From: Desulfurococcales archaeon
GTDB lineage: Archaea > Thermoproteota > Thermoprotei_A > Sulfolobales > Fervidicoccaceae
NCBI GenBank assembly: GCA_027014955.1
Contig: JALWDA010000008.1
Span: forward strand, 1-59,869
DNA: 59,869 nt
Direction of reading: 5' to 3'
Made by a program: the position numbers and the translations under genes. The notes under the pieces are model-generated. The model was given only the letters and a program-made list of their open reading frames with translations, was not told the origin of the DNA and searched no databases. Below are positions 1 to 59,869 of the stretch, piece by piece (the first letter of the stretch is position 1; each line of letters begins with the position of its first letter).

Positions 1-552
1 GGGCACGTCGTGTGCAACCATTATACGGGCAACGTCCTTCTTACGCTCGCTTTTACCCGACTGGGGAGTAGTCGTGGTCCATGCTCCCGGGGGAGTGGAG
101 CTACTCCTCTGTATCCCAGTGTTCATATATGCTTCGTTATCATACATTATGTAGATAATATTCTCATTACGCTCTGCCGCGCCGGAGAGTGAAGCCATGC
201 CTATATCAGCCGTGCCTCCGTCGCCAGCCCATACAATAACGTGTTTGTCGGCAGCACCTTTCTCGTCAAGGGCCCTCCGAAGACCACTAGCGACCGAGGC
301 GGCGGATGCGAAGGCCGTGTGTACTACTGTCGTTCTTATGCTCTGCCCCGGATAGGGGCCAAGCACAACGGAGCTGCACGACGCGGGCACGACTAGTATT
401 GCGTCGTCCCCCACAAGAGCGGCGAGGGTCTTAAGCCCTATCGGTATCGGGCAGCCGGGACAAGCTGTATCCCCGGGAAGCACGTGATGCCTCATCATCT
501 CAGGTCTAAGTACTGGCTTGTACCGCTTAGTGCTGGACAATAGCAAGCTCAC
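1..552 (-). CDS. porB: 2-oxoacid:ferredoxin oxidoreductase, beta subunit (partial, continues beyond left edge)
   Basis: Minus-strand frame not in the ORF track because it is open at the edge: ...RPEMMRHHVLPGDTACPGCPIPIGLKTLAALVGDDAILVVPASCSS...VWAGDGGTADIGMASLSGAAERNENIIYIMYDNEAYMNTG... (TPP motif GDGG..D). Start uncertain (GTG ~552 or ATG 498). Confidence 0.88.
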   Translation of the reverse strand, partial: MSLLLSSTKRYKPVLRPEMMRHHVLPGDTACPGCPIPIGLKTLAALVGDDAILVVPASCSSVVLGPYPGQSIRTTVVHTAFASAASVASGLRRALDEKGAADKHVIVWAGDGGTADIGMASLSGAAERNENIIYIMYDNEAYMNTGIQRSSSTPPGAWTTTTPQSGKSERKKDVARIMVAHDVP

Positions 553-1789
553 CTCCGTGGTACCACGCGATAGCGGGAAGTGGCTCCCCTCTTTCAATGG
601 TTTCCAAGACTCTCTCAGCTATCTTGCTGAAATCGTGACTCGTAACGTCGACTCCGCCAACTCCCGCTATGATTCCTATCGCGTCTCCCCTGAACCTTGC
701 CTTGAGCAAGCTCGCCACTACATCTGAATAAATTGGTCCCGAGGCCCCAAAGCTTATGGAGCGATCGAACACAATCACGCCCCTGGCATTACCCATTATG
801 TCGGCTATCCTGTCATAGGGGAAGGGGCGGTACAGCCTTATCCTCACAAGGCCCAAGGCAAATCCCCTTTCCCTTAGAAAGTCAACTGCATCCATAGCAT
901 CGCCGCTCCATGCACCCATAGTCACAAAGTAGTACTTTGCATCAGTACATCGATAACATTCCAACGGGCCACCATAGCTTCTTCCAAAAAGCTTTCCATA
1001 CTCCTTATCAACTTCCTCGAATACCAACCCGGCCCGCCTCAGCGACTTGTGCAGGTCAATGAACATTTCCTCGGTCTCCATGGGCCAAGTGAGACCGCCA
1101 ACGCCTAAAGGAAAACTGCCATCTACAACGTAGGGCTGTTTTCTCTCGCCAAGCCATTCTGCAACGTCGTCTTCGGCGGGGACCTCGACGGGCATGGCTG
1201 TATGTCCCAGAATGAAACCCTCGAGGCCGACCATAAAGGGCAGGAAGACTCTCTCATCTTCACTCACCTTGAACGCCTGGATTGTGAGGTCGAGGACCTC
1301 TTGATTGTCTCTTGCGAATGCCATAATCCACCCTGTATCCCGCTGGTCCATGAAGTCGGAATGGTCGGGCCATATGTTCCAGGGAGCTCCAATGGTCCTC
1401 GTCACAACCGCCATGACCCCTGGCACTCTTGCTCTGGAGAACCAATGGACCCATTCATGCATGTACAATAATCCATGACTACTCGTAGCGGTGAAGACCC
1501 TGGCACCTGCTAGAGCGGCACCGTACGCGACGGCTAGGGCACTGTGCTCCGACTCCACTCTAACCATCTGGGCCTTTAATTCGCCGCCTTCTATGTACTC
1601 GGAGAGCTTCTCAACTATACTAGTCTGGGGTGTTATCGGATAGGCAGACACAAGGTCGACACGGGCAAGCTTAACGGCGAGGGCGACAGCGTGATTACCA
1701 GTTAGGGTTACCTTTTCTCTGTAGAGGGCCCTAGGCTTGGACACCTTTGTTATCCCTCCTCTACCATTGTTATAGCATCGTGGGGACAT
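527..1789 (-). CDS. porA: 2-oxoacid (pyruvate):ferredoxin oxidoreductase alpha subunit
   Basis: TGNHAVALAVKLARVDLVSAYPITPQTSIVEKLSEYI...; POR alpha signature YPITPQT. Confidence 0.93.
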   Translation of the reverse strand: MSPRCYNNGRGGITKVSKPRALYREKVTLTGNHAVALAVKLARVDLVSAYPITPQTSIVEKLSEYIEGGELKAQMVRVESEHSALAVAYGAALAGARVFTATSSHGLLYMHEWVHWFSRARVPGVMAVVTRTIGAPWNIWPDHSDFMDQRDTGWIMAFARDNQEVLDLTIQAFKVSEDERVFLPFMVGLEGFILGHTAMPVEVPAEDDVAEWLGERKQPYVVDGSFPLGVGGLTWPMETEEMFIDLHKSLRRAGLVFEEVDKEYGKLFGRSYGGPLECYRCTDAKYYFVTMGAWSGDAMDAVDFLRERGFALGLVRIRLYRPFPYDRIADIMGNARGVIVFDRSISFGASGPIYSDVVASLLKARFRGDAIGIIAGVGGVDVTSHDFSKIAERVLETIERGEPLPAIAWYHGGELAIVQH

Positions 1790-2028
1790 ACGTTAGCACA
1801 TATTCCACAACCCTTACAGTACTCATAGTCGATTGACACACCCTCCTCTCTATCAACCCTAACAACATTTACGGGACAGTATATTTCACACAAGAAGCAC
1901 CTTACACACTTCTCATTGTCAACTATAGGCTTCTCCAGTCTCCAGCTACCCGTCTTCCCAGCAACACCAATCTCCGGGAAGGATATTGGTGCCTTGATGG
2001 ACAGAGCCAAATTACGGGAGTGAGACAC
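1750..2028 (-). CDS. porD: 2-oxoacid:ferredoxin oxidoreductase delta subunit (2x4Fe-4S ferredoxin)
   Basis: CVRCFLCEIYCPVNVV...CKGCGICANVCPHDAI; track ORF extends to 2124 but the GTG near 2028 fits the upstream gene end better. Confidence 0.88.
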   Translation of the reverse strand: MSHSRNLALSIKAPISFPEIGVAGKTGSWRLEKPIVDNEKCVRCFLCEIYCPVNVVRVDREEGVSIDYEYCKGCGICANVCPHDAITMVEEG

Positions 2029-2605
2029 TGAGGACCACCACCTCCCTTGTTTCCCTATAGCTCCTTTCAACGGCCTCCGCGTTGAGCCTTCCCAGCCTTC
2101 CCCCAAAATACTCAACAACCGCACGCTTAACAGAGTCTAGAGAAACCAAACCAGTGGCTCTAGAAAATGCGCCCAGAATAGCAGTATTGACAACAGGCCA
2201 TCCTGCAACTACTAGTCCAAGTTCGCGCGCGATTCTTGTGGCGTTTACAATAAATACTCTGCCAGCCCGTGTCCTCGAGATAAGCTTTGACAACCTTGGG
2301 TCTCTACGTTCAGTGTTAACAATAAGAATACCCCCCGCTCTCAAAGAGTATCTTTCTAGGATTTCGAGCTCGGCAAGCCTAGCGTCGAGTAGGACGACCA
2401 CGTCACCCTTTTCAAACATCCCATGCCTCCTTATAGGCCTGCTTGAGATGCGGACAAAGGCAGCAACAGGAGCACCTCTCCTTTCAGCGCCGAAGAATGG
2501 AAATCCTTGGGACTCCAGACCCTCTAGGCTAGCTGCAGCTGTGAGAAGTGTGGCTGACGTGACGGCACCCTGGCCTCCACGGCCTATTAATATGACTTCG
2601 GTCAA
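2012..2605 (-). CDS. porG: 2-oxoacid:ferredoxin oxidoreductase gamma subunit
   Basis: TEVILIGRGGQGAVTSATLLTAAASLEGLESQGFPFFGAERRGAPV; likely TTG start near 2605 (track start 2662). Confidence 0.9.
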   Translation of the reverse strand: MTEVILIGRGGQGAVTSATLLTAAASLEGLESQGFPFFGAERRGAPVAAFVRISSRPIRRHGMFEKGDVVVLLDARLAELEILERYSLRAGGILIVNTERRDPRLSKLISRTRAGRVFIVNATRIARELGLVVAGWPVVNTAILGAFSRATGLVSLDSVKRAVVEYFGGRLGRLNAEAVERSYRETREVVVLSVSLP

Positions 2606-2782
2606 CAATAGGCATACACCCCCAACTAGGAGGGCTGTTTCAGGCGCCCACCATGTTCCCATTATTCAATCAATTCGCAAAAAACTGAAAAATATTCAAA
2701 ATTAAAAAGTATAATTTATAACCTTAACGTTGTAAACCCTCTTTCAATAAATATTTCACACGACTAATATATAAACACTTTG

Positions 2783-3361
2783 TTACCTACCCGGCATCTT
2801 GAACAAGGATAACTTTAGAACGCGGTCGAGAATACGTTTACTCATACCCCATACTATACCGTCAGGAAAGACGTATGCCTCAACAACACGTCCCTTACCC
2901 GGGTGGAAGAGCCTATAGGGGCCGCGTATAAGTGACAGGGGGACCCACCAGGCATCGCTTAATTCGCTCCAAGAGATCCTAAGCTGGAGCCGCACAGGCA
3001 CTTTGCTTAGATACGCATACACTTCAAGTCCCGGCAAGGCTTGGGTTCTCTCCACGCCAAGGCTTCCTAAAACAACCACATGTTTGGGAGGTATGCCTGT
3101 CTCCTCGAAAGTCTCTCTTAAGGCCGCTACTAGGGGTGATTCGCCTCTCTTGACCCCGCCCCCAGGGAACCCCACATCACCGCTCCATGGGTCCCAGTGG
3201 GAGTTCCTTCTTTTTACAAGTAGTATATAGGTTCGCTTCGATACAGTAGTATAAATCACGTTTATCGCAGCTCTCAGGCTTCCTAGGCTTGATATGGTCT
3301 TCTCTATTTCAGTTGCTGGCCATTTTCCTTTCAAGAGGGATGTTTTGAATATAGTCTTCAT
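2783..3361 (-). CDS. NUDIX hydrolase (CoA diphosphatase-like)
   Basis: Nudix box GGGVKRGESPLVAALRETFEETGI. Confidence 0.88.
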   Translation of the reverse strand: MKTIFKTSLLKGKWPATEIEKTISSLGSLRAAINVIYTTVSKRTYILLVKRRNSHWDPWSGDVGFPGGGVKRGESPLVAALRETFEETGIPPKHVVVLGSLGVERTQALPGLEVYAYLSKVPVRLQLRISWSELSDAWWVPLSLIRGPYRLFHPGKGRVVEAYVFPDGIVWGMSKRILDRVLKLSLFKMPGR

Positions 3362-3492
3362 AGTACATTCTCATCCCTGGAGAGATGGGTGGATTTCCGG
3401 GGGCTTTCTTTTTCAATCCATTCCCTATATAAATAAAAGCACTCTCGACGGGTTAGATCTTGAGAAATAATCGTCGTGTTACTTGAAAAAAA

Positions 3493-4794
3493 TTACAGAC
3501 CTAGAAGAAGTTCGAGGGGTTCTTCCAAGTATCTTTTCACAGTTTTCAAGAACATTGCTGCCTGAGCACCGTCAGTGACTCTATGGTCGAACGTTATGCT
3601 TAGGGTCATGCACTTCTTGAAAATCACTCCCCCATCTCTGCCAGGAGATGCTACGTCCCTGAGGCGCCCCACTCCCAATATCCCGGCGTGACCAGGGAAT
3701 ATTATCGGTGCGAAATAGTCTATGTCATACATGCCTAGATTGGACACGCTGAAGGTAGAGCCCTCAACATCTTCTATGGACAGGTTACCTTCTCTCGCCT
3801 TCCTGGAAAGCTCCTCTATTTCCCTGGATATAACGCCTATATTCTTCTTATCTGCATGTTTGACAACTGGCACAATTAGCCCATCTTCAAGGGCCACAGC
3901 TACGCCTATATTTATGTCATCATACATGATAATCTTTCCATCAATCATTCCCGCGTTCATGTAAGGGTGCTTGACCAGTGCTTCCGCAACAGCCTTTACC
4001 ACGAAGGCTGTTATGCTAGGCCTTTTTTCCTTTGCAATCATGCCTCTAAGCTCAACAAGCTTATCAACGCAGACATCCATGAACAGTGTGGTGTGAATCG
4101 CTTGTGAGTACGACTTGTACAAGTTCGAGGCTATGCGCGCCCTCATCGGGGACGGTTCCACCACTCGTCCCTTGACAGGTCCCACCTGGGTAACTTCCTC
4201 CGAAGGTAACTTCATGAGACCAGTAGGGGCTACTGCCTCAGCCTTCTTCTCCGTAGCCTCCGCCTCCTCAAGGTACCTTTTCACGTCCTGCTCGGTCACC
4301 ATGCCCCTAGGACCCGTGCCCTTTACCTTGGACAGGTCTATCCCATACCGGGCGGCTAGCCTCCTCGCAGCCGGAGTGGCTTTGGGTCTTTTGCTTAAAC
4401 CAGTGGCGACGGAAGCCGTGGCTATGATGGGTTGTCTCTCTGGAGGCGTGATAGCCTTACTCTCAACCCCTTCTCCCACAGGCTCCTCTGACACTGCTTT
4501 GGACGAAGCTGATTCCCTACGGTTCTTTTCTAGCTCTTCTAGACTCTCCACTATTATTGCAATAACTTGCCCGACTGGCACCTCGTCGCCAGGGTTCGCC
4601 AGTATCTTGGCTACTATCCCCGAGGCAGGAGACTTCACCTCATTGGTTATCTTTTCGGTCTCTACAACCAGAAGCGTTTCCCCTTCTTCGACTTTGTCGC
4701 CCTCCTTCTTTTTCCACTCAACTATTCTTCCCGCCTCCATTGTCAGTCCCAGTTTGGGCATCTTGACTTCTACCGGCACGCTGCTCACCCCCAT
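3493..4794 (-). CDS. 2-oxoacid dehydrogenase complex E2 (dihydrolipoamide acyltransferase)
   Basis: N-terminal lipoyl domain (VVETEKITNEVKSPASG), peripheral subunit-binding domain (TPAARRLAARYGIDLSKVKGTGPRGMVTEQDV), catalytic DHRVTDG. Confidence 0.95.
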   Translation of the reverse strand: MGVSSVPVEVKMPKLGLTMEAGRIVEWKKKEGDKVEEGETLLVVETEKITNEVKSPASGIVAKILANPGDEVPVGQVIAIIVESLEELEKNRRESASSKAVSEEPVGEGVESKAITPPERQPIIATASVATGLSKRPKATPAARRLAARYGIDLSKVKGTGPRGMVTEQDVKRYLEEAEATEKKAEAVAPTGLMKLPSEEVTQVGPVKGRVVEPSPMRARIASNLYKSYSQAIHTTLFMDVCVDKLVELRGMIAKEKRPSITAFVVKAVAEALVKHPYMNAGMIDGKIIMYDDINIGVAVALEDGLIVPVVKHADKKNIGVISREIEELSRKAREGNLSIEDVEGSTFSVSNLGMYDIDYFAPIIFPGHAGILGVGRLRDVASPGRDGGVIFKKCMTLSITFDHRVTDGAQAAMFLKTVKRYLEEPLELLLGL

Positions 4795-6791
4795 GGTAGT
4801 TTTCCTATCACTTTGAGGGCCATGTCGACTATCTTGTCGCGATTGGGCAACACGTACTGTTCCATGGGGGGACTAAAGGGTATGGGTGCGTGAAGCGTAT
4901 TAAGTCTGGCAGGCACCGAGTCAATATACTCTATAGCTTCCTCCATGGCGGTTGTTATGACCTCAGACGCTATGCTTGCCGGGGCCCAGCCTTCGTCAAC
5001 CACCAGTATTCTACCCGTCTTCGAAACGGAGTCGCGTATGGCTTCTCGGTCCAATGGATACAGTGTTCTTAAATCAATAACCTCTGCAGAGACTCCATGT
5101 TTATCCTCTAGGACCTTCGCAGCCGCTAGGGCCTCGTGGACCATGTATGAATAGGACACAATGGTTATGTCATCTCCCTTTCTCTTCACGTCAGCCTTGC
5201 CAAGGGGGATAACATAGTCGTGCTCGGGAACAGGCCCTCTCATACGATACAGTTTCTTGTGCTCATAGAAGAGAACGGCATTACCGTCCCTCAAAGAGGA
5301 GAGAAACAGCCCCTTAGCATCATAGGGTGTACTTGGAGCGACGACCTTTACTCCGGGGTGATTAGCAAACATTGACGCATTGGTTGAAGAATGCTGAGCG
5401 GCAGCAGAGACCCCGGCTCCCATAGCCGACCTTATTACAACTGGTATAGCATCAATCTGACCACCCGTCATATACCTGAGCTTGGCCGCATGGTTAAGGA
5501 TAGCGTCCATGGGAAGATATAGGAAGTCGGAGAACCTGTGCTCAACCACCACTCTTAACCCCATTATAGCAGCCCCTATGGCAACCAAGGTGAAACCCTG
5601 CTCGGCAATCGGTGTGTCAATTACGCGGATGTCCGCCCCATATTTTTCGGCCAATCCCCTCGTGACGCCCCATACGCCGGCAGAGACCACATCCTCTCCC
5701 AACACGATTACGTTAGGATCTCTCCCCATCTCATGATCCAGGGCTTCCCTAACTGCCTCGACAAATGTTATTACGCGTCCCTCACCTGGCCCTGGGTCCA
5801 CAGGGTCCTCAAAGGGGACAAGCCTCCCCTCATAATATACGTTATTGAGTGCCTCGTGTCCCTCGGGATAGGGACTTGACCGCGCGTATTCGACTGCGTC
5901 TATAATTATGTCCTCAACCTCCTTACGCAGGGCCCTATCCTCCTCTTCTGTAATCAAGCCCTCCTCCAACAACCTATTCCTAAACTTTTCAACAGGATCG
6001 TTCTTCTCAAGCCACTCCTCAACCTCACCTGGTTTCCTATAGTGCTGCGGGTCTCCCTCAAAGTGTCCCCTAACCCTGAAAGCGACCGCCTCTAGGAAAC
6101 GGGGTCCCTCTCCCCTCCTTATCTCGTCTACAAGGCTGCTTGCAGCCCTGTATACCTCCACAGGGTCGGTTCCATCAACCTTCAGCCCCTTCATGCCATA
6201 GGCCTTCACTCTCTCTACAGCATCTTTGACAGGGCTGGTTTTATTGAACCTTATTGTTGCCGCATACTGGTTGTTCTCGCAGACGTATAGTATTGGCAGG
6301 TTCCATATCGACGCCATGGTCAGGCTCTCATGGAAGGCCCCTATGTTCGTGGCCCCGTCCCCGAAAAATGAGGCGACAATGCTTTTGCTCTTCTTGTATT
6401 TGAGTGCCAGGGCAGCTCCTGTTGCGATCCCTATGCCACTCCCCACTATTCCGTTTGCTCCAATTATCCCCCTGCTCATTTGTGCAGCGTGCATAGAACC
6501 CCCGTATCCCTTGTTAAGCCCGGTTTTTTTCCCATACAATTCCGCCATCAGTCTCCGTATATCTGCGCCTTTTGCTATCAAATGGCCGTGGCCTCTGTGG
6601 GTGCTCATGATGTAGTCGTCGTCTCTCAGAGCGGCCATGACTCCGGCTGCAATGGCTTCTTCTCCTATGTACAAGTGCACGAACCCTGGTATCTCGGATG
6701 CTGCGAACTTGTCCCTAACAGTCTCCTCAAACCGCCTTATGAGTAGCATGGTCCTATAAAGGGACTTAGCAAGGCTGGAGGAGATATTCAC
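4785..6791 (-). CDS. 2-oxoacid dehydrogenase E1, fused alpha-beta
   Basis: E1 alpha half (GDGATNIGAFHESLTMASIWNLPILYVCENNQYA) followed in frame by E1 beta half (ITFVEAVREALDHEMGRDPNVIVLGEDV...); 668 aa. Confidence 0.93.
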   Translation of the reverse strand: MNISSSLAKSLYRTMLLIRRFEETVRDKFAASEIPGFVHLYIGEEAIAAGVMAALRDDDYIMSTHRGHGHLIAKGADIRRLMAELYGKKTGLNKGYGGSMHAAQMSRGIIGANGIVGSGIGIATGAALALKYKKSKSIVASFFGDGATNIGAFHESLTMASIWNLPILYVCENNQYAATIRFNKTSPVKDAVERVKAYGMKGLKVDGTDPVEVYRAASSLVDEIRRGEGPRFLEAVAFRVRGHFEGDPQHYRKPGEVEEWLEKNDPVEKFRNRLLEEGLITEEEDRALRKEVEDIIIDAVEYARSSPYPEGHEALNNVYYEGRLVPFEDPVDPGPGEGRVITFVEAVREALDHEMGRDPNVIVLGEDVVSAGVWGVTRGLAEKYGADIRVIDTPIAEQGFTLVAIGAAIMGLRVVVEHRFSDFLYLPMDAILNHAAKLRYMTGGQIDAIPVVIRSAMGAGVSAAAQHSSTNASMFANHPGVKVVAPSTPYDAKGLFLSSLRDGNAVLFYEHKKLYRMRGPVPEHDYVIPLGKADVKRKGDDITIVSYSYMVHEALAAAKVLEDKHGVSAEVIDLRTLYPLDREAIRDSVSKTGRILVVDEGWAPASIASEVITTAMEEAIEYIDSVPARLNTLHAPIPFSPPMEQYVLPNRDKIVDMALKVIGKLPWG

Positions 6792-6870
6792 TCTGGGTCA
6801 CCTAAGGTTTGCTGATAATGAGCGAGGTTTGCTACTATGGGGTTCGGGGATTCATTATTTATAGTTTAAA

Positions 6871-6882
6871 GTCAATATTGAC
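6871..6882. promoter_or_regulatory. Perfect 12-nt palindrome GTCAATATTGAC next to TATA-like ttatttatag, putative operator
   Basis: Direct reading; 14 nt upstream of the ATG at 6897. Confidence 0.45.
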
Positions 6883-6896
6883 GATAATGTGATAAA

Positions 6897-7754
6897 ATGG
6901 ATGCGAAAATCCACGACATTACTGCTCCCATTTGTATTAACAGGGGCAAAGTCAACATACCAAGGCCCCGTGCGCTAGAGTTCGACATACGGGAAGTGGG
7001 ACACGACCTTATACTAGGAAAGGGGAATCCCGTAAAATACCTGAGCAACATACTTACAATAAACCTACACATGGCCACACATTATGACCTACCCTCGACC
7101 TTCGGCTACCGCAATTTCCCAGTGTCGCACATAACTCCCCAGCTCTTCGTGAGGAGGGCCGTCATAGTAGACGCTTATGTGAGCCCGAACAGGGTCAAGC
7201 CCCTAAAGAGAAAAGACCTAAACCTAACCCCGAGGCTTGAGAAAGAGTTCACAGAAGCGCCTCCCAACGACAAACCCGCACTAATACTGAGGACGGGAAT
7301 GTACAGGCATTGGTGCAGGGATCCTGACAAGTACATGAGGTTCCCCGGCCTATCTAAAGACCTCATAGAATGGATAGCGGGGGACCTAGAGCCGCCAATA
7401 GTAGCTATAGACGCTATATCTATAGACCGTACAATGGAATACCGGACAACAAACATGTACCCCTATGTCGAGGAAGAGTTTCTACTACAAGTCAGGAAAC
7501 AGGAAAACCTGAGTCTACTAAACCACGACGTCCTCCTCCGCAAAGGCATACTAATACTGGAGAACATATATCCCGAGACACTACCACAGTCAATGTCAAC
7601 CGGCCTACTAATTGCGCCTCCCATATTCAGGTTCGACTGCAAAGATGATTGCAACATCCATGCCATACCAGCCAGGCCCCTACTCGCAGAACCCTCGCCG
7701 GAGGCCGACGAGCTCATAAGAATTCTTAGAGACATAAAAAGGATGATAGCATGA
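6897..7754 (+). CDS. Cyclase family protein (kynurenine formamidase-like metal hydrolase)
   Basis: HMATHYDLP matches the HxxxHxD metal motif of the family. Confidence 0.72.
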   Translation: MDAKIHDITAPICINRGKVNIPRPRALEFDIREVGHDLILGKGNPVKYLSNILTINLHMATHYDLPSTFGYRNFPVSHITPQLFVRRAVIVDAYVSPNRVKPLKRKDLNLTPRLEKEFTEAPPNDKPALILRTGMYRHWCRDPDKYMRFPGLSKDLIEWIAGDLEPPIVAIDAISIDRTMEYRTTNMYPYVEEEFLLQVRKQENLSLLNHDVLLRKGILILENIYPETLPQSMSTGLLIAPPIFRFDCKDDCNIHAIPARPLLAEPSPEADELIRILRDIKRMIA

Positions 7755-8557
7755 CTGATAAGCATGTAAAGCAGTTGTCTGCACACCAATTGTTTAAGGC
7801 CCTAGGGCACCCCATTAGAATGCTGATTATCTGGATCATGTTAGACGGGCAGTCCTTTACCAAGAACCAGATATACGATACGATAGGCACCCTAGTCCCA
7901 CAGACCACGAGGGACCAGATAGATAGGCAGTTGAGGATGCTAGAAAAGTACAGCGTCGTGGAAAAAGTGCCCTCACCTAGAAAAAACGAGCCTGGACGGG
8001 CCCCCTATTCCTACAGGCTCTCTGAGGCCTCTAGGGCCTTTTATAAAAAACTTGTAGACGCGTTAAACCTAGCGGTGGGTAATAATAGGCATCACACTGC
8101 AAAGCAAGGTCCTAAAGTCATAGCGCTCCTTGACAGGATTGAAACAGGACTCTACCTCTCAGGCCCCAGAGGAGCATCTCTAATAAAAAGCTCTCTGAAG
8201 GGCTTATCAGAGGTCCTCTCCCTTGTGGAAATTAGTCATAGGAGAAAACTGATTGGAACCCTGCCATTTTCATGCGAGGAAGCCCAGGGCCTCATAAGAA
8301 GTCCCATGTTTAAGTCACTTTTGCATAAAATACCCAGGGAAAGGCTGGAAAGAATATTTTTATCAGAATCAATACACTCTCCAGAAGACGCTGAGAGAAT
8401 CATTAGTGGCCAATGTAGTTGCAACAGTTGTGAGGAATTGGCAGTAAGGGTCGTTCAAGCTATTCTCAATTACCTTGTATTGGTCGAAAAAATAGAAAAC
8501 AGCGTAATAAACGTTCTAAGGCTGGAGGTCATCGCCTACAACATGCAACGTCCGTGA
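7751..8557 (+). CDS. HTH transcriptional regulator (ArsR-like winged helix)
   Basis: LFKALGHPIRMLIIWIMLDGQSFTKNQIYDTIG...RQLRMLEKYSVVEK; 4-nt overlap with upstream gene. Confidence 0.72.
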   Translation: MTDKHVKQLSAHQLFKALGHPIRMLIIWIMLDGQSFTKNQIYDTIGTLVPQTTRDQIDRQLRMLEKYSVVEKVPSPRKNEPGRAPYSYRLSEASRAFYKKLVDALNLAVGNNRHHTAKQGPKVIALLDRIETGLYLSGPRGASLIKSSLKGLSEVLSLVEISHRRKLIGTLPFSCEEAQGLIRSPMFKSLLHKIPRERLERIFLSESIHSPEDAERIISGQCSCNSCEELAVRVVQAILNYLVLVEKIENSVINVLRLEVIAYNMQRP

Positions 8558-8631
8558 CTTTTTAGTCATTAGTGTCTTTTTTCTAATCAAAACTTTTTTA
8601 ATAACAATTCCAGACCTGTATTTACAACGAA

Positions 8632-8647
8632 TAACACTAAAGTGTTA
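8632..8647. promoter_or_regulatory. Inverted repeat TAACACT-AA-AGTGTTA abutting TATA-like cttttataaaaa, putative operator/promoter of TRAP operon
   Basis: Direct reading; 48 nt upstream of GTG start 8695. Confidence 0.5.
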
Positions 8648-8694
8648 CTTTTATAAAAAACCCATAAACCCACAAGAGTGGGCAAGGTGGAAAC

Positions 8695-9885
8695 GTGTCC
8701 AAAACAACTGTAATTATAGGCATAGTAGTGCTAGTAGTAGTAATAGCCGCAATCGCCCTACTCATGGGAGGAGGGCAGGAAGATACCACAACCACGCAGC
8801 AAACAACGCAGACTACCCAACAAACAACCCAAGCCGAGGCAAAAGAGTATAAAATGAGCATAGTGGTAGGGCCCCAGTCACCTTGGGGACAAGCGGCAAA
8901 GATGTGGGCTGAAGAAGTAGAGAAAATGACGAACGGAAAAGTCAAGATAAAGATATACTATGCGGGCCAGTTATTCGCAGGTAAACAGACAAATGAGTTC
9001 CAGCTCCTCTCGCAGGGAGTCGCGGATTTCGCCATAGGTTCTACCATCAACTGGTCACCAGTAATCAAAGAGCTCAACCTCTTCACCCTGCCATTCTTCT
9101 TCCCCGAAGGAACCAAGAAGGGAGACATATACAGGGCTGTAGATGCTCTAGAAGAAGGAGAAACTGGTAAAATGATTTTCAAGATACTGGAAGAGAAAGG
9201 CGTTATCGGGCTTGCCTGGGGCGAGAACGGGTTCAGGCAGCTGACAAACTGGAAGCACCCTGTAAAAACACCCGATGACCTCAAAGACCTCAAGATAAGA
9301 GTAGTAGGCTCCCCAATATTCATCGACACGTTCAAAGCCCTCGGCGCCGACCCCACTCAGATGAACTGGGGAGACGCGCTCACCGCTTTCCAGCAAAGGG
9401 CTGTTGACGGGCAGGAGAACCCGATTAACATAGTCATAATACCCTACAAGATATACGAGTTCCACAAGTACATCACAGTGTGGGACTATGCAATCGACCC
9501 ACTTATCTTCGCAGTTAACAAGAAGACATGGGAAAGCTTCGACGAGGAGACTAAGAAGATAATAATGGAGGCAGCCAAAAAGGCCGCCCGATGGGAGAAG
9601 GCCATGGCTAGGGTAGGCCTCGACGATGGTACGGCGCTGAAGATATTACAGGAGGAGTTCAACTACACTCCAAACATAACAGACCCCATAGCGTATCTCC
9701 AGGAAAAAGGTATGGAGTTCACATTCCTAACAGATGCTGACAGGGAGGCTTTCAAAGAACGCGTTGCATCAGTGTACCAGAAGTGGGTCCCCATAATAGG
9801 TGAGGACCTGGTCAAAACAGCCCTCCAGGACATAAGGAATGCTCTTGGCATAGAGGTAAGCATCCCATACGAGTTCCAGAGCTGA
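8695..9885 (+). CDS. dctP: TRAP transporter substrate-binding protein (DctP family)
   Basis: N-terminal TM, T/Q-rich linker, then VVGPQSPWGQAAKMWAEEVEKMTNGKVKIKIYYAGQLF...GLAWGENGFRQLTN. Confidence 0.92.
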   Translation: MSKTTVIIGIVVLVVVIAAIALLMGGGQEDTTTTQQTTQTTQQTTQAEAKEYKMSIVVGPQSPWGQAAKMWAEEVEKMTNGKVKIKIYYAGQLFAGKQTNEFQLLSQGVADFAIGSTINWSPVIKELNLFTLPFFFPEGTKKGDIYRAVDALEEGETGKMIFKILEEKGVIGLAWGENGFRQLTNWKHPVKTPDDLKDLKIRVVGSPIFIDTFKALGADPTQMNWGDALTAFQQRAVDGQENPINIVIIPYKIYEFHKYITVWDYAIDPLIFAVNKKTWESFDEETKKIIMEAAKKAARWEKAMARVGLDDGTALKILQEEFNYTPNITDPIAYLQEKGMEFTFLTDADREAFKERVASVYQKWVPIIGEDLVKTALQDIRNALGIEVSIPYEFQS

Positions 9886-9904
9886 ATCCCCCTACCTAAT
9901 AAAA

Positions 9905-9926
9905 CCCGGGTTTTTTTCACCCCGGG
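9905..9926 (+). terminator. Hairpin CCCGGG-TTTTTTTCAC-CCCGGG between dctP and dctQ
   Basis: Perfect 6-bp GC stem with T7 in the loop; intercistronic. Confidence 0.4.
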
Positions 9927-9948
9927 ATATAGCAATAACACATCTTCT

Positions 9949-10467
9949 TTGAGGGCGGTTGTTTTGGGACGCGGGCAAGAGAGAGGAAAACGGGGAATTC
10001 TAGCAAAAATAGCGTCGAGTTTCGAAGAATATGTTGCAGGTACCTTGCTCCTCATAATGGTTACAATAGCCTTCGTCAACGTTGTAAGTAGGTACTTTCT
10101 GAAATACTCCCTCGCGTTCATAGAGGAAATCGGGGTAAACCTATTTGTTTGGGTCACACTCTTGGGTATAGCAATAGCGTTCAAAAGAGGCTCGCATCTA
10201 AGAGTGGTTGTCATACTGGACAGGTTACCAGTGAAGCTGAGGAAGACACTAATGGTGACCGGGCTTGCCCTAAGCGCCATATTGTTTGGAGTGATAGTCT
10301 ACCTGTCCTTGAAACACACGTACATAGAAATGGCCGTTTTCAAGACGCGCAGCGAGGCCCTAAACATACCAACATGGATATACATTGCAGGCGTCCCACT
10401 GTTCTCGGCCATTGTGATAGTAAGGATAATACAAGCTATCATGAAAGAGGTGAGGAACAATGGCTGA
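9949..10467 (+). CDS. dctQ: TRAP transporter small permease (DctQ)
   Basis: Four TM segments, between DctP and DctM, FVNVVSRYFLKYSLAFIEEIGVNLFVWVTLLGIA. Confidence 0.9.
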   Translation: MRAVVLGRGQERGKRGILAKIASSFEEYVAGTLLLIMVTIAFVNVVSRYFLKYSLAFIEEIGVNLFVWVTLLGIAIAFKRGSHLRVVVILDRLPVKLRKTLMVTGLALSAILFGVIVYLSLKHTYIEMAVFKTRSEALNIPTWIYIAGVPLFSAIVIVRIIQAIMKEVRNNG

Positions 10468-11743
10468 CCCCGCCGCTACCACACTAGTCATGTTCGCGGC
10501 CCTGCTGGTGTTGGGGGTCCCAATAGGGACGGCTCTTGGGATCTCCAGTGTCGCATCTATAAGTATCTATGATTTCGGCATAGATGTGGTGTCACCCAAC
10601 TTCTATGCAAACATAGCAAAGTTCCCCCTGCTGGCAATACCCTTCTTCATAACGGCGGGAGTCGCAATGCAGGAGGCGGGTGTAGCCGAGCGTATAATTA
10701 GGCTTGCAAAGGTCCTAGTAGGTGACCTTACTGGTGGCCTGGCCCTGGTCGCCATATTAACGGCGACTTTCTGGGGGGCAGTATCGGGTTCAGGTCCAGC
10801 TACAACTGCGGCGATAGGGGTTATACTAATCCCAGCGCTTGTCGCCTCCGGCTACAGTAGAGGGTTTGCAGGTGCAGTAATCTCAACCGCGTCGGGCCTT
10901 GCCATTATAATCCCGCCCAGCATAGCGCTCATAATATACGGGGTTATAATGCAGGTATCCATCGGTAAACTCTTCATCGCAGGTATAATACCTGGTCTTG
11001 TCATAAGCGGGTTTCTCCTTCTAACAGCTCTGTTAATAGCAAAGAAACGTGGGTACAGGGGAGAAGTCTCCCGGAGGAGCCTAAGGGATATAGCAATCGC
11101 GTTCAAGGAGGCATTCTGGGGCATACTATCTCCAGTCATAATCCTCGGCGGCATCTACGCAGGCGTGTTCACCCCAACCGAGGCCGCCGTGGTGAGCGTG
11201 GTCTACAGCATGTTCCTCGGCTTCGTAGTATACAGGACACTCACGTTTAAGAAATTCTTCAAAATACTCATAGACTCGGCTGAGCTAACCGCGGTCGTGA
11301 TGTTCGTAGTGGCCTTCGCCGGCATTTTCTCCTGGGTGGAGCAGACGGCGGGACTGATAGACAAGTTCGTCGCTGGCCTGATGGGAGTTTCTAGCAATGA
11401 GACCGTTATAATGTTGCTGATAATGGGCATGCTGCTGATAGCGGGTATGTTCCTTGACGCCATATCTATCTACTACGTGTTCCTACCAATAATAATACCC
11501 ATAATGTACCACTTCGGCTGGGACCCAATATGGTTCGGCATAGTAATGACAGTAAACCTGGCCATAGGCCAGGTGACCCCGCCTGTAGCTGTGAACGCAT
11601 ACGTCGCAGCCAAGATAAGTAGAACAACTCTTGAAGACATAGCAAAGGAGTCGCTACCCTTCATAATAGCATCCATACTAGCCTTGATACTACTTGTGCT
11701 AATACCCGAGCTAGTAACATGGCTCCCCAGCTTCGCTAAATAG
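10460..11743 (+). CDS. dctM: TRAP transporter large permease (DctM)
   Basis: ATFWGAVSGSGPATTAAIG, PSIALIIYGVI, FTPTEAAVVSVVY, TPPVAVNAYVA. Confidence 0.95.
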   Translation: MADPAATTLVMFAALLVLGVPIGTALGISSVASISIYDFGIDVVSPNFYANIAKFPLLAIPFFITAGVAMQEAGVAERIIRLAKVLVGDLTGGLALVAILTATFWGAVSGSGPATTAAIGVILIPALVASGYSRGFAGAVISTASGLAIIIPPSIALIIYGVIMQVSIGKLFIAGIIPGLVISGFLLLTALLIAKKRGYRGEVSRRSLRDIAIAFKEAFWGILSPVIILGGIYAGVFTPTEAAVVSVVYSMFLGFVVYRTLTFKKFFKILIDSAELTAVVMFVVAFAGIFSWVEQTAGLIDKFVAGLMGVSSNETVIMLLIMGMLLIAGMFLDAISIYYVFLPIIIPIMYHFGWDPIWFGIVMTVNLAIGQVTPPVAVNAYVAAKISRTTLEDIAKESLPFIIASILALILLVLIPELVTWLPSFAK

Positions 11744-11781
11744 AATATAATTCCAAGCATCACGGCAACGAGAAGCTTCTT

Positions 11782-12717
11782 ATGACCCCAAACAGAAATT
11801 ACAAAACAAATCACTCCCCCAAAAGAGTGATGAACATGGGGAGAAGGGTAGACCACCTGATTCCGGAATGGGCTAGGGACTTCTACTCGAAAAGGCTTGG
11901 AAGCCTCGAAGAACTCTTCGGGGTAGAAAAGCCAATAATAGGAATGGTTCACTTATGGCCGCTCCCAGGCTCTCCAGCCTACCAAGGATGGGATATGGAC
12001 AAAGTGGTGGAGAAGGCCCTCGAGGACGCCAACGCGCTTCTCGACGGCGGAGTAGACGGCCTCATCGTGGAGAACATGTGGGACCTCCCATTCTACTCTG
12101 GAGAAAAAAGGATACCACCGGAAGAAATAGCAGCTCATGCGGTGGCTGCTCGGGAAGTCGTTAAGAACGTGAACGTGCCAGTAGGTATAACAGTTATACA
12201 CAACGGGGGGAGAGTCGCCCTCGGGATAGCAAAGGCGGCTGGAGCCAAGTTTGTGCGAGTAGACCTCTATACTGGCGCCGCCGTATGGGACACGGGCGAG
12301 TTCGACCATGGAGTCGCTGCCGACCTCATGAGACTACGCAAGCTATTGTACGCTGAAGACATAAGGTTCTTCGCGGACGTTGTGAAAAAGCATAGTGTAA
12401 TGTTTCCTGGAATAGACCTGGAAACACACGTCACTTGGACAGACTTCTACATGGCTGACGCGATAATAATAACGGGGACAATGACAGGAGTCCCCCCATC
12501 ACCCGGGGATGTCGAGCGCGCCAAGAGGATAGCGCCTGAGACCCCCGTGATAATAGGAAGCGGACTTACTTTGGATAATGTAGAGAAGCTAATGAGCAAA
12601 GCCGATGGAGCAATTGTGGGAACGTATTTCAAGAAAGACGGGATAACCCAGAACCCTGTAGACAGGGAGAGGGTCAAGAAGCTTATGAACGCAGTTAGGA
12701 GGCTAAGGCACAAGTAA
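11782..12717 (+). CDS. BtpA/SgcQ family protein (TIM-barrel)
   Basis: IIGMVHLWPLPGSPAYQG...ALLDGGVDGLIVENMWDLPF...FVRVDLYTGA...GTYFKKDG. Confidence 0.88.
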   Translation: MTPNRNYKTNHSPKRVMNMGRRVDHLIPEWARDFYSKRLGSLEELFGVEKPIIGMVHLWPLPGSPAYQGWDMDKVVEKALEDANALLDGGVDGLIVENMWDLPFYSGEKRIPPEEIAAHAVAAREVVKNVNVPVGITVIHNGGRVALGIAKAAGAKFVRVDLYTGAAVWDTGEFDHGVAADLMRLRKLLYAEDIRFFADVVKKHSVMFPGIDLETHVTWTDFYMADAIIITGTMTGVPPSPGDVERAKRIAPETPVIIGSGLTLDNVEKLMSKADGAIVGTYFKKDGITQNPVDRERVKKLMNAVRRLRHK

Positions 12718-12732
12718 AACCGGTGCCCTGTC

Positions 12733-13722
12733 TTGGAGGGGCATTCTCCCAAGGTGCTTGTCTACGGAGACCTTAATATCGACATAATAGCAAGGGTGCC
12801 CGAAATAGAGTTGAAAGACCTCTTCTACCCGGCAAAGGATCTGGTAGTGAAACACGGAGGCGTGGGGGGTAACATAGCGGAAGCTCTGCTAGTACTGGGT
12901 TACCACCCCATAATCGTCGCGAGTGTTGGGGAGGACTGCTTCGGGCAAGACATTATTAGCAGGCTTGAGAGACTGGGTGTTGTAACCGATTGGGTAAGGA
13001 CAGTACAGGGGGAGTCTACTGGTTTAATTATAGCACTAGTAACAATAGGGGGTGGCAGGACACTCACAGGCGGTAGGAACGCCAACTCCTTTAACACTAT
13101 TAATGGACACGAAGCTTCCGATCTGTTGGAAGAAACCCGGCCCGACCATGTCCACGTATCCGGATACACGATATACAACCGTGATAGAGGAAGGTCCATA
13201 ATAAGCTTGCTTACAGAGGCCAAGAGCAGGGATATTACTACAAGCATAGACCTAGAAGGAATAGCAATGAGTGAGCCCCAGTTTATATCAGATCTCGCCG
13301 GATTAGTGGACGTGGTTCTATTAAACAACGAAGAGCTAAACCTGATATACAAAGAGGGTTCAATAGATCATTCACTTAAAAAGCTAGGTAGCGTGACTAA
13401 ATCCAGATGGGTTATTGTGAAACAGGGGGAGAAGGGCTCTTCTGGATGGGATGGAGAAAAAATTGTGCGGTCTCCATCCTTTAGGATAAATCCCATAGAC
13501 ACGACTGGTGCGGGTGACGCTTTCAATGCTGGAGTTATCGCTGGATTCCTAAAAGGACTCAACCTAGAACAGACACTCACGTTAGCAAACCTAATGGGTG
13601 CCTACTCTTGTATGAAAATAGGGGCACGGATAGGCGGGGCGCCCGTTGAAGAGTTGTTGGAAATATACACTAAGACCAGGGGACCACTACCTGTTTGGCT
13701 TAGAGAGTTTTTTCAATCCTGA
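12733..13722 (+). CDS. PfkB family carbohydrate/nucleoside kinase
   Basis: GGVGGNIAEALLVLGYHPIIVASVGEDCFG ... DTTGAGDAFNAGVIAGFL. Confidence 0.92.
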   Translation: MEGHSPKVLVYGDLNIDIIARVPEIELKDLFYPAKDLVVKHGGVGGNIAEALLVLGYHPIIVASVGEDCFGQDIISRLERLGVVTDWVRTVQGESTGLIIALVTIGGGRTLTGGRNANSFNTINGHEASDLLEETRPDHVHVSGYTIYNRDRGRSIISLLTEAKSRDITTSIDLEGIAMSEPQFISDLAGLVDVVLLNNEELNLIYKEGSIDHSLKKLGSVTKSRWVIVKQGEKGSSGWDGEKIVRSPSFRINPIDTTGAGDAFNAGVIAGFLKGLNLEQTLTLANLMGAYSCMKIGARIGGAPVEELLEIYTKTRGPLPVWLREFFQS

Positions 13723-14408
13723 GACCCAGTGGTCACATTTCTTATAATCTCCGCCAGAGCGTTTCCCCATTCGGATAATCTGGGAACGCCTCTACTTCTT
13801 CGCTCTACAAGACCTAGCTTCCTAAGATGTGAGATCTTGTTTCTCACAGTCTTCTCACTAACGCCCAGAATCCGCGCCAGTGTACCGATGTCAGCCCCTG
13901 GATTGGCGGCCATTGCATCAATGAGGCGTGCCTCGCTTTTCCTAGATCCTAGTTCTTTTAGAAAAACTATAACGCCCCATGGGATTGAAACCATGGCTCC
14001 ATCCTCCTGCTTTATGTTGATATATGTTTCGAAGCCCAATAGTATGAGGAGGATCAGCACCTCTATGTCAAGTAGACAAAGACGAGAACCTGCTTCAAAG
14101 TACACAGTCCTCCCTCTACAATCCCTAAGATGCTTAGTCAACTCCTGCATACTCTTCGCAGGGTTGTCAGGCTCTACTATTATATGCCTAATCGGTCCAT
14201 CGTAGCCGTATATAGAAAGCTGCTCCTGGAGGGTCCTACGAATCTTCCTCTGCTTACGGGAGGGGGTGCCCGCGACTATAAGCACGTGGTCTCCGAAAGT
14301 TATGGGTGGCGAAATTGACATGAGTCTCTTGAAAAGGAGGTCCATGTCAAGTCCCATTGATATCACAAAGCACCGGTCCTGGGTCACGCCAAAACCCAGA
14401 TGCAACAC
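13713..14408 (-). CDS. CARF-like domain plus winged-HTH regulator (Csa3-like), no cas genes nearby
   Basis: Rossmann-like N-terminus (CFVISMGLDMDLLF...DHVLIVAGTPSRKQRKIRRTLQEQLS...GRTVYFEAGSRLCLLDIEVLILLILLGFE) followed by C-terminal HTH (IGTLARILGVSEKTVRNKISHLRKLGLVERR). Confidence 0.6.
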   Translation of the reverse strand: MLHLGFGVTQDRCFVISMGLDMDLLFKRLMSISPPITFGDHVLIVAGTPSRKQRKIRRTLQEQLSIYGYDGPIRHIIVEPDNPAKSMQELTKHLRDCRGRTVYFEAGSRLCLLDIEVLILLILLGFETYINIKQEDGAMVSIPWGVIVFLKELGSRKSEARLIDAMAANPGADIGTLARILGVSEKTVRNKISHLRKLGLVERRSRGVPRLSEWGNALAEIIRNVTTGSQD

Positions 14409-14436
14409 CTCTTCAGGGAGCTATATTGATAATTCA

Positions 14437-15294
14437 TTATACTTTGCTATCCTGTTTTCTAAAAATCTTTCCCCACAGAGGATGGTATAATACAAAAGGT
14501 GCAAGCCACAATAGAAGCGCCTCGGGAACGATGTCGGCACATCCAATTATTGCAGATAAATTCCATAGGGTATGTAGTATCACGGCCGTAGCTATCGAGC
14601 CTTCTTTTGCAGAAACGAATCCAAGTGATAGCCCTGCTGCAAGACTGGCAATGAGATATCCAATTGCCCATATGCTGGGAGTCCAAATTATGTGAGGGAT
14701 ATGCCAGAATGAAAACAGGAGTGCTTGTAACACGATCCCCAAGTTAATAGACCCCAATCTATGTGATAGACTCCTTAGCATAAGCCCGCGGAACATGCCT
14801 TCTTCAAAAAGGCTATTAACAACGAGAAAAGGCGTCAGAAATACCACTATAAGCTCAAAGTCAAGAGACTCGCCACACCTGTTTAAAGTGAACACCATAA
14901 CTATGAGAAAGAGAGCAATGAGTAGAATCCTTTCTAAAACGAATAGTCCAGAGCGTAAAAAGAGTGCCAGCCTTCCACCAGTAACAAGCGCAACAAGCCC
15001 CAGGCCCCAAAGCTTCTCAAGCACATAAATAGGCCAGCTCCTCATGAAGTAGGACTCTAGGACCCGTGCCAGCATGAATATGATATACAAGGCAAACACA
15101 GTCTTTACTGCAACTTGGGGTAGAGGCTTGCTCGCATTCCCCGACATCCCCCAAAGAGACAATATTAGTCCAGCCCAGTACACCAGTCCCAGTAAAACCA
15201 CTCCCCCATAAATGTAGGCAAAATATGACGAAACTCCAAGGATCACTACTACTGCATAAACCAGTGTTCCACGATAACTCGTTGGTAATGCCAA
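14437..15294 (-). CDS. CPBP family intramembrane metalloprotease (CAAX protease-like)
   Basis: Multi-TM with all three motifs: EEGMFRG (EExxxR), FSFWH (FxxxH), HTLWN (HxxxN). Confidence 0.88.
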   Translation of the reverse strand: MALPTSYRGTLVYAVVVILGVSSYFAYIYGGVVLLGLVYWAGLILSLWGMSGNASKPLPQVAVKTVFALYIIFMLARVLESYFMRSWPIYVLEKLWGLGLVALVTGGRLALFLRSGLFVLERILLIALFLIVMVFTLNRCGESLDFELIVVFLTPFLVVNSLFEEGMFRGLMLRSLSHRLGSINLGIVLQALLFSFWHIPHIIWTPSIWAIGYLIASLAAGLSLGFVSAKEGSIATAVILHTLWNLSAIIGCADIVPEALLLWLAPFVLYHPLWGKIFRKQDSKV

Positions 15295-15337
15295 TTATCT
15301 CCGCACCCGATGATATTGTAGACGCGGAGAGGTAAAA

Positions 15338-16564
15338 GTGGTGACTATGAAACAACCTAGGGCAAAGGGACTAGCACCGAGAACTAACAGAGACGAAGTG
15401 ATACTAAATATCGCCACACTACTCTACTTTACAACACTGATAGGACTAGCCCCATTCATACCACAGTTGGCCGTGGACCTGGGCGCACGGGAGGAGCAGG
15501 TTGCCCTGCTTGCCCCCCTTTACGCAGTAACCGCGATAATGCTAAGGCCTCTAACGGGTGTTCTAAGCGACAAGGGATTCACTAGATATCTGCTAGTAGC
15601 GGGGAGTTTCCTTAACCTCGCATCTCAGATACTGTATGCTACCTCTGAGAGCATTAAGCACGTGTACCTGGCCCGCCTGATACAAGGCTCAGCACTTGCC
15701 CTCTTCATCCCTGCGAGCCTGCACGCAGCGTCTCTAGCCAGCGATGCCATAGCTTCAAGAAACCTGGCTTCAAGAAGCATAATGGTGGGCCTTGGAGCCA
15801 CCCTGGGTCCTGCGATTGGGGGCTTCTTACTACAAATTGATGGATGGTTCCTCCTTTTTGGCGTGGGAGGGCTTCTAAGCCTCCTCTCGCTAATACTCTC
15901 TGCCTTGTGGAGGCCTCCTACGATGTTGCCTAATACCAGAGATAGAGCCAGGAAGAGCCCTGTCTCAGGTCTATTGAACAACATGTTCATATTATCTAGC
16001 CTAGCCCTGTTCTTATTCGCTGCCTTTTACATGTCAATTGTCCTCTTCTTGCCCGCGCTGCACAGGGAGCTCGGGCTGGGTAACGCTGTGATTGCTATTT
16101 TCTTCACTATAGTGTCTTTCACCAACCTGGTTTCTAGAGTGGTTTTCACGAAGCTAATGCAACGCCAAGGTCCATTAACGGTTAGCATAGTAGGCGTCAT
16201 GCTGGCAGTGCTAGGTATTGAGCTGTTGGCGATTAACCCGGTCGACCCTGTTATAGTATATGTTGCTCCCCTAGTGGGCTCAGGCCTTGGGTTACTGGTT
16301 CCAGGGTTACAGATACTTGCATTAACCAGTGTCCCGCTCGAGCGGAGGGGGATGGCAGCCAGCATCTATACGGTTATGTTCGACGCAGCCTCGCTCGTAG
16401 GCCCTCCACTAATAGCCCTGATAGCTGGTGGCTATGTAGAATCGATCAGGTTATCAGCTCTTATAATGCCTATCAGCATGATCCCACTCCTTCTAGCCAG
16501 GCTGTATATGTCTCAAGGCGTTTTAAGGAGAAAGAGAAAGTGGGTTCCCCGTGGGAACAGTTAA
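15338..16564 (+). CDS. MFS transporter
   Basis: About 12 TM; RPLTGVLSDKGFTRYLL loop 2-3 motif. Confidence 0.9.
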   Translation: MVTMKQPRAKGLAPRTNRDEVILNIATLLYFTTLIGLAPFIPQLAVDLGAREEQVALLAPLYAVTAIMLRPLTGVLSDKGFTRYLLVAGSFLNLASQILYATSESIKHVYLARLIQGSALALFIPASLHAASLASDAIASRNLASRSIMVGLGATLGPAIGGFLLQIDGWFLLFGVGGLLSLLSLILSALWRPPTMLPNTRDRARKSPVSGLLNNMFILSSLALFLFAAFYMSIVLFLPALHRELGLGNAVIAIFFTIVSFTNLVSRVVFTKLMQRQGPLTVSIVGVMLAVLGIELLAINPVDPVIVYVAPLVGSGLGLLVPGLQILALTSVPLERRGMAASIYTVMFDAASLVGPPLIALIAGGYVESIRLSALIMPISMIPLLLARLYMSQGVLRRKRKWVPRGNS

Positions 16565-16611
16565 TAGCTACTGCACTAACACCATTACTCTTAGAGATGC
16601 AATCAAGGGGG

Positions 16612-17574
16612 ATGACCTTGAAAGTTGTTATAGACACGGATACCGCGGGCGACGATACCATAAGCATACTCCTCGCACTAAAATGGCCCAACGTGGATGT
16701 ACTCGCATTAACGGTTGTTGCGGGTAACGTGGAGTTCAGCCACGAGGTAAAGAACGCGCTATATATGGTGGAAAACTTCTCTGAAAAGCCCATACCAGTA
16801 TATCCGGGAGCTAGAAGGCCGCTTCTAAAGCAATGGGCGTACGCCGATTACGTCCATGGGAAAGATGGTATGAGCGACCATGGTTTCAGACCAACGAGAT
16901 TAGCCCCGGAGAAAAAACATGGTGCCCAGGCGCTTGTCGAGCTCGCTCGCGAGCACCCAGGCGAGATAACACTAGTAGCCCAAGGCCCTCTAACCAACGT
17001 TGCCCTTGCAATGATGCTCGACGAGGAGTTCCCCGATAACTTGAAGGAGCTGGTAATAATGGGTGGTTACGCCGACGGTTATGGTAACGTCACTCCTGTG
17101 GCTGAGTACAATTTCTGGGTGGACCCCGATGCTGCTAAGATGGTCTTCAATTACTGGCCTCGTGACAAGAAACCCCTGGTTGTGGGTTGGGACATAACGT
17201 TAAAGCATGCACTGGTCTACGAGGAAGAGCACCGTGTTATATCCAGTTGGGGAACAAAGGAGGCGGAGTTCTTCGTTAAGGTCAACCAAAAGCCAATGGA
17301 GTTTGAAAAGAAAACCTTCGGCATACCGGCGAGCACGCATCCTGATGCAATTACTATGGCGATAGCAATAGACAGACGTGTGGCCAAGCGGGTCGAGGAA
17401 CGCTATGTCGAAGTAGAAGAGAGGGAGGGGCCAACGCGTGGCATGTTCATAGTAGACCACGCGGGCGTCCTTGGACAAGAGCCTAACGCCCGCATAGTCT
17501 ACGAGGCTGACGGCAATCTCTTTAAGAAGATGCTCTTCTCAGTGCTAAGAGGAAAGCCCGGGGAGGTTGAATAA
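16612..17574 (+). CDS. Inosine/uridine-preferring nucleoside hydrolase
   Basis: KVVIDTDTAGDDTISILLAL (DxDxxxDD), TLVAQGPLTNVALAM, VMGG, AEYNFWVDPDAAK. Confidence 0.95.
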   Translation: MTLKVVIDTDTAGDDTISILLALKWPNVDVLALTVVAGNVEFSHEVKNALYMVENFSEKPIPVYPGARRPLLKQWAYADYVHGKDGMSDHGFRPTRLAPEKKHGAQALVELAREHPGEITLVAQGPLTNVALAMMLDEEFPDNLKELVIMGGYADGYGNVTPVAEYNFWVDPDAAKMVFNYWPRDKKPLVVGWDITLKHALVYEEEHRVISSWGTKEAEFFVKVNQKPMEFEKKTFGIPASTHPDAITMAIAIDRRVAKRVEERYVEVEEREGPTRGMFIVDHAGVLGQEPNARIVYEADGNLFKKMLFSVLRGKPGEVE

Positions 17575-17576
17575 AA

Positions 17577-18287
17577 ATGGCACGTGAGTGGAGCGTAGAG
17601 GAGGTTGCTTCACGCATACAGCATACCAACGTTAGCCCCGATGCAACTCTCTCTGATGTAAAAAAGCTCGTGGAAGAGGCCGTTAGATATGGCTTCGATG
17701 CAGTGGTCGTCAACCCGATATGGGCTAAGCATGCAAAAGACCTCGCTAGGGGCACGGGCGTCAAAGTAGCGGTGGCCTTTAACTTCCCCGATGGGGGGAG
17801 TACTACTCTTGCCAAGGTCGTTGAAGTCAGGAACATGCTTGCCTACGGGGTAGAGGAGATTGACTTCATGATAAACACGTCATACCTCAAGTCGGGTATG
17901 CTGGACGAGTTCAGGGCAGACCTAGAGGCAATAGTTGAGGCGGCAGAGGGAATGGTGGTCAAGGCAATACTGGAGACAGCCATACTGACCCCAGAAGAGA
18001 TAGCTACGGCGGCCCGCATAGCAGAGGAGGTCGGAGTCCACTATATTAAGAACTCGACAGGATGGGGCAAGGGAGGCCCGGCTACACCCGAGATAATAAG
18101 ATACATGAGAAGCCTGGTGAGTCCTAAGGTCAGGATAAAAGCGTCTGGGGGGATAAGGGACTTCAAAAGAGCCGTGGAACTGCTAGAAGCCGGCGCAGAC
18201 CTGCTGGGCACTAGCAGGGGAGTCCAAATAATTGAAAGCGCAAAACAGGGTATACACGAGAGAAGTGAAGATACTACACCATACTAG
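17577..18287 (+). CDS. deoC: Deoxyribose-phosphate aldolase
   Basis: VKAILETAILTPEEI, YIKNSTGWGKGG (Schiff-base Lys), RIKASGGIRD. Confidence 0.95.
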   Translation: MAREWSVEEVASRIQHTNVSPDATLSDVKKLVEEAVRYGFDAVVVNPIWAKHAKDLARGTGVKVAVAFNFPDGGSTTLAKVVEVRNMLAYGVEEIDFMINTSYLKSGMLDEFRADLEAIVEAAEGMVVKAILETAILTPEEIATAARIAEEVGVHYIKNSTGWGKGGPATPEIIRYMRSLVSPKVRIKASGGIRDFKRAVELLEAGADLLGTSRGVQIIESAKQGIHERSEDTTPY

Positions 18288-18300
18288 CGGTGATAAAGCT

Positions 18301-19236
18301 ATGCCCGAAAAAATAACCGTAATCGCAAGCTACAATACAGGGTTCCTCATACACGCGCCACGGTTGCCAGTTGAGGGAGAGACCCTAATGGGCAGCGGCT
18401 TCCGAATGGAGCACGGGGGAAAAGGGAGTAACCAGGCAATACAAGCGGCTAGACTGGGGTCCCACGTACACGTGGTCGCAAGAGTGGGGCACGACCTATT
18501 CGGAGACCGCGCCATATCCAAGTGGAGGGAGGAGGGAATCGACCACCGTGCAGTCGTGAGGGACCCTGAGGCACCAACGGGTGTTGGTATAATCATCGTG
18601 GGACCAGATGGTAAGAACATGATAGTGGTAGACCTGGGTGCAAACCTGCGCCTCACACCCGCAGATATAGACCGCTACTGGGAAGATTCTCTCTCACGGC
18701 CAAAGGTGGCCCTGGCACAGCTGGAGGTCCCGGTGGAGGCCGCACTCCACGGGCTTAGAAGAGCAAAGAATGAGGGAGCGGTGACCATACTTAACCCGGC
18801 GCCTGCGCGGCCCATGAAGCCAAGTGAGCTTGTTGGAGTAGATATTATCACGCCCAATGAGACGGAGATGAGGATACTGGCAGGAGAGGACCCCAACTCG
18901 ACAACAGATATAGCCCTGCTCGCCGAGAGGTACCTGGACTCTGTTAATACCGTTATTGTTACCCTGGGGGAGAAGGGGGCCCTTATAGTGGACAATAGGG
19001 GAAAAAGAATACTGCCACCCCCTAGGGTTAAAGCAGTGGATACCACGGGTGCGGGAGATGCCTTCAATGGGGCATTGGCCACGGCATTATCAATGGGTCT
19101 CTCAGTGGATGACGCCGTGTCCTTCGCAAATTATGCCGGGGCATACCTTGTGGCGAGGTTCAAGAGAGGCGAGCTGGTCGAGTCTCTCGCGACACGTGAT
19201 GAACTCGAGGAGTTTATGCGGTCAGCTAATCCTTAG
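18301..19236 (+). CDS. rbsK: Ribokinase (PfkB family)
   Basis: GGKGSNQAIQAARLGSHVHVVARVGHDLFGD ... VDTTGAGDAFNGALA; start set at MPEKITV (18301). Confidence 0.92.
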   Translation: MPEKITVIASYNTGFLIHAPRLPVEGETLMGSGFRMEHGGKGSNQAIQAARLGSHVHVVARVGHDLFGDRAISKWREEGIDHRAVVRDPEAPTGVGIIIVGPDGKNMIVVDLGANLRLTPADIDRYWEDSLSRPKVALAQLEVPVEAALHGLRRAKNEGAVTILNPAPARPMKPSELVGVDIITPNETEMRILAGEDPNSTTDIALLAERYLDSVNTVIVTLGEKGALIVDNRGKRILPPPRVKAVDTTGAGDAFNGALATALSMGLSVDDAVSFANYAGAYLVARFKRGELVESLATRDELEEFMRSANP

Positions 19237-20472
19237 TAAAAACCTTCTCCTATAAAGAGTCGTGAGTATGGTTTCTAGAACATCTCTGCGTTTTCTACTA
19301 AATTTGCCGCATCCATCATTGACTAGCACCGTCACTTCACCATTTCTAGGAGACACGTCCTTGACGCATTTCAAGCCCAAAATCTCTGCGCTCTTCATAA
19401 CATCGTCAACGTCGAGCTTTGGTAAATGCTTTGGGTTACCGCAGGGCCCCAAATTACATGCCCAGCAAGACTGACCATGGTCAACAACATTAGCTGAACA
19501 CGACGCAGGTAAAATATTGAACCCGGTTTTAACGGCCGTGTAGGCAACAGTTTGCTTTAGGTCGCCCATCCTAAGGGTTATCTGTTCGCGTGGATTCGCT
19601 GGACGTCGGGGCAGCCTTGCGGCTATCTCCTCATAGGGTATACCAGCTGCCTTTAGCCTCCTGAGAATACCCATGGTAACTCTCAGAGAGCCCAGTATGA
19701 CTCTCCTGTAACCCATAGACCACGCCTTCTCTAACAGGTAACTCAGGTCATCTAGCGGCACGCCAGGTATTATGGGTCTTAGAAATAATGTGACAGGAAC
19801 ACCCCTCTTCATCAAAAGCTGCCCCCATCTCAGCCTGTCATCCACACTCGCAGCTCCGGGCTCTAGGGTTCTTTGCATTGAATAGGTGGCCACGGATATG
19901 AGAACACTAGGGGGTCCGTTGGGAAGTGATGACAGTTCTTCGGCGACCCGTTCCCCGGGAGCGGCCTTCGTGGAAACCTGAAGAGGATTACCCATAACGC
20001 CTCCAATAAACCTCATGTATCTCAGAGTTTTGTTGATGATATGGTGGGTCATAAAGGGCTCGGTAACGCTGCCAAATGCCACGAGGGTGCCAGCTGGACC
20101 AGGCAGGAAATAAGGATTCAGAGCAAGTGCTACCAACATCTCTTCTGGCTCTAGGGGGTATGGCTGGGGCTTGAGCGGGAACCCCATGTCGGGCACATAG
20201 CAGTAGAGACACCCAAAAGAACACCCTATTGCCGGATGTACGGTCATTCCGCATGGAATTGGCTTCCGGCGCGAATGGTGGTCTTTACGAGCCTTGCCTA
20301 TGAGCCCTTTATGTTCCTCCAATATTTTCTGCTTTATCTCCAGTGCATTGCTGAGATACGTGGAAGGCCTGGTCTCCAAGTCTTGGCACCGGTGCGGGAC
20401 ACTTTTGTTTTTAAAAGAATGTATGGAGATAATACTTATAGCAATGCTGGCTAAGGCCAAATATGGTGCCAA
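19222..20472 (-). CDS. Radical SAM protein (SplB-like) with additional C-terminal Cys cluster
   Basis: CSFGCLYC (CxxxCxxC); C-terminal CSANVVDHGQSCWACNLGPC; true start may be internal. Confidence 0.87.
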   Translation of the reverse strand: MAPYLALASIAISIISIHSFKNKSVPHRCQDLETRPSTYLSNALEIKQKILEEHKGLIGKARKDHHSRRKPIPCGMTVHPAIGCSFGCLYCYVPDMGFPLKPQPYPLEPEEMLVALALNPYFLPGPAGTLVAFGSVTEPFMTHHIINKTLRYMRFIGGVMGNPLQVSTKAAPGERVAEELSSLPNGPPSVLISVATYSMQRTLEPGAASVDDRLRWGQLLMKRGVPVTLFLRPIIPGVPLDDLSYLLEKAWSMGYRRVILGSLRVTMGILRRLKAAGIPYEEIAARLPRRPANPREQITLRMGDLKQTVAYTAVKTGFNILPASCSANVVDHGQSCWACNLGPCGNPKHLPKLDVDDVMKSAEILGLKCVKDVSPRNGEVTVLVNDGCGKFSRKRRDVLETILTTLYRRRFLLRIS

Positions 20473-20474
20473 AC

Positions 20475-20600
20475 ATGGGCTGCCTCCGATGTAAAGCCAC
20501 CCCTTGGGGAGTATATGGTATGGATAAAGGGCTTAAGATGATGCTTGATTACCTCAAGGAACAGGAGAATAACAAGAAGAAGTCAAACCAGAAGAAATAA
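20475..20600 (+). CDS. Candidate 41-aa micro-protein with CxxC
   Basis: Open frame below the track cutoff: MGCLRCKATPWGVYGMDKGLKMMLDYLKEQENNKKKSNQKK*. Confidence 0.3.
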   Translation: MGCLRCKATPWGVYGMDKGLKMMLDYLKEQENNKKKSNQKK

Positions 20601-20780
20601 TTGAGATATAGTGGCATCCATTGTCACGAGTTGCTAGAACACATAATATTATAGACTAGTTGCTTCTCGAGAGCAAACATTTTTGGAGGATTACACGTTA
20701 ATTATTATAAGCGAGAATCGAGTAACAGAGGTTACTATACGTCTTCCAACCCATGGCAGTTGCTTCACACTTATCCTTCT

Positions 20781-21899
20781 ATGGTGGTGAGCCTATTGTC
20801 GATAAAAATAGGCATAATGGGGCGATGGAACGCCACATGCGGCATAAGCCAACATGTGGAGACCCTTGCGCGTAACCTTATCAAGCAGGGTATTGATGTA
20901 ACAGTCTATGCACCTACCCTTGATTCAGCGTTGAGGGACTGGCATCACAAGATAATAAAAGCCTTCGACGAGCCCTGGGTTAAGAGAGTATATAGTGAAA
21001 CGGAGGAGTACTATTATCCCTACGGCGGTATTGTGAGAACAGAGGAGCTGGAGAAGGACGATATAGACGTGCTAATTGTGGAGACGTACAACAGGTTCCC
21101 CCTAAACGAGTTCGCGGAGGCTGTACACAAGCTAAGAAGAAGATTTCCACTAATAGCCGTTGTTCACAATGCTACCATAAGAGAAGTGGTTCCCATAGTT
21201 AAGAGAGTCAAGTGGGATGCCATAGTAGTTTTCGACAAAAGGTATCGACAGGAGCTCTTCGGGGTCTTCGATGACACGTTACATTCTAAAATAAAAGAAA
21301 TACCCTATCCCTACCTAACCCCTGACCTAACATCATTAACTCCTGAAAGACCTCCTGAGGCAAGCGAGGAGGAGACCCTGTACATATCCTATGGAAGGCA
21401 GCCCCTACAGGAGTATGCAGACTACATATTCGCGCTCAGGGAGATGGCGGAGAAGAAGAGGTTCAAGTACTGGATAATAAGAAGCAACGGGCCAACGCCC
21501 TTCAGAGAACCGTGGATTATAGAGTGGAGACAAAGACCCCCCTTAGAGAGGATATACTCTTACGTGATGGGTAGTGACGTTCATCTGCTCCCCAAGGGAG
21601 AGTCGACAGGAGTGGTGGTCTCTAGCACGCTAGCCCAAATACTGTACTCGGGTACTCCAACACTAGTGCCGGATACTAGATACTTTGAAACAATACCTGT
21701 TGACCACAGGAGTATAGGGCCAGTCGTGAAATATAGGCCAGGTGACGTGTTCGACCTTATAAGAAAACTCTCCCTTCTAGACGATCCCGAGGTTCGAGCT
21801 CAGGTCTCCCGTATGGCTCGAGAGTGGGCCCTTAAACACGGGGAGGAAAAGGTGTCTAAAATGTTCCTAGAGCTGGCTGAGAAAGTTGCATTGAGATAA
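20781..21899 (+). CDS. Glycosyltransferase family 1/GT4-like
   Basis: IGIMGRWNATCGISQHVETLARNLIKQGIDVTVYAP; C-terminal GT-B-like region; start assigned to internal ATG. Confidence 0.75.
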   Translation: MVVSLLSIKIGIMGRWNATCGISQHVETLARNLIKQGIDVTVYAPTLDSALRDWHHKIIKAFDEPWVKRVYSETEEYYYPYGGIVRTEELEKDDIDVLIVETYNRFPLNEFAEAVHKLRRRFPLIAVVHNATIREVVPIVKRVKWDAIVVFDKRYRQELFGVFDDTLHSKIKEIPYPYLTPDLTSLTPERPPEASEEETLYISYGRQPLQEYADYIFALREMAEKKRFKYWIIRSNGPTPFREPWIIEWRQRPPLERIYSYVMGSDVHLLPKGESTGVVVSSTLAQILYSGTPTLVPDTRYFETIPVDHRSIGPVVKYRPGDVFDLIRKLSLLDDPEVRAQVSRMAREWALKHGEEKVSKMFLELAEKVALR

Positions 21900-21904
21900 A
21901 CACC

Positions 21905-22990
21905 TTACTCCAGGCGGCCTCTGTCCAACTCCTCCAAGAGTTGGCTGAACTCAATCCTGGCAATGCCCACATAGAGGTCCGCGGCCCCGTATGATACTAA
22001 CAGGTGGTCATCAACCTTAACCAAACCGCAGGGGAATACCACGTGGGGCCGGTCACCAATTTTCTCAAAGGGTTCTCTAGGCTCCATTATGTAGGTGGGC
22101 GTCACAGCAGTTACTCTGGGTCCCCTGCTTCCAAGCTCGAGCTCTACCGCAATAACCCTATATACGACACCCTCATGATCAACCGAGTGGGCTAGTACCA
22201 AGACCCTGTTGCCTCCAAGGTATATGGGGGGTGCTGCCCACCCGAGCTTAGACTCCCATTCTGCCTTAAGGTCAATGACCCAGCTTTTCTCAATAGCGTA
22301 TTCCCTGGGGCCCTTCGGGCTGCTGTAGTCAAGCGGCTCATGCTCGCTGACTAGTATGAGAAACTCTTCTTTTTTGTTGTGAACCCTATGGAAGAGCACC
22401 ATTTTACCTGACACGCTGTAGTTTTTAAGAGGATGTAGGAAGGCGTTCTTGTCGCTAATAACTCCTCCAAAAACATCATGCCTGGGAGTATGGACAGCTA
22501 GCTTAACCCACTCGTCCCCAAGCTTGGCTGCGGTGACGGGTCTTGTCCGGTATCTCCACTCCCGTGGCTCGAAATAGTTTATAGACCTACCAGTGTATGT
22601 CATATGGGGTATGCCGTCTATCACGTAGACGCGAGGGTCCTCAGCACCCCATATGTCGTACCTATTGTCAGGAGACAGGATGACGTCTGCCATGAAGCGG
22701 CCCATACTCACCCTCCTGGCCTCAATGTCGTCTAGACACAGGCGGAAGGCGGCAATGCTGCTCACGTACATGTAATAACCTAGTACAATCCGTGGATATA
22801 CCGTTAGGCACCCGCTAGAGTCGTCAAAGGACAGGCCAGGGTTGAAGGCACTCGTGGGATGTTCTACGGGCAGGTTTCTCAGAAAAATCCTGTCGGGTGC
22901 GACAACACCCATTCTCTCGAAAAGGTCCTTGACCCCAGGAGTCCTGACCTTGAGTGCTTCGTGCGAACCCGTTGCTATTGTTATCAACAT
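21905..22990 (-). CDS. GH130-like glycosidase/glycoside phosphorylase
   Basis: DIWGAEDPRVYVIDGIPHMTYTGRS; HVVFPCGLVKVDDHLLVSYGAADLYVGIA. Confidence 0.85.
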   Translation of the reverse strand: MLITIATGSHEALKVRTPGVKDLFERMGVVAPDRIFLRNLPVEHPTSAFNPGLSFDDSSGCLTVYPRIVLGYYMYVSSIAAFRLCLDDIEARRVSMGRFMADVILSPDNRYDIWGAEDPRVYVIDGIPHMTYTGRSINYFEPREWRYRTRPVTAAKLGDEWVKLAVHTPRHDVFGGVISDKNAFLHPLKNYSVSGKMVLFHRVHNKKEEFLILVSEHEPLDYSSPKGPREYAIEKSWVIDLKAEWESKLGWAAPPIYLGGNRVLVLAHSVDHEGVVYRVIAVELELGSRGPRVTAVTPTYIMEPREPFEKIGDRPHVVFPCGLVKVDDHLLVSYGAADLYVGIARIEFSQLLEELDRGRLE

Positions 22991-22993
22991 TAA

Positions 22994-23779
22994 TCACCCT
23001 TTATGCCTAGGCGACTCGTATAACTCGGGAAGTATTTTAGCATTATCTTCCAAGAAGCTTTCCATCTCAGACGAGGGCAGTGTTACAAAAAGCGTGCGTC
23101 CTCGAAAGAGCGTCATTATGCGAGGATTATGCCTATAGGGGAGTAGAACCTCCGCATCGCCTAGAAGCATTTTTACTGATAAAAATGAAAGACCAGGCTC
23201 TCCCCTCCCCTCTACTATCTTTTCAAAATACTTGCTCAGAACACGATATCCCGGTTCCCTGTCTTTTCCTGTGGGGAGTAGTACGCCCCCGCCCCTTAAA
23301 AGGACAATAGTGTATCTAATTCCCATAAAGTTCCTAAAAATAGCAATTGTGTAACCGTCCCCGGAGAAACCAATGAACACAAGCTTCCTGTTATAACATC
23401 CCCACTCCAAGTCCACGCCCTGCCTAGTTAGAGAAGAGGCAATCGAACGAGCCGTCCTCTCAGGTTCCTCTTCTATGAGAAAAGGGCTTACCAAAAAAGC
23501 GGCGACAGCGATGACTATTGACAACGCGAAAAACAACCCCTTCTCATAGCCAGCGGCTGCTATTATTAGTGGTAGCAGGGGAAGCATGTTAACGGTGATC
23601 TTTAGAAAACGGGTTATTCTACCGGAGGAATCATCCCTGCACAAAAACAGGGGTTCGGAGACTTCACTGAGCGGTATATTAACGTCCTCTTCCCTCTCCC
23701 TCCTTATCCTGTTCAAAACACGTTTTACATGGTCTTTTAGCATGACAGACCAGCTGGCTGAACTACTTGGAGGCGACAT
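22994..23779 (-). CDS. Hypothetical membrane protein
   Basis: Two predicted adjacent TM segments (MLPLLPLIIAAAGYEKGLFFALSIVIAVAAFLVSPFLI); no recognised family. Confidence 0.6.
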   Translation of the reverse strand: MSPPSSSASWSVMLKDHVKRVLNRIRREREEDVNIPLSEVSEPLFLCRDDSSGRITRFLKITVNMLPLLPLIIAAAGYEKGLFFALSIVIAVAAFLVSPFLIEEEPERTARSIASSLTRQGVDLEWGCYNRKLVFIGFSGDGYTIAIFRNFMGIRYTIVLLRGGGVLLPTGKDREPGYRVLSKYFEKIVEGRGEPGLSFLSVKMLLGDAEVLLPYRHNPRIMTLFRGRTLFVTLPSSEMESFLEDNAKILPELYESPRHKG

Positions 23780-23908
23780 GTGCCTTCATCATCCCGGTTT
23801 CAATATGTTTGCAACATACGTTTGGCGATTTTGCTATTTCTAGGAACCATTATTTTGGACCCCTATATGTAATTTAGAAGACCAGGGATATGAGCTTAGG
23901 GCTAGAAG

Positions 23909-24664
23909 GTGCCAGATTTGAGGATTGGGCGAAGAACACTTCTAAAAACCATCTTGGGGGCAGCACTTCTATATTCAGTGCCAGGAACGGTTACGGGCCT
24001 CACAGATTTTAAAACCACATTTGTAAACGCGGGTCTCGGTAAGAGAATTATCTTCGCACCAGACGCGCACATACATGAGTTTTACCCCGAACTAGTGGAG
24101 AGTATAAATAAGCTACGTCCAGAGCTGGTACTCCTAGGAGGAGACACCTATGATAGGTTTAGTGAGCTGGACAGTGTTATCGAAACCCTATCGAAAATCC
24201 GAGGTGAAAAGGTGGCAGTATTGGGAAACCATGAACATTGGGCCGAGTCCAGGTATGGTAAGATACCACTTAGCAAGGGGATAAAGGCAATGGAGGAAGC
24301 AGGCGTCACGGTACTTATTGACGAAGAGGGCGTTTTCCAGGGTGTTAGAATACTTGGAATAGACTGGAGGGATAACCCTAAGGAGTACTCGAATGCACCC
24401 CAGGAGGACGTAGCGCTAGTTATTGTACACTCTCCTGACGCTTTCCCCCATATTTCCTCTAATTACAAGTACATGCTGTCAGGACACACCCATGGGGGCC
24501 AGATATGCCTCCCCGGTCCTCGCTCAGCGGTCACAAACAGTATCTACGGTTATAAAAGAGGGTTCTATACGAAGGAGGGAAGGACGATGTACGTATCCAT
24601 GGGTGCGGGACACATAATACCTGTAAGGACATATTGCTCTAGGGAACTTGTCGTTCTAACTTAA
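23909..24664 (+). CDS. Metallophosphoesterase with Tat-like/anchor N-terminus
   Basis: GRRTLLKTILGAALLYSVPG; APDAHIHE, GGDTYDR, LGNHEHW, LSGHTHGGQICLPG; non-ATG start likely. Confidence 0.9.
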   Translation: MPDLRIGRRTLLKTILGAALLYSVPGTVTGLTDFKTTFVNAGLGKRIIFAPDAHIHEFYPELVESINKLRPELVLLGGDTYDRFSELDSVIETLSKIRGEKVAVLGNHEHWAESRYGKIPLSKGIKAMEEAGVTVLIDEEGVFQGVRILGIDWRDNPKEYSNAPQEDVALVIVHSPDAFPHISSNYKYMLSGHTHGGQICLPGPRSAVTNSIYGYKRGFYTKEGRTMYVSMGAGHIIPVRTYCSRELVVLT

Positions 24665-24697
24665 GCTCACCGACATGAAGGTATGCACTAGATTCAC

Positions 24698-27313
24698 TCA
24701 AGCGACTGCCTCGTCTTTCTTGCCCCCGCCATGGTTTGAAATAATGTTCATCACCCTCCTGTGAAGCTCCATAAGGAGCTTCCTCCTGTCCTCCATAAGC
24801 ACAATATCCTGATATCCTATGGCTATTATATGGTGTGCGAACGGGCTAGGCACATTCGCTGAGTATGTCACAATGTATCCCACTTTCCCCTCCTCGACCC
24901 ATCGTAGAACAGTCTCGGCAGCTTCAATGTCCATGTAGTCTTCCATTATCTCGCGTAACGTCTCTCTTATTATGGGGTGGTCCTTATTGTCTTTGAGAGC
25001 CTCCAGTATGCTTTGTGCGCTCAACTGCATTCTATGAGGACTCCGCTCCCATCCCCTATAGTTCCTTAGTATCATGAAGGCCCTCTGGGCGCAGTGGCGG
25101 AACCTTCTTTTCATAAGCTCGGTGTTCCAGATAGCCTTCTCAAGGAGGCTTCTGACATTCCTGTGGTTCACTTGTTCCAAAAGCTTATTCACATCTATAT
25201 CTGGGTGTCCTGCAACTGTTAGCATGAAAGCGTTGTCGGAGACCGTAACCCGCACGGGTGCACCCACCATCCTGGTTAGCACAAGTGCAAATGCCCGGGA
25301 TAGTGCATCATTGGTCCTCCTTCCAAAAAGGCTGTGGAATATGATGTTAAGGGCCCTTGTGTCATCATATATCTCAACGTGTATGGTCTTATCGCTAGCT
25401 ACTATGCCATTTGTGAACAGCATCTGCTCTCTAATGTACTCAACCAGCTCTCTCGCCGCGTGTTTTTGGAGCATGAGTCTTTTTCTTACCCATTCGATAA
25501 CTTTTTCAGGCTCCTGACCAGCCGAGAGCTTTTCTGCTATCTCTCTTCTTGTCCTGCCAACAAGTAGGGCGGAGTCGAATGCAAGGGGGAGCATCTCGCT
25601 GAACCAGCTTGGGACGGTGGGTCTGAGACCCTCCGCTGGCTCTACTATAACTTTTATCCCCTCAGAACGTATGAAGCGGTATGTTCTCCCTCCTAGAACG
25701 AAAATGTCTCCTGGCGAGAGTATTTGCACAAACTCCTCTTCAAGGTCTCCTATGTATTTCTTCTTTCCCTTAAGGAACACCCTTATCTTAGCTTCGTCAG
25801 GTATCATCCCCTGGTTTAGATAGTATATCATACGAACGTTCCTTTTGCGGCCAAACACGCCCTCATCAGGGTCGTACCATAGCTTGCTGTATACCCTCAT
25901 CTCCTCAAGGCCTTCTTCGATGCCCCCTAGGAACTCCAGGACTCTAAGAAAGTCCTCATAGGGCAGCGTGTGGAACACGTAGCTTCGTTTCACAAGCCTA
26001 TAGGCCTCCTCCACCCTCCACCTTTGCTCTAAGCTCATCGCTATTAGATTCTGGGCAAGCACGTCTAGGGGGTTTCTCGGTATCTTGGCTTTGTCAATAA
26101 TTCTCTTCCTAGCAGCGTCTGCGAGCACACTGCATTCTACTAGGTCGTCCCTGTCTACAACTATTATCCTTCCTTTGCTAACCTCTTTTATCCTATGACC
26201 TGCGCGACCCACCCTCTGTAGTAGGCGGCTCACGCTCTTGGGACTGCTTAGTAGTATGACGAGGTCGATGTATCCGATGTCAATGCCAAGCTCTAGGCTA
26301 GTTGAGCTCACAACTACCCTGAGTTTACCCTCCTTGAGCTTTTTCTCCACCTCTAGCCTCAGGTCTCTACTCAGGCTACTATGGTGGGCCTCAATCTCGT
26401 CCATGCTGATTAGCCCGTCCTTCTCCATGAGCTTCTTGAGCTTGTACACGACTCTCTCGGTGGCGCTTCTCGTGTTAGTGAAGATGAGTGTAGACCGGTG
26501 TTTCTTCACCAGCTCAACTATCGTCTTATATATGCTCTCATTCAGCTTGTCAGTATCAGCGTACACTAGGCTCATCTTGGGCGCGATTACCCTTATATCA
26601 ACAGGCTTGTAGAACCTTGCATCAACAATGCTAACAGGCCGGGGGCTACCATCGTCATTGTACCCTCCCAGAAAGCGCGCTATCCTCTCGAGGGGCGCAA
26701 TCGTCGCACTTAGACCTATTCTCTGTATCCTCTTTCCTGCCAGCCACTCAAGCCTCTCGAGAAGGAGAGAGAGATTAGCCCCACGCTTACTTGTGGCCAT
26801 CTCGTGTATCTCGTCGACAATAACCCACCTGACAGTTCGTAGCCTCTCCCTAAACCGGGGCGCCACTAATATTATTGAAAGAGTCTCGGGAGTTGTTATA
26901 AGAATGTGGGGAGGTTTCCTAAGCATAGCCTGCCTTTCGTTAGGTGGGGTATCACTTGTCCTTACAGCAACTCTGATTTCCGGAGGTTCTCTCCCAACCC
27001 TTCTTACATAGTACCCCCGTATCTCACCGAGGGGCTCCCTCAAGTTACGGTTCATGTCATTGTTGAGGGCACGCAGGGGGGAGACGTACACGGCATAAAT
27101 GGCCTCCTCCAGCCTCCCCTCCTCTCCTAACTTGAAGAGCTCGTCTATTATACCTAGAAACGCGGCCAGTGTCTTGCCCGTACCTGTGGGGGATGAAATG
27201 AGTACATTCTCTCCATTCTTTATCATGGGAATAGCCTGTCTCTGGGGCTCAGTGGGTTCTCCGAACCGCTCCTTAAACCACTCCTCGACGTAGGGTCTCA
27301 AATATCCCCACAA
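24698..27313 (-). CDS. Lhr-like DEAD/H-box ATP-dependent helicase
   Basis: SSPTGTGKTLAAFL, VDEIHE, LSATIAP, SSTSLELGIDIG, RVGRAGHR. Confidence 0.95.
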   Translation of the reverse strand: MWGYLRPYVEEWFKERFGEPTEPQRQAIPMIKNGENVLISSPTGTGKTLAAFLGIIDELFKLGEEGRLEEAIYAVYVSPLRALNNDMNRNLREPLGEIRGYYVRRVGREPPEIRVAVRTSDTPPNERQAMLRKPPHILITTPETLSIILVAPRFRERLRTVRWVIVDEIHEMATSKRGANLSLLLERLEWLAGKRIQRIGLSATIAPLERIARFLGGYNDDGSPRPVSIVDARFYKPVDIRVIAPKMSLVYADTDKLNESIYKTIVELVKKHRSTLIFTNTRSATERVVYKLKKLMEKDGLISMDEIEAHHSSLSRDLRLEVEKKLKEGKLRVVVSSTSLELGIDIGYIDLVILLSSPKSVSRLLQRVGRAGHRIKEVSKGRIIVVDRDDLVECSVLADAARKRIIDKAKIPRNPLDVLAQNLIAMSLEQRWRVEEAYRLVKRSYVFHTLPYEDFLRVLEFLGGIEEGLEEMRVYSKLWYDPDEGVFGRKRNVRMIYYLNQGMIPDEAKIRVFLKGKKKYIGDLEEEFVQILSPGDIFVLGGRTYRFIRSEGIKVIVEPAEGLRPTVPSWFSEMLPLAFDSALLVGRTRREIAEKLSAGQEPEKVIEWVRKRLMLQKHAARELVEYIREQMLFTNGIVASDKTIHVEIYDDTRALNIIFHSLFGRRTNDALSRAFALVLTRMVGAPVRVTVSDNAFMLTVAGHPDIDVNKLLEQVNHRNVRSLLEKAIWNTELMKRRFRHCAQRAFMILRNYRGWERSPHRMQLSAQSILEALKDNKDHPIIRETLREIMEDYMDIEAAETVLRWVEEGKVGYIVTYSANVPSPFAHHIIAIGYQDIVLMEDRRKLLMELHRRVMNIISNHGGGKKDEAVA

Positions 27314-27423
27314 GAGACTGCGCGCCCTCCCTTAGGTCTGGAGACATATGCGCGATCTGACAGCCATATCATGTGATCGGTGGAGGAAAGGGTTAATTAC
27401 GGATTACCCTATACACGCAAACA

Positions 27424-28746
27424 ATGTACCACCTGGATTACCAAAGAGTTGTATACGGTGGAAAGCCCTTGAACAGCGATGTTGGGGAGACGCTTCTCAA
27501 ATGCGTTAGTTGTGGAAGAGAGTACAAGCCAAGCCCAAGGCTGTTCAGATGTCCCAGATGTGGTGGATTGCTAGAGGTGGTACTAGGGAACCCTACATGG
27601 AGGCCCAAGGGAAGAGGAGTGTGGAGATATAGGGATTTGCTACCACAAACAAAAATAAGCCCTGTGACTATGGGCGAGGGTAGTACTCCCCTCATTGCGT
27701 CTCGCTTGCATAAGGGTCTATATTATAAGTTCGAAGGGTCCAACCCCACTGGGAGCTTCAAGGACAGGGGCATGACCGTTGCCACCACGATTGCTCTCGA
27801 GAATGGTGCAAGCTCAGTTATAGCAGCTAGCACGGGGAACACGGCCTCCAGTATGGCGGCATATGCCTCACGAGCTGGTCTTAGGCCGGTTATCTTTCTC
27901 CCCAGGAACAAGGTAGCAAAGGGGAAGATACTCCAGAGCATAGCCTATGGAGCAGCAATAGTGTGGGTAGAAGGGGGGTTCGACGATGCAATATCGCTTG
28001 CGATGAAGTTGTCTGAAGAAAAGCAAAAATACTATCCAATGAACTCTTTCAACCCCTGGCGCCTTGAGGGCCAGAAGACGCTCTATTATGAGGTGTTCGA
28101 GGACCTGGGAAAACCGCCGGATGCGATGGTGTATCCCGTAGGCAATGCTGGTAACATAAGCGCTGGGTGGAAGGCGGCGCAGGAGCTATTAATGCTGGGC
28201 GTGGCCGACACGGTGCCGAGGTTTCTGGGAGTCCAGGCAAGAGGAGCCAGCCCTATCGCCGACGCGGTTTCGAAAGGACTTGAGAAACCAGTGTTCGTCG
28301 ACAGTCCAGAAACCATTGCAAGCGCAATACGTATTGGCAAGCCCGTTAACTGGCCAAAAGCGCTCAAAGCCATTAGGGAGAGTAAGGGGACCGCGGTCGT
28401 GGTGGGCGATGATGAGATACTCCAGGCCCAGATGACTCTGGCTAGGCATGAGGGAATAATAGTGGAGCCCGCGAGCGCGGCATCGTATGCCGGTTACTTG
28501 AAAATGCTGGAAGAGGGTCTAGTTGATAGGGGTGATACAGTGGTACTTGTGCTTACAGGCCATGGTCTGAAGGACCCTGCATCGCTTGAATCCATGGTGT
28601 CAAACGAGGTCAGTGTAAAACCCAGTATAGACACTAATGAACTCGACAGAGTGCTAAGCGAGATTTGGCAGCATTCTGCGGCTGTGGAGGTCCAAAAAGG
28701 AAATGATGCTAGGAAGCCTTACCCTCTTTACCAGAATATTCCTTGA
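27424..28746 (+). CDS. thrC: Threonine synthase
   Basis: N-terminal Zn ribbon CVSCGREYKPSPRLFRCPRCGG; PLP site EGSNPTGSFKDRGMT. Confidence 0.95.
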   Translation: MYHLDYQRVVYGGKPLNSDVGETLLKCVSCGREYKPSPRLFRCPRCGGLLEVVLGNPTWRPKGRGVWRYRDLLPQTKISPVTMGEGSTPLIASRLHKGLYYKFEGSNPTGSFKDRGMTVATTIALENGASSVIAASTGNTASSMAAYASRAGLRPVIFLPRNKVAKGKILQSIAYGAAIVWVEGGFDDAISLAMKLSEEKQKYYPMNSFNPWRLEGQKTLYYEVFEDLGKPPDAMVYPVGNAGNISAGWKAAQELLMLGVADTVPRFLGVQARGASPIADAVSKGLEKPVFVDSPETIASAIRIGKPVNWPKALKAIRESKGTAVVVGDDEILQAQMTLARHEGIIVEPASAASYAGYLKMLEEGLVDRGDTVVLVLTGHGLKDPASLESMVSNEVSVKPSIDTNELDRVLSEIWQHSAAVEVQKGNDARKPYPLYQNIP

Positions 28747-29077
28747 GGAGGCTCTCTAGCTCCCTCAGTGCCTCTCTCTTGTAAGCGGGATTATCCGCTA
28801 GAAGCGCCTTATAGACAATGGCGTTCATCTTAGCCATGAATGTGAGGGCCTTCTCCAACTGTGCCACCTTTTCCTCAATTTGCTTTAAATGAGCGTTGAA
28901 ATGATTCATTCCATCTACAAGCGAGTTCAGTACAATGATTAGCTCGTCATCGTGGTGATGGTGGTGATGGTGATGATGGTGTTCCTCGGCCATCTCCGGG
29001 TGTGTTTCCATAACCTCTTCCATAACTTTTTCTATGTCCTCCTCCTTCTTGGGCATAGTCATTCTAAGCTTTACCAT
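28709..29077 (-). CDS. Hypothetical small protein with internal 10-His run, coiled-coil C-terminus
   Basis: MVKLRMTMPKKEEDIEKVMEEVMETHPEMAEEHHHHHHHHHHDDELI...; track start 29128, ATG 29077 preferred. Confidence 0.65.
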   Translation of the reverse strand: MVKLRMTMPKKEEDIEKVMEEVMETHPEMAEEHHHHHHHHHHDDELIIVLNSLVDGMNHFNAHLKQIEEKVAQLEKALTFMAKMNAIVYKALLADNPAYKREALRELESLLKEYSGKEGKAS

Positions 29078-29134
29078 TACAACCCCCATCATACTTCTGG
29101 CCTCGAGGGATTTAAAAAAGATAGCCAACCACGA

Positions 29135-30046
29135 CTAGAACAGGAGAGATTCAATCATGCCAGCCAGGAGCGTTATTCCCAGGAAAACATTCAACGCCTT
29201 ATAAGCTGCCTTTGCCAGCTCCCTCCTATTGGTCCTCGCGAACCTTATGCCAATTAACACTACCACCAGACCAGAGAGCAGAGAGGATGCAAGGGCAACT
29301 TTACCAAAAATCCCAAGCATATACATGCCCACCAAGGTTATGATTATCAGGATAAGCACCGCGATGGAAGCCCACCCCGTAACCCTGAACCCGTAGACCG
29401 CGGGGAGCATAGGAACCCTACTTCTAATATAGTCATCTACGTAGAACGAGCTTATGTACCATATGTGCACAATAGCCCACTCCGCTACAAGCAATCCTAA
29501 TAATAATGCCCCTATCCCGGGTGACTCCGTGGCTGCAACGTAGCCCCCAAAAGCAGGCATCCCCCCCGCTATACTACCTAATACAATGTTTAGAACGGTC
29601 CTCCTCTTAAGAAGGACAGTATAGAGGAATACGTCTACTATAAACCCGATAAGCCCTGCTATAAAAACCCAGACGTTAACAAGATACGCGAGGATCAGCC
29701 CGCCTGCAAGGAAGGCAAGAGATACTACAAGGGCCATTCTGGTCGAGATTTTACCAGATGGGAGGCCTCTACATTTGGTTCTCTCCATCATGCCATCTAT
29801 GTCCCTGTCAAAGTACATGTTGAGCCCTGTCGTCCCGGAGACGCTTAGGTATAACGACGCTGTCAGTGTGAGGAGGGTCCCCAAATCTATCCTACCAAGC
29901 GAGCCAATGAAGTATCCAGCTACGCCGCTCAATACGAGGAAAAGGGTCTGCCTAACCTTAAAGAGGTCAACCACAACCAAGTGCATGAGATAGGGTGTAG
30001 ATGTGAGCTCGCTACAAGGTCTTTTCAAGGTTGTCCCATCCACCAT
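29135..30046 (-). CDS. ctaB: Protoheme IX farnesyltransferase (UbiA superfamily)
   Basis: NMYFDRDIDGMMERTKCRGLPSGKIS; multi-TM. Confidence 0.87.
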   Translation of the reverse strand: MVDGTTLKRPCSELTSTPYLMHLVVVDLFKVRQTLFLVLSGVAGYFIGSLGRIDLGTLLTLTASLYLSVSGTTGLNMYFDRDIDGMMERTKCRGLPSGKISTRMALVVSLAFLAGGLILAYLVNVWVFIAGLIGFIVDVFLYTVLLKRRTVLNIVLGSIAGGMPAFGGYVAATESPGIGALLLGLLVAEWAIVHIWYISSFYVDDYIRSRVPMLPAVYGFRVTGWASIAVLILIIITLVGMYMLGIFGKVALASSLLSGLVVVLIGIRFARTNRRELAKAAYKALNVFLGITLLAGMIESLLF

Positions 30047-31019
30047 CCCTATACCTCACGTCCCTGTACCTCACCGTGCCAGCTGGCTCCTCACAGTACT
30101 CACCTATCTTCATACACCTGATACCTTTATTACTACATATACTATACACGTGTCCTGGCTCCAGCTTGGTTGAGAAAACAATCTCATACTCCTCGCCCCC
30201 CTCGAGGACGGCCTTCTCCCACAGAGACTCTCCCCCGACCTGCCCTAAATCCTCAAGTATTTTCGAAACGACAGCGTCGGGTTCTGGCAGGGTGTTGATA
30301 CATATGCCCGTGCCGCTGGACCGTGAAAGCATTATAAGACTGCGTAACAGCCCGTCACTCGTGTCAATACTAGATGTGGCACGTACTTCTCTCAGCATAT
30401 AAGCAGAATCAAGGACTACTCTGGGCCTCCACTTAACGTTGTCTCCGAGCAGTTCTTGAGGCCGCCTCCGTAGCTCGTAGAAGAGCAGCCCGATCAAACC
30501 TGGGATCCCATACCCGTTTACAAGAGTCGTGAACAATGCCTCGCCAGGAGAACCTCCTCCTCTCGGTATGAGCTTGCCGTCGGCCACTCCTATAACAGAA
30601 ACGCTTATCCACCCATACTCTCCTCCCGAAGAATTGGTGTCACCGCCTAAGAATGAGAGATTGTATTGGGCAGCAGAGTCACGAAGACCTTTGGCAAGGC
30701 TATGGAGATAATCCTTGTCCACGCTACTAGGTAAGCCAAGATCTACGGTAAACCCTATTGGTCTAGCTCCCTTAGCTACAATATCGGCAACTGAACCTGT
30801 GAGGGCACGCCAGCTCCAGTCATAGGGCTCCTCCCAAGGGTATCTTGAAAACTTCTCGGTATTGCCATCCGTGCTCACAACAATCCTTGGAGCCTCGACC
30901 GGGATATCGTGCGCGTCGTCAGGCCACTTCAGTATAGATTCACTGGGCTCGAGCTCTCTTAGAACATCCATTATAACTTCTATTGCCTCGTCCTCAGCCA
31001 GGACTCTATGCTTGGTCAA
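30012..31019 (-). CDS. thiL: Thiamine-monophosphate kinase-like (ThiL/AIR synthase fold)
   Basis: RALTGSVADIVAKGARPIGFTVDLGLPSSVD...FLGGDTNSS...SIDTSDGLLRSL. Confidence 0.88.
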   Translation of the reverse strand: MTKHRVLAEDEAIEVIMDVLRELEPSESILKWPDDAHDIPVEAPRIVVSTDGNTEKFSRYPWEEPYDWSWRALTGSVADIVAKGARPIGFTVDLGLPSSVDKDYLHSLAKGLRDSAAQYNLSFLGGDTNSSGGEYGWISVSVIGVADGKLIPRGGGSPGEALFTTLVNGYGIPGLIGLLFYELRRRPQELLGDNVKWRPRVVLDSAYMLREVRATSSIDTSDGLLRSLIMLSRSSGTGICINTLPEPDAVVSKILEDLGQVGGESLWEKAVLEGGEEYEIVFSTKLEPGHVYSICSNKGIRCMKIGEYCEEPAGTVRYRDVRYRDGGWDNLEKTL

Positions 31020-32185
31020 GTGGCTTCTTCCCTCACAACGACAGGCGTCCCGAGTAGTCTCCTCATGACGCTGTCAACAAACCTTATGAACACACCTCTC
31101 TGACCCAATATTGGGCCAGCTTTGCCAGGCTCTATCCTGACCACTATAGTGTTTCCCTCTATGTCAGCGTTGACAATGTGTTTCACAACCCAGGGGAGGG
31201 GATGAAGTGATTTTATGTACTGGGATAGGTCCAGCCCTGCTTCCACAACCCTTATGCTGAAACCGGTTATCTCCTCAACTTTTTGCACCCTTTCACCTCC
31301 CCGCCCAACGGTCCTGCCATGGTGACCCTGTTTAACCACGACGAGCATGTCGGGGGCGGATTTTGCCTCGGAGGGAAGGTTAAGGGTTCTCTTGTCAGGT
31401 CTGCAGTCGATCACCGTTACTATGTCGGCATCCGGAGCTATTCTCGAGACCTCTGCTTTAACCCTTTGCTCGTCTTCGGTTAGAGTCCTCTTCCTCATCT
31501 TGAGCTCGAGCAGTAGTCTAACTGCCTTCTGCGCGCCCGGTCTCACGATGTCGCGTAGCCCGAGGTCCACTACCGCTGCATCCTCCTCTCCCAAGAGAAG
31601 CTCCCTTAGCTGGAGTATCTGTGACACCGGATGTTGGCTTGTCTGGAAGACAGGGTCTCCTGCCACTACTAGCTTGGAGTCTCTCCCAATACGCGAGATT
31701 ATCTCCAACATGCTCTCAACGGGAACATTCTGCACATCGTCTACAAACACGAGGGTGTTGTCAAAGGTGCGCCCCCTAAGATAATGTGTGTCTGAGAACT
31801 TTATCATTCCCTGGGAAATCATATCCGAGAGGGCTTCCTTGCCGATGTGGGGGAGCAGAAGGTCCTCCAAATATTCCCTAACTAGCTTGGGATAGGCTTC
31901 GCCCAGCTCTGCCATACCCAGCTCTCTGCCAGTCTCAACGTCTACAATGGGCTTCGCTATTACTATCCGGTCAAATACACCATTATTAAGCTGGGTGAAA
32001 CCATAAGACAGTGTTATGAGGCTTTTACCTGTCCCCGTGGGACCGAATACACCAACTATTTTATAACTAGAGTCCCCCAAGGCGTTTAAGAGCCTCTTTT
32101 GACCTTCGGTCAGAGGTGTGAGCCCGCCTGGCAGGGCGGGGTACTCGGGCTCATCCTGTTTCTTCGAACCCTTCTTGCGGGGCAA
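31016..32185 (-). CDS. PhoH-like ATPase with C-terminal KH-type region
   Basis: GVFGPTGTGKSLITLSYG (Walker A), RTFDNTLVFVDDVQNVP, then KH-like GRTVGRGGERVQKVEEITG. Confidence 0.88.
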   Translation of the reverse strand: MPRKKGSKKQDEPEYPALPGGLTPLTEGQKRLLNALGDSSYKIVGVFGPTGTGKSLITLSYGFTQLNNGVFDRIVIAKPIVDVETGRELGMAELGEAYPKLVREYLEDLLLPHIGKEALSDMISQGMIKFSDTHYLRGRTFDNTLVFVDDVQNVPVESMLEIISRIGRDSKLVVAGDPVFQTSQHPVSQILQLRELLLGEEDAAVVDLGLRDIVRPGAQKAVRLLLELKMRKRTLTEDEQRVKAEVSRIAPDADIVTVIDCRPDKRTLNLPSEAKSAPDMLVVVKQGHHGRTVGRGGERVQKVEEITGFSIRVVEAGLDLSQYIKSLHPLPWVVKHIVNADIEGNTIVVRIEPGKAGPILGQRGVFIRFVDSVMRRLLGTPVVVREEAT

Positions 32186-32852
32186 TGTTGTCCACCTCCT
32201 TCCTTAGAAGCCTCTCCAACCTGGTTATCCTGTTCCATCCCTCTTCAAGCATGCCGTTGAGCAGCCTTACAAGCTCATCGAGGTTCTCGGTTTCAATATA
32301 TATTGACTCGTTGTCTTTAAACGGTATTGTCACCTGGACCCCACTCACGAGCTCCACGAGCCAACCCTTATCAGAGCATCCCATTACGCCCGAGTGTTTG
32401 AAGCCAGCCATGCGCGCAATCCGTATTAGCTCAAGAGCCTCGGCCTCATCTAGGGTCATGATATGGAGAATGGGGCCCGTTGCCTGAATCCAGAACCTCC
32501 TCAGAGGCTTAATCTCTAGGGCCTTTTTAAGAACACTGGAATCGATAAGGTCATGGCTTTTAAAAACCACGTTGTCCTCATCCCTCTCCCAAGGGTAATG
32601 GGAATCCAGCACTACTACTCTTCCACTGCAAGAACTCGTTGTGTAGGACTTCTTACGCGCGTTTATCACTTTCAAGAGGCCGAGAATCCTTCGGTCTAGA
32701 TACCCTATGTCGAGATCCTCGTATATCCTCTTTATGAACAGCTTCTTCCGCTCATTCCACCTTGCCAATGAGGGTGAGCATATATGCGCGTCCCTCATAA
32801 GTTGTGTACCCCTTTGCGGAACACGTATCCACTCATAAATCAGCCACGCCAT
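32151..32852 (-). CDS. taw3: tRNA(Phe) wybutosine-modification methyltransferase Tyw3 family
   Basis: YTTSSCSGRVVVLD..., FWIQATGPILHIMTLDEA, GFKHSGVMGCSDKGWLVEL. Confidence 0.9.
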   Translation of the reverse strand: MAWLIYEWIRVPQRGTQLMRDAHICSPSLARWNERKKLFIKRIYEDLDIGYLDRRILGLLKVINARKKSYTTSSCSGRVVVLDSHYPWERDEDNVVFKSHDLIDSSVLKKALEIKPLRRFWIQATGPILHIMTLDEAEALELIRIARMAGFKHSGVMGCSDKGWLVELVSGVQVTIPFKDNESIYIETENLDELVRLLNGMLEEGWNRITRLERLLRKEVDNIAPQEGFEETG

Positions 32853-33082
32853 GTCTTGTAAAGAGGACTTATGGGGTTTATTGTCATTGTTATCTCAAGA
32901 GAACATCAAATAGTGATACAAACGCCCATTTATGCTACAAATACAATAAGATATCGCTAATGAAAAAGCCAAGTGCTAAAAGACCCTGGAAGTCCCCGCT
33001 GGGATCATTCGGAGAAAAGTATGTTCCCTCTAATATGCTGGGAGTGAGCTGAGGCATCGGGTGCCTCGAAACAAGGGTTATA

Positions 33083-33349
33083 TTATTTCTTACCTGTACG
33101 TCTTCTGTAAACCTCTTCTCTAATTTCCTTCGCTAGGTTTATGCATCCAGTGCCCCTCTCTAGGAGGCCCATTTCGACAAGTTTATCAATAACCTCCTCT
33201 GGATTCCCAATTTTTTCGAGAACCTTAAGCTCTCTTGTAGCGACGATTTCTCCCACGGATATGTTGTTCAAGAAATAGCTGAGAACCCTTCTCTCCTCTT
33301 CTCCTAGACCCTTAAACAGTTTATCTTTGTTTACAGCATCATTTCCCAT
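33083..33349 (-). CDS. Small winged-helix-like protein (hypothetical)
   Basis: 88 aa; LSYFLNNISVGEIVATRELKVLEKIGNPEEVIDKLVEMGLLERG. Confidence 0.6.
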   Translation of the reverse strand: MGNDAVNKDKLFKGLGEEERRVLSYFLNNISVGEIVATRELKVLEKIGNPEEVIDKLVEMGLLERGTGCINLAKEIREEVYRRRTGKK

Positions 33350-33624
33350 ACAGACCGCTCAGCCCTCTGCTGGGTTTTCATCGATGCTCCATTGGTTGCA
33401 ATCATGTAGCCTATCGCGTACCTTATAGCCTCGCTTCTGCTCGAGAAAATACCCTGCTCAACCATCTTGTCTATGGCATTTATAAGCTCTCGGGGTATTT
33501 TGCATGTTACAAGCACGCTTTTGGAAGACCTTGGCATTGTGGGATCACCGTTTTGTGGCTCTCGGCGGTGTGGCAAGTCCACTTGCATGTTATGTGTTGG
33601 AGACCTTTTTAAGCCGGGAAACAA
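33331..33624 (-). CDS. Ribbon-helix-helix DNA-binding protein
   Basis: KSVLVTCKIPRELINAIDKMVEQGIFSSRSEAIRYAIGYMI; real start may be MPRSSKS (~33537). Confidence 0.82.
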   Translation of the reverse strand: MFPGLKRSPTHNMQVDLPHRREPQNGDPTMPRSSKSVLVTCKIPRELINAIDKMVEQGIFSSRSEAIRYAIGYMIATNGASMKTQQRAERSVWEMML

Positions 33625-33647
33625 TGTATGCCCGGGCCCCCTACTAC

Positions 33648-34613
33648 TCAGGGAGTCATAACAAGTTCTACGGGTGCACCGCCTCCGAATATGACAAAGA
33701 GGGGCGCGATGCCAAGTAGGAGAATGTGTGCCATAAGGAATACTAGGAGGTAGTCTCCATAGAACCTCAGGCTACCCCTTACGACCTTTGATACGAAGAG
33801 ACTGGAGAATACGACTATGACCATGTTAGAGTAGAATGAGAGGACCCATGCCCTATCAATGGGCAGGCTCGCGGAGAGAAAACCCCCTAAAGCAGCCCCC
33901 AGGCCCCCTTGCTGGAAGTTATAGGAAAGGTAAAGCAGGAAAAGGGTGGCGCCCTCGAAGACTATTAGAGCTAACATGGATATGTAATAGTAGGGCCTCA
34001 GGGAACCTATCTTCATATGTTCGAAAGCCTGTAATCTCCGGGTGAAATCAGCCATAACCTGGACAACCTGGGGAGCCCTGCCCCCGCTCTCTGAGGCGGG
34101 TATGAGCACCCTGAGAACGTTGAGGACACGCTCGGGTAGGCCGTAAGATATCCTCGAGAGGGCGGTCTCCGTGTCGAGCCCCTCATCCAAGTAGGATATC
34201 AGCATCAATATCCTCCTTCTAAGAAAGGGCGATGTTATCTTTGGAACAGTCCTTCTAAGCGCCTCAATAAAGTTAAGACCAGTCCTCAGGTTCACTGCGA
34301 GTGTATCTGCTATGATGGTCAGGCTCTCGTTTATCCTCCTAAGCTCTCCAACGATTTGTCTTGCCTTTATAGCTATGGGTATGTGGGCTATGAATATGCT
34401 CATCGCCAGGCTTAGCATGAAGAAGGGGGCCATGGGCCCGGCTCCTCTGAAAAGTATATCTGGCAATAGGTCCCTGAACCTGATGGCAAGTGTGAGGAAT
34501 GCCGCTAGTGAGGTAAATGTGACTGCCACTGCAGTCAACGGCACAATGTAGCCGAAGGAGTCCACCCTCTTCAGCTTCAGTACCTCTCCAGAGTCCCTCG
34601 ACATGGTACTCAC
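33648..34613 (-). CDS. Type II secretion/type IV pilus inner membrane protein (TadC/GspF-like)
   Basis: Multi-TM; RTGLNFIEALRRTVPKITSPFLRRRILMLISYLDEGLDTETALSRI. Confidence 0.83.
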   Translation of the reverse strand: MSTMSRDSGEVLKLKRVDSFGYIVPLTAVAVTFTSLAAFLTLAIRFRDLLPDILFRGAGPMAPFFMLSLAMSIFIAHIPIAIKARQIVGELRRINESLTIIADTLAVNLRTGLNFIEALRRTVPKITSPFLRRRILMLISYLDEGLDTETALSRISYGLPERVLNVLRVLIPASESGGRAPQVVQVMADFTRRLQAFEHMKIGSLRPYYYISMLALIVFEGATLFLLYLSYNFQQGGLGAALGGFLSASLPIDRAWVLSFYSNMVIVVFSSLFVSKVVRGSLRFYGDYLLVFLMAHILLLGIAPLFVIFGGGAPVELVMTP

Positions 34614-35500
34614 AGCCTGACCTCGCTTGTGATGGCGTCAACTATCAGGATTAGTACCACGAATATCAGGGGTACCGCGAAGAAGGATATAATGAGTAGC
34701 ATAACATCGGCAGGGAGGGGAAGGCCCCCGAACCCCCCTAGGAATAGAACAGAGATCATCGACAACAGGGGGAAAACCAGTGCAATCACTATATAGATCT
34801 CCATTATCATAGAGAGCTTATCAACGACCTCTCGTAACTTCGCCTCAAGGCTGTCCAGAACAGAGCTCAGGCTTGTGAAGAGAAACTCGTAGACGCCGAC
34901 GCCTGTCTGGGACAGGGAAGAGAGGCCCTCGTACACCTCGACTAGGGTGGGTGAGGTTGTTATCAGGCTCTCCTTGTAAAGGGCCTCACTTACGTCCTCT
35001 CCTCTGACTATCCTGTTGATTATCCTCATAAGAGTGTTGTACGCATGCTTGTTCCTGACAAGCTCTGCGCTTTTCTCTATAATCCTCTGAACACCCATGC
35101 CACTGGCAGCGAGAGCGGTCATTATTAGGAGCATGTAGGGGAGGTACGCGTTTATCTGGGTCTTAATGTTGTTGGCCCTTATTACTGGGACCAGGACAGA
35201 GACTCCTAGGAACATGAGTGATATACTGGTGCTGAGTATTAATGAGAGGAGGAGTGAGAAAAGGGGGGTGTATCCTAGAAGGTACCTGTGTGTTACGAAA
35301 AGGGTAGGAAGAGCCAGTACATATAGTAGCATGTCGTAGAAGACTATGGCCCTTATGTAGAAGGGAGGTGGAAGCGGGTAGCCCAGCTCCTCCAGATATT
35401 TTGACAGCCAGGAAAGCCTAGATACAAATAGCCTGTCTATGAATGTGCCACTAACTATGTTGTTCGCGAGCACCACAAGTCTTATTGTCGCATGTGCCAT
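34610..35500 (-). CDS. Second type II secretion/type IV pilus inner membrane protein (TadC/GspF-like)
   Basis: Multi-TM; INAYLPYMLLIMTALAASGMGVQRIIEKSAE; 4-nt overlap with next gene. Confidence 0.83.
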   Translation of the reverse strand: MAHATIRLVVLANNIVSGTFIDRLFVSRLSWLSKYLEELGYPLPPPFYIRAIVFYDMLLYVLALPTLFVTHRYLLGYTPLFSLLLSLILSTSISLMFLGVSVLVPVIRANNIKTQINAYLPYMLLIMTALAASGMGVQRIIEKSAELVRNKHAYNTLMRIINRIVRGEDVSEALYKESLITTSPTLVEVYEGLSSLSQTGVGVYEFLFTSLSSVLDSLEAKLREVVDKLSMIMEIYIVIALVFPLLSMISVLFLGGFGGLPLPADVMLLIISFFAVPLIFVVLILIVDAITSEVRL

Positions 35501-35515
35501 AACTGCTCTTCCATG

Positions 35516-37093
35516 TCATCTGTAGCCCGCAGCCCTCGCCTTATCATATATTGCGTCGGGGGAGTAATAATATTCTTGCATCACCCTAGCCACGTCGGAG
35601 TGGTGGAACATTCTCTCACCTATCATCCACTTTATTATCGCCCTCCGCTTCCTCAGGTCGTCGAGGAGGTCCCTCTCACTGAGCCCGCTCTTAGCTGCTA
35701 TGAGCCTCAGCCCTGGCGGGTGCTGAGCCTCTGCCCACTCCCTCGTCGTGGGGCTATACTTGAAACTGGGTATGCTGTTAATCATATCCCTCACAGGGTC
35801 GTACCCGGTTATGTCGACAACCTCCACGACCTTCCTTACAATCGCCCCTTCCTCCTTAACACGTGACAGGACAACCATGGTGTTAAGCAGGGGGAGCATG
35901 CTCCGGGGCACGTTTAGAGGGGGGTTCTCCAGCCTCCTTATGACCTGGTCGAAGCTCTCCCCGTGTATAGTCCCCAGGCCACCATGGCCCACACTTATAG
36001 CTTGGAAGAACGTATAGGCCTCCTCACCCCTTATCTCGCCGACGATTATGTAGTCAGGCCTTTGCCTGAGGCTGGACTTGAGTAGCTCGAAGAGGTCTAT
36101 GTTCTTCACCCCCTCCTCTGAGCTGGGCCTTGCTATAAGGGGTGTCCAGTTCTCATGCTCAAGGCGTAGCTCGCTTGTCTCCTCAATGGTGACTATCTTC
36201 TTCTGGGGGGGTATGAGCATGGCTATTGCGTTGAGAAGCGTGGTCTTACCGCTGGCCATGGGACCCGCTATTAACATTGTCATTGTATGGCTTACCAGTA
36301 GCCATAGGTAGGCAGCCATGCTTGGGCTCAGGGTTCCCAGGCTGACAAGCCGGGGGAGTGTGAAGGGCTCCTCGCTACTCCTCCTAATAGTGAAGCTAGT
36401 CCCCCTACGGCTAACCACGTCAAGAGTTATGTGTGCCCTGAAGTCCTTCGGGGGAAGGGGGCCCTCGACTATTGGGTTCGCGTATACTAGGTCCTGCCCG
36501 GCCCTGTAGGCTAGTCTTCGAGCAAAGTTCGTAAGCTCCTCCTCATCGTCAAACACGACAGTTGTAGGAAGCCACTCGTACTCACGGTGGAAGACATAGA
36601 CAGGACTACCCGCGCCAGAGCATGTTATGTCCTCTATCTTGGGGTCGTTGTACATGACATCAATAGGGCCGTACCCGAGGAAGTCGCGTTTCAGATAGTA
36701 TAATATCTTCTCGTAGCTAGACTCCCCTATATTCATTTTTAGCATATCTAGAGTCTTTTTGAAGGCCCTCTCCAGCCTCGCTTCTGCAAGCCAGGGGGCC
36801 CTTCTAACAAGGCTGGGGTCAAGATGGAAAACCCTAGGCATGATCTCCTTAAGCTCTGCAAGTTTCTTTGCCTCACTGTTAACAAGAATGGGCTCGATGG
36901 GCATGTAGTATATCCTGCCTTTGTCCCTGTATACGAGCGCGTAAGCGTGTCTAGTGACTTTATAGAACTCGACGATATCTATTCCTTCGAGGAATCTCCT
37001 TAGTATAGCCTCGTGCCCATTACCGTTTCCATTGCCGTTGCCATTACCGTTTACCGACTTGTTTCTCTTTATGAGGGCCATACACGTCACCAT
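35516..37093 (-). CDS. Type II/IV secretion system (pilus) ATPase, TadA/VirB11-like
   Basis: IAGPMASGKTTLLNAIAMLIPPQKKIVTIEETSELRL, RQRPDYIIVGEIRGEEAYTFFQAISVGHGGLGTIHGES; N-terminal (NG) repeat. Confidence 0.95.
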   Translation of the reverse strand: MVTCMALIKRNKSVNGNGNGNGNGNGHEAILRRFLEGIDIVEFYKVTRHAYALVYRDKGRIYYMPIEPILVNSEAKKLAELKEIMPRVFHLDPSLVRRAPWLAEARLERAFKKTLDMLKMNIGESSYEKILYYLKRDFLGYGPIDVMYNDPKIEDITCSGAGSPVYVFHREYEWLPTTVVFDDEEELTNFARRLAYRAGQDLVYANPIVEGPLPPKDFRAHITLDVVSRRGTSFTIRRSSEEPFTLPRLVSLGTLSPSMAAYLWLLVSHTMTMLIAGPMASGKTTLLNAIAMLIPPQKKIVTIEETSELRLEHENWTPLIARPSSEEGVKNIDLFELLKSSLRQRPDYIIVGEIRGEEAYTFFQAISVGHGGLGTIHGESFDQVIRRLENPPLNVPRSMLPLLNTMVVLSRVKEEGAIVRKVVEVVDITGYDPVRDMINSIPSFKYSPTTREWAEAQHPPGLRLIAAKSGLSERDLLDDLRKRRAIIKWMIGERMFHHSDVARVMQEYYYSPDAIYDKARAAGYR

Positions 37094-37553
37094 GGACTGT
37101 GACTAGGAATTGATATTCTAGCCATATATTAATATTACATACATTATGTACATACTTATATATACATCTAGGCTAGAGCATCCCGCCAATCCCCGTAGAT
37201 ATAGCCCAAGGGGTATCTTATCCCCCTGCGACTTACTTGCGATATTTGCCCTCAAGTGACCCCATAGTTTAGGAGTCATTGGGTTGGATTTATTTGTCTT
37301 TAATGTATTTTTTTAACATATAGTTATTAGTGTATTTAAGCTAATAATACTATTACCGTATTTCAGATTTAAATCTTACCCACCTAATCATGAGCTCTAT
37401 ATATCAGCATATAATGTGACAGTATTACACTAAAATTTTATTACGATGAATATCACTAGCGGTACCCGATGATACTATAACATGTAGCAGGCCATTAATT
37501 AGATGGTGGCGAAGTATTACTCTACACAGTTTCAACTAGGTGGTAACGGCTAC

Positions 37554-38927
37554 CTACTCTGAACACCCTATAATGACTATGATTACACTGTTGAGATTAG
37601 AACCGGTAGGCCCAGTTATGATGGTCTGTTTAAGACGGTTGAGAAGAACATAAGTGTTGTTCTCCGCAAGCATTCTGAAGGCCTCTCCCCTAAATTCCTT
37701 CAAAAGCCTCATCCAAGTCTCACCATCCCCCCAGGCACCGGCTGCTGGTGAGTTACCGTCAATACCGTCTGTATCCATAGCAACGAAGCTAACACAATCT
37801 ACACCATCCAAGTAGCGTGCAAGCCAAGCCACTATCTCCGTATTCCTGCCACCCCAGCCTGTCCCCCTCACCCTAACGCTTGTTTCTCCCCCTATCAACA
37901 GGGCGACCGGGGGCTTTATATCGGAAAGCCCCCTCAGCGCATCCATAACAATACTTGACAGAAAACCTGCTACCTCTCTGCTTTCCCCCAAGGCACTGGT
38001 CGTGAGAATTATTGGCTCAAACCCGAGTGATTTGAAGTAATTGGCGAGGCTTGAGAGCATATCATAGGGTCTTGCAACGACGAAAGCGTGGCTCCTGGCA
38101 AGGTGGGGGTCACCGGGCTTGGGGGTCTCGGGAACCCTGCCCTCAGCACCCTCTTTTAAGAACTCGATAACACTCTTGGGGACTTTTTCCCTGACACCGT
38201 ATAGGTCCACCAGATTGAGTGCGTCCTTAAAGGTTGTGGGATCTGGAACTGTGGGACCGCTAGCAATAACGCTGAGGTCATCCCCTGGCACGTCACTTGC
38301 AGCCAGGGTCACCGTGAGCGCAGGGTAGGCCGCTACGGCAAGCCTGCCTCCCTTTACCCTGGAGAGATGCTTCCTAATAGTGTTCATCTCATATATGTTC
38401 ATGCCAGACTCTAGAAGCGCCTTGTGGGTCTTAATGACATCCTCAAGCCTAAGGGGAGGATAGGCTTCCTCCATCAAGGCGGAACCTCCTCCCGACAAGA
38501 GGAGTACAAGAGCGTCTGCCTCTCCCAGACCTCTCGCGAGGTCTAGGATCCTCTCAGCGGCCTCCACGCTCTTGTGGTCAGGCAACGGGTGCCCCGCCCT
38601 TATGAGTTCTACATCCGACCCCATGCAACCATCTGGTGCGGGCGCGTCCTTGCTGGTCACAACAATGCTAGTCTCGACACTTGCACCCCCTTCCTCCAGC
38701 TTGTTGCACATCCAGTTGAACATTCTAGAAGAGGCCTTACCGACAGCGACCAAGTGTATTCTCCTCTTCCCAATAACAACCTCCTGGCCTCCAACTCTAA
38801 GAAACACGTCTGCATCAAACTCCATGTTAATGGCACGTTCCATGTACCTTGGGATATCCAAGCTTTTGACTAGATGTTCGATTGTTTTATGCACAATACT
38901 ATTAGGCTGGGAGAAACCCTGCTCCAT
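37554..38927 (-). CDS. Glycerate 2-kinase (MOFRL family)
   Basis: HLVAVGKASSRMFNW, RAGHPLPDHKSVEAAERIL, LLSGGGSALME, MDTDGIDGNSPAAGAW. Confidence 0.93.
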   Translation of the reverse strand: MEQGFSQPNSIVHKTIEHLVKSLDIPRYMERAINMEFDADVFLRVGGQEVVIGKRRIHLVAVGKASSRMFNWMCNKLEEGGASVETSIVVTSKDAPAPDGCMGSDVELIRAGHPLPDHKSVEAAERILDLARGLGEADALVLLLSGGGSALMEEAYPPLRLEDVIKTHKALLESGMNIYEMNTIRKHLSRVKGGRLAVAAYPALTVTLAASDVPGDDLSVIASGPTVPDPTTFKDALNLVDLYGVREKVPKSVIEFLKEGAEGRVPETPKPGDPHLARSHAFVVARPYDMLSSLANYFKSLGFEPIILTTSALGESREVAGFLSSIVMDALRGLSDIKPPVALLIGGETSVRVRGTGWGGRNTEIVAWLARYLDGVDCVSFVAMDTDGIDGNSPAAGAWGDGETWMRLLKEFRGEAFRMLAENNTYVLLNRLKQTIITGPTGSNLNSVIIVIIGCSE

Positions 38928-39106
38928 GACCCTGCACCGTGCCCAGCTTCCTTAAACCAGGGTATCCCAGATGAGGTAAAACCAAAATACTGTAACCGAG
39001 ACACTATTTACCACGCGGATGTTTATTGATCGCACGTTATGGTTGAAAAACTTGACCACGGTCATCCTCGTGACAACCATATACAACACGAGGGGTTGTA
39101 GGGATA

Positions 39107-40087
39107 GTGAAGCTCTCAATAGAGTTTGTACCATACATCTTGGATCAGAGGGCTAACGAGATAGCTGTCTTCCTGGAAAAAAGCATGGGGGAGAAAATCG
39201 ACCAGAAACTGCCCCTCGCAATGCTCCACGAGGTAATAGAAGTAATAACCAGCTACACTACACCAGGGTCGGAGGTAACTAGGCTAGCCACAATGTCGTT
39301 CAGGAAGGTAAAGCAACTACTTGAAAGCGAGGACCCTTACGATATGTTCAAGAAAATGGACCTAAGGGTGGCAAAGGAGGTCATAAAGCAAAAAGCGAAA
39401 GAATTAGACGAGGAAGAAAAGCTGGAGCGCAAGCTCGAGAAGACCCTCTACCTATCCACACTAGCCAATTCCATAAACACGATATACTCGGGGAGCAGCG
39501 ATTTCTTCCGAAGCCATGCAACGGACCTCGATAACGCCATAGTACGCGGACTAAAGCCAGAAGAGTTCCTACAGGATGTCAAGGACCGCAAAGTAGCGTA
39601 TGTAGTTAACAGTCTTGCCGAGATGGTATTCGATGCGAAGGTTATGGAACTGCTGTTGGAGAACATAGGTGTGGCAGAGCTGCAGGTATATGTGAAAACC
39701 GATGCATATGCAAACGACGCCACCTATAACGATGTGGTGAACAATATAGAGCTTCCACCGCAGGCAGACATAATCAGAATGGAAACCGACGCTGCGGGTG
39801 TTGATAAAAACCTCTCCCCCAAACAGGCCATAAAGTCCCTGATGAGCTCGGAGGTAATTATCTCCAAGGGGCTCATGAACTATTGCGGGTTCACAAACAT
39901 GTCCCCAGCCGAGCCCCATACTGCAGGAGATAAGGAACGCTTCTCCAAAAAGGTTGAAAGAAAAACGCACAACGGCGAAGCAATACCAGTCTATTCATTC
40001 ATGGTAATAAGATCACCCCCAGTCGCAAGGAGGCTAGGTGTCCTAGTAAACACGCCTATAGTAAAGAAAACAATACTATTATTATAG
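39107..40087 (+). CDS. DUF89 family protein (ARMT1-like damage-control phosphatase)
   Basis: VVNSLAEMVFDAKVMELLLE, KTDAYANDATYNDV, ISKGLMNYCGFTNM align by eye to DUF89 motifs. Confidence 0.78.
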   Translation: MKLSIEFVPYILDQRANEIAVFLEKSMGEKIDQKLPLAMLHEVIEVITSYTTPGSEVTRLATMSFRKVKQLLESEDPYDMFKKMDLRVAKEVIKQKAKELDEEEKLERKLEKTLYLSTLANSINTIYSGSSDFFRSHATDLDNAIVRGLKPEEFLQDVKDRKVAYVVNSLAEMVFDAKVMELLLENIGVAELQVYVKTDAYANDATYNDVVNNIELPPQADIIRMETDAAGVDKNLSPKQAIKSLMSSEVIISKGLMNYCGFTNMSPAEPHTAGDKERFSKKVERKTHNGEAIPVYSFMVIRSPPVARRLGVLVNTPIVKKTILLL

Positions 40088-40130
40088 CATGAAAGCAATG
40101 CCCTTTGGAAAGCCCGACGCGGGATAGGCG

Positions 40131-40511
40131 TTGATAAGGCGTCGAAAGGAACCAGGAGACGTTAAGTCACGCTTCTACGAGACTATCGAGGCTAGGGGAG
40201 TAAAGTACGTGAAAGCGACGCCATCCATGATTCTCTCAGGCTCCCTTATTGGAGAACGAGTATACTTCAGGGACAGGGTCTCCCAAAAACCCAGGGTAGT
40301 CACCCGTAGGAAGAACCCCCTGCTAGGTACCCCAGAGCAGGAGTTCTACACAATCATCAAGACAGAAAAAGGGATAACAATAGGATTCCCCAGCGTGGCT
40401 CTGGTTAGGATGGGGGAGGAGATATCCGTCTATGGTTTGCAAAGCGACGAAAAACAGGTTGTAGCAGATATTATTGAGGGCGAAGAAATGGTGTTCGAAA
40501 TACAGGACTAG
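40131..40511 (+). CDS. Hypothetical protein (126 aa)
   Basis: TTG start, tandem with DUF89 gene; no recognised family. Confidence 0.55.
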   Translation: MIRRRKEPGDVKSRFYETIEARGVKYVKATPSMILSGSLIGERVYFRDRVSQKPRVVTRRKNPLLGTPEQEFYTIIKTEKGITIGFPSVALVRMGEEISVYGLQSDEKQVVADIIEGEEMVFEIQD

Positions 40512-40516
40512 ACAGA

Positions 40517-42109
40517 CTAGACAGGCATGTTCCCATGCTTCTTTGGAGGAGTCCTTACCCTGACCTCCCTCTTACTCCTTAGCACCTCAAGCGCCCTGTA
40601 GAGCTTCCTCCTAGTCTCTCGAGGGAATATAATGTCGTCAACATATCCCCGCGAAGCGGCCATGTAGGGGGTCGCGAGCTTCTCTCTGTATTCCTTCACG
40701 ATCTCGTCAATGTACTTCTTCCTCTTCTCAGGGTCCTTTATCTGAGCTATCTGCTTCCTGTAAAGTATCTCAACCGCACCCTCAGGCCCCATAACGGCTA
40801 TCTCTGCTGTGGGCCACGCCACCACATAGTCCGCACCTAGGTGCCTGCTGGACATGGCTATATATGCCCCGCCATAAGCTTTCCTCATTATAACTGTCAG
40901 CTTCGGAACGGTGGCCTCGCTGTAGGCATAGAGTATCTTCGCACCATGCCTTATAATGCCGCCATGTTCCTGGACGGTTCCAGGAAGGAAACCGGGCACG
41001 TCAACAAGGGTAACGATGGGTATGTTGAACGCGTCCAGCGTTCTCACGAACCGGGCTATCTTATCGCTTGAATCAATGTCTAGGGAGCCGGCCAGGTACG
41101 CTGGCTGGTTAGCTACAACTCCTACCACATGTCCCCCCAGACGTGCGAAGCCTACGACGGCATTGGGGGCCCATTTTGGCTGTATCTCTAGGAAGCTCCC
41201 CCTATCAAATACCCTCTCTATCACCTCTTTAACATCATAGGGCTTGAGGGGGTCGTCAGGTATTATCGAGTCTAGCTCCCTATCCTCCCTCTCAGGGGGA
41301 TCCCCCGTCTCCACGTAAGGGGGGTCCTGCAGATTGTTACTGGGAAGGTAGCCAAGGAGCTTCTTTATGAGGTCCAATACCTCCTTGTCGTCCTCGCCAA
41401 CAAGCGAAGCCACTCCACTCTTGGTCTCATGTACCTCTGCTCCACCCAAGCTGAACTCGTCAACTTCTTCCCCTATGGCAGCCTTGACGACTTTGGGGCC
41501 AGTTATGAACATGAAGCTAGTCTTCCTAGTCATTAGTATGAAGTCCATGAGAGCCGGGCTGTAGACGGCGCCCCCCGCAGTGGGTCCCATTATAGCGGCT
41601 ATTTGTGGTATGACCCCAGAGGCCTGTACGTTCATGTAGAAAATATCTCCATAGCCCTTCAGGCTATCCACGCCCTCCTGTATTCGGGCACCACCACTAT
41701 CATTGAGGAAAACTATAGGGGCGCCAACCGATAGGGCCATCTGCATCGTTTTGACTATCTTGGCAGCATGCATCTCACCTAGGCTTCCTCCAAGGAAAGT
41801 GAAGTCCTGAGATACTATGAACACCTTGCGCCCATCTATCTTACCGAAGCCCGTAACCACGCCGTCTCCAAAGGCCTTCTTCTTGTCTAAACCGAACTCG
41901 GAGGACCTGTGGGTCACAAACATGTCAATCTCAGTAAAAGTACCGTTGTCGAGGAGATACTCTATCCTCTCCCTTGCCGTCATCTTGCCCTTTTGATGCT
42001 GTTTTTCAATAGCCTCGGGGCCTCCTCCTAGGAGGGCCTTTTTCCGGCTTTCCTCCAGTTTTTTATAAAGGGTTTCTCGCATCTTTTCACTCACCAAAAT
42101 ATCGACCAT
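40517..42109 (-). CDS. mmdA: Biotin-dependent acyl-CoA carboxyltransferase / methylmalonyl-CoA decarboxylase alpha subunit
   Basis: DFTFLGGSLGEMHAAKIVKTMQMAL, NDSGGARIQEGVDSL, GPTAGGAVYSPAL, VDVPGFLPGTVQEHGGIIRHGAKILYAY, MGPEGAVEIL. Confidence 0.93.
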   Translation of the reverse strand: MVDILVSEKMRETLYKKLEESRKKALLGGGPEAIEKQHQKGKMTARERIEYLLDNGTFTEIDMFVTHRSSEFGLDKKKAFGDGVVTGFGKIDGRKVFIVSQDFTFLGGSLGEMHAAKIVKTMQMALSVGAPIVFLNDSGGARIQEGVDSLKGYGDIFYMNVQASGVIPQIAAIMGPTAGGAVYSPALMDFILMTRKTSFMFITGPKVVKAAIGEEVDEFSLGGAEVHETKSGVASLVGEDDKEVLDLIKKLLGYLPSNNLQDPPYVETGDPPEREDRELDSIIPDDPLKPYDVKEVIERVFDRGSFLEIQPKWAPNAVVGFARLGGHVVGVVANQPAYLAGSLDIDSSDKIARFVRTLDAFNIPIVTLVDVPGFLPGTVQEHGGIIRHGAKILYAYSEATVPKLTVIMRKAYGGAYIAMSSRHLGADYVVAWPTAEIAVMGPEGAVEILYRKQIAQIKDPEKRKKYIDEIVKEYREKLATPYMAASRGYVDDIIFPRETRRKLYRALEVLRSKREVRVRTPPKKHGNMPV

Positions 42110-42199
42110 TTAGTGTTTTTACGGAAAATGGCCACGTTTAACTAATTATGTCTAAACAGCATTAATATTGTTGTATACAAACCCCAGGCGTGTCCAGCT

Positions 42200-42526
42200 A
42201 TGGAAGCAGGCCAGAGGGGCCTAGCCTACACGCGGATGCTTTTAGGCATACTCGCAGTTATTGTGGTCCTGGCCGCCATGAGTCCCCTGAATAATGTATG
42301 GCGAGAGCTGGTTTACTTGACGATAGGACTGATGGGCGCGATGGTACTGGTATGGTATTCAACTGTAAGCCTCCACTTGAAGATTGTCTTCACAGTATTG
42401 GTCTTGTTCCTCTTCGCATTGGCGGTTATACATAGCACTGGTAGTGTTGCGAAACTGGCCACAGTCATAATAGTCCTTGTAGCAGTATATGCTTGGTTAA
42501 AAAGACCTAAGACAGTTACAGAGTAG
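42200..42526 (+). CDS. Small four-TM membrane protein (hypothetical)
   Basis: Four hydrophobic segments in 108 aa; divergent from mmdA. Confidence 0.55.
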   Translation: MEAGQRGLAYTRMLLGILAVIVVLAAMSPLNNVWRELVYLTIGLMGAMVLVWYSTVSLHLKIVFTVLVLFLFALAVIHSTGSVAKLATVIIVLVAVYAWLKRPKTVTE

Positions 42527-42631
42527 GAAAAACAGTAATTATCTCTCGTGTAAAGAAAATATCATCGTCTCAAAGAATCAGACAATTCAAAACAACAACC
42601 CCTGCTTTGGGGCCTCGGCGAGGAGGGCGGG

Positions 42632-43084
42632 ATGCCGCATCAAACCGCGTTAAGCGGCGTAGCTTTGGCTGTTGCTCAGGCAGCTATAGATTACAGCAAG
42701 CAGCCCCCACGCGACCTGCAACTGGAGGCAGGGACGAGCCTAGCAATAGCGGGCTTCATAATAACATTCGTCGTACTCGGCATATTCACGCTTCTAATAA
42801 AAGCAACGAGCCTGGTTGCGGAGAGAATAGAGGCACGCAAAGCTGCAACTGTTGAAAAGCCCCAGGTGCACGAGGAAAAGCCTGAACCCGACTTACTACT
42901 CTCAGCAGTCGCTGTAGCGGTGGCGCACATTAGGAAGCGCGCCTCACCCCCAGTTACTAGGACTTACAAGATGGCGGCGCCGGGGCCCGACCCTTGGGTC
43001 TTGGCTGAAAGGATATCCGCTAATAGTCTCCTAGAGACGAGGTTCTCTCTAGAAGAATACGAGAAGAAAAAGTGGAGGGAATAG
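42632..43084 (+). CDS. OadG-like (gamma) subunit of Na+-pumping decarboxylase
   Basis: Single N-terminal TM (LAIAGFIITFVVLGIFTLLIKATSLVAERIEA), acidic/Pro linker, LLLSAVAVAVAHIRKR segment; position between mmdA and biotin carrier/OadB. Confidence 0.72.
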   Translation: MPHQTALSGVALAVAQAAIDYSKQPPRDLQLEAGTSLAIAGFIITFVVLGIFTLLIKATSLVAERIEARKAATVEKPQVHEEKPEPDLLLSAVAVAVAHIRKRASPPVTRTYKMAAPGPDPWVLAERISANSLLETRFSLEEYEKKKWRE

Positions 43085-43086
43085 GA

Positions 43087-43563
43087 ATGGGTAGTGAAGA
43101 CGAGTATAGGGTAAAAATAGATGACCGCGAGTACAGGGCGAAAGTAGTGGAGGAAAGCGAGGATAGGGTTATAGTGGAGGTGGAGGGAAGGCGTTTCATC
43201 GTGGAATTCCCCAGCGCGCAACGCGTGCCGCAAGTTATAGAGGAGGCAAAACCCGTTGTGAGGAGTAGGGAACAAACACAAAAGAAGGCTCCTGAGACAC
43301 GTGTTGCATCACCCCCAAAAACGGTCGAAGCACCCCAGACTGCGGCGGCTGGCAAGGTGATACGGAGCAACGTCCCTGGCAAGGTTGTAGAGGTGCTGAA
43401 ACGGGAGGGGGACCACGTGTCGGTGAATGAGACTGTGCTTAAGATGGAGTCTATGAAGATGATTATAGAGATAAAAAGCCCCCACGAGGGAAGGATAAAG
43501 AAGCTCCACGTAAAGGCTGGAGAATATGTTAACCCAGGCACAGTTCTTGCGGAACTTGAGTAG
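43087..43563 (+). CDS. Biotin carboxyl carrier protein
   Basis: VLKMESMKMIIEIKSPHEG biotinylation motif; ATG 43087 just after the OadG-like stop. Confidence 0.92.
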   Translation: MGSEDEYRVKIDDREYRAKVVEESEDRVIVEVEGRRFIVEFPSAQRVPQVIEEAKPVVRSREQTQKKAPETRVASPPKTVEAPQTAAAGKVIRSNVPGKVVEVLKREGDHVSVNETVLKMESMKMIIEIKSPHEGRIKKLHVKAGEYVNPGTVLAELE

Positions 43564-43619
43564 CAATCATGTGATAGCCTGAATTGCCGCGCTTCTACAT
43601 GGGAGTTTAAGGTTGGAGG

Positions 43620-44876
43620 GTGTCTAGAATGGTCCTCGGGGCAGCCGAGGCTTTCATATCATACCTGACAACCACCGGTGTCGCTGGTCTTACTCCTCTC
43701 CATGTGCTCTTCATAGGTATAGGAAGCGTTTTCATTTATCTTGGAGTTTTCAAGAAGGTGGAACCACTACTCCTTATAGGCATTGGTTCTGGCATGATAC
43801 TCGCCAACATACCCAACTCCTTCATAGCAGGCCCCCCACCTGACCCTAACCTGCCCACAGGTATACTCTTCGCGTTCTACCAGAAGCTTATAGTTGAGAC
43901 ACCTGTGGTCCCACTGCTCATTTTCTTCGGGCTGGGAACCCTTACCGACTTCAGACCACTGCTGGGACAGCCCTACACGTTCCTCCTGGGCGCGGCTGCC
44001 CAGTTAGGTGTTTTCGTCTCGATGTATGGGGCGCTTCTAATGGGCTTTGACCTCAACGTGGCGGCTGCGATAGGAATCATAGGAGGAGCAGAGGGTCCCA
44101 CGACTCTCTACACGGCTGCAAGAATAGCCCCCTACTACCTAGGCCCAATAGCGCTTGCCTGCTACTCTTACATGGCTCTCGTACCCCTAATTCAGCCTCC
44201 CCTCATAAGGCTCCTGCCCAAGAAGCATCGTATGGTTAGAATGAAGCCACCTAGGCAACCCAGTCAGCTAGAGGTAATTCTCTTCCCCATACTCCTGCTA
44301 ACAATAGGCACCCTAGTGGCGCCCACGGCAGCTGCACTGATAGGAATGTTCGCCTTGGGCAACCTACTGAGGGAGAGCGGCATAGTAGAGGTGGTGGAAA
44401 GACTGGCGAAGACCGCGGGTAATCAGCTAATGGATGTCATGATAGTGATTCTAACAATAACCATAGGTAGCACTATGAGTGTGGATATGATGAACTACTA
44501 TGTAAGCTACATGCAGAGCCTCGGCTTCGACATAACCCTAGGAGAGTACCTGCTAAACGCCGCTAAGATATACGTGTGGGGCATAATAGCATTCATAGCA
44601 GGAACAGCGGGTGGGCTGCTGTTCGGCGAACTTCTCTACTACGTGACTAAAGGTAAAGTAAACCCGGTTATAGGGGCAGCCGGCGTGTCAGCCGTGCCCA
44701 TGGCTGCCAGGGTCGCGCAGAAAGAGGTCCAGCGTCTCGACCCCCAGAATATCATAATAATGAACGCAATGGGCCCCAACCTTGCCGGGGCAATTGGGGC
44801 AGCTATAGTTGCGGGCGTCTATATAGGCTATGTAGAGCACTTCTACGCATCATACCAGGCAGGGGTCATACCTTAG
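43620..44876 (+). CDS. Sodium ion-translocating decarboxylase beta subunit (OadB/MmdB family)
   Basis: Multi-TM; FFGLGTLTDFRPLLGQPYTFLLGAAAQLGVF, AAIGIIGGAEGPTTLYTA, GAAGVSAVPMAARVAQ. Confidence 0.93.
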   Translation: MSRMVLGAAEAFISYLTTTGVAGLTPLHVLFIGIGSVFIYLGVFKKVEPLLLIGIGSGMILANIPNSFIAGPPPDPNLPTGILFAFYQKLIVETPVVPLLIFFGLGTLTDFRPLLGQPYTFLLGAAAQLGVFVSMYGALLMGFDLNVAAAIGIIGGAEGPTTLYTAARIAPYYLGPIALACYSYMALVPLIQPPLIRLLPKKHRMVRMKPPRQPSQLEVILFPILLLTIGTLVAPTAAALIGMFALGNLLRESGIVEVVERLAKTAGNQLMDVMIVILTITIGSTMSVDMMNYYVSYMQSLGFDITLGEYLLNAAKIYVWGIIAFIAGTAGGLLFGELLYYVTKGKVNPVIGAAGVSAVPMAARVAQKEVQRLDPQNIIIMNAMGPNLAGAIGAAIVAGVYIGYVEHFYASYQAGVIP

Positions 44877-44942
44877 AGCTAGGAAGGCTATTAGCTGCTG
44901 CATTTTTTGATGAATAAGGAACATGGAGTACTAGGGGTTCCG

Positions 44943-45578
44943 CTACCTGTGAATCTGTATTTTTCCGCTAATCCGCTCCTCCTCCCATCTACTATAGACG
45001 CTAGCCATGGACTCCCTGACCCGGGAATACCTCTTATCTACTTCTTCGCTAGCCCTTATCCTGATAATACTCCTAGCCAGCCTAGCTCCTATACTCCTAA
45101 GGTACTCGCCAAGCCTTTGGTCTACGAATTCAATGTAGTCCGCCCTAGCCTCTTCCGACACGCTGAACCGGGCCCTCCTTTTTACCCGCTCGACAATAAT
45201 ATCCAGGTCATCTGCCTCAAGATACACCATTAGGTCAACCGGTGGTAACAGCTCTATTATCTTGACAAACGCGTCAAGGACCTGCTCTATCTTAGCAGGC
45301 GTGAACCCACCTTTCCTGAGCCAGTACTCGGTATAAGGGAGTACTACAAGGGGATGGCTATCGAAGACTAGTTTCACATCATCGCTGGTGTTAAGAGCAG
45401 CGAGGAAGCTATTAACATAGGTTGTGAAAAACAGTGTCTGTCGTTCCACGGGAGGCAGGCCGAAAGCAATGTCTATGGCCTCGACACTCTGCATCCTAAA
45501 ACCGTCCTTTACCGCCCTTTTAGCTGTAGTGGTCTTGCCCGAGCCATGAACGCCCACAAACGATACCGTGAAAGGCAA
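44943..45578 (-). CDS. P-loop NTPase/nucleotide kinase-like protein
   Basis: VSFVGVHGSGKTTTAKRAV Walker A; thymidylate/adenylate kinase-like. Confidence 0.75.
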   Translation of the reverse strand: MPFTVSFVGVHGSGKTTTAKRAVKDGFRMQSVEAIDIAFGLPPVERQTLFFTTYVNSFLAALNTSDDVKLVFDSHPLVVLPYTEYWLRKGGFTPAKIEQVLDAFVKIIELLPPVDLMVYLEADDLDIIVERVKRRARFSVSEEARADYIEFVDQRLGEYLRSIGARLARSIIRIRASEEVDKRYSRVRESMASVYSRWEEERISGKIQIHR

Positions 45579-45620
45579 ACCAAATCCCCCTGCCTTTGTC
45601 CTATAGTACTTTCAGGAACA

Positions 45621-45744
45621 TGAACTAGCAAGTTCAGGACAGTTATGGATAGAGATGGCAACATCAGGAGATCCGATCAGCCTGGTCGGATAAAACGGTT
45701 ACACACACACTCGGCCCCCTTACAATATTAGGCCTGTGAGGGGG
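45621..45744 (+). other. Run of inverted repeats in non-coding leader (candidate structured RNA)
   Basis: TGAACT-AGCA-AGTTCA (45621-45636); TCCGATCA-GCC-TGGTCGGA (45672-45690, one GU); CCCCCTTACA-(10)-TGTGAGGGGG (45715-45744, one GU). Confidence 0.35.
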
Positions 45745-45896
45745 AAAGCCTGGACGATATTACTCTGAAAAACTTAGCCTCTCGTGACCTTTAATAACCG
45801 TGCTAGGTTAGAGTAGATGTTGCTGGCCATGTAAAGGGCCGCCGCTAGAGCCGCCCCACGGCGGTGATGAAGAACGATGGCCAAGCTAAACAGGTT

Positions 45897-45970
45897 GGCC
45901 GCCGTAGCTCAGCTGGTGGAGCGCCGGACTGTGGATCCGGAGGTCCCGGGTTCAAATCCCGGCGGCGGCC
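45897..45970 (+). tRNA. tRNA-His (GTG anticodon), encoded G-1, intronless
   Basis: Acceptor GCCGCCG/CGGCGGC, anticodon loop CTGTGGA, T arm CCGGG-TTCAAAT-CCCGG, G at 45897 opposite C at 45970. Confidence 0.96.
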
Positions 45971-46044
45971 CTTAGCCAGCTCAGGTAGCTAAGCTTTATT
46001 AGTCAATATTATCACACAATTGAGCGTACTTCTCCAGTCCTCGG

Positions 46045-46884
46045 GTGATGCCTATTGCCGAGAAAATAGCAATAATTGGAGCCGGGAAGATTGGTCAGGC
46101 CCTTATAAAAGCCCTAGTTTCTTCGGGATATGATAACATTATTGCAACAGCTAGACGCCAGATAACTCTGAGAAATGTTTCGAAGCTCGGCGTGGAGACG
46201 ACGCAGGACAATGACAAGGCTGTGAGGGAGTCAGTTATTGTTATTTTAAGCGTTAAGCCCTACCACTTACCCAACGTGCTGAGGGAGGTCAGGGAGGAAA
46301 GTTGGAAGAACAAAATAGTCGTGTCACTGCTCGCAGGTGTTAAGACAAGTACACTGAGGGAATTCATGCCAGAGACCGAAGTCTACAGGGCCATGCCTAA
46401 CATAAATGCGCTTGTACGTAAATCCAGCACAGCTATAGCATCTAACGGGCAGCCCGGTCCAGGTAAGGTGACTGTAGAAAGGATCTTTAGGACTGTTGGA
46501 AAAGTGTATTGGGTGCCAGAAGAGCTTCTCGATGCCTGGACGGGACTGGTGGGCTCCGGTCCCGCCTATATTGCAGAAATTGTGGATGGCCTCATACTAG
46601 GCGCGCTGGCAATAGGAGTTCCCAGGGACCTGGCCTTCGAGTCCATACTAGACGTTCTAGAGGGCACGGCCGAACTCCTAAGAAGTACACAGATACATCC
46701 TTCCCAAATGCGTGACGAGGTTACGACACCAGGCGGTACAACTATCAGGGGCCTATCAGTACTAGAGTCTGAGAGCGTCAAAGCAGCATTGATAAAGGCA
46801 GTGGAGGCGGCGACCCAACGTTCTAGAGAAGTAAGCGTCCAAGTAGACGAACAGGTTAGGCGAATGCTCCGGGGCAATCCCTGA
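46045..46884 (+). CDS. proC: Pyrroline-5-carboxylate reductase
   Basis: IIGAGKIGQALIKALVSSG, RAMPNINALV, TGLVGSGPAYIAEIVDGL, EVTTPGGTTIRGLSVLE. Confidence 0.95.
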   Translation: MMPIAEKIAIIGAGKIGQALIKALVSSGYDNIIATARRQITLRNVSKLGVETTQDNDKAVRESVIVILSVKPYHLPNVLREVREESWKNKIVVSLLAGVKTSTLREFMPETEVYRAMPNINALVRKSSTAIASNGQPGPGKVTVERIFRTVGKVYWVPEELLDAWTGLVGSGPAYIAEIVDGLILGALAIGVPRDLAFESILDVLEGTAELLRSTQIHPSQMRDEVTTPGGTTIRGLSVLESESVKAALIKAVEAATQRSREVSVQVDEQVRRMLRGNP

Positions 46885-47025
46885 GGAAAAGCCGTAAGAA
46901 ACAGGCTGTAATACCGAATCTCCATGTTTGATGGTATAAAGGGAGAGATTGAATAGAGAAAAACTTTTCCACACACAATATTGCTAATTTGTGTAAGCAA
47001 AAAACATTATTTATATTAGGCAAAA

Positions 47026-47529
47026 CTATGGGCTTGCCTTCTGCTCCCCTCTATAGTACTTCGCTGCATCCATAATAGCGTCAATAATCTGAGCATAGCC
47101 AGTACATCTACATATGAGGCCACTAAGGAACTCCTTGACCTGCTCCCGGGTGGGATTGGGGTTTTTCTGCAGGAAGTGATGAGCGGCTACTACAAACGCG
47201 GGTGTACAGAAACCGCATTGGAGAGCACCGTGTTCTACGAAGGCCTTCTGTATGGGTGACAGCTCCCCATCCTTAACCAATCCAGTCGCCGTCACTATAT
47301 CGCTGCCATCAGCCTCTACGGCGAGGACCATGCACGACTTCACCGGCTTGCCGTCCATGAGTACGGTGCACAGCCCGCACTCTCCCTTCCAACATGCGGA
47401 CTTAACACTCATCTCTTTCAGCTTATACCTCAGGACATAGAGTAGGGTCTCGTTGTCCTCTACTTCGACTCTCCTCTCCTGACCGTTTAGCCTGAGTGTT
47501 ATCATCCTCCCGGCCATGCTACCACTCAC
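47026..47529 (-). CDS. Xanthine dehydrogenase family, 2Fe-2S small subunit (CoxS-like)
   Basis: CWKGECGLCTVLMDGKPVKSC ... GALQCGFCTPAF ... GLICRCTGYAQI. Confidence 0.95.
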   Translation of the reverse strand: MSGSMAGRMITLRLNGQERRVEVEDNETLLYVLRYKLKEMSVKSACWKGECGLCTVLMDGKPVKSCMVLAVEADGSDIVTATGLVKDGELSPIQKAFVEHGALQCGFCTPAFVVAAHHFLQKNPNPTREQVKEFLSGLICRCTGYAQIIDAIMDAAKYYRGEQKASP

Positions 47530-48412
47530 CCCTAGCGAGTTTTACCAAGAGCTGCGTTGTGAGAATGCCCATCAAATACTTCCTGAAATCTGCACTCGCG
47601 TACGGGTCCTCTAGGACCTCGACGCTATCTTGTATAACCCTGACAGCCTCCTCTACGAGCTTCCCGAAGGGCTCGGGCTTCTTGAAAACCTCTTCAGCCT
47701 CCCGCGCCCTGTAGGGGAGGGGTGTTGCCCCGGTGAAGGCTATCTTCACCACACGCTTTCCAGGGTCGTTGGGATGAGCCACTAGTGCCGCTACGTTTAC
47801 TATTCCATATTCGGTTCTTGAGGCGAATTTGACATAACCGCTTCTGGCACCCTCCGGTGGCTCCTTGAACAGAATCTCCGTCACTATCTCGTTTGGTTGT
47901 AGCTGTGTCATCATAGGGCCCATTACAATTCCGTCTACAGGGAGCCATCTTTCCCCTGACTTGCTGACTGCGTGCATTTCTGCCTCGAAGATGAGGGCGG
48001 GTCCGGGAGCGTCCATGTAGGGCAGACCCTCCAGTATGTCACCTACTATCGTGGCACGGTTTCTTAGTATAGCGTCAGCTAGGTGAGTGCTTGCCTCGTA
48101 TAGGGCCCTGTACTTCTCCCTTACCTCGGGGCTCTTGTCAAGAAACTCTATCAGCTCGTTTACTGTGGTTGTGGCTCCTACGTAAAGGCCCTTGCCTGGT
48201 ATGTACTCTATCTTCTTGAGCTCTGGTATGCCCTTTATGTCAACTATGTACTCTGCCTCCATTAGCCGTTCCTTGAGAAAGGCAACTACGCCTATTCCCC
48301 CATTCATTATCTTGGCTTCCTCGCCGTGCTCCTCTAGTATCTCAAGGGCTTCTTCCAGGCTACTTGGCTTCACGTATTTGAACTCGGGTAAGGTGAAATA
48401 GGGTGCGGACAC
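47519..48412 (-). CDS. Xanthine dehydrogenase family, FAD-binding medium subunit (CoxM-like)
   Basis: EEAKIMNGGIGVVAFLKERL; HLADAILRNRATIVGDI. Confidence 0.92.
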   Translation of the reverse strand: MSAPYFTLPEFKYVKPSSLEEALEILEEHGEEAKIMNGGIGVVAFLKERLMEAEYIVDIKGIPELKKIEYIPGKGLYVGATTTVNELIEFLDKSPEVREKYRALYEASTHLADAILRNRATIVGDILEGLPYMDAPGPALIFEAEMHAVSKSGERWLPVDGIVMGPMMTQLQPNEIVTEILFKEPPEGARSGYVKFASRTEYGIVNVAALVAHPNDPGKRVVKIAFTGATPLPYRAREAEEVFKKPEPFGKLVEEAVRVIQDSVEVLEDPYASADFRKYLMGILTTQLLVKLARGEW

Positions 48413-48418
48413 TCTGCA

Positions 48419-50863
48419 TCACCCCTGGCTCGCGTTTTTCCACTCTTGGAAAGCCTTTAGGGCTTTTTCAATAAGGTCTGGCCTCTGCTCCTTTATCGCC
48501 CTCCATACACGCTCGTGGGTCATAGGTAGCTCTGTTATGGATACTCCGGTCGCCCTCTCTATCGCGTTAGCTATGGCGGGTATGACAGCTATCATGACGT
48601 TCTCGCTGAAACCACGAGCTCCGAAGGGGCCGTCAGCCTGTGGTGTTTCTAGGAACTTTATCCTTATATCGTCGGGTATGTCCTTCGCGCGGGCCACGTA
48701 GTAGAAGCTAAAGTTGGGATTAGCAACGCCCCCACTATCGTCGAAGATGAGCTCCTCGTAAAGTGCCCTACTCATTCCCATTATCAGGCCCCCTATCGCC
48801 TGCCCCTTGGCAGTCAGCGGGTTTATCAAGCGGCCTATATCATACACTTGGGTTGCCTTAAGCACCTTGATATCGCCTGTCAGGAGGTCCAGCTCCACCT
48901 CGACGGCTGTGGAGCCAAACGTGTAGAACACTGTAGCGTGCCCAGGCTCCGAGTGCCCTGTCTCGGGGTTTATGGGAAGCGCCTGGCCTGTGTCAGGGTC
49001 GAGGTAGCTTAGTATACCAGGGGAATGTATCCCACGGCCTATTATGGGTCCGCCCAGCACTTGCCCGTTGGGGAAAGTGTAACCGTTGACAATCTCGGTG
49101 AGGGGTATGCTCATCCAGGGCTCTCCCTTGACATACACTTTCCCGTCGGCAAGTTCCAGCTGGTCAGCGGGAACCTTTAGGACAGTGCTGGCTATGTCGA
49201 AAATCTGCCTTTTGGCATCCTCCACGGCCCTCAGGAGAGCCTGTCCTACGGTGAACGTGCTCCTACTACCAACGGTCTGCCAGGTGTAGGGCATCCACTC
49301 GGTGCTGTTCATCCAGGTTATGTGCACCTTGTCTAGGGGTAGGTCAAACGCCTCGGCAACAATCATTCTAAGGGCATTAACAGTGCCCTGACCATAGTTC
49401 CCCGTAGCAACAAGTATGTCAACACTGGCATCCTCGTTGAACTTAACAATCGCCGCGTCAACTGCGTTGGGAGGCTGGCTGGGACCTTTGAGGCTCATCG
49501 CGATTCCCTTGGCCCTTATCTTCCAGGGTTCCTTCGGTTGCTCGGGCTCTTTGTCCCACTCTATTAACTCTGCAGAGGTCTTCAGGACACCCTGTATGTC
49601 ACCCGCATCGGCCCTGAGGGGGGACCCGTAACCCGTTGTAGAGGTGGGATCACCGGGTCTCAGCAGGTTAATGCTCCTTATCTTAACCGGGTCCATCCTG
49701 AGCTCTCTGGCGGCCATGTCCATGAGTCTTTCCAGGACCCAGTGGTTCTCTGGGTAGCCAAATCCTCTTATGGCGGTGGTCGGGACCTTGTTTGTGTAAA
49801 TAGCTAGGCTCTCGCAGTACACGTTGGGCATATCGTAGACTCCCGTACAGGCGTAGCCTGCGGTCCTAGCCACGTTGACGGTGTAGTCAGCGAACGCACC
49901 GGTGTCGAAGAGGAACCTAACCTTGTATGCTACAATCTTGCCATCTTTACTGAACCCTATCTTGGCGTATGCCTTATAGCCTGCTATGACTGGCATGCTC
50001 CTCATTTGTTCTGCTCTCGACATGACGAGCTTTACTGGCTTGTAACCCGCTTTCTTGGAAAGCATGGCAACTAGAGGCTCTATTAGCACGCCCGCTTTAC
50101 CGCCGAAGCCTCCTCCCACATAGGGTATCCTCATCTTTATCTTCCCAACAGGCACACCCAGGCTCATAGCCATCAAGTATCTAGGCGCATAGGGCGACTG
50201 GCTGCTGGTCCATATCTCAATGTCGCCAGTGACCTTGTAGTGAGCAATGGTGTTCCAGGTTTCCATATAGGCGTGATGGAGGAAAGGCATCTTGAAGGTC
50301 TTCTCTATCACAAGGTCTGCTTTGTCGAAGCCCGCTTCCCCTTCTCCCTTTATCATCCTGAACTGGTTGGCAATGTTTGTTCCTGGAACTGGTTTGAAAG
50401 CAGGGCTTATCTTGTAATTCGCTATATCGGGATGGAGAAGCGGGGCATCGGGCTTAAGCGCCTCTTCGACATCAAACACTGCTGGAAGGGGGTCGTACTC
50501 AACCTCTACTAAATCAATGGCCTTCTCAGCCGCCTTGATGCTCTCTGCCACCACGGCGGCGACGGGATGGCCAACCCATAGGGCCTTCTCAATGGCGAGC
50601 ATATCCCTGTCTCCAACGTAAATGCCTATCCTCACGGGGAAGTCCTTACCCGTAGCGACTATCCTAACGCCTGGTACCTGCAGGGCTTTGCTGTAATCTA
50701 TGCTCTTTATCCGAGCGTGTGGCTCTGTTGATGTGACGAGCTTCGCATAAAGCATGCCGGGGAGCTCCATGTCGAACGTATAGGGTGCTGTGCCCGTGAC
50801 CTTTTCATATGAGTCGGGTGGGGGCACGGGCTTGCCAAGCACTTTGAAGGCCTGTTTGCTCAT
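48419..50863 (-). CDS. Xanthine dehydrogenase family, molybdopterin-binding large subunit
   Basis: YVGGGFGGKAG, TTAIRGFGYPENHWVLERLMD, DGPFGARGFSENVMIAVIPAI. Confidence 0.95.
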   Translation of the reverse strand: MSKQAFKVLGKPVPPPDSYEKVTGTAPYTFDMELPGMLYAKLVTSTEPHARIKSIDYSKALQVPGVRIVATGKDFPVRIGIYVGDRDMLAIEKALWVGHPVAAVVAESIKAAEKAIDLVEVEYDPLPAVFDVEEALKPDAPLLHPDIANYKISPAFKPVPGTNIANQFRMIKGEGEAGFDKADLVIEKTFKMPFLHHAYMETWNTIAHYKVTGDIEIWTSSQSPYAPRYLMAMSLGVPVGKIKMRIPYVGGGFGGKAGVLIEPLVAMLSKKAGYKPVKLVMSRAEQMRSMPVIAGYKAYAKIGFSKDGKIVAYKVRFLFDTGAFADYTVNVARTAGYACTGVYDMPNVYCESLAIYTNKVPTTAIRGFGYPENHWVLERLMDMAARELRMDPVKIRSINLLRPGDPTSTTGYGSPLRADAGDIQGVLKTSAELIEWDKEPEQPKEPWKIRAKGIAMSLKGPSQPPNAVDAAIVKFNEDASVDILVATGNYGQGTVNALRMIVAEAFDLPLDKVHITWMNSTEWMPYTWQTVGSRSTFTVGQALLRAVEDAKRQIFDIASTVLKVPADQLELADGKVYVKGEPWMSIPLTEIVNGYTFPNGQVLGGPIIGRGIHSPGILSYLDPDTGQALPINPETGHSEPGHATVFYTFGSTAVEVELDLLTGDIKVLKATQVYDIGRLINPLTAKGQAIGGLIMGMSRALYEELIFDDSGGVANPNFSFYYVARAKDIPDDIRIKFLETPQADGPFGARGFSENVMIAVIPAIANAIERATGVSITELPMTHERVWRAIKEQRPDLIEKALKAFQEWKNASQG

Positions 50864-51012
50864 GATAACACGCTCTGTGTGGTTTCACAATCTTTTGTGC
50901 AGAAGTTATTGACAATGATAATTTATTATTAATAAAATCAAAAATTTCTTTCGCCCTGTTTTTTGAAACAACCATTAAAACCGCGAACTTAAAACAATCA
51001 CATTAAAACAGC

Positions 51013-51312
51013 CTACCCCCCTCCTTCAACCTCGTATATATCAATAGTATCGAAGACGACAGAATCCTCAGATCCCAGCTTGGCATCCAAGCCTCCCCTG
51101 AAAACAGCCGCTTCCCCATTAATAAGTACCAATACACCGGGCCTTAGCGAACCCCTTTCATCAACTATGGCATTAACACGCTCACCCAAAATTTTTCTAA
51201 GCCCCTCTAGAAGCTCCTTCAAGGTCGAGGCCTTCTCTACTTCAACCTCCTTTAACCCGAGGTTATCGGCCAGCCTACCGTAGAACCTCACCCTAACCAT
51301 TGCAACCACCAT
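51013..51312 (-). CDS. MoaD/ThiS family sulfur carrier protein
   Basis: VRFYGRLADNLGLKEVEVEKASTLKELLEGL ... C-terminal IYEVEGGG (GG end). Confidence 0.9.
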   Translation of the reverse strand: MVVAMVRVRFYGRLADNLGLKEVEVEKASTLKELLEGLRKILGERVNAIVDERGSLRPGVLVLINGEAAVFRGGLDAKLGSEDSVVFDTIDIYEVEGGG

Positions 51313-51415
51313 GCGGACTAGTTCAAGAATTCACTCGAATTCAACGTGGTCCATCAGGGAGTCCACCACTATATATTTGCCCGCGAGCCGAATAAGTCTT
51401 GGGAGATTGGGAATG

Positions 51416-52576
51416 TCAGGAGAAAAGAGCCCTACTATAAGGACGATAACATTACACGTTCCATCAGAGCGTAACGACTGGATAAGTATTAGTAGCATCG
51501 AAGAAGCTGTAGATGCCCTCTCTATGCTCAAAAAATCCCTAGAGGAAAAAGGATACACGGTTTGGAGTACCCGAATCGTACTCCCTCCTCCCCCTCAAGG
51601 CGTGAGCATAGACAGGATACTCGATATACGCGATAAAATCGATAGAGGCGTATTCATTGCGGTTGGAGGATTCTATGATAACGACCCTCGGATTAGTAGG
51701 TTGAACGAGATCGCGTCTAATGACATGTTCTCCTACATTGCTGTAAAAGACCACGCCAACTTAGACGACTTGGCCTTCACTCTGTTAAGATGGAGCCTCG
51801 ACACTCCCCACATAATGGTTCGCATTGCCCTCGAGTTCAAGGGGAATAGGGAGTTCCTAACACCATACTTCCCCATAACAGCTACCCCCAGTCACCTGCA
51901 GGAACCAGTGTACACAATAGCGCTCCTCTATCCTAACTGGATCATTGATAACATGAAAGAACCCAGTGTCTCTGAGTTCTCAAACGCTGTGAGGAGGGCT
52001 GTGGACAGGGTGAATCGTGACGCGGAACTCGTGGCCAGTGAACAAAGTATTCCTTTTGCAGGTATAGATGCGTCTCTGAGTCCGTGGATGAGCGACTCGG
52101 TTGCGAGGCTATTGGAGCTTGTTGGTAGGTGTAGTTTAGAGTCCTACGACTGCATACCTATACTATATTCGGTGAATAGTGTATTGAATACTGCGGGTAA
52201 AGTTGGGTTCAATGAGGTCATGCTGCCCGTCGGTGAGGATGATTATCTCAAAGAAAAAGCGCAAGAGGGAACGCTGACCCTAGAAGACTTGGTGCATTTA
52301 ACGCCATATTGCCTCGCTGGCCTGGATATGGTGGCGCTCACACTTACTGCGAGCCAGTTGCACTCCCTGTTTAAGACGCTTCACCTTATTGCTATGATGA
52401 AGAACAGGGAACTTGGATTCAGAGGCATAATGTTGCCGCCCGACTACCCGGATGAGGGGATTAAGCTTGAGCGTTTCGGCTTCATACCGGTTGTTAAACT
52501 GAAAAGTGAAACGATAAGAAAATCCGGTGAGGAAAAACGGAGATATGAAAGTCATGGTCCCCTAATTATCCCCTAG
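51416..52576 (+). CDS. DUF711 family protein
   Basis: TIRTITLHV..., FAGIDASLSPWMSDSVARLLE, LPVGEDDYLKEKAQEGTLTLEDL; track start 51311 but internal start near MSGEKSPTIRT likely. Confidence 0.72.
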   Translation, partial: SGEKSPTIRTITLHVPSERNDWISISSIEEAVDALSMLKKSLEEKGYTVWSTRIVLPPPPQGVSIDRILDIRDKIDRGVFIAVGGFYDNDPRISRLNEIASNDMFSYIAVKDHANLDDLAFTLLRWSLDTPHIMVRIALEFKGNREFLTPYFPITATPSHLQEPVYTIALLYPNWIIDNMKEPSVSEFSNAVRRAVDRVNRDAELVASEQSIPFAGIDASLSPWMSDSVARLLELVGRCSLESYDCIPILYSVNSVLNTAGKVGFNEVMLPVGEDDYLKEKAQEGTLTLEDLVHLTPYCLAGLDMVALTLTASQLHSLFKTLHLIAMMKNRELGFRGIMLPPDYPDEGIKLERFGFIPVVKLKSETIRKSGEEKRRYESHGPLIIP

Positions 52577-52577
52577 G

Positions 52578-53024
52578 CTAGGAGACGGCTTTCTTTTCTA
52601 TACACTGGAACATCTCGTCTAGCAGGTTCTTTGTTACATTCTCTATGATTCCCTTGCCTAGTGCAGCAAGCATGCCTGACAGTTTGGCTACGGCCCTGTA
52701 GTCAAGTCTCGTCTTACCCTCACCAGCATCGCTCAGGTATACGTTCGCGACTGCGTCGAAGCTGTTCCCCATGCTCCGCCCCTTCATAGTGACTTTGTAT
52801 TCCTCGTTCTTCTTAACCTCATCTATCTTGCCCTCAACCTTGAAAGTACCAGATATCATGCCCACCTTAACCTTGACCTTCGACTTGAACTCGTTTCCAG
52901 AAAGCTCGTAAGACTGTATGCCGGGGACACACTCTACGACCCTCTCTGGGTTGGAGAGGAGGCTTCCCACGGTTTCTCTTGGAGCATTTATCTCTATACT
53001 ACCCGTAATCTCCAAGGAGAACAC
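52578..53024 (-). CDS. CoxG/SRPBCC family protein
   Basis: GSIEINAPRETVGSLLSNPERVVECVPGIQSYE...GEGKTRLDYRAVAKLSGMLAALGKGIIENVTKNLLDEMF. Confidence 0.9.
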   Translation of the reverse strand: MFSLEITGSIEINAPRETVGSLLSNPERVVECVPGIQSYELSGNEFKSKVKVKVGMISGTFKVEGKIDEVKKNEEYKVTMKGRSMGNSFDAVANVYLSDAGEGKTRLDYRAVAKLSGMLAALGKGIIENVTKNLLDEMFQCIEKKAVS

Positions 53025-53151
53025 CCCCCATAGCCAGGAAACCCATTATTTGAGAGAACTCCGGGTTCTCTGGCAGGTTCCTATTGTTTAATATTTTGTA
53101 TTTTTTAGTTAATTAAAACTGTGAATATGCGCGCGGGAATAATTTAAATAA

Positions 53152-53166
53152 GTGACAGAGAGTCAC
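53152..53166. promoter_or_regulatory. Inverted repeat GTGAC-AGAGA-GTCAC just downstream of aatttaaata (TATA-like), in leader of ABC operon
   Basis: Direct reading. Confidence 0.35.
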
Positions 53167-53230
53167 CTCCCCTAAATAGGCGGCAATGAAACGGCCAGTC
53201 TTTCAAACTCCTGGGGGAAGTGAAAGGCTG

Positions 53231-54265
53231 ATGAGGGGGGTCGAAGTAAGGCTGGAGAATATCAGTAAAAGGTACGGCAACACAGTTGCACTCAAAGATG
53301 TAAGCCTAAACGTGCCCCGTGGGAGCCTATTTACAGTCCTGGGACCATCAGGATGCGGCAAATCAACCCTCCTGGGCATAGTAGCGGGCTTCATCGAGCC
53401 AGACGAGGGCCATGTGTTTTTCGACGGAGCAGACGTAACTGGCTTGCCCCCTCAAAAAAGGAATGTTGGCATGGTCTTCCAAGACCTGGCCCTCTTCCCC
53501 CATATGAGTGTGTTTGAAAACATCGCGTTCGGCCTCAGGGTTAGAGGAGAACCCGAGCAAGCTATAAGGGAAAAGGTAAAGAGTGTTATGGAGCTTGTCC
53601 GCCTAGACTTCCAAGAGTATGCTGGCAGGATGCCCCACCAGCTCAGCGGAGGCCAGCAGCAGAGGGTCGCCCTAGCCCGTGCATTGGCTATAGAGCCACG
53701 TGTGCTTCTTCTAGACGAGCCTCTAAGCCATGTTGACTACAGTGTGAAAATTCTTCTCTTGGAGGAGCTCAAAAGGATACAAAGGGAGGCCAAGGTCACC
53801 ACGCTTTACGTTACACATGACCAGTCTGAAGCCATGTATCTCGCAGACTACCTTGCTGTCATGAACTATGGGACGCTGGAGCAGGTAGGGAGACCTGAGG
53901 AGATATACGACAGCCCTGTATCAGAGTTTGTGGCCCGATTCTTCGGGGATATTAACATCTTCCCAGGAGAGGTTGCCGGTCTTGGGGGAGCGTCCAAGAT
54001 TGGCGTCCGCCTCGAACGAACCATGCTATCCAAAACGGAGCCGCGTGTAGGAAACGGTATAGTCGGTTACATGAGTGGGAGGATTGTGGAAAAAATTTTC
54101 CAGGGACCCCACGTACTTCTCAAGCTAGAGACTGACTACGGTAGCGCTAAGGCACTTCTCCCCAGAGCCGAGTCTTCCCATTACAACGTTGGTGACAGAG
54201 TGTTTATCCTAGTACCCAGGACGGGTCTAATAGTCTTCAGACAGAGGGGAAGTGGTAGGTATTGA
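53231..54265 (+). CDS. potA: Spermidine/putrescine-type ABC transporter ATP-binding protein
   Basis: GPSGCGKSTLLGIVAG, LSGGQQQRVALARAL, LLLDEPLSHVD, TOBE-like C-terminus; start MRGVEVRL assigned. Confidence 0.9.
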   Translation: MRGVEVRLENISKRYGNTVALKDVSLNVPRGSLFTVLGPSGCGKSTLLGIVAGFIEPDEGHVFFDGADVTGLPPQKRNVGMVFQDLALFPHMSVFENIAFGLRVRGEPEQAIREKVKSVMELVRLDFQEYAGRMPHQLSGGQQQRVALARALAIEPRVLLLDEPLSHVDYSVKILLLEELKRIQREAKVTTLYVTHDQSEAMYLADYLAVMNYGTLEQVGRPEEIYDSPVSEFVARFFGDINIFPGEVAGLGGASKIGVRLERTMLSKTEPRVGNGIVGYMSGRIVEKIFQGPHVLLKLETDYGSAKALLPRAESSHYNVGDRVFILVPRTGLIVFRQRGSGRY

Positions 54266-55044
54266 AAAGGGGTGTCCGTGCCTATTTTGTCCCCGCGGTC
54301 GTGTTCTTGGCAGTTTTCTTCTATCTTCCCTTTGCAATACTTCTCTTATATAGCATCACAGTACCCGAGGGCGGCTTTACCCTTACTAACTATATAGACA
54401 TATTCATAAGCAGGTTCTACTTACAGGTCATGGGCTACAGTATTCTAATAGCTGTTCTTACGACATTTTTCACCCTTGTCGTGGCCTATCCGGTCGCCTA
54501 CTACATTGTGTTCAAGGCTCCTCAGTCCGTTAAACCGGTGATAATAACGCTAATGATAGCGCCCTTTTGGATAGACTTCCTGCTCAGGGCTTACTCTATA
54601 AAAGTGCTTATAGAGCCCCTGGGGATGAGGGAGGGGTTCACCACACTCGTCTATGGGATGGTTTACGACTTCTTCCCCTTCATGCTACTCCCCCTATATG
54701 CGGGCATGTCATCTGTCCCCCCATCGCTGTTGCTAAGTGCTAGGGTCTACGGTGCAGGGGGGTTCCACATACTGACTAGGGTCCTCATACCCCTTACCTC
54801 TAGCTCTGTTCTAGCGGGGAGCCTCCTAGTCTTCTTGATGAGCTTTACAGAATTTGTCATACCCGCTCTCCTCGGGGGAGTTGAAGGGTACACGATAGGG
54901 TATGCCGTCTACGACCTCTTCTTCAAGTACAGGGACATCTACAGGGGCAGTGCCCTTTCTATTATACTATCGCTTGGAGCCCTGCTCGGCGCCATAATGC
55001 TTTCGAGGAGGGTCAAGATTGTGCAGAAGATGCTCTCCGAGTAA
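54262..55044 (+). CDS. potB: ABC transporter permease (PotB-like)
   Basis: Multi-TM; EAA-like SARVYGAGGFHILTRVLIPLTSSSV. Confidence 0.88.
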   Translation: MKRGVRAYFVPAVVFLAVFFYLPFAILLLYSITVPEGGFTLTNYIDIFISRFYLQVMGYSILIAVLTTFFTLVVAYPVAYYIVFKAPQSVKPVIITLMIAPFWIDFLLRAYSIKVLIEPLGMREGFTTLVYGMVYDFFPFMLLPLYAGMSSVPPSLLLSARVYGAGGFHILTRVLIPLTSSSVLAGSLLVFLMSFTEFVIPALLGGVEGYTIGYAVYDLFFKYRDIYRGSALSIILSLGALLGAIMLSRRVKIVQKMLSE

Positions 55045-55828
55045 TCTAATATGGCACGTCTACATATTGGCAGTCCTAGTATTTCTATACGCACCTATAG
55101 CTGTACTCATATTGTTCAGCTTCAACGAGTCCAAGTACATGACTCATCTCACAGGATTTACACTAGAGTGGTATACTCGGCTTGTCGAAAACGTGAGGAT
55201 TCTTAAAGCTTTGGAAAACTCTGTGAGCATAGCCATAGTATCCGCTGTTATCTCTACACTTCTAGGTATGCTAGCTGCGTATTCAGTCCGGAGAGCACCA
55301 TATCTAAGCCTGAAGCTGGACACATTAATGGTCCCCCCTATTGTGATACCCGAGGTGGCTGAGGCAGTTAGCCTCATGATGTTCTTCTACATGGTGGGCG
55401 CAGAGTACGGCTGGCTTACAGTGTTTATCGGCCATACCGCTTTCAACATAAGCTATGCCTACGTGACTATAAAGGGCCAAATTCACAGCATCAGCCCCAA
55501 CATAGAGAAAATAGCTCAAAGTCTTGGGGCAGGCTCGTTCGCCGTGTTTAGAAGGATAGTTATCCCACTACTGACTCCAGCCTTGACGGCAAGCCTTCTC
55601 GTCACATTCATAACAAGTTTCAGCGATTTCGTTAAAACGGTGTTCACCACCGGCCCAGGCTTTGAGACCCTGCCCCTATACGTCTGGCGGGTAGCGGTTC
55701 GTGGTAGGGCCACTCCAGAGCTAAACGCCCTAGCTACTCTCATGATCCTTGTATCACTTGTTATCTCAATATATTATACAAGGAGAATAATAACCAAGTT
55801 GGGCGAATCCTATCAAAAACAAGGCTAG
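55019..55828 (+). CDS. potC: ABC transporter permease (PotC-like)
   Basis: Multi-TM; EAA loop KIAQSLGAGSFAVFRRIVIPLLTPAL. Confidence 0.88.
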   Translation: MCRRCSPSNLIWHVYILAVLVFLYAPIAVLILFSFNESKYMTHLTGFTLEWYTRLVENVRILKALENSVSIAIVSAVISTLLGMLAAYSVRRAPYLSLKLDTLMVPPIVIPEVAEAVSLMMFFYMVGAEYGWLTVFIGHTAFNISYAYVTIKGQIHSISPNIEKIAQSLGAGSFAVFRRIVIPLLTPALTASLLVTFITSFSDFVKTVFTTGPGFETLPLYVWRVAVRGRATPELNALATLMILVSLVISIYYTRRIITKLGESYQKQG

Positions 55829-55903
55829 TTGGTTAAGACGTAAATAATGGCTGGAATCAAGCACTCCAAAAGGCGGGTAATAGGCTGGGGAAATCATGTA
55901 GGA

Positions 55904-57202
55904 CTAGGCATTCTTAGACTTGCTCTTCTTATACGATATGTACACAGCACCTCCGAGTATCGAAGCTAGTAGACCCCCGCCAACGATTGCCACTTCTCGC
56001 GATATCCCACCAACGCCCTCGTCTCCGCCACCCACTATGACTCGTTTCCTTATCTCTTCTAGAACTCTCAGCCCCTCCTGGTCCAGTGGGTAAGTGTTCC
56101 TGAGCTTAGACGCTATTGAGGGCGGTGGCAGGATTGCAGGGTTACCTAGAAGTTCAATCGGCTCGACATCTATCAAGCCTTCTTCGTACGCCTCTTCAAG
56201 GCCTTTTTCTATAAGCTCGTTCCTAAGAGGCACGGGGTAGTATGTGTACGCCATGTTGACAGCGGCATTCAGCGGGTCTAGTACAAAGTTTATCCACAAA
56301 TATGCCGCTTCGAGGTTCCTTGCATCACGTGGTATGACTATGTAGTCCCCCCACTTTAGCCCGCCCTCTCTTTCGGGGATGACGTACTCTACTTTCGGGT
56401 TCTCCTCCTGGGCGGTCAGTATATCACCGCTCCAAGCCTGTGCAACTGCCAGGCGGTTCCCGGCAAGCTCAGGTATGTACTTGCTAGCTCCATAGTATCC
56501 TGCTAGGTAGGGCTTCTGCCTTATTAGTATCCTAGAAATATCTTCAACATTTTCCATAGACCAGCTCTCCCCCTTGCTGGGGTCAAGGCCCAGGTAAAGC
56601 ATTGTAACGGCGACAACCTCTACAAACTCTTCCAACATGCTTATCCTGCCCTTGTACTTCTCGAGGAATCGCTCGTCCTCTAGAACCTTACCCCAGCTAT
56701 CGATGTTTTCAGCTACAAGGTTCCTGTTAACACCCAGACCTGTTGTCCCCCACATGTAGGGCACGCTGTGCTCGAGCCCCGGGTCTTGTGGGATACTGAT
56801 GAAGCCAGGGTCCAGATTGGCTAGGTTGGGTAACCTGTTCTTTTCCATCTTCCTGACAAGACCCTGGGATATGGCGTCTTTGAGATAGCTGTCTGTTAGT
56901 ATGATAATGTCATAGCCTCCCCCACCCACCTGTAGTTTTGCCCAAGCTTCTTCAGCAGCCTCGTATTCATCGTAGATAACCTGGAACCCATATTGCTCGG
57001 AGAACCACTCGTTTATACGGGGGTCTATGTAATAACTGTAATTATATATACGGAGCTCCTCTTTCTGAGCGAGAGCCTTGCTCAGATATCTCCCAGCTGA
57101 AAGAGGTAGTCCAGCGATGACCGCTGCAGTCAGCCCTGTCTTTATGAGTTCCCTCCTCGTAACCATGGTGACTCTCCTCTTTCCCTTGTGGTAGGGTTTC
57201 AA
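55904..57202 (-). CDS. potD: ABC transporter substrate-binding protein (PotD-like), Tat-like signal and C-terminal TM
   Basis: TRRELIKTGLTAAVIAGLPLSAG; RIYNYSYYIDPRINEWFSEQYGFQVIYDEYEAAEEAWAKL; C-terminal VAIVGGGLLASILGGAVYISYKKSKSKNA. Confidence 0.88.
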   Translation of the reverse strand: MKPYHKGKRRVTMVTRRELIKTGLTAAVIAGLPLSAGRYLSKALAQKEELRIYNYSYYIDPRINEWFSEQYGFQVIYDEYEAAEEAWAKLQVGGGGYDIIILTDSYLKDAISQGLVRKMEKNRLPNLANLDPGFISIPQDPGLEHSVPYMWGTTGLGVNRNLVAENIDSWGKVLEDERFLEKYKGRISMLEEFVEVVAVTMLYLGLDPSKGESWSMENVEDISRILIRQKPYLAGYYGASKYIPELAGNRLAVAQAWSGDILTAQEENPKVEYVIPEREGGLKWGDYIVIPRDARNLEAAYLWINFVLDPLNAAVNMAYTYYPVPLRNELIEKGLEEAYEEGLIDVEPIELLGNPAILPPPSIASKLRNTYPLDQEGLRVLEEIRKRVIVGGGDEGVGGISREVAIVGGGLLASILGGAVYISYKKSKSKNA

Positions 57203-57304
57203 CTATTGTGATAATAAGAATATTGATTGCGCTGAGGTCTCCTTCAACGATGTGGCAAAACCGTAATTATTCTCTACAGGAAACACACTTCAATACCCCT
57301 CGCA

Positions 57305-58393
57305 TTGACCATACTGGGGCTGGTGGCCTTGGCCAGATTTAAGGCTGCGGTGTTGGGAGCCACGGGGGTAGTGGGCCAAGTTTTCATGGCCCTCCTTCAG
57401 AACCACCCCTTCTTCCAAGTGGAGAGAATAACAGCGAGTCCAGGTAAGGAGGGTCTCGAATATAGGAAGGCGCTTAGGGCGTGGATACCCCCTGTAGAGC
57501 TTTCCCCAGAATATGGCAGGCTCACTATATCGTCTTTCGAGGACATCTTGGAAGACAGTGACATCAAGATAGTGTTCTCAGCCGTGCCCCGGAAGGTTGC
57601 GGAGGATATGGAGAAAAAACTAGCACAAAGAGGCAAGACCGTGGTTTCAAACGCTGGAGCCCTTAGAATGGAGGCGGATGTCCCCCTGATAAACCCTGAG
57701 GTCAACATAAGCCACTTAGGCCTGCTGGAGAGACAGAAAAGGGAGAGAGGCTGGAGCGGCGCCATTGTCAAGAACCCCAATTGCACGACCGCGGTCTTCA
57801 CCTTGGCCCTCAAGCCCATAATGGACCGATATGGTGTTGAACAGGTTAATCTGGTCACATTACAGTCTCTCACGGGTGCAGGACTGAGGGGTTACTACGT
57901 ACTTGAGGCCATGAATAACGTTATCCCCTTTATTAAAAATGAGGAGGAGAAGGTCCAAAGAGAATCAGCGAAAATACTGGGAACACTGGAGAACAATGAG
58001 GTGAAGCCAAAGAGCATAGACATCAGGGTCACTACCACGAGAGTCCCCGTGGTGGTGGGTCACACCGAGGTGGCCCACATAAAGCTACGTGATAACCCCA
58101 GCTCTTTGAATGAGGTGAGGAGGACACTAGAAGAGTGGAGGGGCGAAACAGGTGACGTGGACACCCCAACACTGCCAAGTAAGCCACTCCTAGTATACGA
58201 GGACCCCTTTAGACCCCAGCCTCTGCTTGACTCGTACATAGAGAAGGGCATGACCGTGGCGGTGGGGAGGCTCGACCTGTTGCGTGAGAGGGTGTTAAGA
58301 ATGGTTATTGTGGGCAATAACCTTGTACGAGGGGCTGCAGGGGCGGCTGTCAGCATAGCAGAATACATGTATGAAAAAGGTCTCATAAAATAA
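57305..58393 (+). CDS. asd: Aspartate-semialdehyde dehydrogenase
   Basis: AAVLGATGVVGQVFMALL, VKNPNCTTAVFTLALKPIMD, TTTRVPVVVGHTEV. Confidence 0.95.
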   Translation: MTILGLVALARFKAAVLGATGVVGQVFMALLQNHPFFQVERITASPGKEGLEYRKALRAWIPPVELSPEYGRLTISSFEDILEDSDIKIVFSAVPRKVAEDMEKKLAQRGKTVVSNAGALRMEADVPLINPEVNISHLGLLERQKRERGWSGAIVKNPNCTTAVFTLALKPIMDRYGVEQVNLVTLQSLTGAGLRGYYVLEAMNNVIPFIKNEEEKVQRESAKILGTLENNEVKPKSIDIRVTTTRVPVVVGHTEVAHIKLRDNPSSLNEVRRTLEEWRGETGDVDTPTLPSKPLLVYEDPFRPQPLLDSYIEKGMTVAVGRLDLLRERVLRMVIVGNNLVRGAAGAAVSIAEYMYEKGLIK

Positions 58394-58527
58394 TCCTCAC
58401 CAGGATTTCGGCCGGGTTTACGGGCAATACGTGACCTGGTTCCCAAGCCAATTATTACCAACCCGCTTCCGATACCTCTTATTTGAAAAGCTTATACGAA
58501 TTAACTCATAATACCCTTTATCGGGTC

Positions 58528-59869
58528 ATGGCTGGCGACGGAGTGGTTGGGATGAGGTTGAGGGTCTACAACACGCTTACACGTAGTATTGAGGACTTCG
58601 AGCCCTTCGACCCCCCTTTGGTAAGGATGTACGTCTGCGGGCCCACTGTATATGACGAGACACATATAGGACACGCAAGAACCTGGATAGCATTCGACGC
58701 TATAAGGAGATATCTTGAAGTACGTGGTTTCACAGTCCTCCATGTACAGAACATCACCGACATCGATGACAAGATAATAAACAGAGCCAAGGAAGAGGGA
58801 AGGGATTGGAAAGAGATAGCGGACACATATACAAAAAGCTACCTCAGCTATCTATCCAAACTAGGGGTAAGGCCTCACGTCCACCCTAGAGTAACAGAAC
58901 ACATAGGAGACATCATAGAGTTTATAGAGAAGCTCCTCCAAAAGGGCTTTGCCTACGAGTCCAATGGAAGCGTCTACTTCGACGTGACAAAGTATCCAAA
59001 CTACGGAGAGCTTTCGAAGAGATACGAGAGAGCCTCCTGGAGGCAGGAAGAGGACGTTCTACAGGAGAAGAGAAATCCATTCGACTTCGCCCTGTGGAAA
59101 AGGCACAAGCCCGGGGAACCCAGCTGGAAAAGCCCCTGGGGCCCGGGCAGGCCAGGATGGCACATTGAATGCAGCGTTATGTCCACAAAGTACTTGGGGC
59201 CACGTATAGACATACACGGTGGAGGGCAGGACCTCATATTCCCCCATCACGAGAACGAGCGTGCACAGTCAGAGGCCGCGCTGGGGGTGAGGCCCTGGGT
59301 TAAATACTGGATGCACACGGGCATGCTTACCGTAAGCGGGGTGAAGATGAGCAAGAGTCTCAAGAACATCGTCCCTCTAAAGGATGCCCTCAGCGAGCAC
59401 GACCCGGGCACCATTAGAACCTGGGTCTTATCAGCCCATTATAGGACACAGCTTGACTTCGATGAACAGTCCCTCAATCAGGCCAAGAGGAACAAGACAA
59501 GGATACTCAACGTAATGAAGGAGCTGAGCAGTCTCTTAGAGAAAGCTGAGCCAGTGCATGGGATGAGTAGGGAAGACGTAGAACTGTTGAACCAGGCCCT
59601 ATCGCTTCATAAGAAATTCCATGATGCGATGAGCGAGGATTTCAACACCAGCAAGGCACTCGCGGTGGTCATGGAGGCGGCGGGCCTTTTCTACAAACAC
59701 GTGGAAAGCAAGCCCCTGGAGCCCCTGGTGCTTCTACTTGAAAGGTTCTTCGAGACAGCTGACAGCGTTTATGGATTCAGCGTCGGTGAGGCCACCGAGG
59801 GAGAGGGTGGGCTCCTAACTTTGCGTGAGCAGAGGCTAATCGAAGCACTAATAGATGTGAGAAGAGAAC
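58528..59869 (+). CDS. cysS: Cysteinyl-tRNA synthetase (partial, continues beyond right edge)
   Basis: Not in track (open at edge): VRMYVCGPTVYDETHIGHARTWIAFDAIRRYLE...GWHIECSVMS...HHENERAQSEAA...KMSKSLKN; start 58528 or 58552. Confidence 0.95.
   Translation, partial: MAGDGVVGMRLRVYNTLTRSIEDFEPFDPPLVRMYVCGPTVYDETHIGHARTWIAFDAIRRYLEVRGFTVLHVQNITDIDDKIINRAKEEGRDWKEIADTYTKSYLSYLSKLGVRPHVHPRVTEHIGDIIEFIEKLLQKGFAYESNGSVYFDVTKYPNYGELSKRYERASWRQEEDVLQEKRNPFDFALWKRHKPGEPSWKSPWGPGRPGWHIECSVMSTKYLGPRIDIHGGGQDLIFPHHENERAQSEAALGVRPWVKYWMHTGMLTVSGVKMSKSLKNIVPLKDALSEHDPGTIRTWVLSAHYRTQLDFDEQSLNQAKRNKTRILNVMKELSSLLEKAEPVHGMSREDVELLNQALSLHKKFHDAMSEDFNTSKALAVVMEAAGLFYKHVESKPLEPLVLLLERFFETADSVYGFSVGEATEGEGGLLTLREQRLIEALIDVRRE

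Follow-up and report, generated by a model that had tools for sequence, protein, structure and literature searches.

We propose that the window, the whole 59,869-nucleotide stretch of DNA analysed here, carries an offshoot of the Csa3a regulators that stands outside CRISPR, has probably lost the Csa3-type response to cA4 and probably controls its own small operon, headed by a CPBP protease gene; in this reading our confidence and our doubt are about evenly matched. The window makes up contig C8 in the assembly of a hot-spring archaeon, whose genome is 71% complete and divided into 234 contigs. The features on which the argument turns are the following, with the CPBP gene transcribed first and the regulator gene second:

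14437..15294, minus strand: CPBP family intramembrane glutamic protease, 285 aa, TTG start, about nine hydrophobic segments, assigned by PF02517 (E = 8e-16), motifs and hydropathy
14409..14436, minus strand: intergenic gap between the CPBP and regulator genes, 28 nt
13713..14408, minus strand: stand-alone regulator of the Csa3a type with CARF and wHTH domains, 231 aa, starting at GTG 14408 or perhaps GTG 14387
13980..14375, minus strand: CARF (Csa3_N) domain of the regulator, residues 12-143
13716..13940, minus strand: winged helix-turn-helix domain of the regulator, residues 157-231
15298..15330, no strand assigned: inverted repeat TCTCCGC-19 nt-GCGGAGA in the CPBP/MFS divergent promoter region, a weakly indicated candidate operator

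The two genes are real and maintained. Both proteins are 92% identical to their counterparts in G001, another species of this genus, where the pair has the same arrangement and the same flanks, and the dN/dS values between the two species, 0.087 and 0.20 for the two proteins, indicate purifying selection. A chance pair of open reading frames was rejected on these grounds, and a pseudogene on the dN/dS values. A mobile-element origin was also rejected, since tblastn with the CARF protein matched nothing in plasmid or phage records and the flanks are alike in the sister species; a scan of viral contigs with the CARF and CPBP proteins found no relatives. The 28-nt gap by itself suggests that the genes are co-transcribed. 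The regulator may truly begin at GTG 14387 (residue 8), where its homologs begin. The protease carries all three CPBP motifs, as EEGMFR (E164), FSFWH (F194/H198) and HTLWN (H241/N245); no PDB sequence matched it, and its structure model (mean pLDDT 40) was discarded.

The regulator is a Csa3-type CARF-wHTH protein. It scores 27.0 bits against Csa3_N (PF22662), exactly the cut-off of 27, and 53 bits against TIGR01884, under the cut-off of 60.2, while the PADLOC models CARF3 (E = 1.9e-27) and Csa3 (2e-19) match it well. Among PDB sequences it matches the Csa3 entries 6WXQ, 2WTE and 6W11 best (E about 1e-5). An AlphaFold model built from three sequences reached a moderate mean pLDDT of 71.6, with 88-94 at residues ~160-200 in the wHTH, and the first four Foldseek matches of this model are all Csa3 (E 1e-9 to 6e-7), although the global TM-scores are only ~0.4. 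Because profile, PDB-sequence and fold searches all point to Csa3, the CARF reading is right; the C-terminal domain matches MarR_2 and other HTH models. Thus, the preliminary description holds in its account of the genes themselves: two minus-strand genes 28 nt apart, the EExxxR, FxxxH and HxxxN motifs in the first, and a Csa3-like CARF half, borne out by the structural comparison, followed by a winged HTH in the second.

In a maximum-likelihood tree of 48 proteins, the regulators of the window and of G001 fall inside the adaptation-type Csa3a clade (31 rows, support 96/89); the stem leading to them measures 1.61 changes per column, and their sister group consists of Csa3a proteins of their own family (support 97/92). 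A recent duplication of the type I-A csa3 of the same genome was rejected, considering the BLAST E of 0.035 and its distant place in the tree. Across the class, 95 of 229 genomes encode a Csa3-like protein (E <= 1e-7). Where neighbourhoods were annotated, the majority of close relatives adjoin csa1-cas1-cas2-cas4 or I-A genes. Among those that do not are the regulators of the window and of G001, and also stand-alone copies in G002 and G004, whose neighbours differ from those in the window. Linkage to cas genes is usual for Csa3 and not strictly defining (PMC4012209).

Two of these other genomes are worth describing in their own right. The stand-alone CARF-wHTH gene of G004 (C1:204565-205242; 8557-9243 of L027) has intact cA4-contact motifs, GFH and GGGMR, and searches of this 99%-complete genome for cas1, Cas7 and Cas10 found none; a CARF regulator has apparently been kept there without CRISPR. 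In G002, a csa3a copy next to cas4-cas1 (C1:59341-60025; L030/L031) is broken over two reading frames, and the stand-alone Csa3-like copy at 1318234-1318899 is intact.

The ligand pocket is where the window regulator departs from its clade. In the Csa3 of Saccharolobus (Csa3Sso), the substitutions F10A, G96A and R98A abolish cA4 binding, and so does alanine at Phe14 (PMC8844856). Across 49 aligned homologs, the residue after Gly9, at the Phe10 position, is Leu20 in the window protein and Ile in G001, and aromatic in all 46 others; the Gly96 and Arg98 positions hold Arg109 and Cys111 in the window protein, likewise Arg and Cys in G001, and Gly/Arg in 47/47 other homologs. MAFFT and hhalign agree on the register of this second motif. 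An alternative register with a two-residue deletion would match the window's G-S-R to G-x-R, leaving the motif 1 change only, and the model is too uncertain around motif 2 (pLDDT about 56-61, low confidence) to decide; the loss of Gly96 and Arg98 is therefore likely, not proven, whereas the replacement of Phe10 by Leu or Ile is independent of the motif 2 register. Glu122 is kept.

The two domains have also diverged to different degrees. Mean identity to the clade is 0.18 for the CARF domain, the lowest of all sampled, and 0.34 for the wHTH, which is average. An alignment of seven CARF proteins contained no segment of sufficient conservation to serve as a scan query. Between the two species, dN/dS is 0.087 in the CARF domain and 0.046 in the wHTH, so the altered CARF domain is being maintained and is not decaying. 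Because the cA4-contact residues are replaced, the regulator has probably lost cA4 binding and, with it, the response to cA4 that is typical of Csa3, and canonical cyclic-oligoadenylate (cOA) sensing, which the preliminary description supposed, is unlikely as judged from these residues.

How, then, may the regulator act? We propose that a Csa3a-family CARF-wHTH protein, presumably dimeric, left a CRISPR adaptation locus and, in one genus, was retained in a small operon, following the CPBP gene. With its cA4-contact residues replaced, it would most likely lack the Csa3-type response to cA4. Its binding site would probably be the promoter region from which the CPBP operon and the MFS gene diverge, and it would thereby set the expression of the CPBP protease and of itself, constitutively or through another ligand, and perhaps that of the MFS gene too. 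The inverted repeat, with perfect 7-bp arms and a 19-nt spacer, lies inside this 43-bp divergent promoter region. Its arms are kept over six bases in the sister species, and it was absent from the other loci compared; the promoter region as a whole is conserved between these two, the only genomes with the pair. Considering that such a repeat is near chance level for 101 bp, and only mildly unusual, we take it as no more than a lead. Csa3a binds imperfect palindromes at the csa1 and cas1 promoters (PMC4333418), which fits the conserved wHTH of the window regulator, and the repeat may be an operator for autoregulation.

The most serious competitor to operon control, although rather unlikely in our judgement, is that the two genes are functionally unconnected, having met once by chance in an ancestor of this genus, and that the regulator acts elsewhere or is a relic. 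Of the 229 genomes of the class, 111 encode PF02517 proteins and 48 contain both families. Neighbourhoods of the two were found by eye, matching two position lists per contig, and only 2/229 genomes, this one and its congener, have such a neighbourhood. The preliminary description had made conservation beyond this genome its test, and the pair extends to one congener but not outside the genus. Chance would give about 0.09 adjacent pairs in the survey, or 0.04 on the same strand. One event, confined to one genus, gives weak evidence for a functional link; moreover, the nearest CPBP protein from beyond the genus (G513) lacks a CARF neighbour, and in G002 and G004 the stand-alone Csa3-like copies adjoin other genes. 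Against mere coincidence, the genes lie on the same strand 28 nt apart, and across the two species 26/28 bases of the gap are conserved along with the genes at 92%. A search of the literature on CARF together with CPBP found no relevant paper in the library covered.

A bolder extension of operon control is that the CARF pocket has been rebuilt for a new ligand, or for none, and that the regulator governs the protease operon as a CARF-controlled stress response independent of cOA. We consider this improbable as a whole, although if it were true, a receptor of a CRISPR second messenger would have been recruited out of CRISPR to govern an intramembrane protease operon, independently of cyclic oligoadenylate.

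The wider genome has to be considered as well. No CRISPR array was found in the window, and cas1, cas7 and cas10 models matched nothing on its contig; a location outside a CRISPR locus is thus upheld. The accompanying statement that no cas genes are in view is correct for the window and fails for the genome, in which contig C87 carries a second CARF-wHTH gene (csa3), on a different branch of the tree, within a type I-A operon with csa5, cas7, cas3 and an HD nuclease, and contig C92 encodes a partial Cas10-like protein with GGDD. A Cas10 protein is present in G001 also. With such a Cas10 in the genome, cOA could be present, so it is the replaced pocket and not an absence of the messenger that argues here. 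Next to the Cas10 fragment (L121) are genes for chorismate synthase and arginyl-tRNA synthetase that, judged by eye, look bacterial, and contig C92 may therefore be chimeric or a contaminant. In G001, a gene that is CARF-HTH-like by eye (L119:142-795; contig C141) adjoins a Cas10d/type I-D locus with cas1 and matched no PADLOC model at E 1e-4. The window itself also holds, at 8695-11743, the full set of genes for a DctP-DctQ-DctM TRAP transporter, with BtpA-family and PfkB genes after it; transporters of this type are uncommon in Thermoproteota.

This setting allows another role, in which a ligand-insensitive Csa3a works in trans within its own genome, as a constitutive activator or repressor of the adaptation or I-A genes. 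The wHTH is conserved as much as in cas-linked Csa3a, the recognition segment EKTVxNxIxxLxKLGLVE is common to both, and the genome retains the I-A operon that such a regulator would serve. This operon has its own csa3, however, cas1 was not found in the genome (71% complete), and the promoter inverted repeat has no copy at the other loci compared; we thus rate action in trans as distinctly improbable, slightly below the rebuilt pocket. Finally, a defence module outside a CRISPR locus, made of a cOA-sensing regulator and a membrane protease, is very improbable: the CARF domain is present and the Cas10-like fragment means that cOA could be too, but the cA4-contact residues are replaced (with motif 2 dependent on register), the pair is restricted to one genus, the CPBP gene and the six other window proteins tested matched no PADLOC model, and the CARF protein has no match in phage or plasmid records.

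The value of the case is that it offers a natural test of how a CARF regulator changes after leaving CRISPR control: within one family, the offshoot with its replaced cA4 contacts can be compared with a cas-linked sister (G007) whose pocket is intact. It also cautions against taking each CARF-HTH gene as a cyclic-oligoadenylate sensor, and each pair of a CARF gene and its neighbour as a defence system.

Several known systems place these two proteins. The protease shares with the CPBP/Abi (Rce1-like) proteases of PF02517 the three catalytic motifs and a polytopic membrane protein; unlike that family at large, its close relatives are confined to the genus, with 26% identity to the best match in the order, and the other PF02517 members of the class lack a CARF-wHTH neighbour. 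The dimeric CARF-wHTH regulator MM_0565 of Methanosarcina mazei (PMC7465815), with a reported target away from its own locus, is comparable to the window regulator; it differs in adjoining a type I-B locus and activating cas1-solo, and CPBP is not reported for it. The closest likeness is to Csa3a itself (SSO1445, PDB 2WTE/6W11/6WXQ; SiRe_0764 of S. islandicus), which shares the CARF and wHTH architecture, is the top sequence and fold match, falls in the same clade, and has the recognition helix and Glu122 in common with the window regulator. Unlike Csa3a, the window regulator sits away from csa1-cas1-cas2-cas4 and is paired with CPBP, its equivalents of Phe10, Gly96 and Arg98 are L20, R109 and C111, and its CARF domain is the most divergent of those sampled. 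CARF genes unlinked to CRISPR-Cas have been recorded in every CARF family (PMC4012209), and a CARF-HTH gene away from cas is what the window holds as well. Beyond those genes, the present case documents a change in the ligand contacts together with a close cas-linked sister in the same family, and this is what is new here: an offshoot with replaced cA4 contacts, as compared with a cas-linked sister whose pocket is intact.
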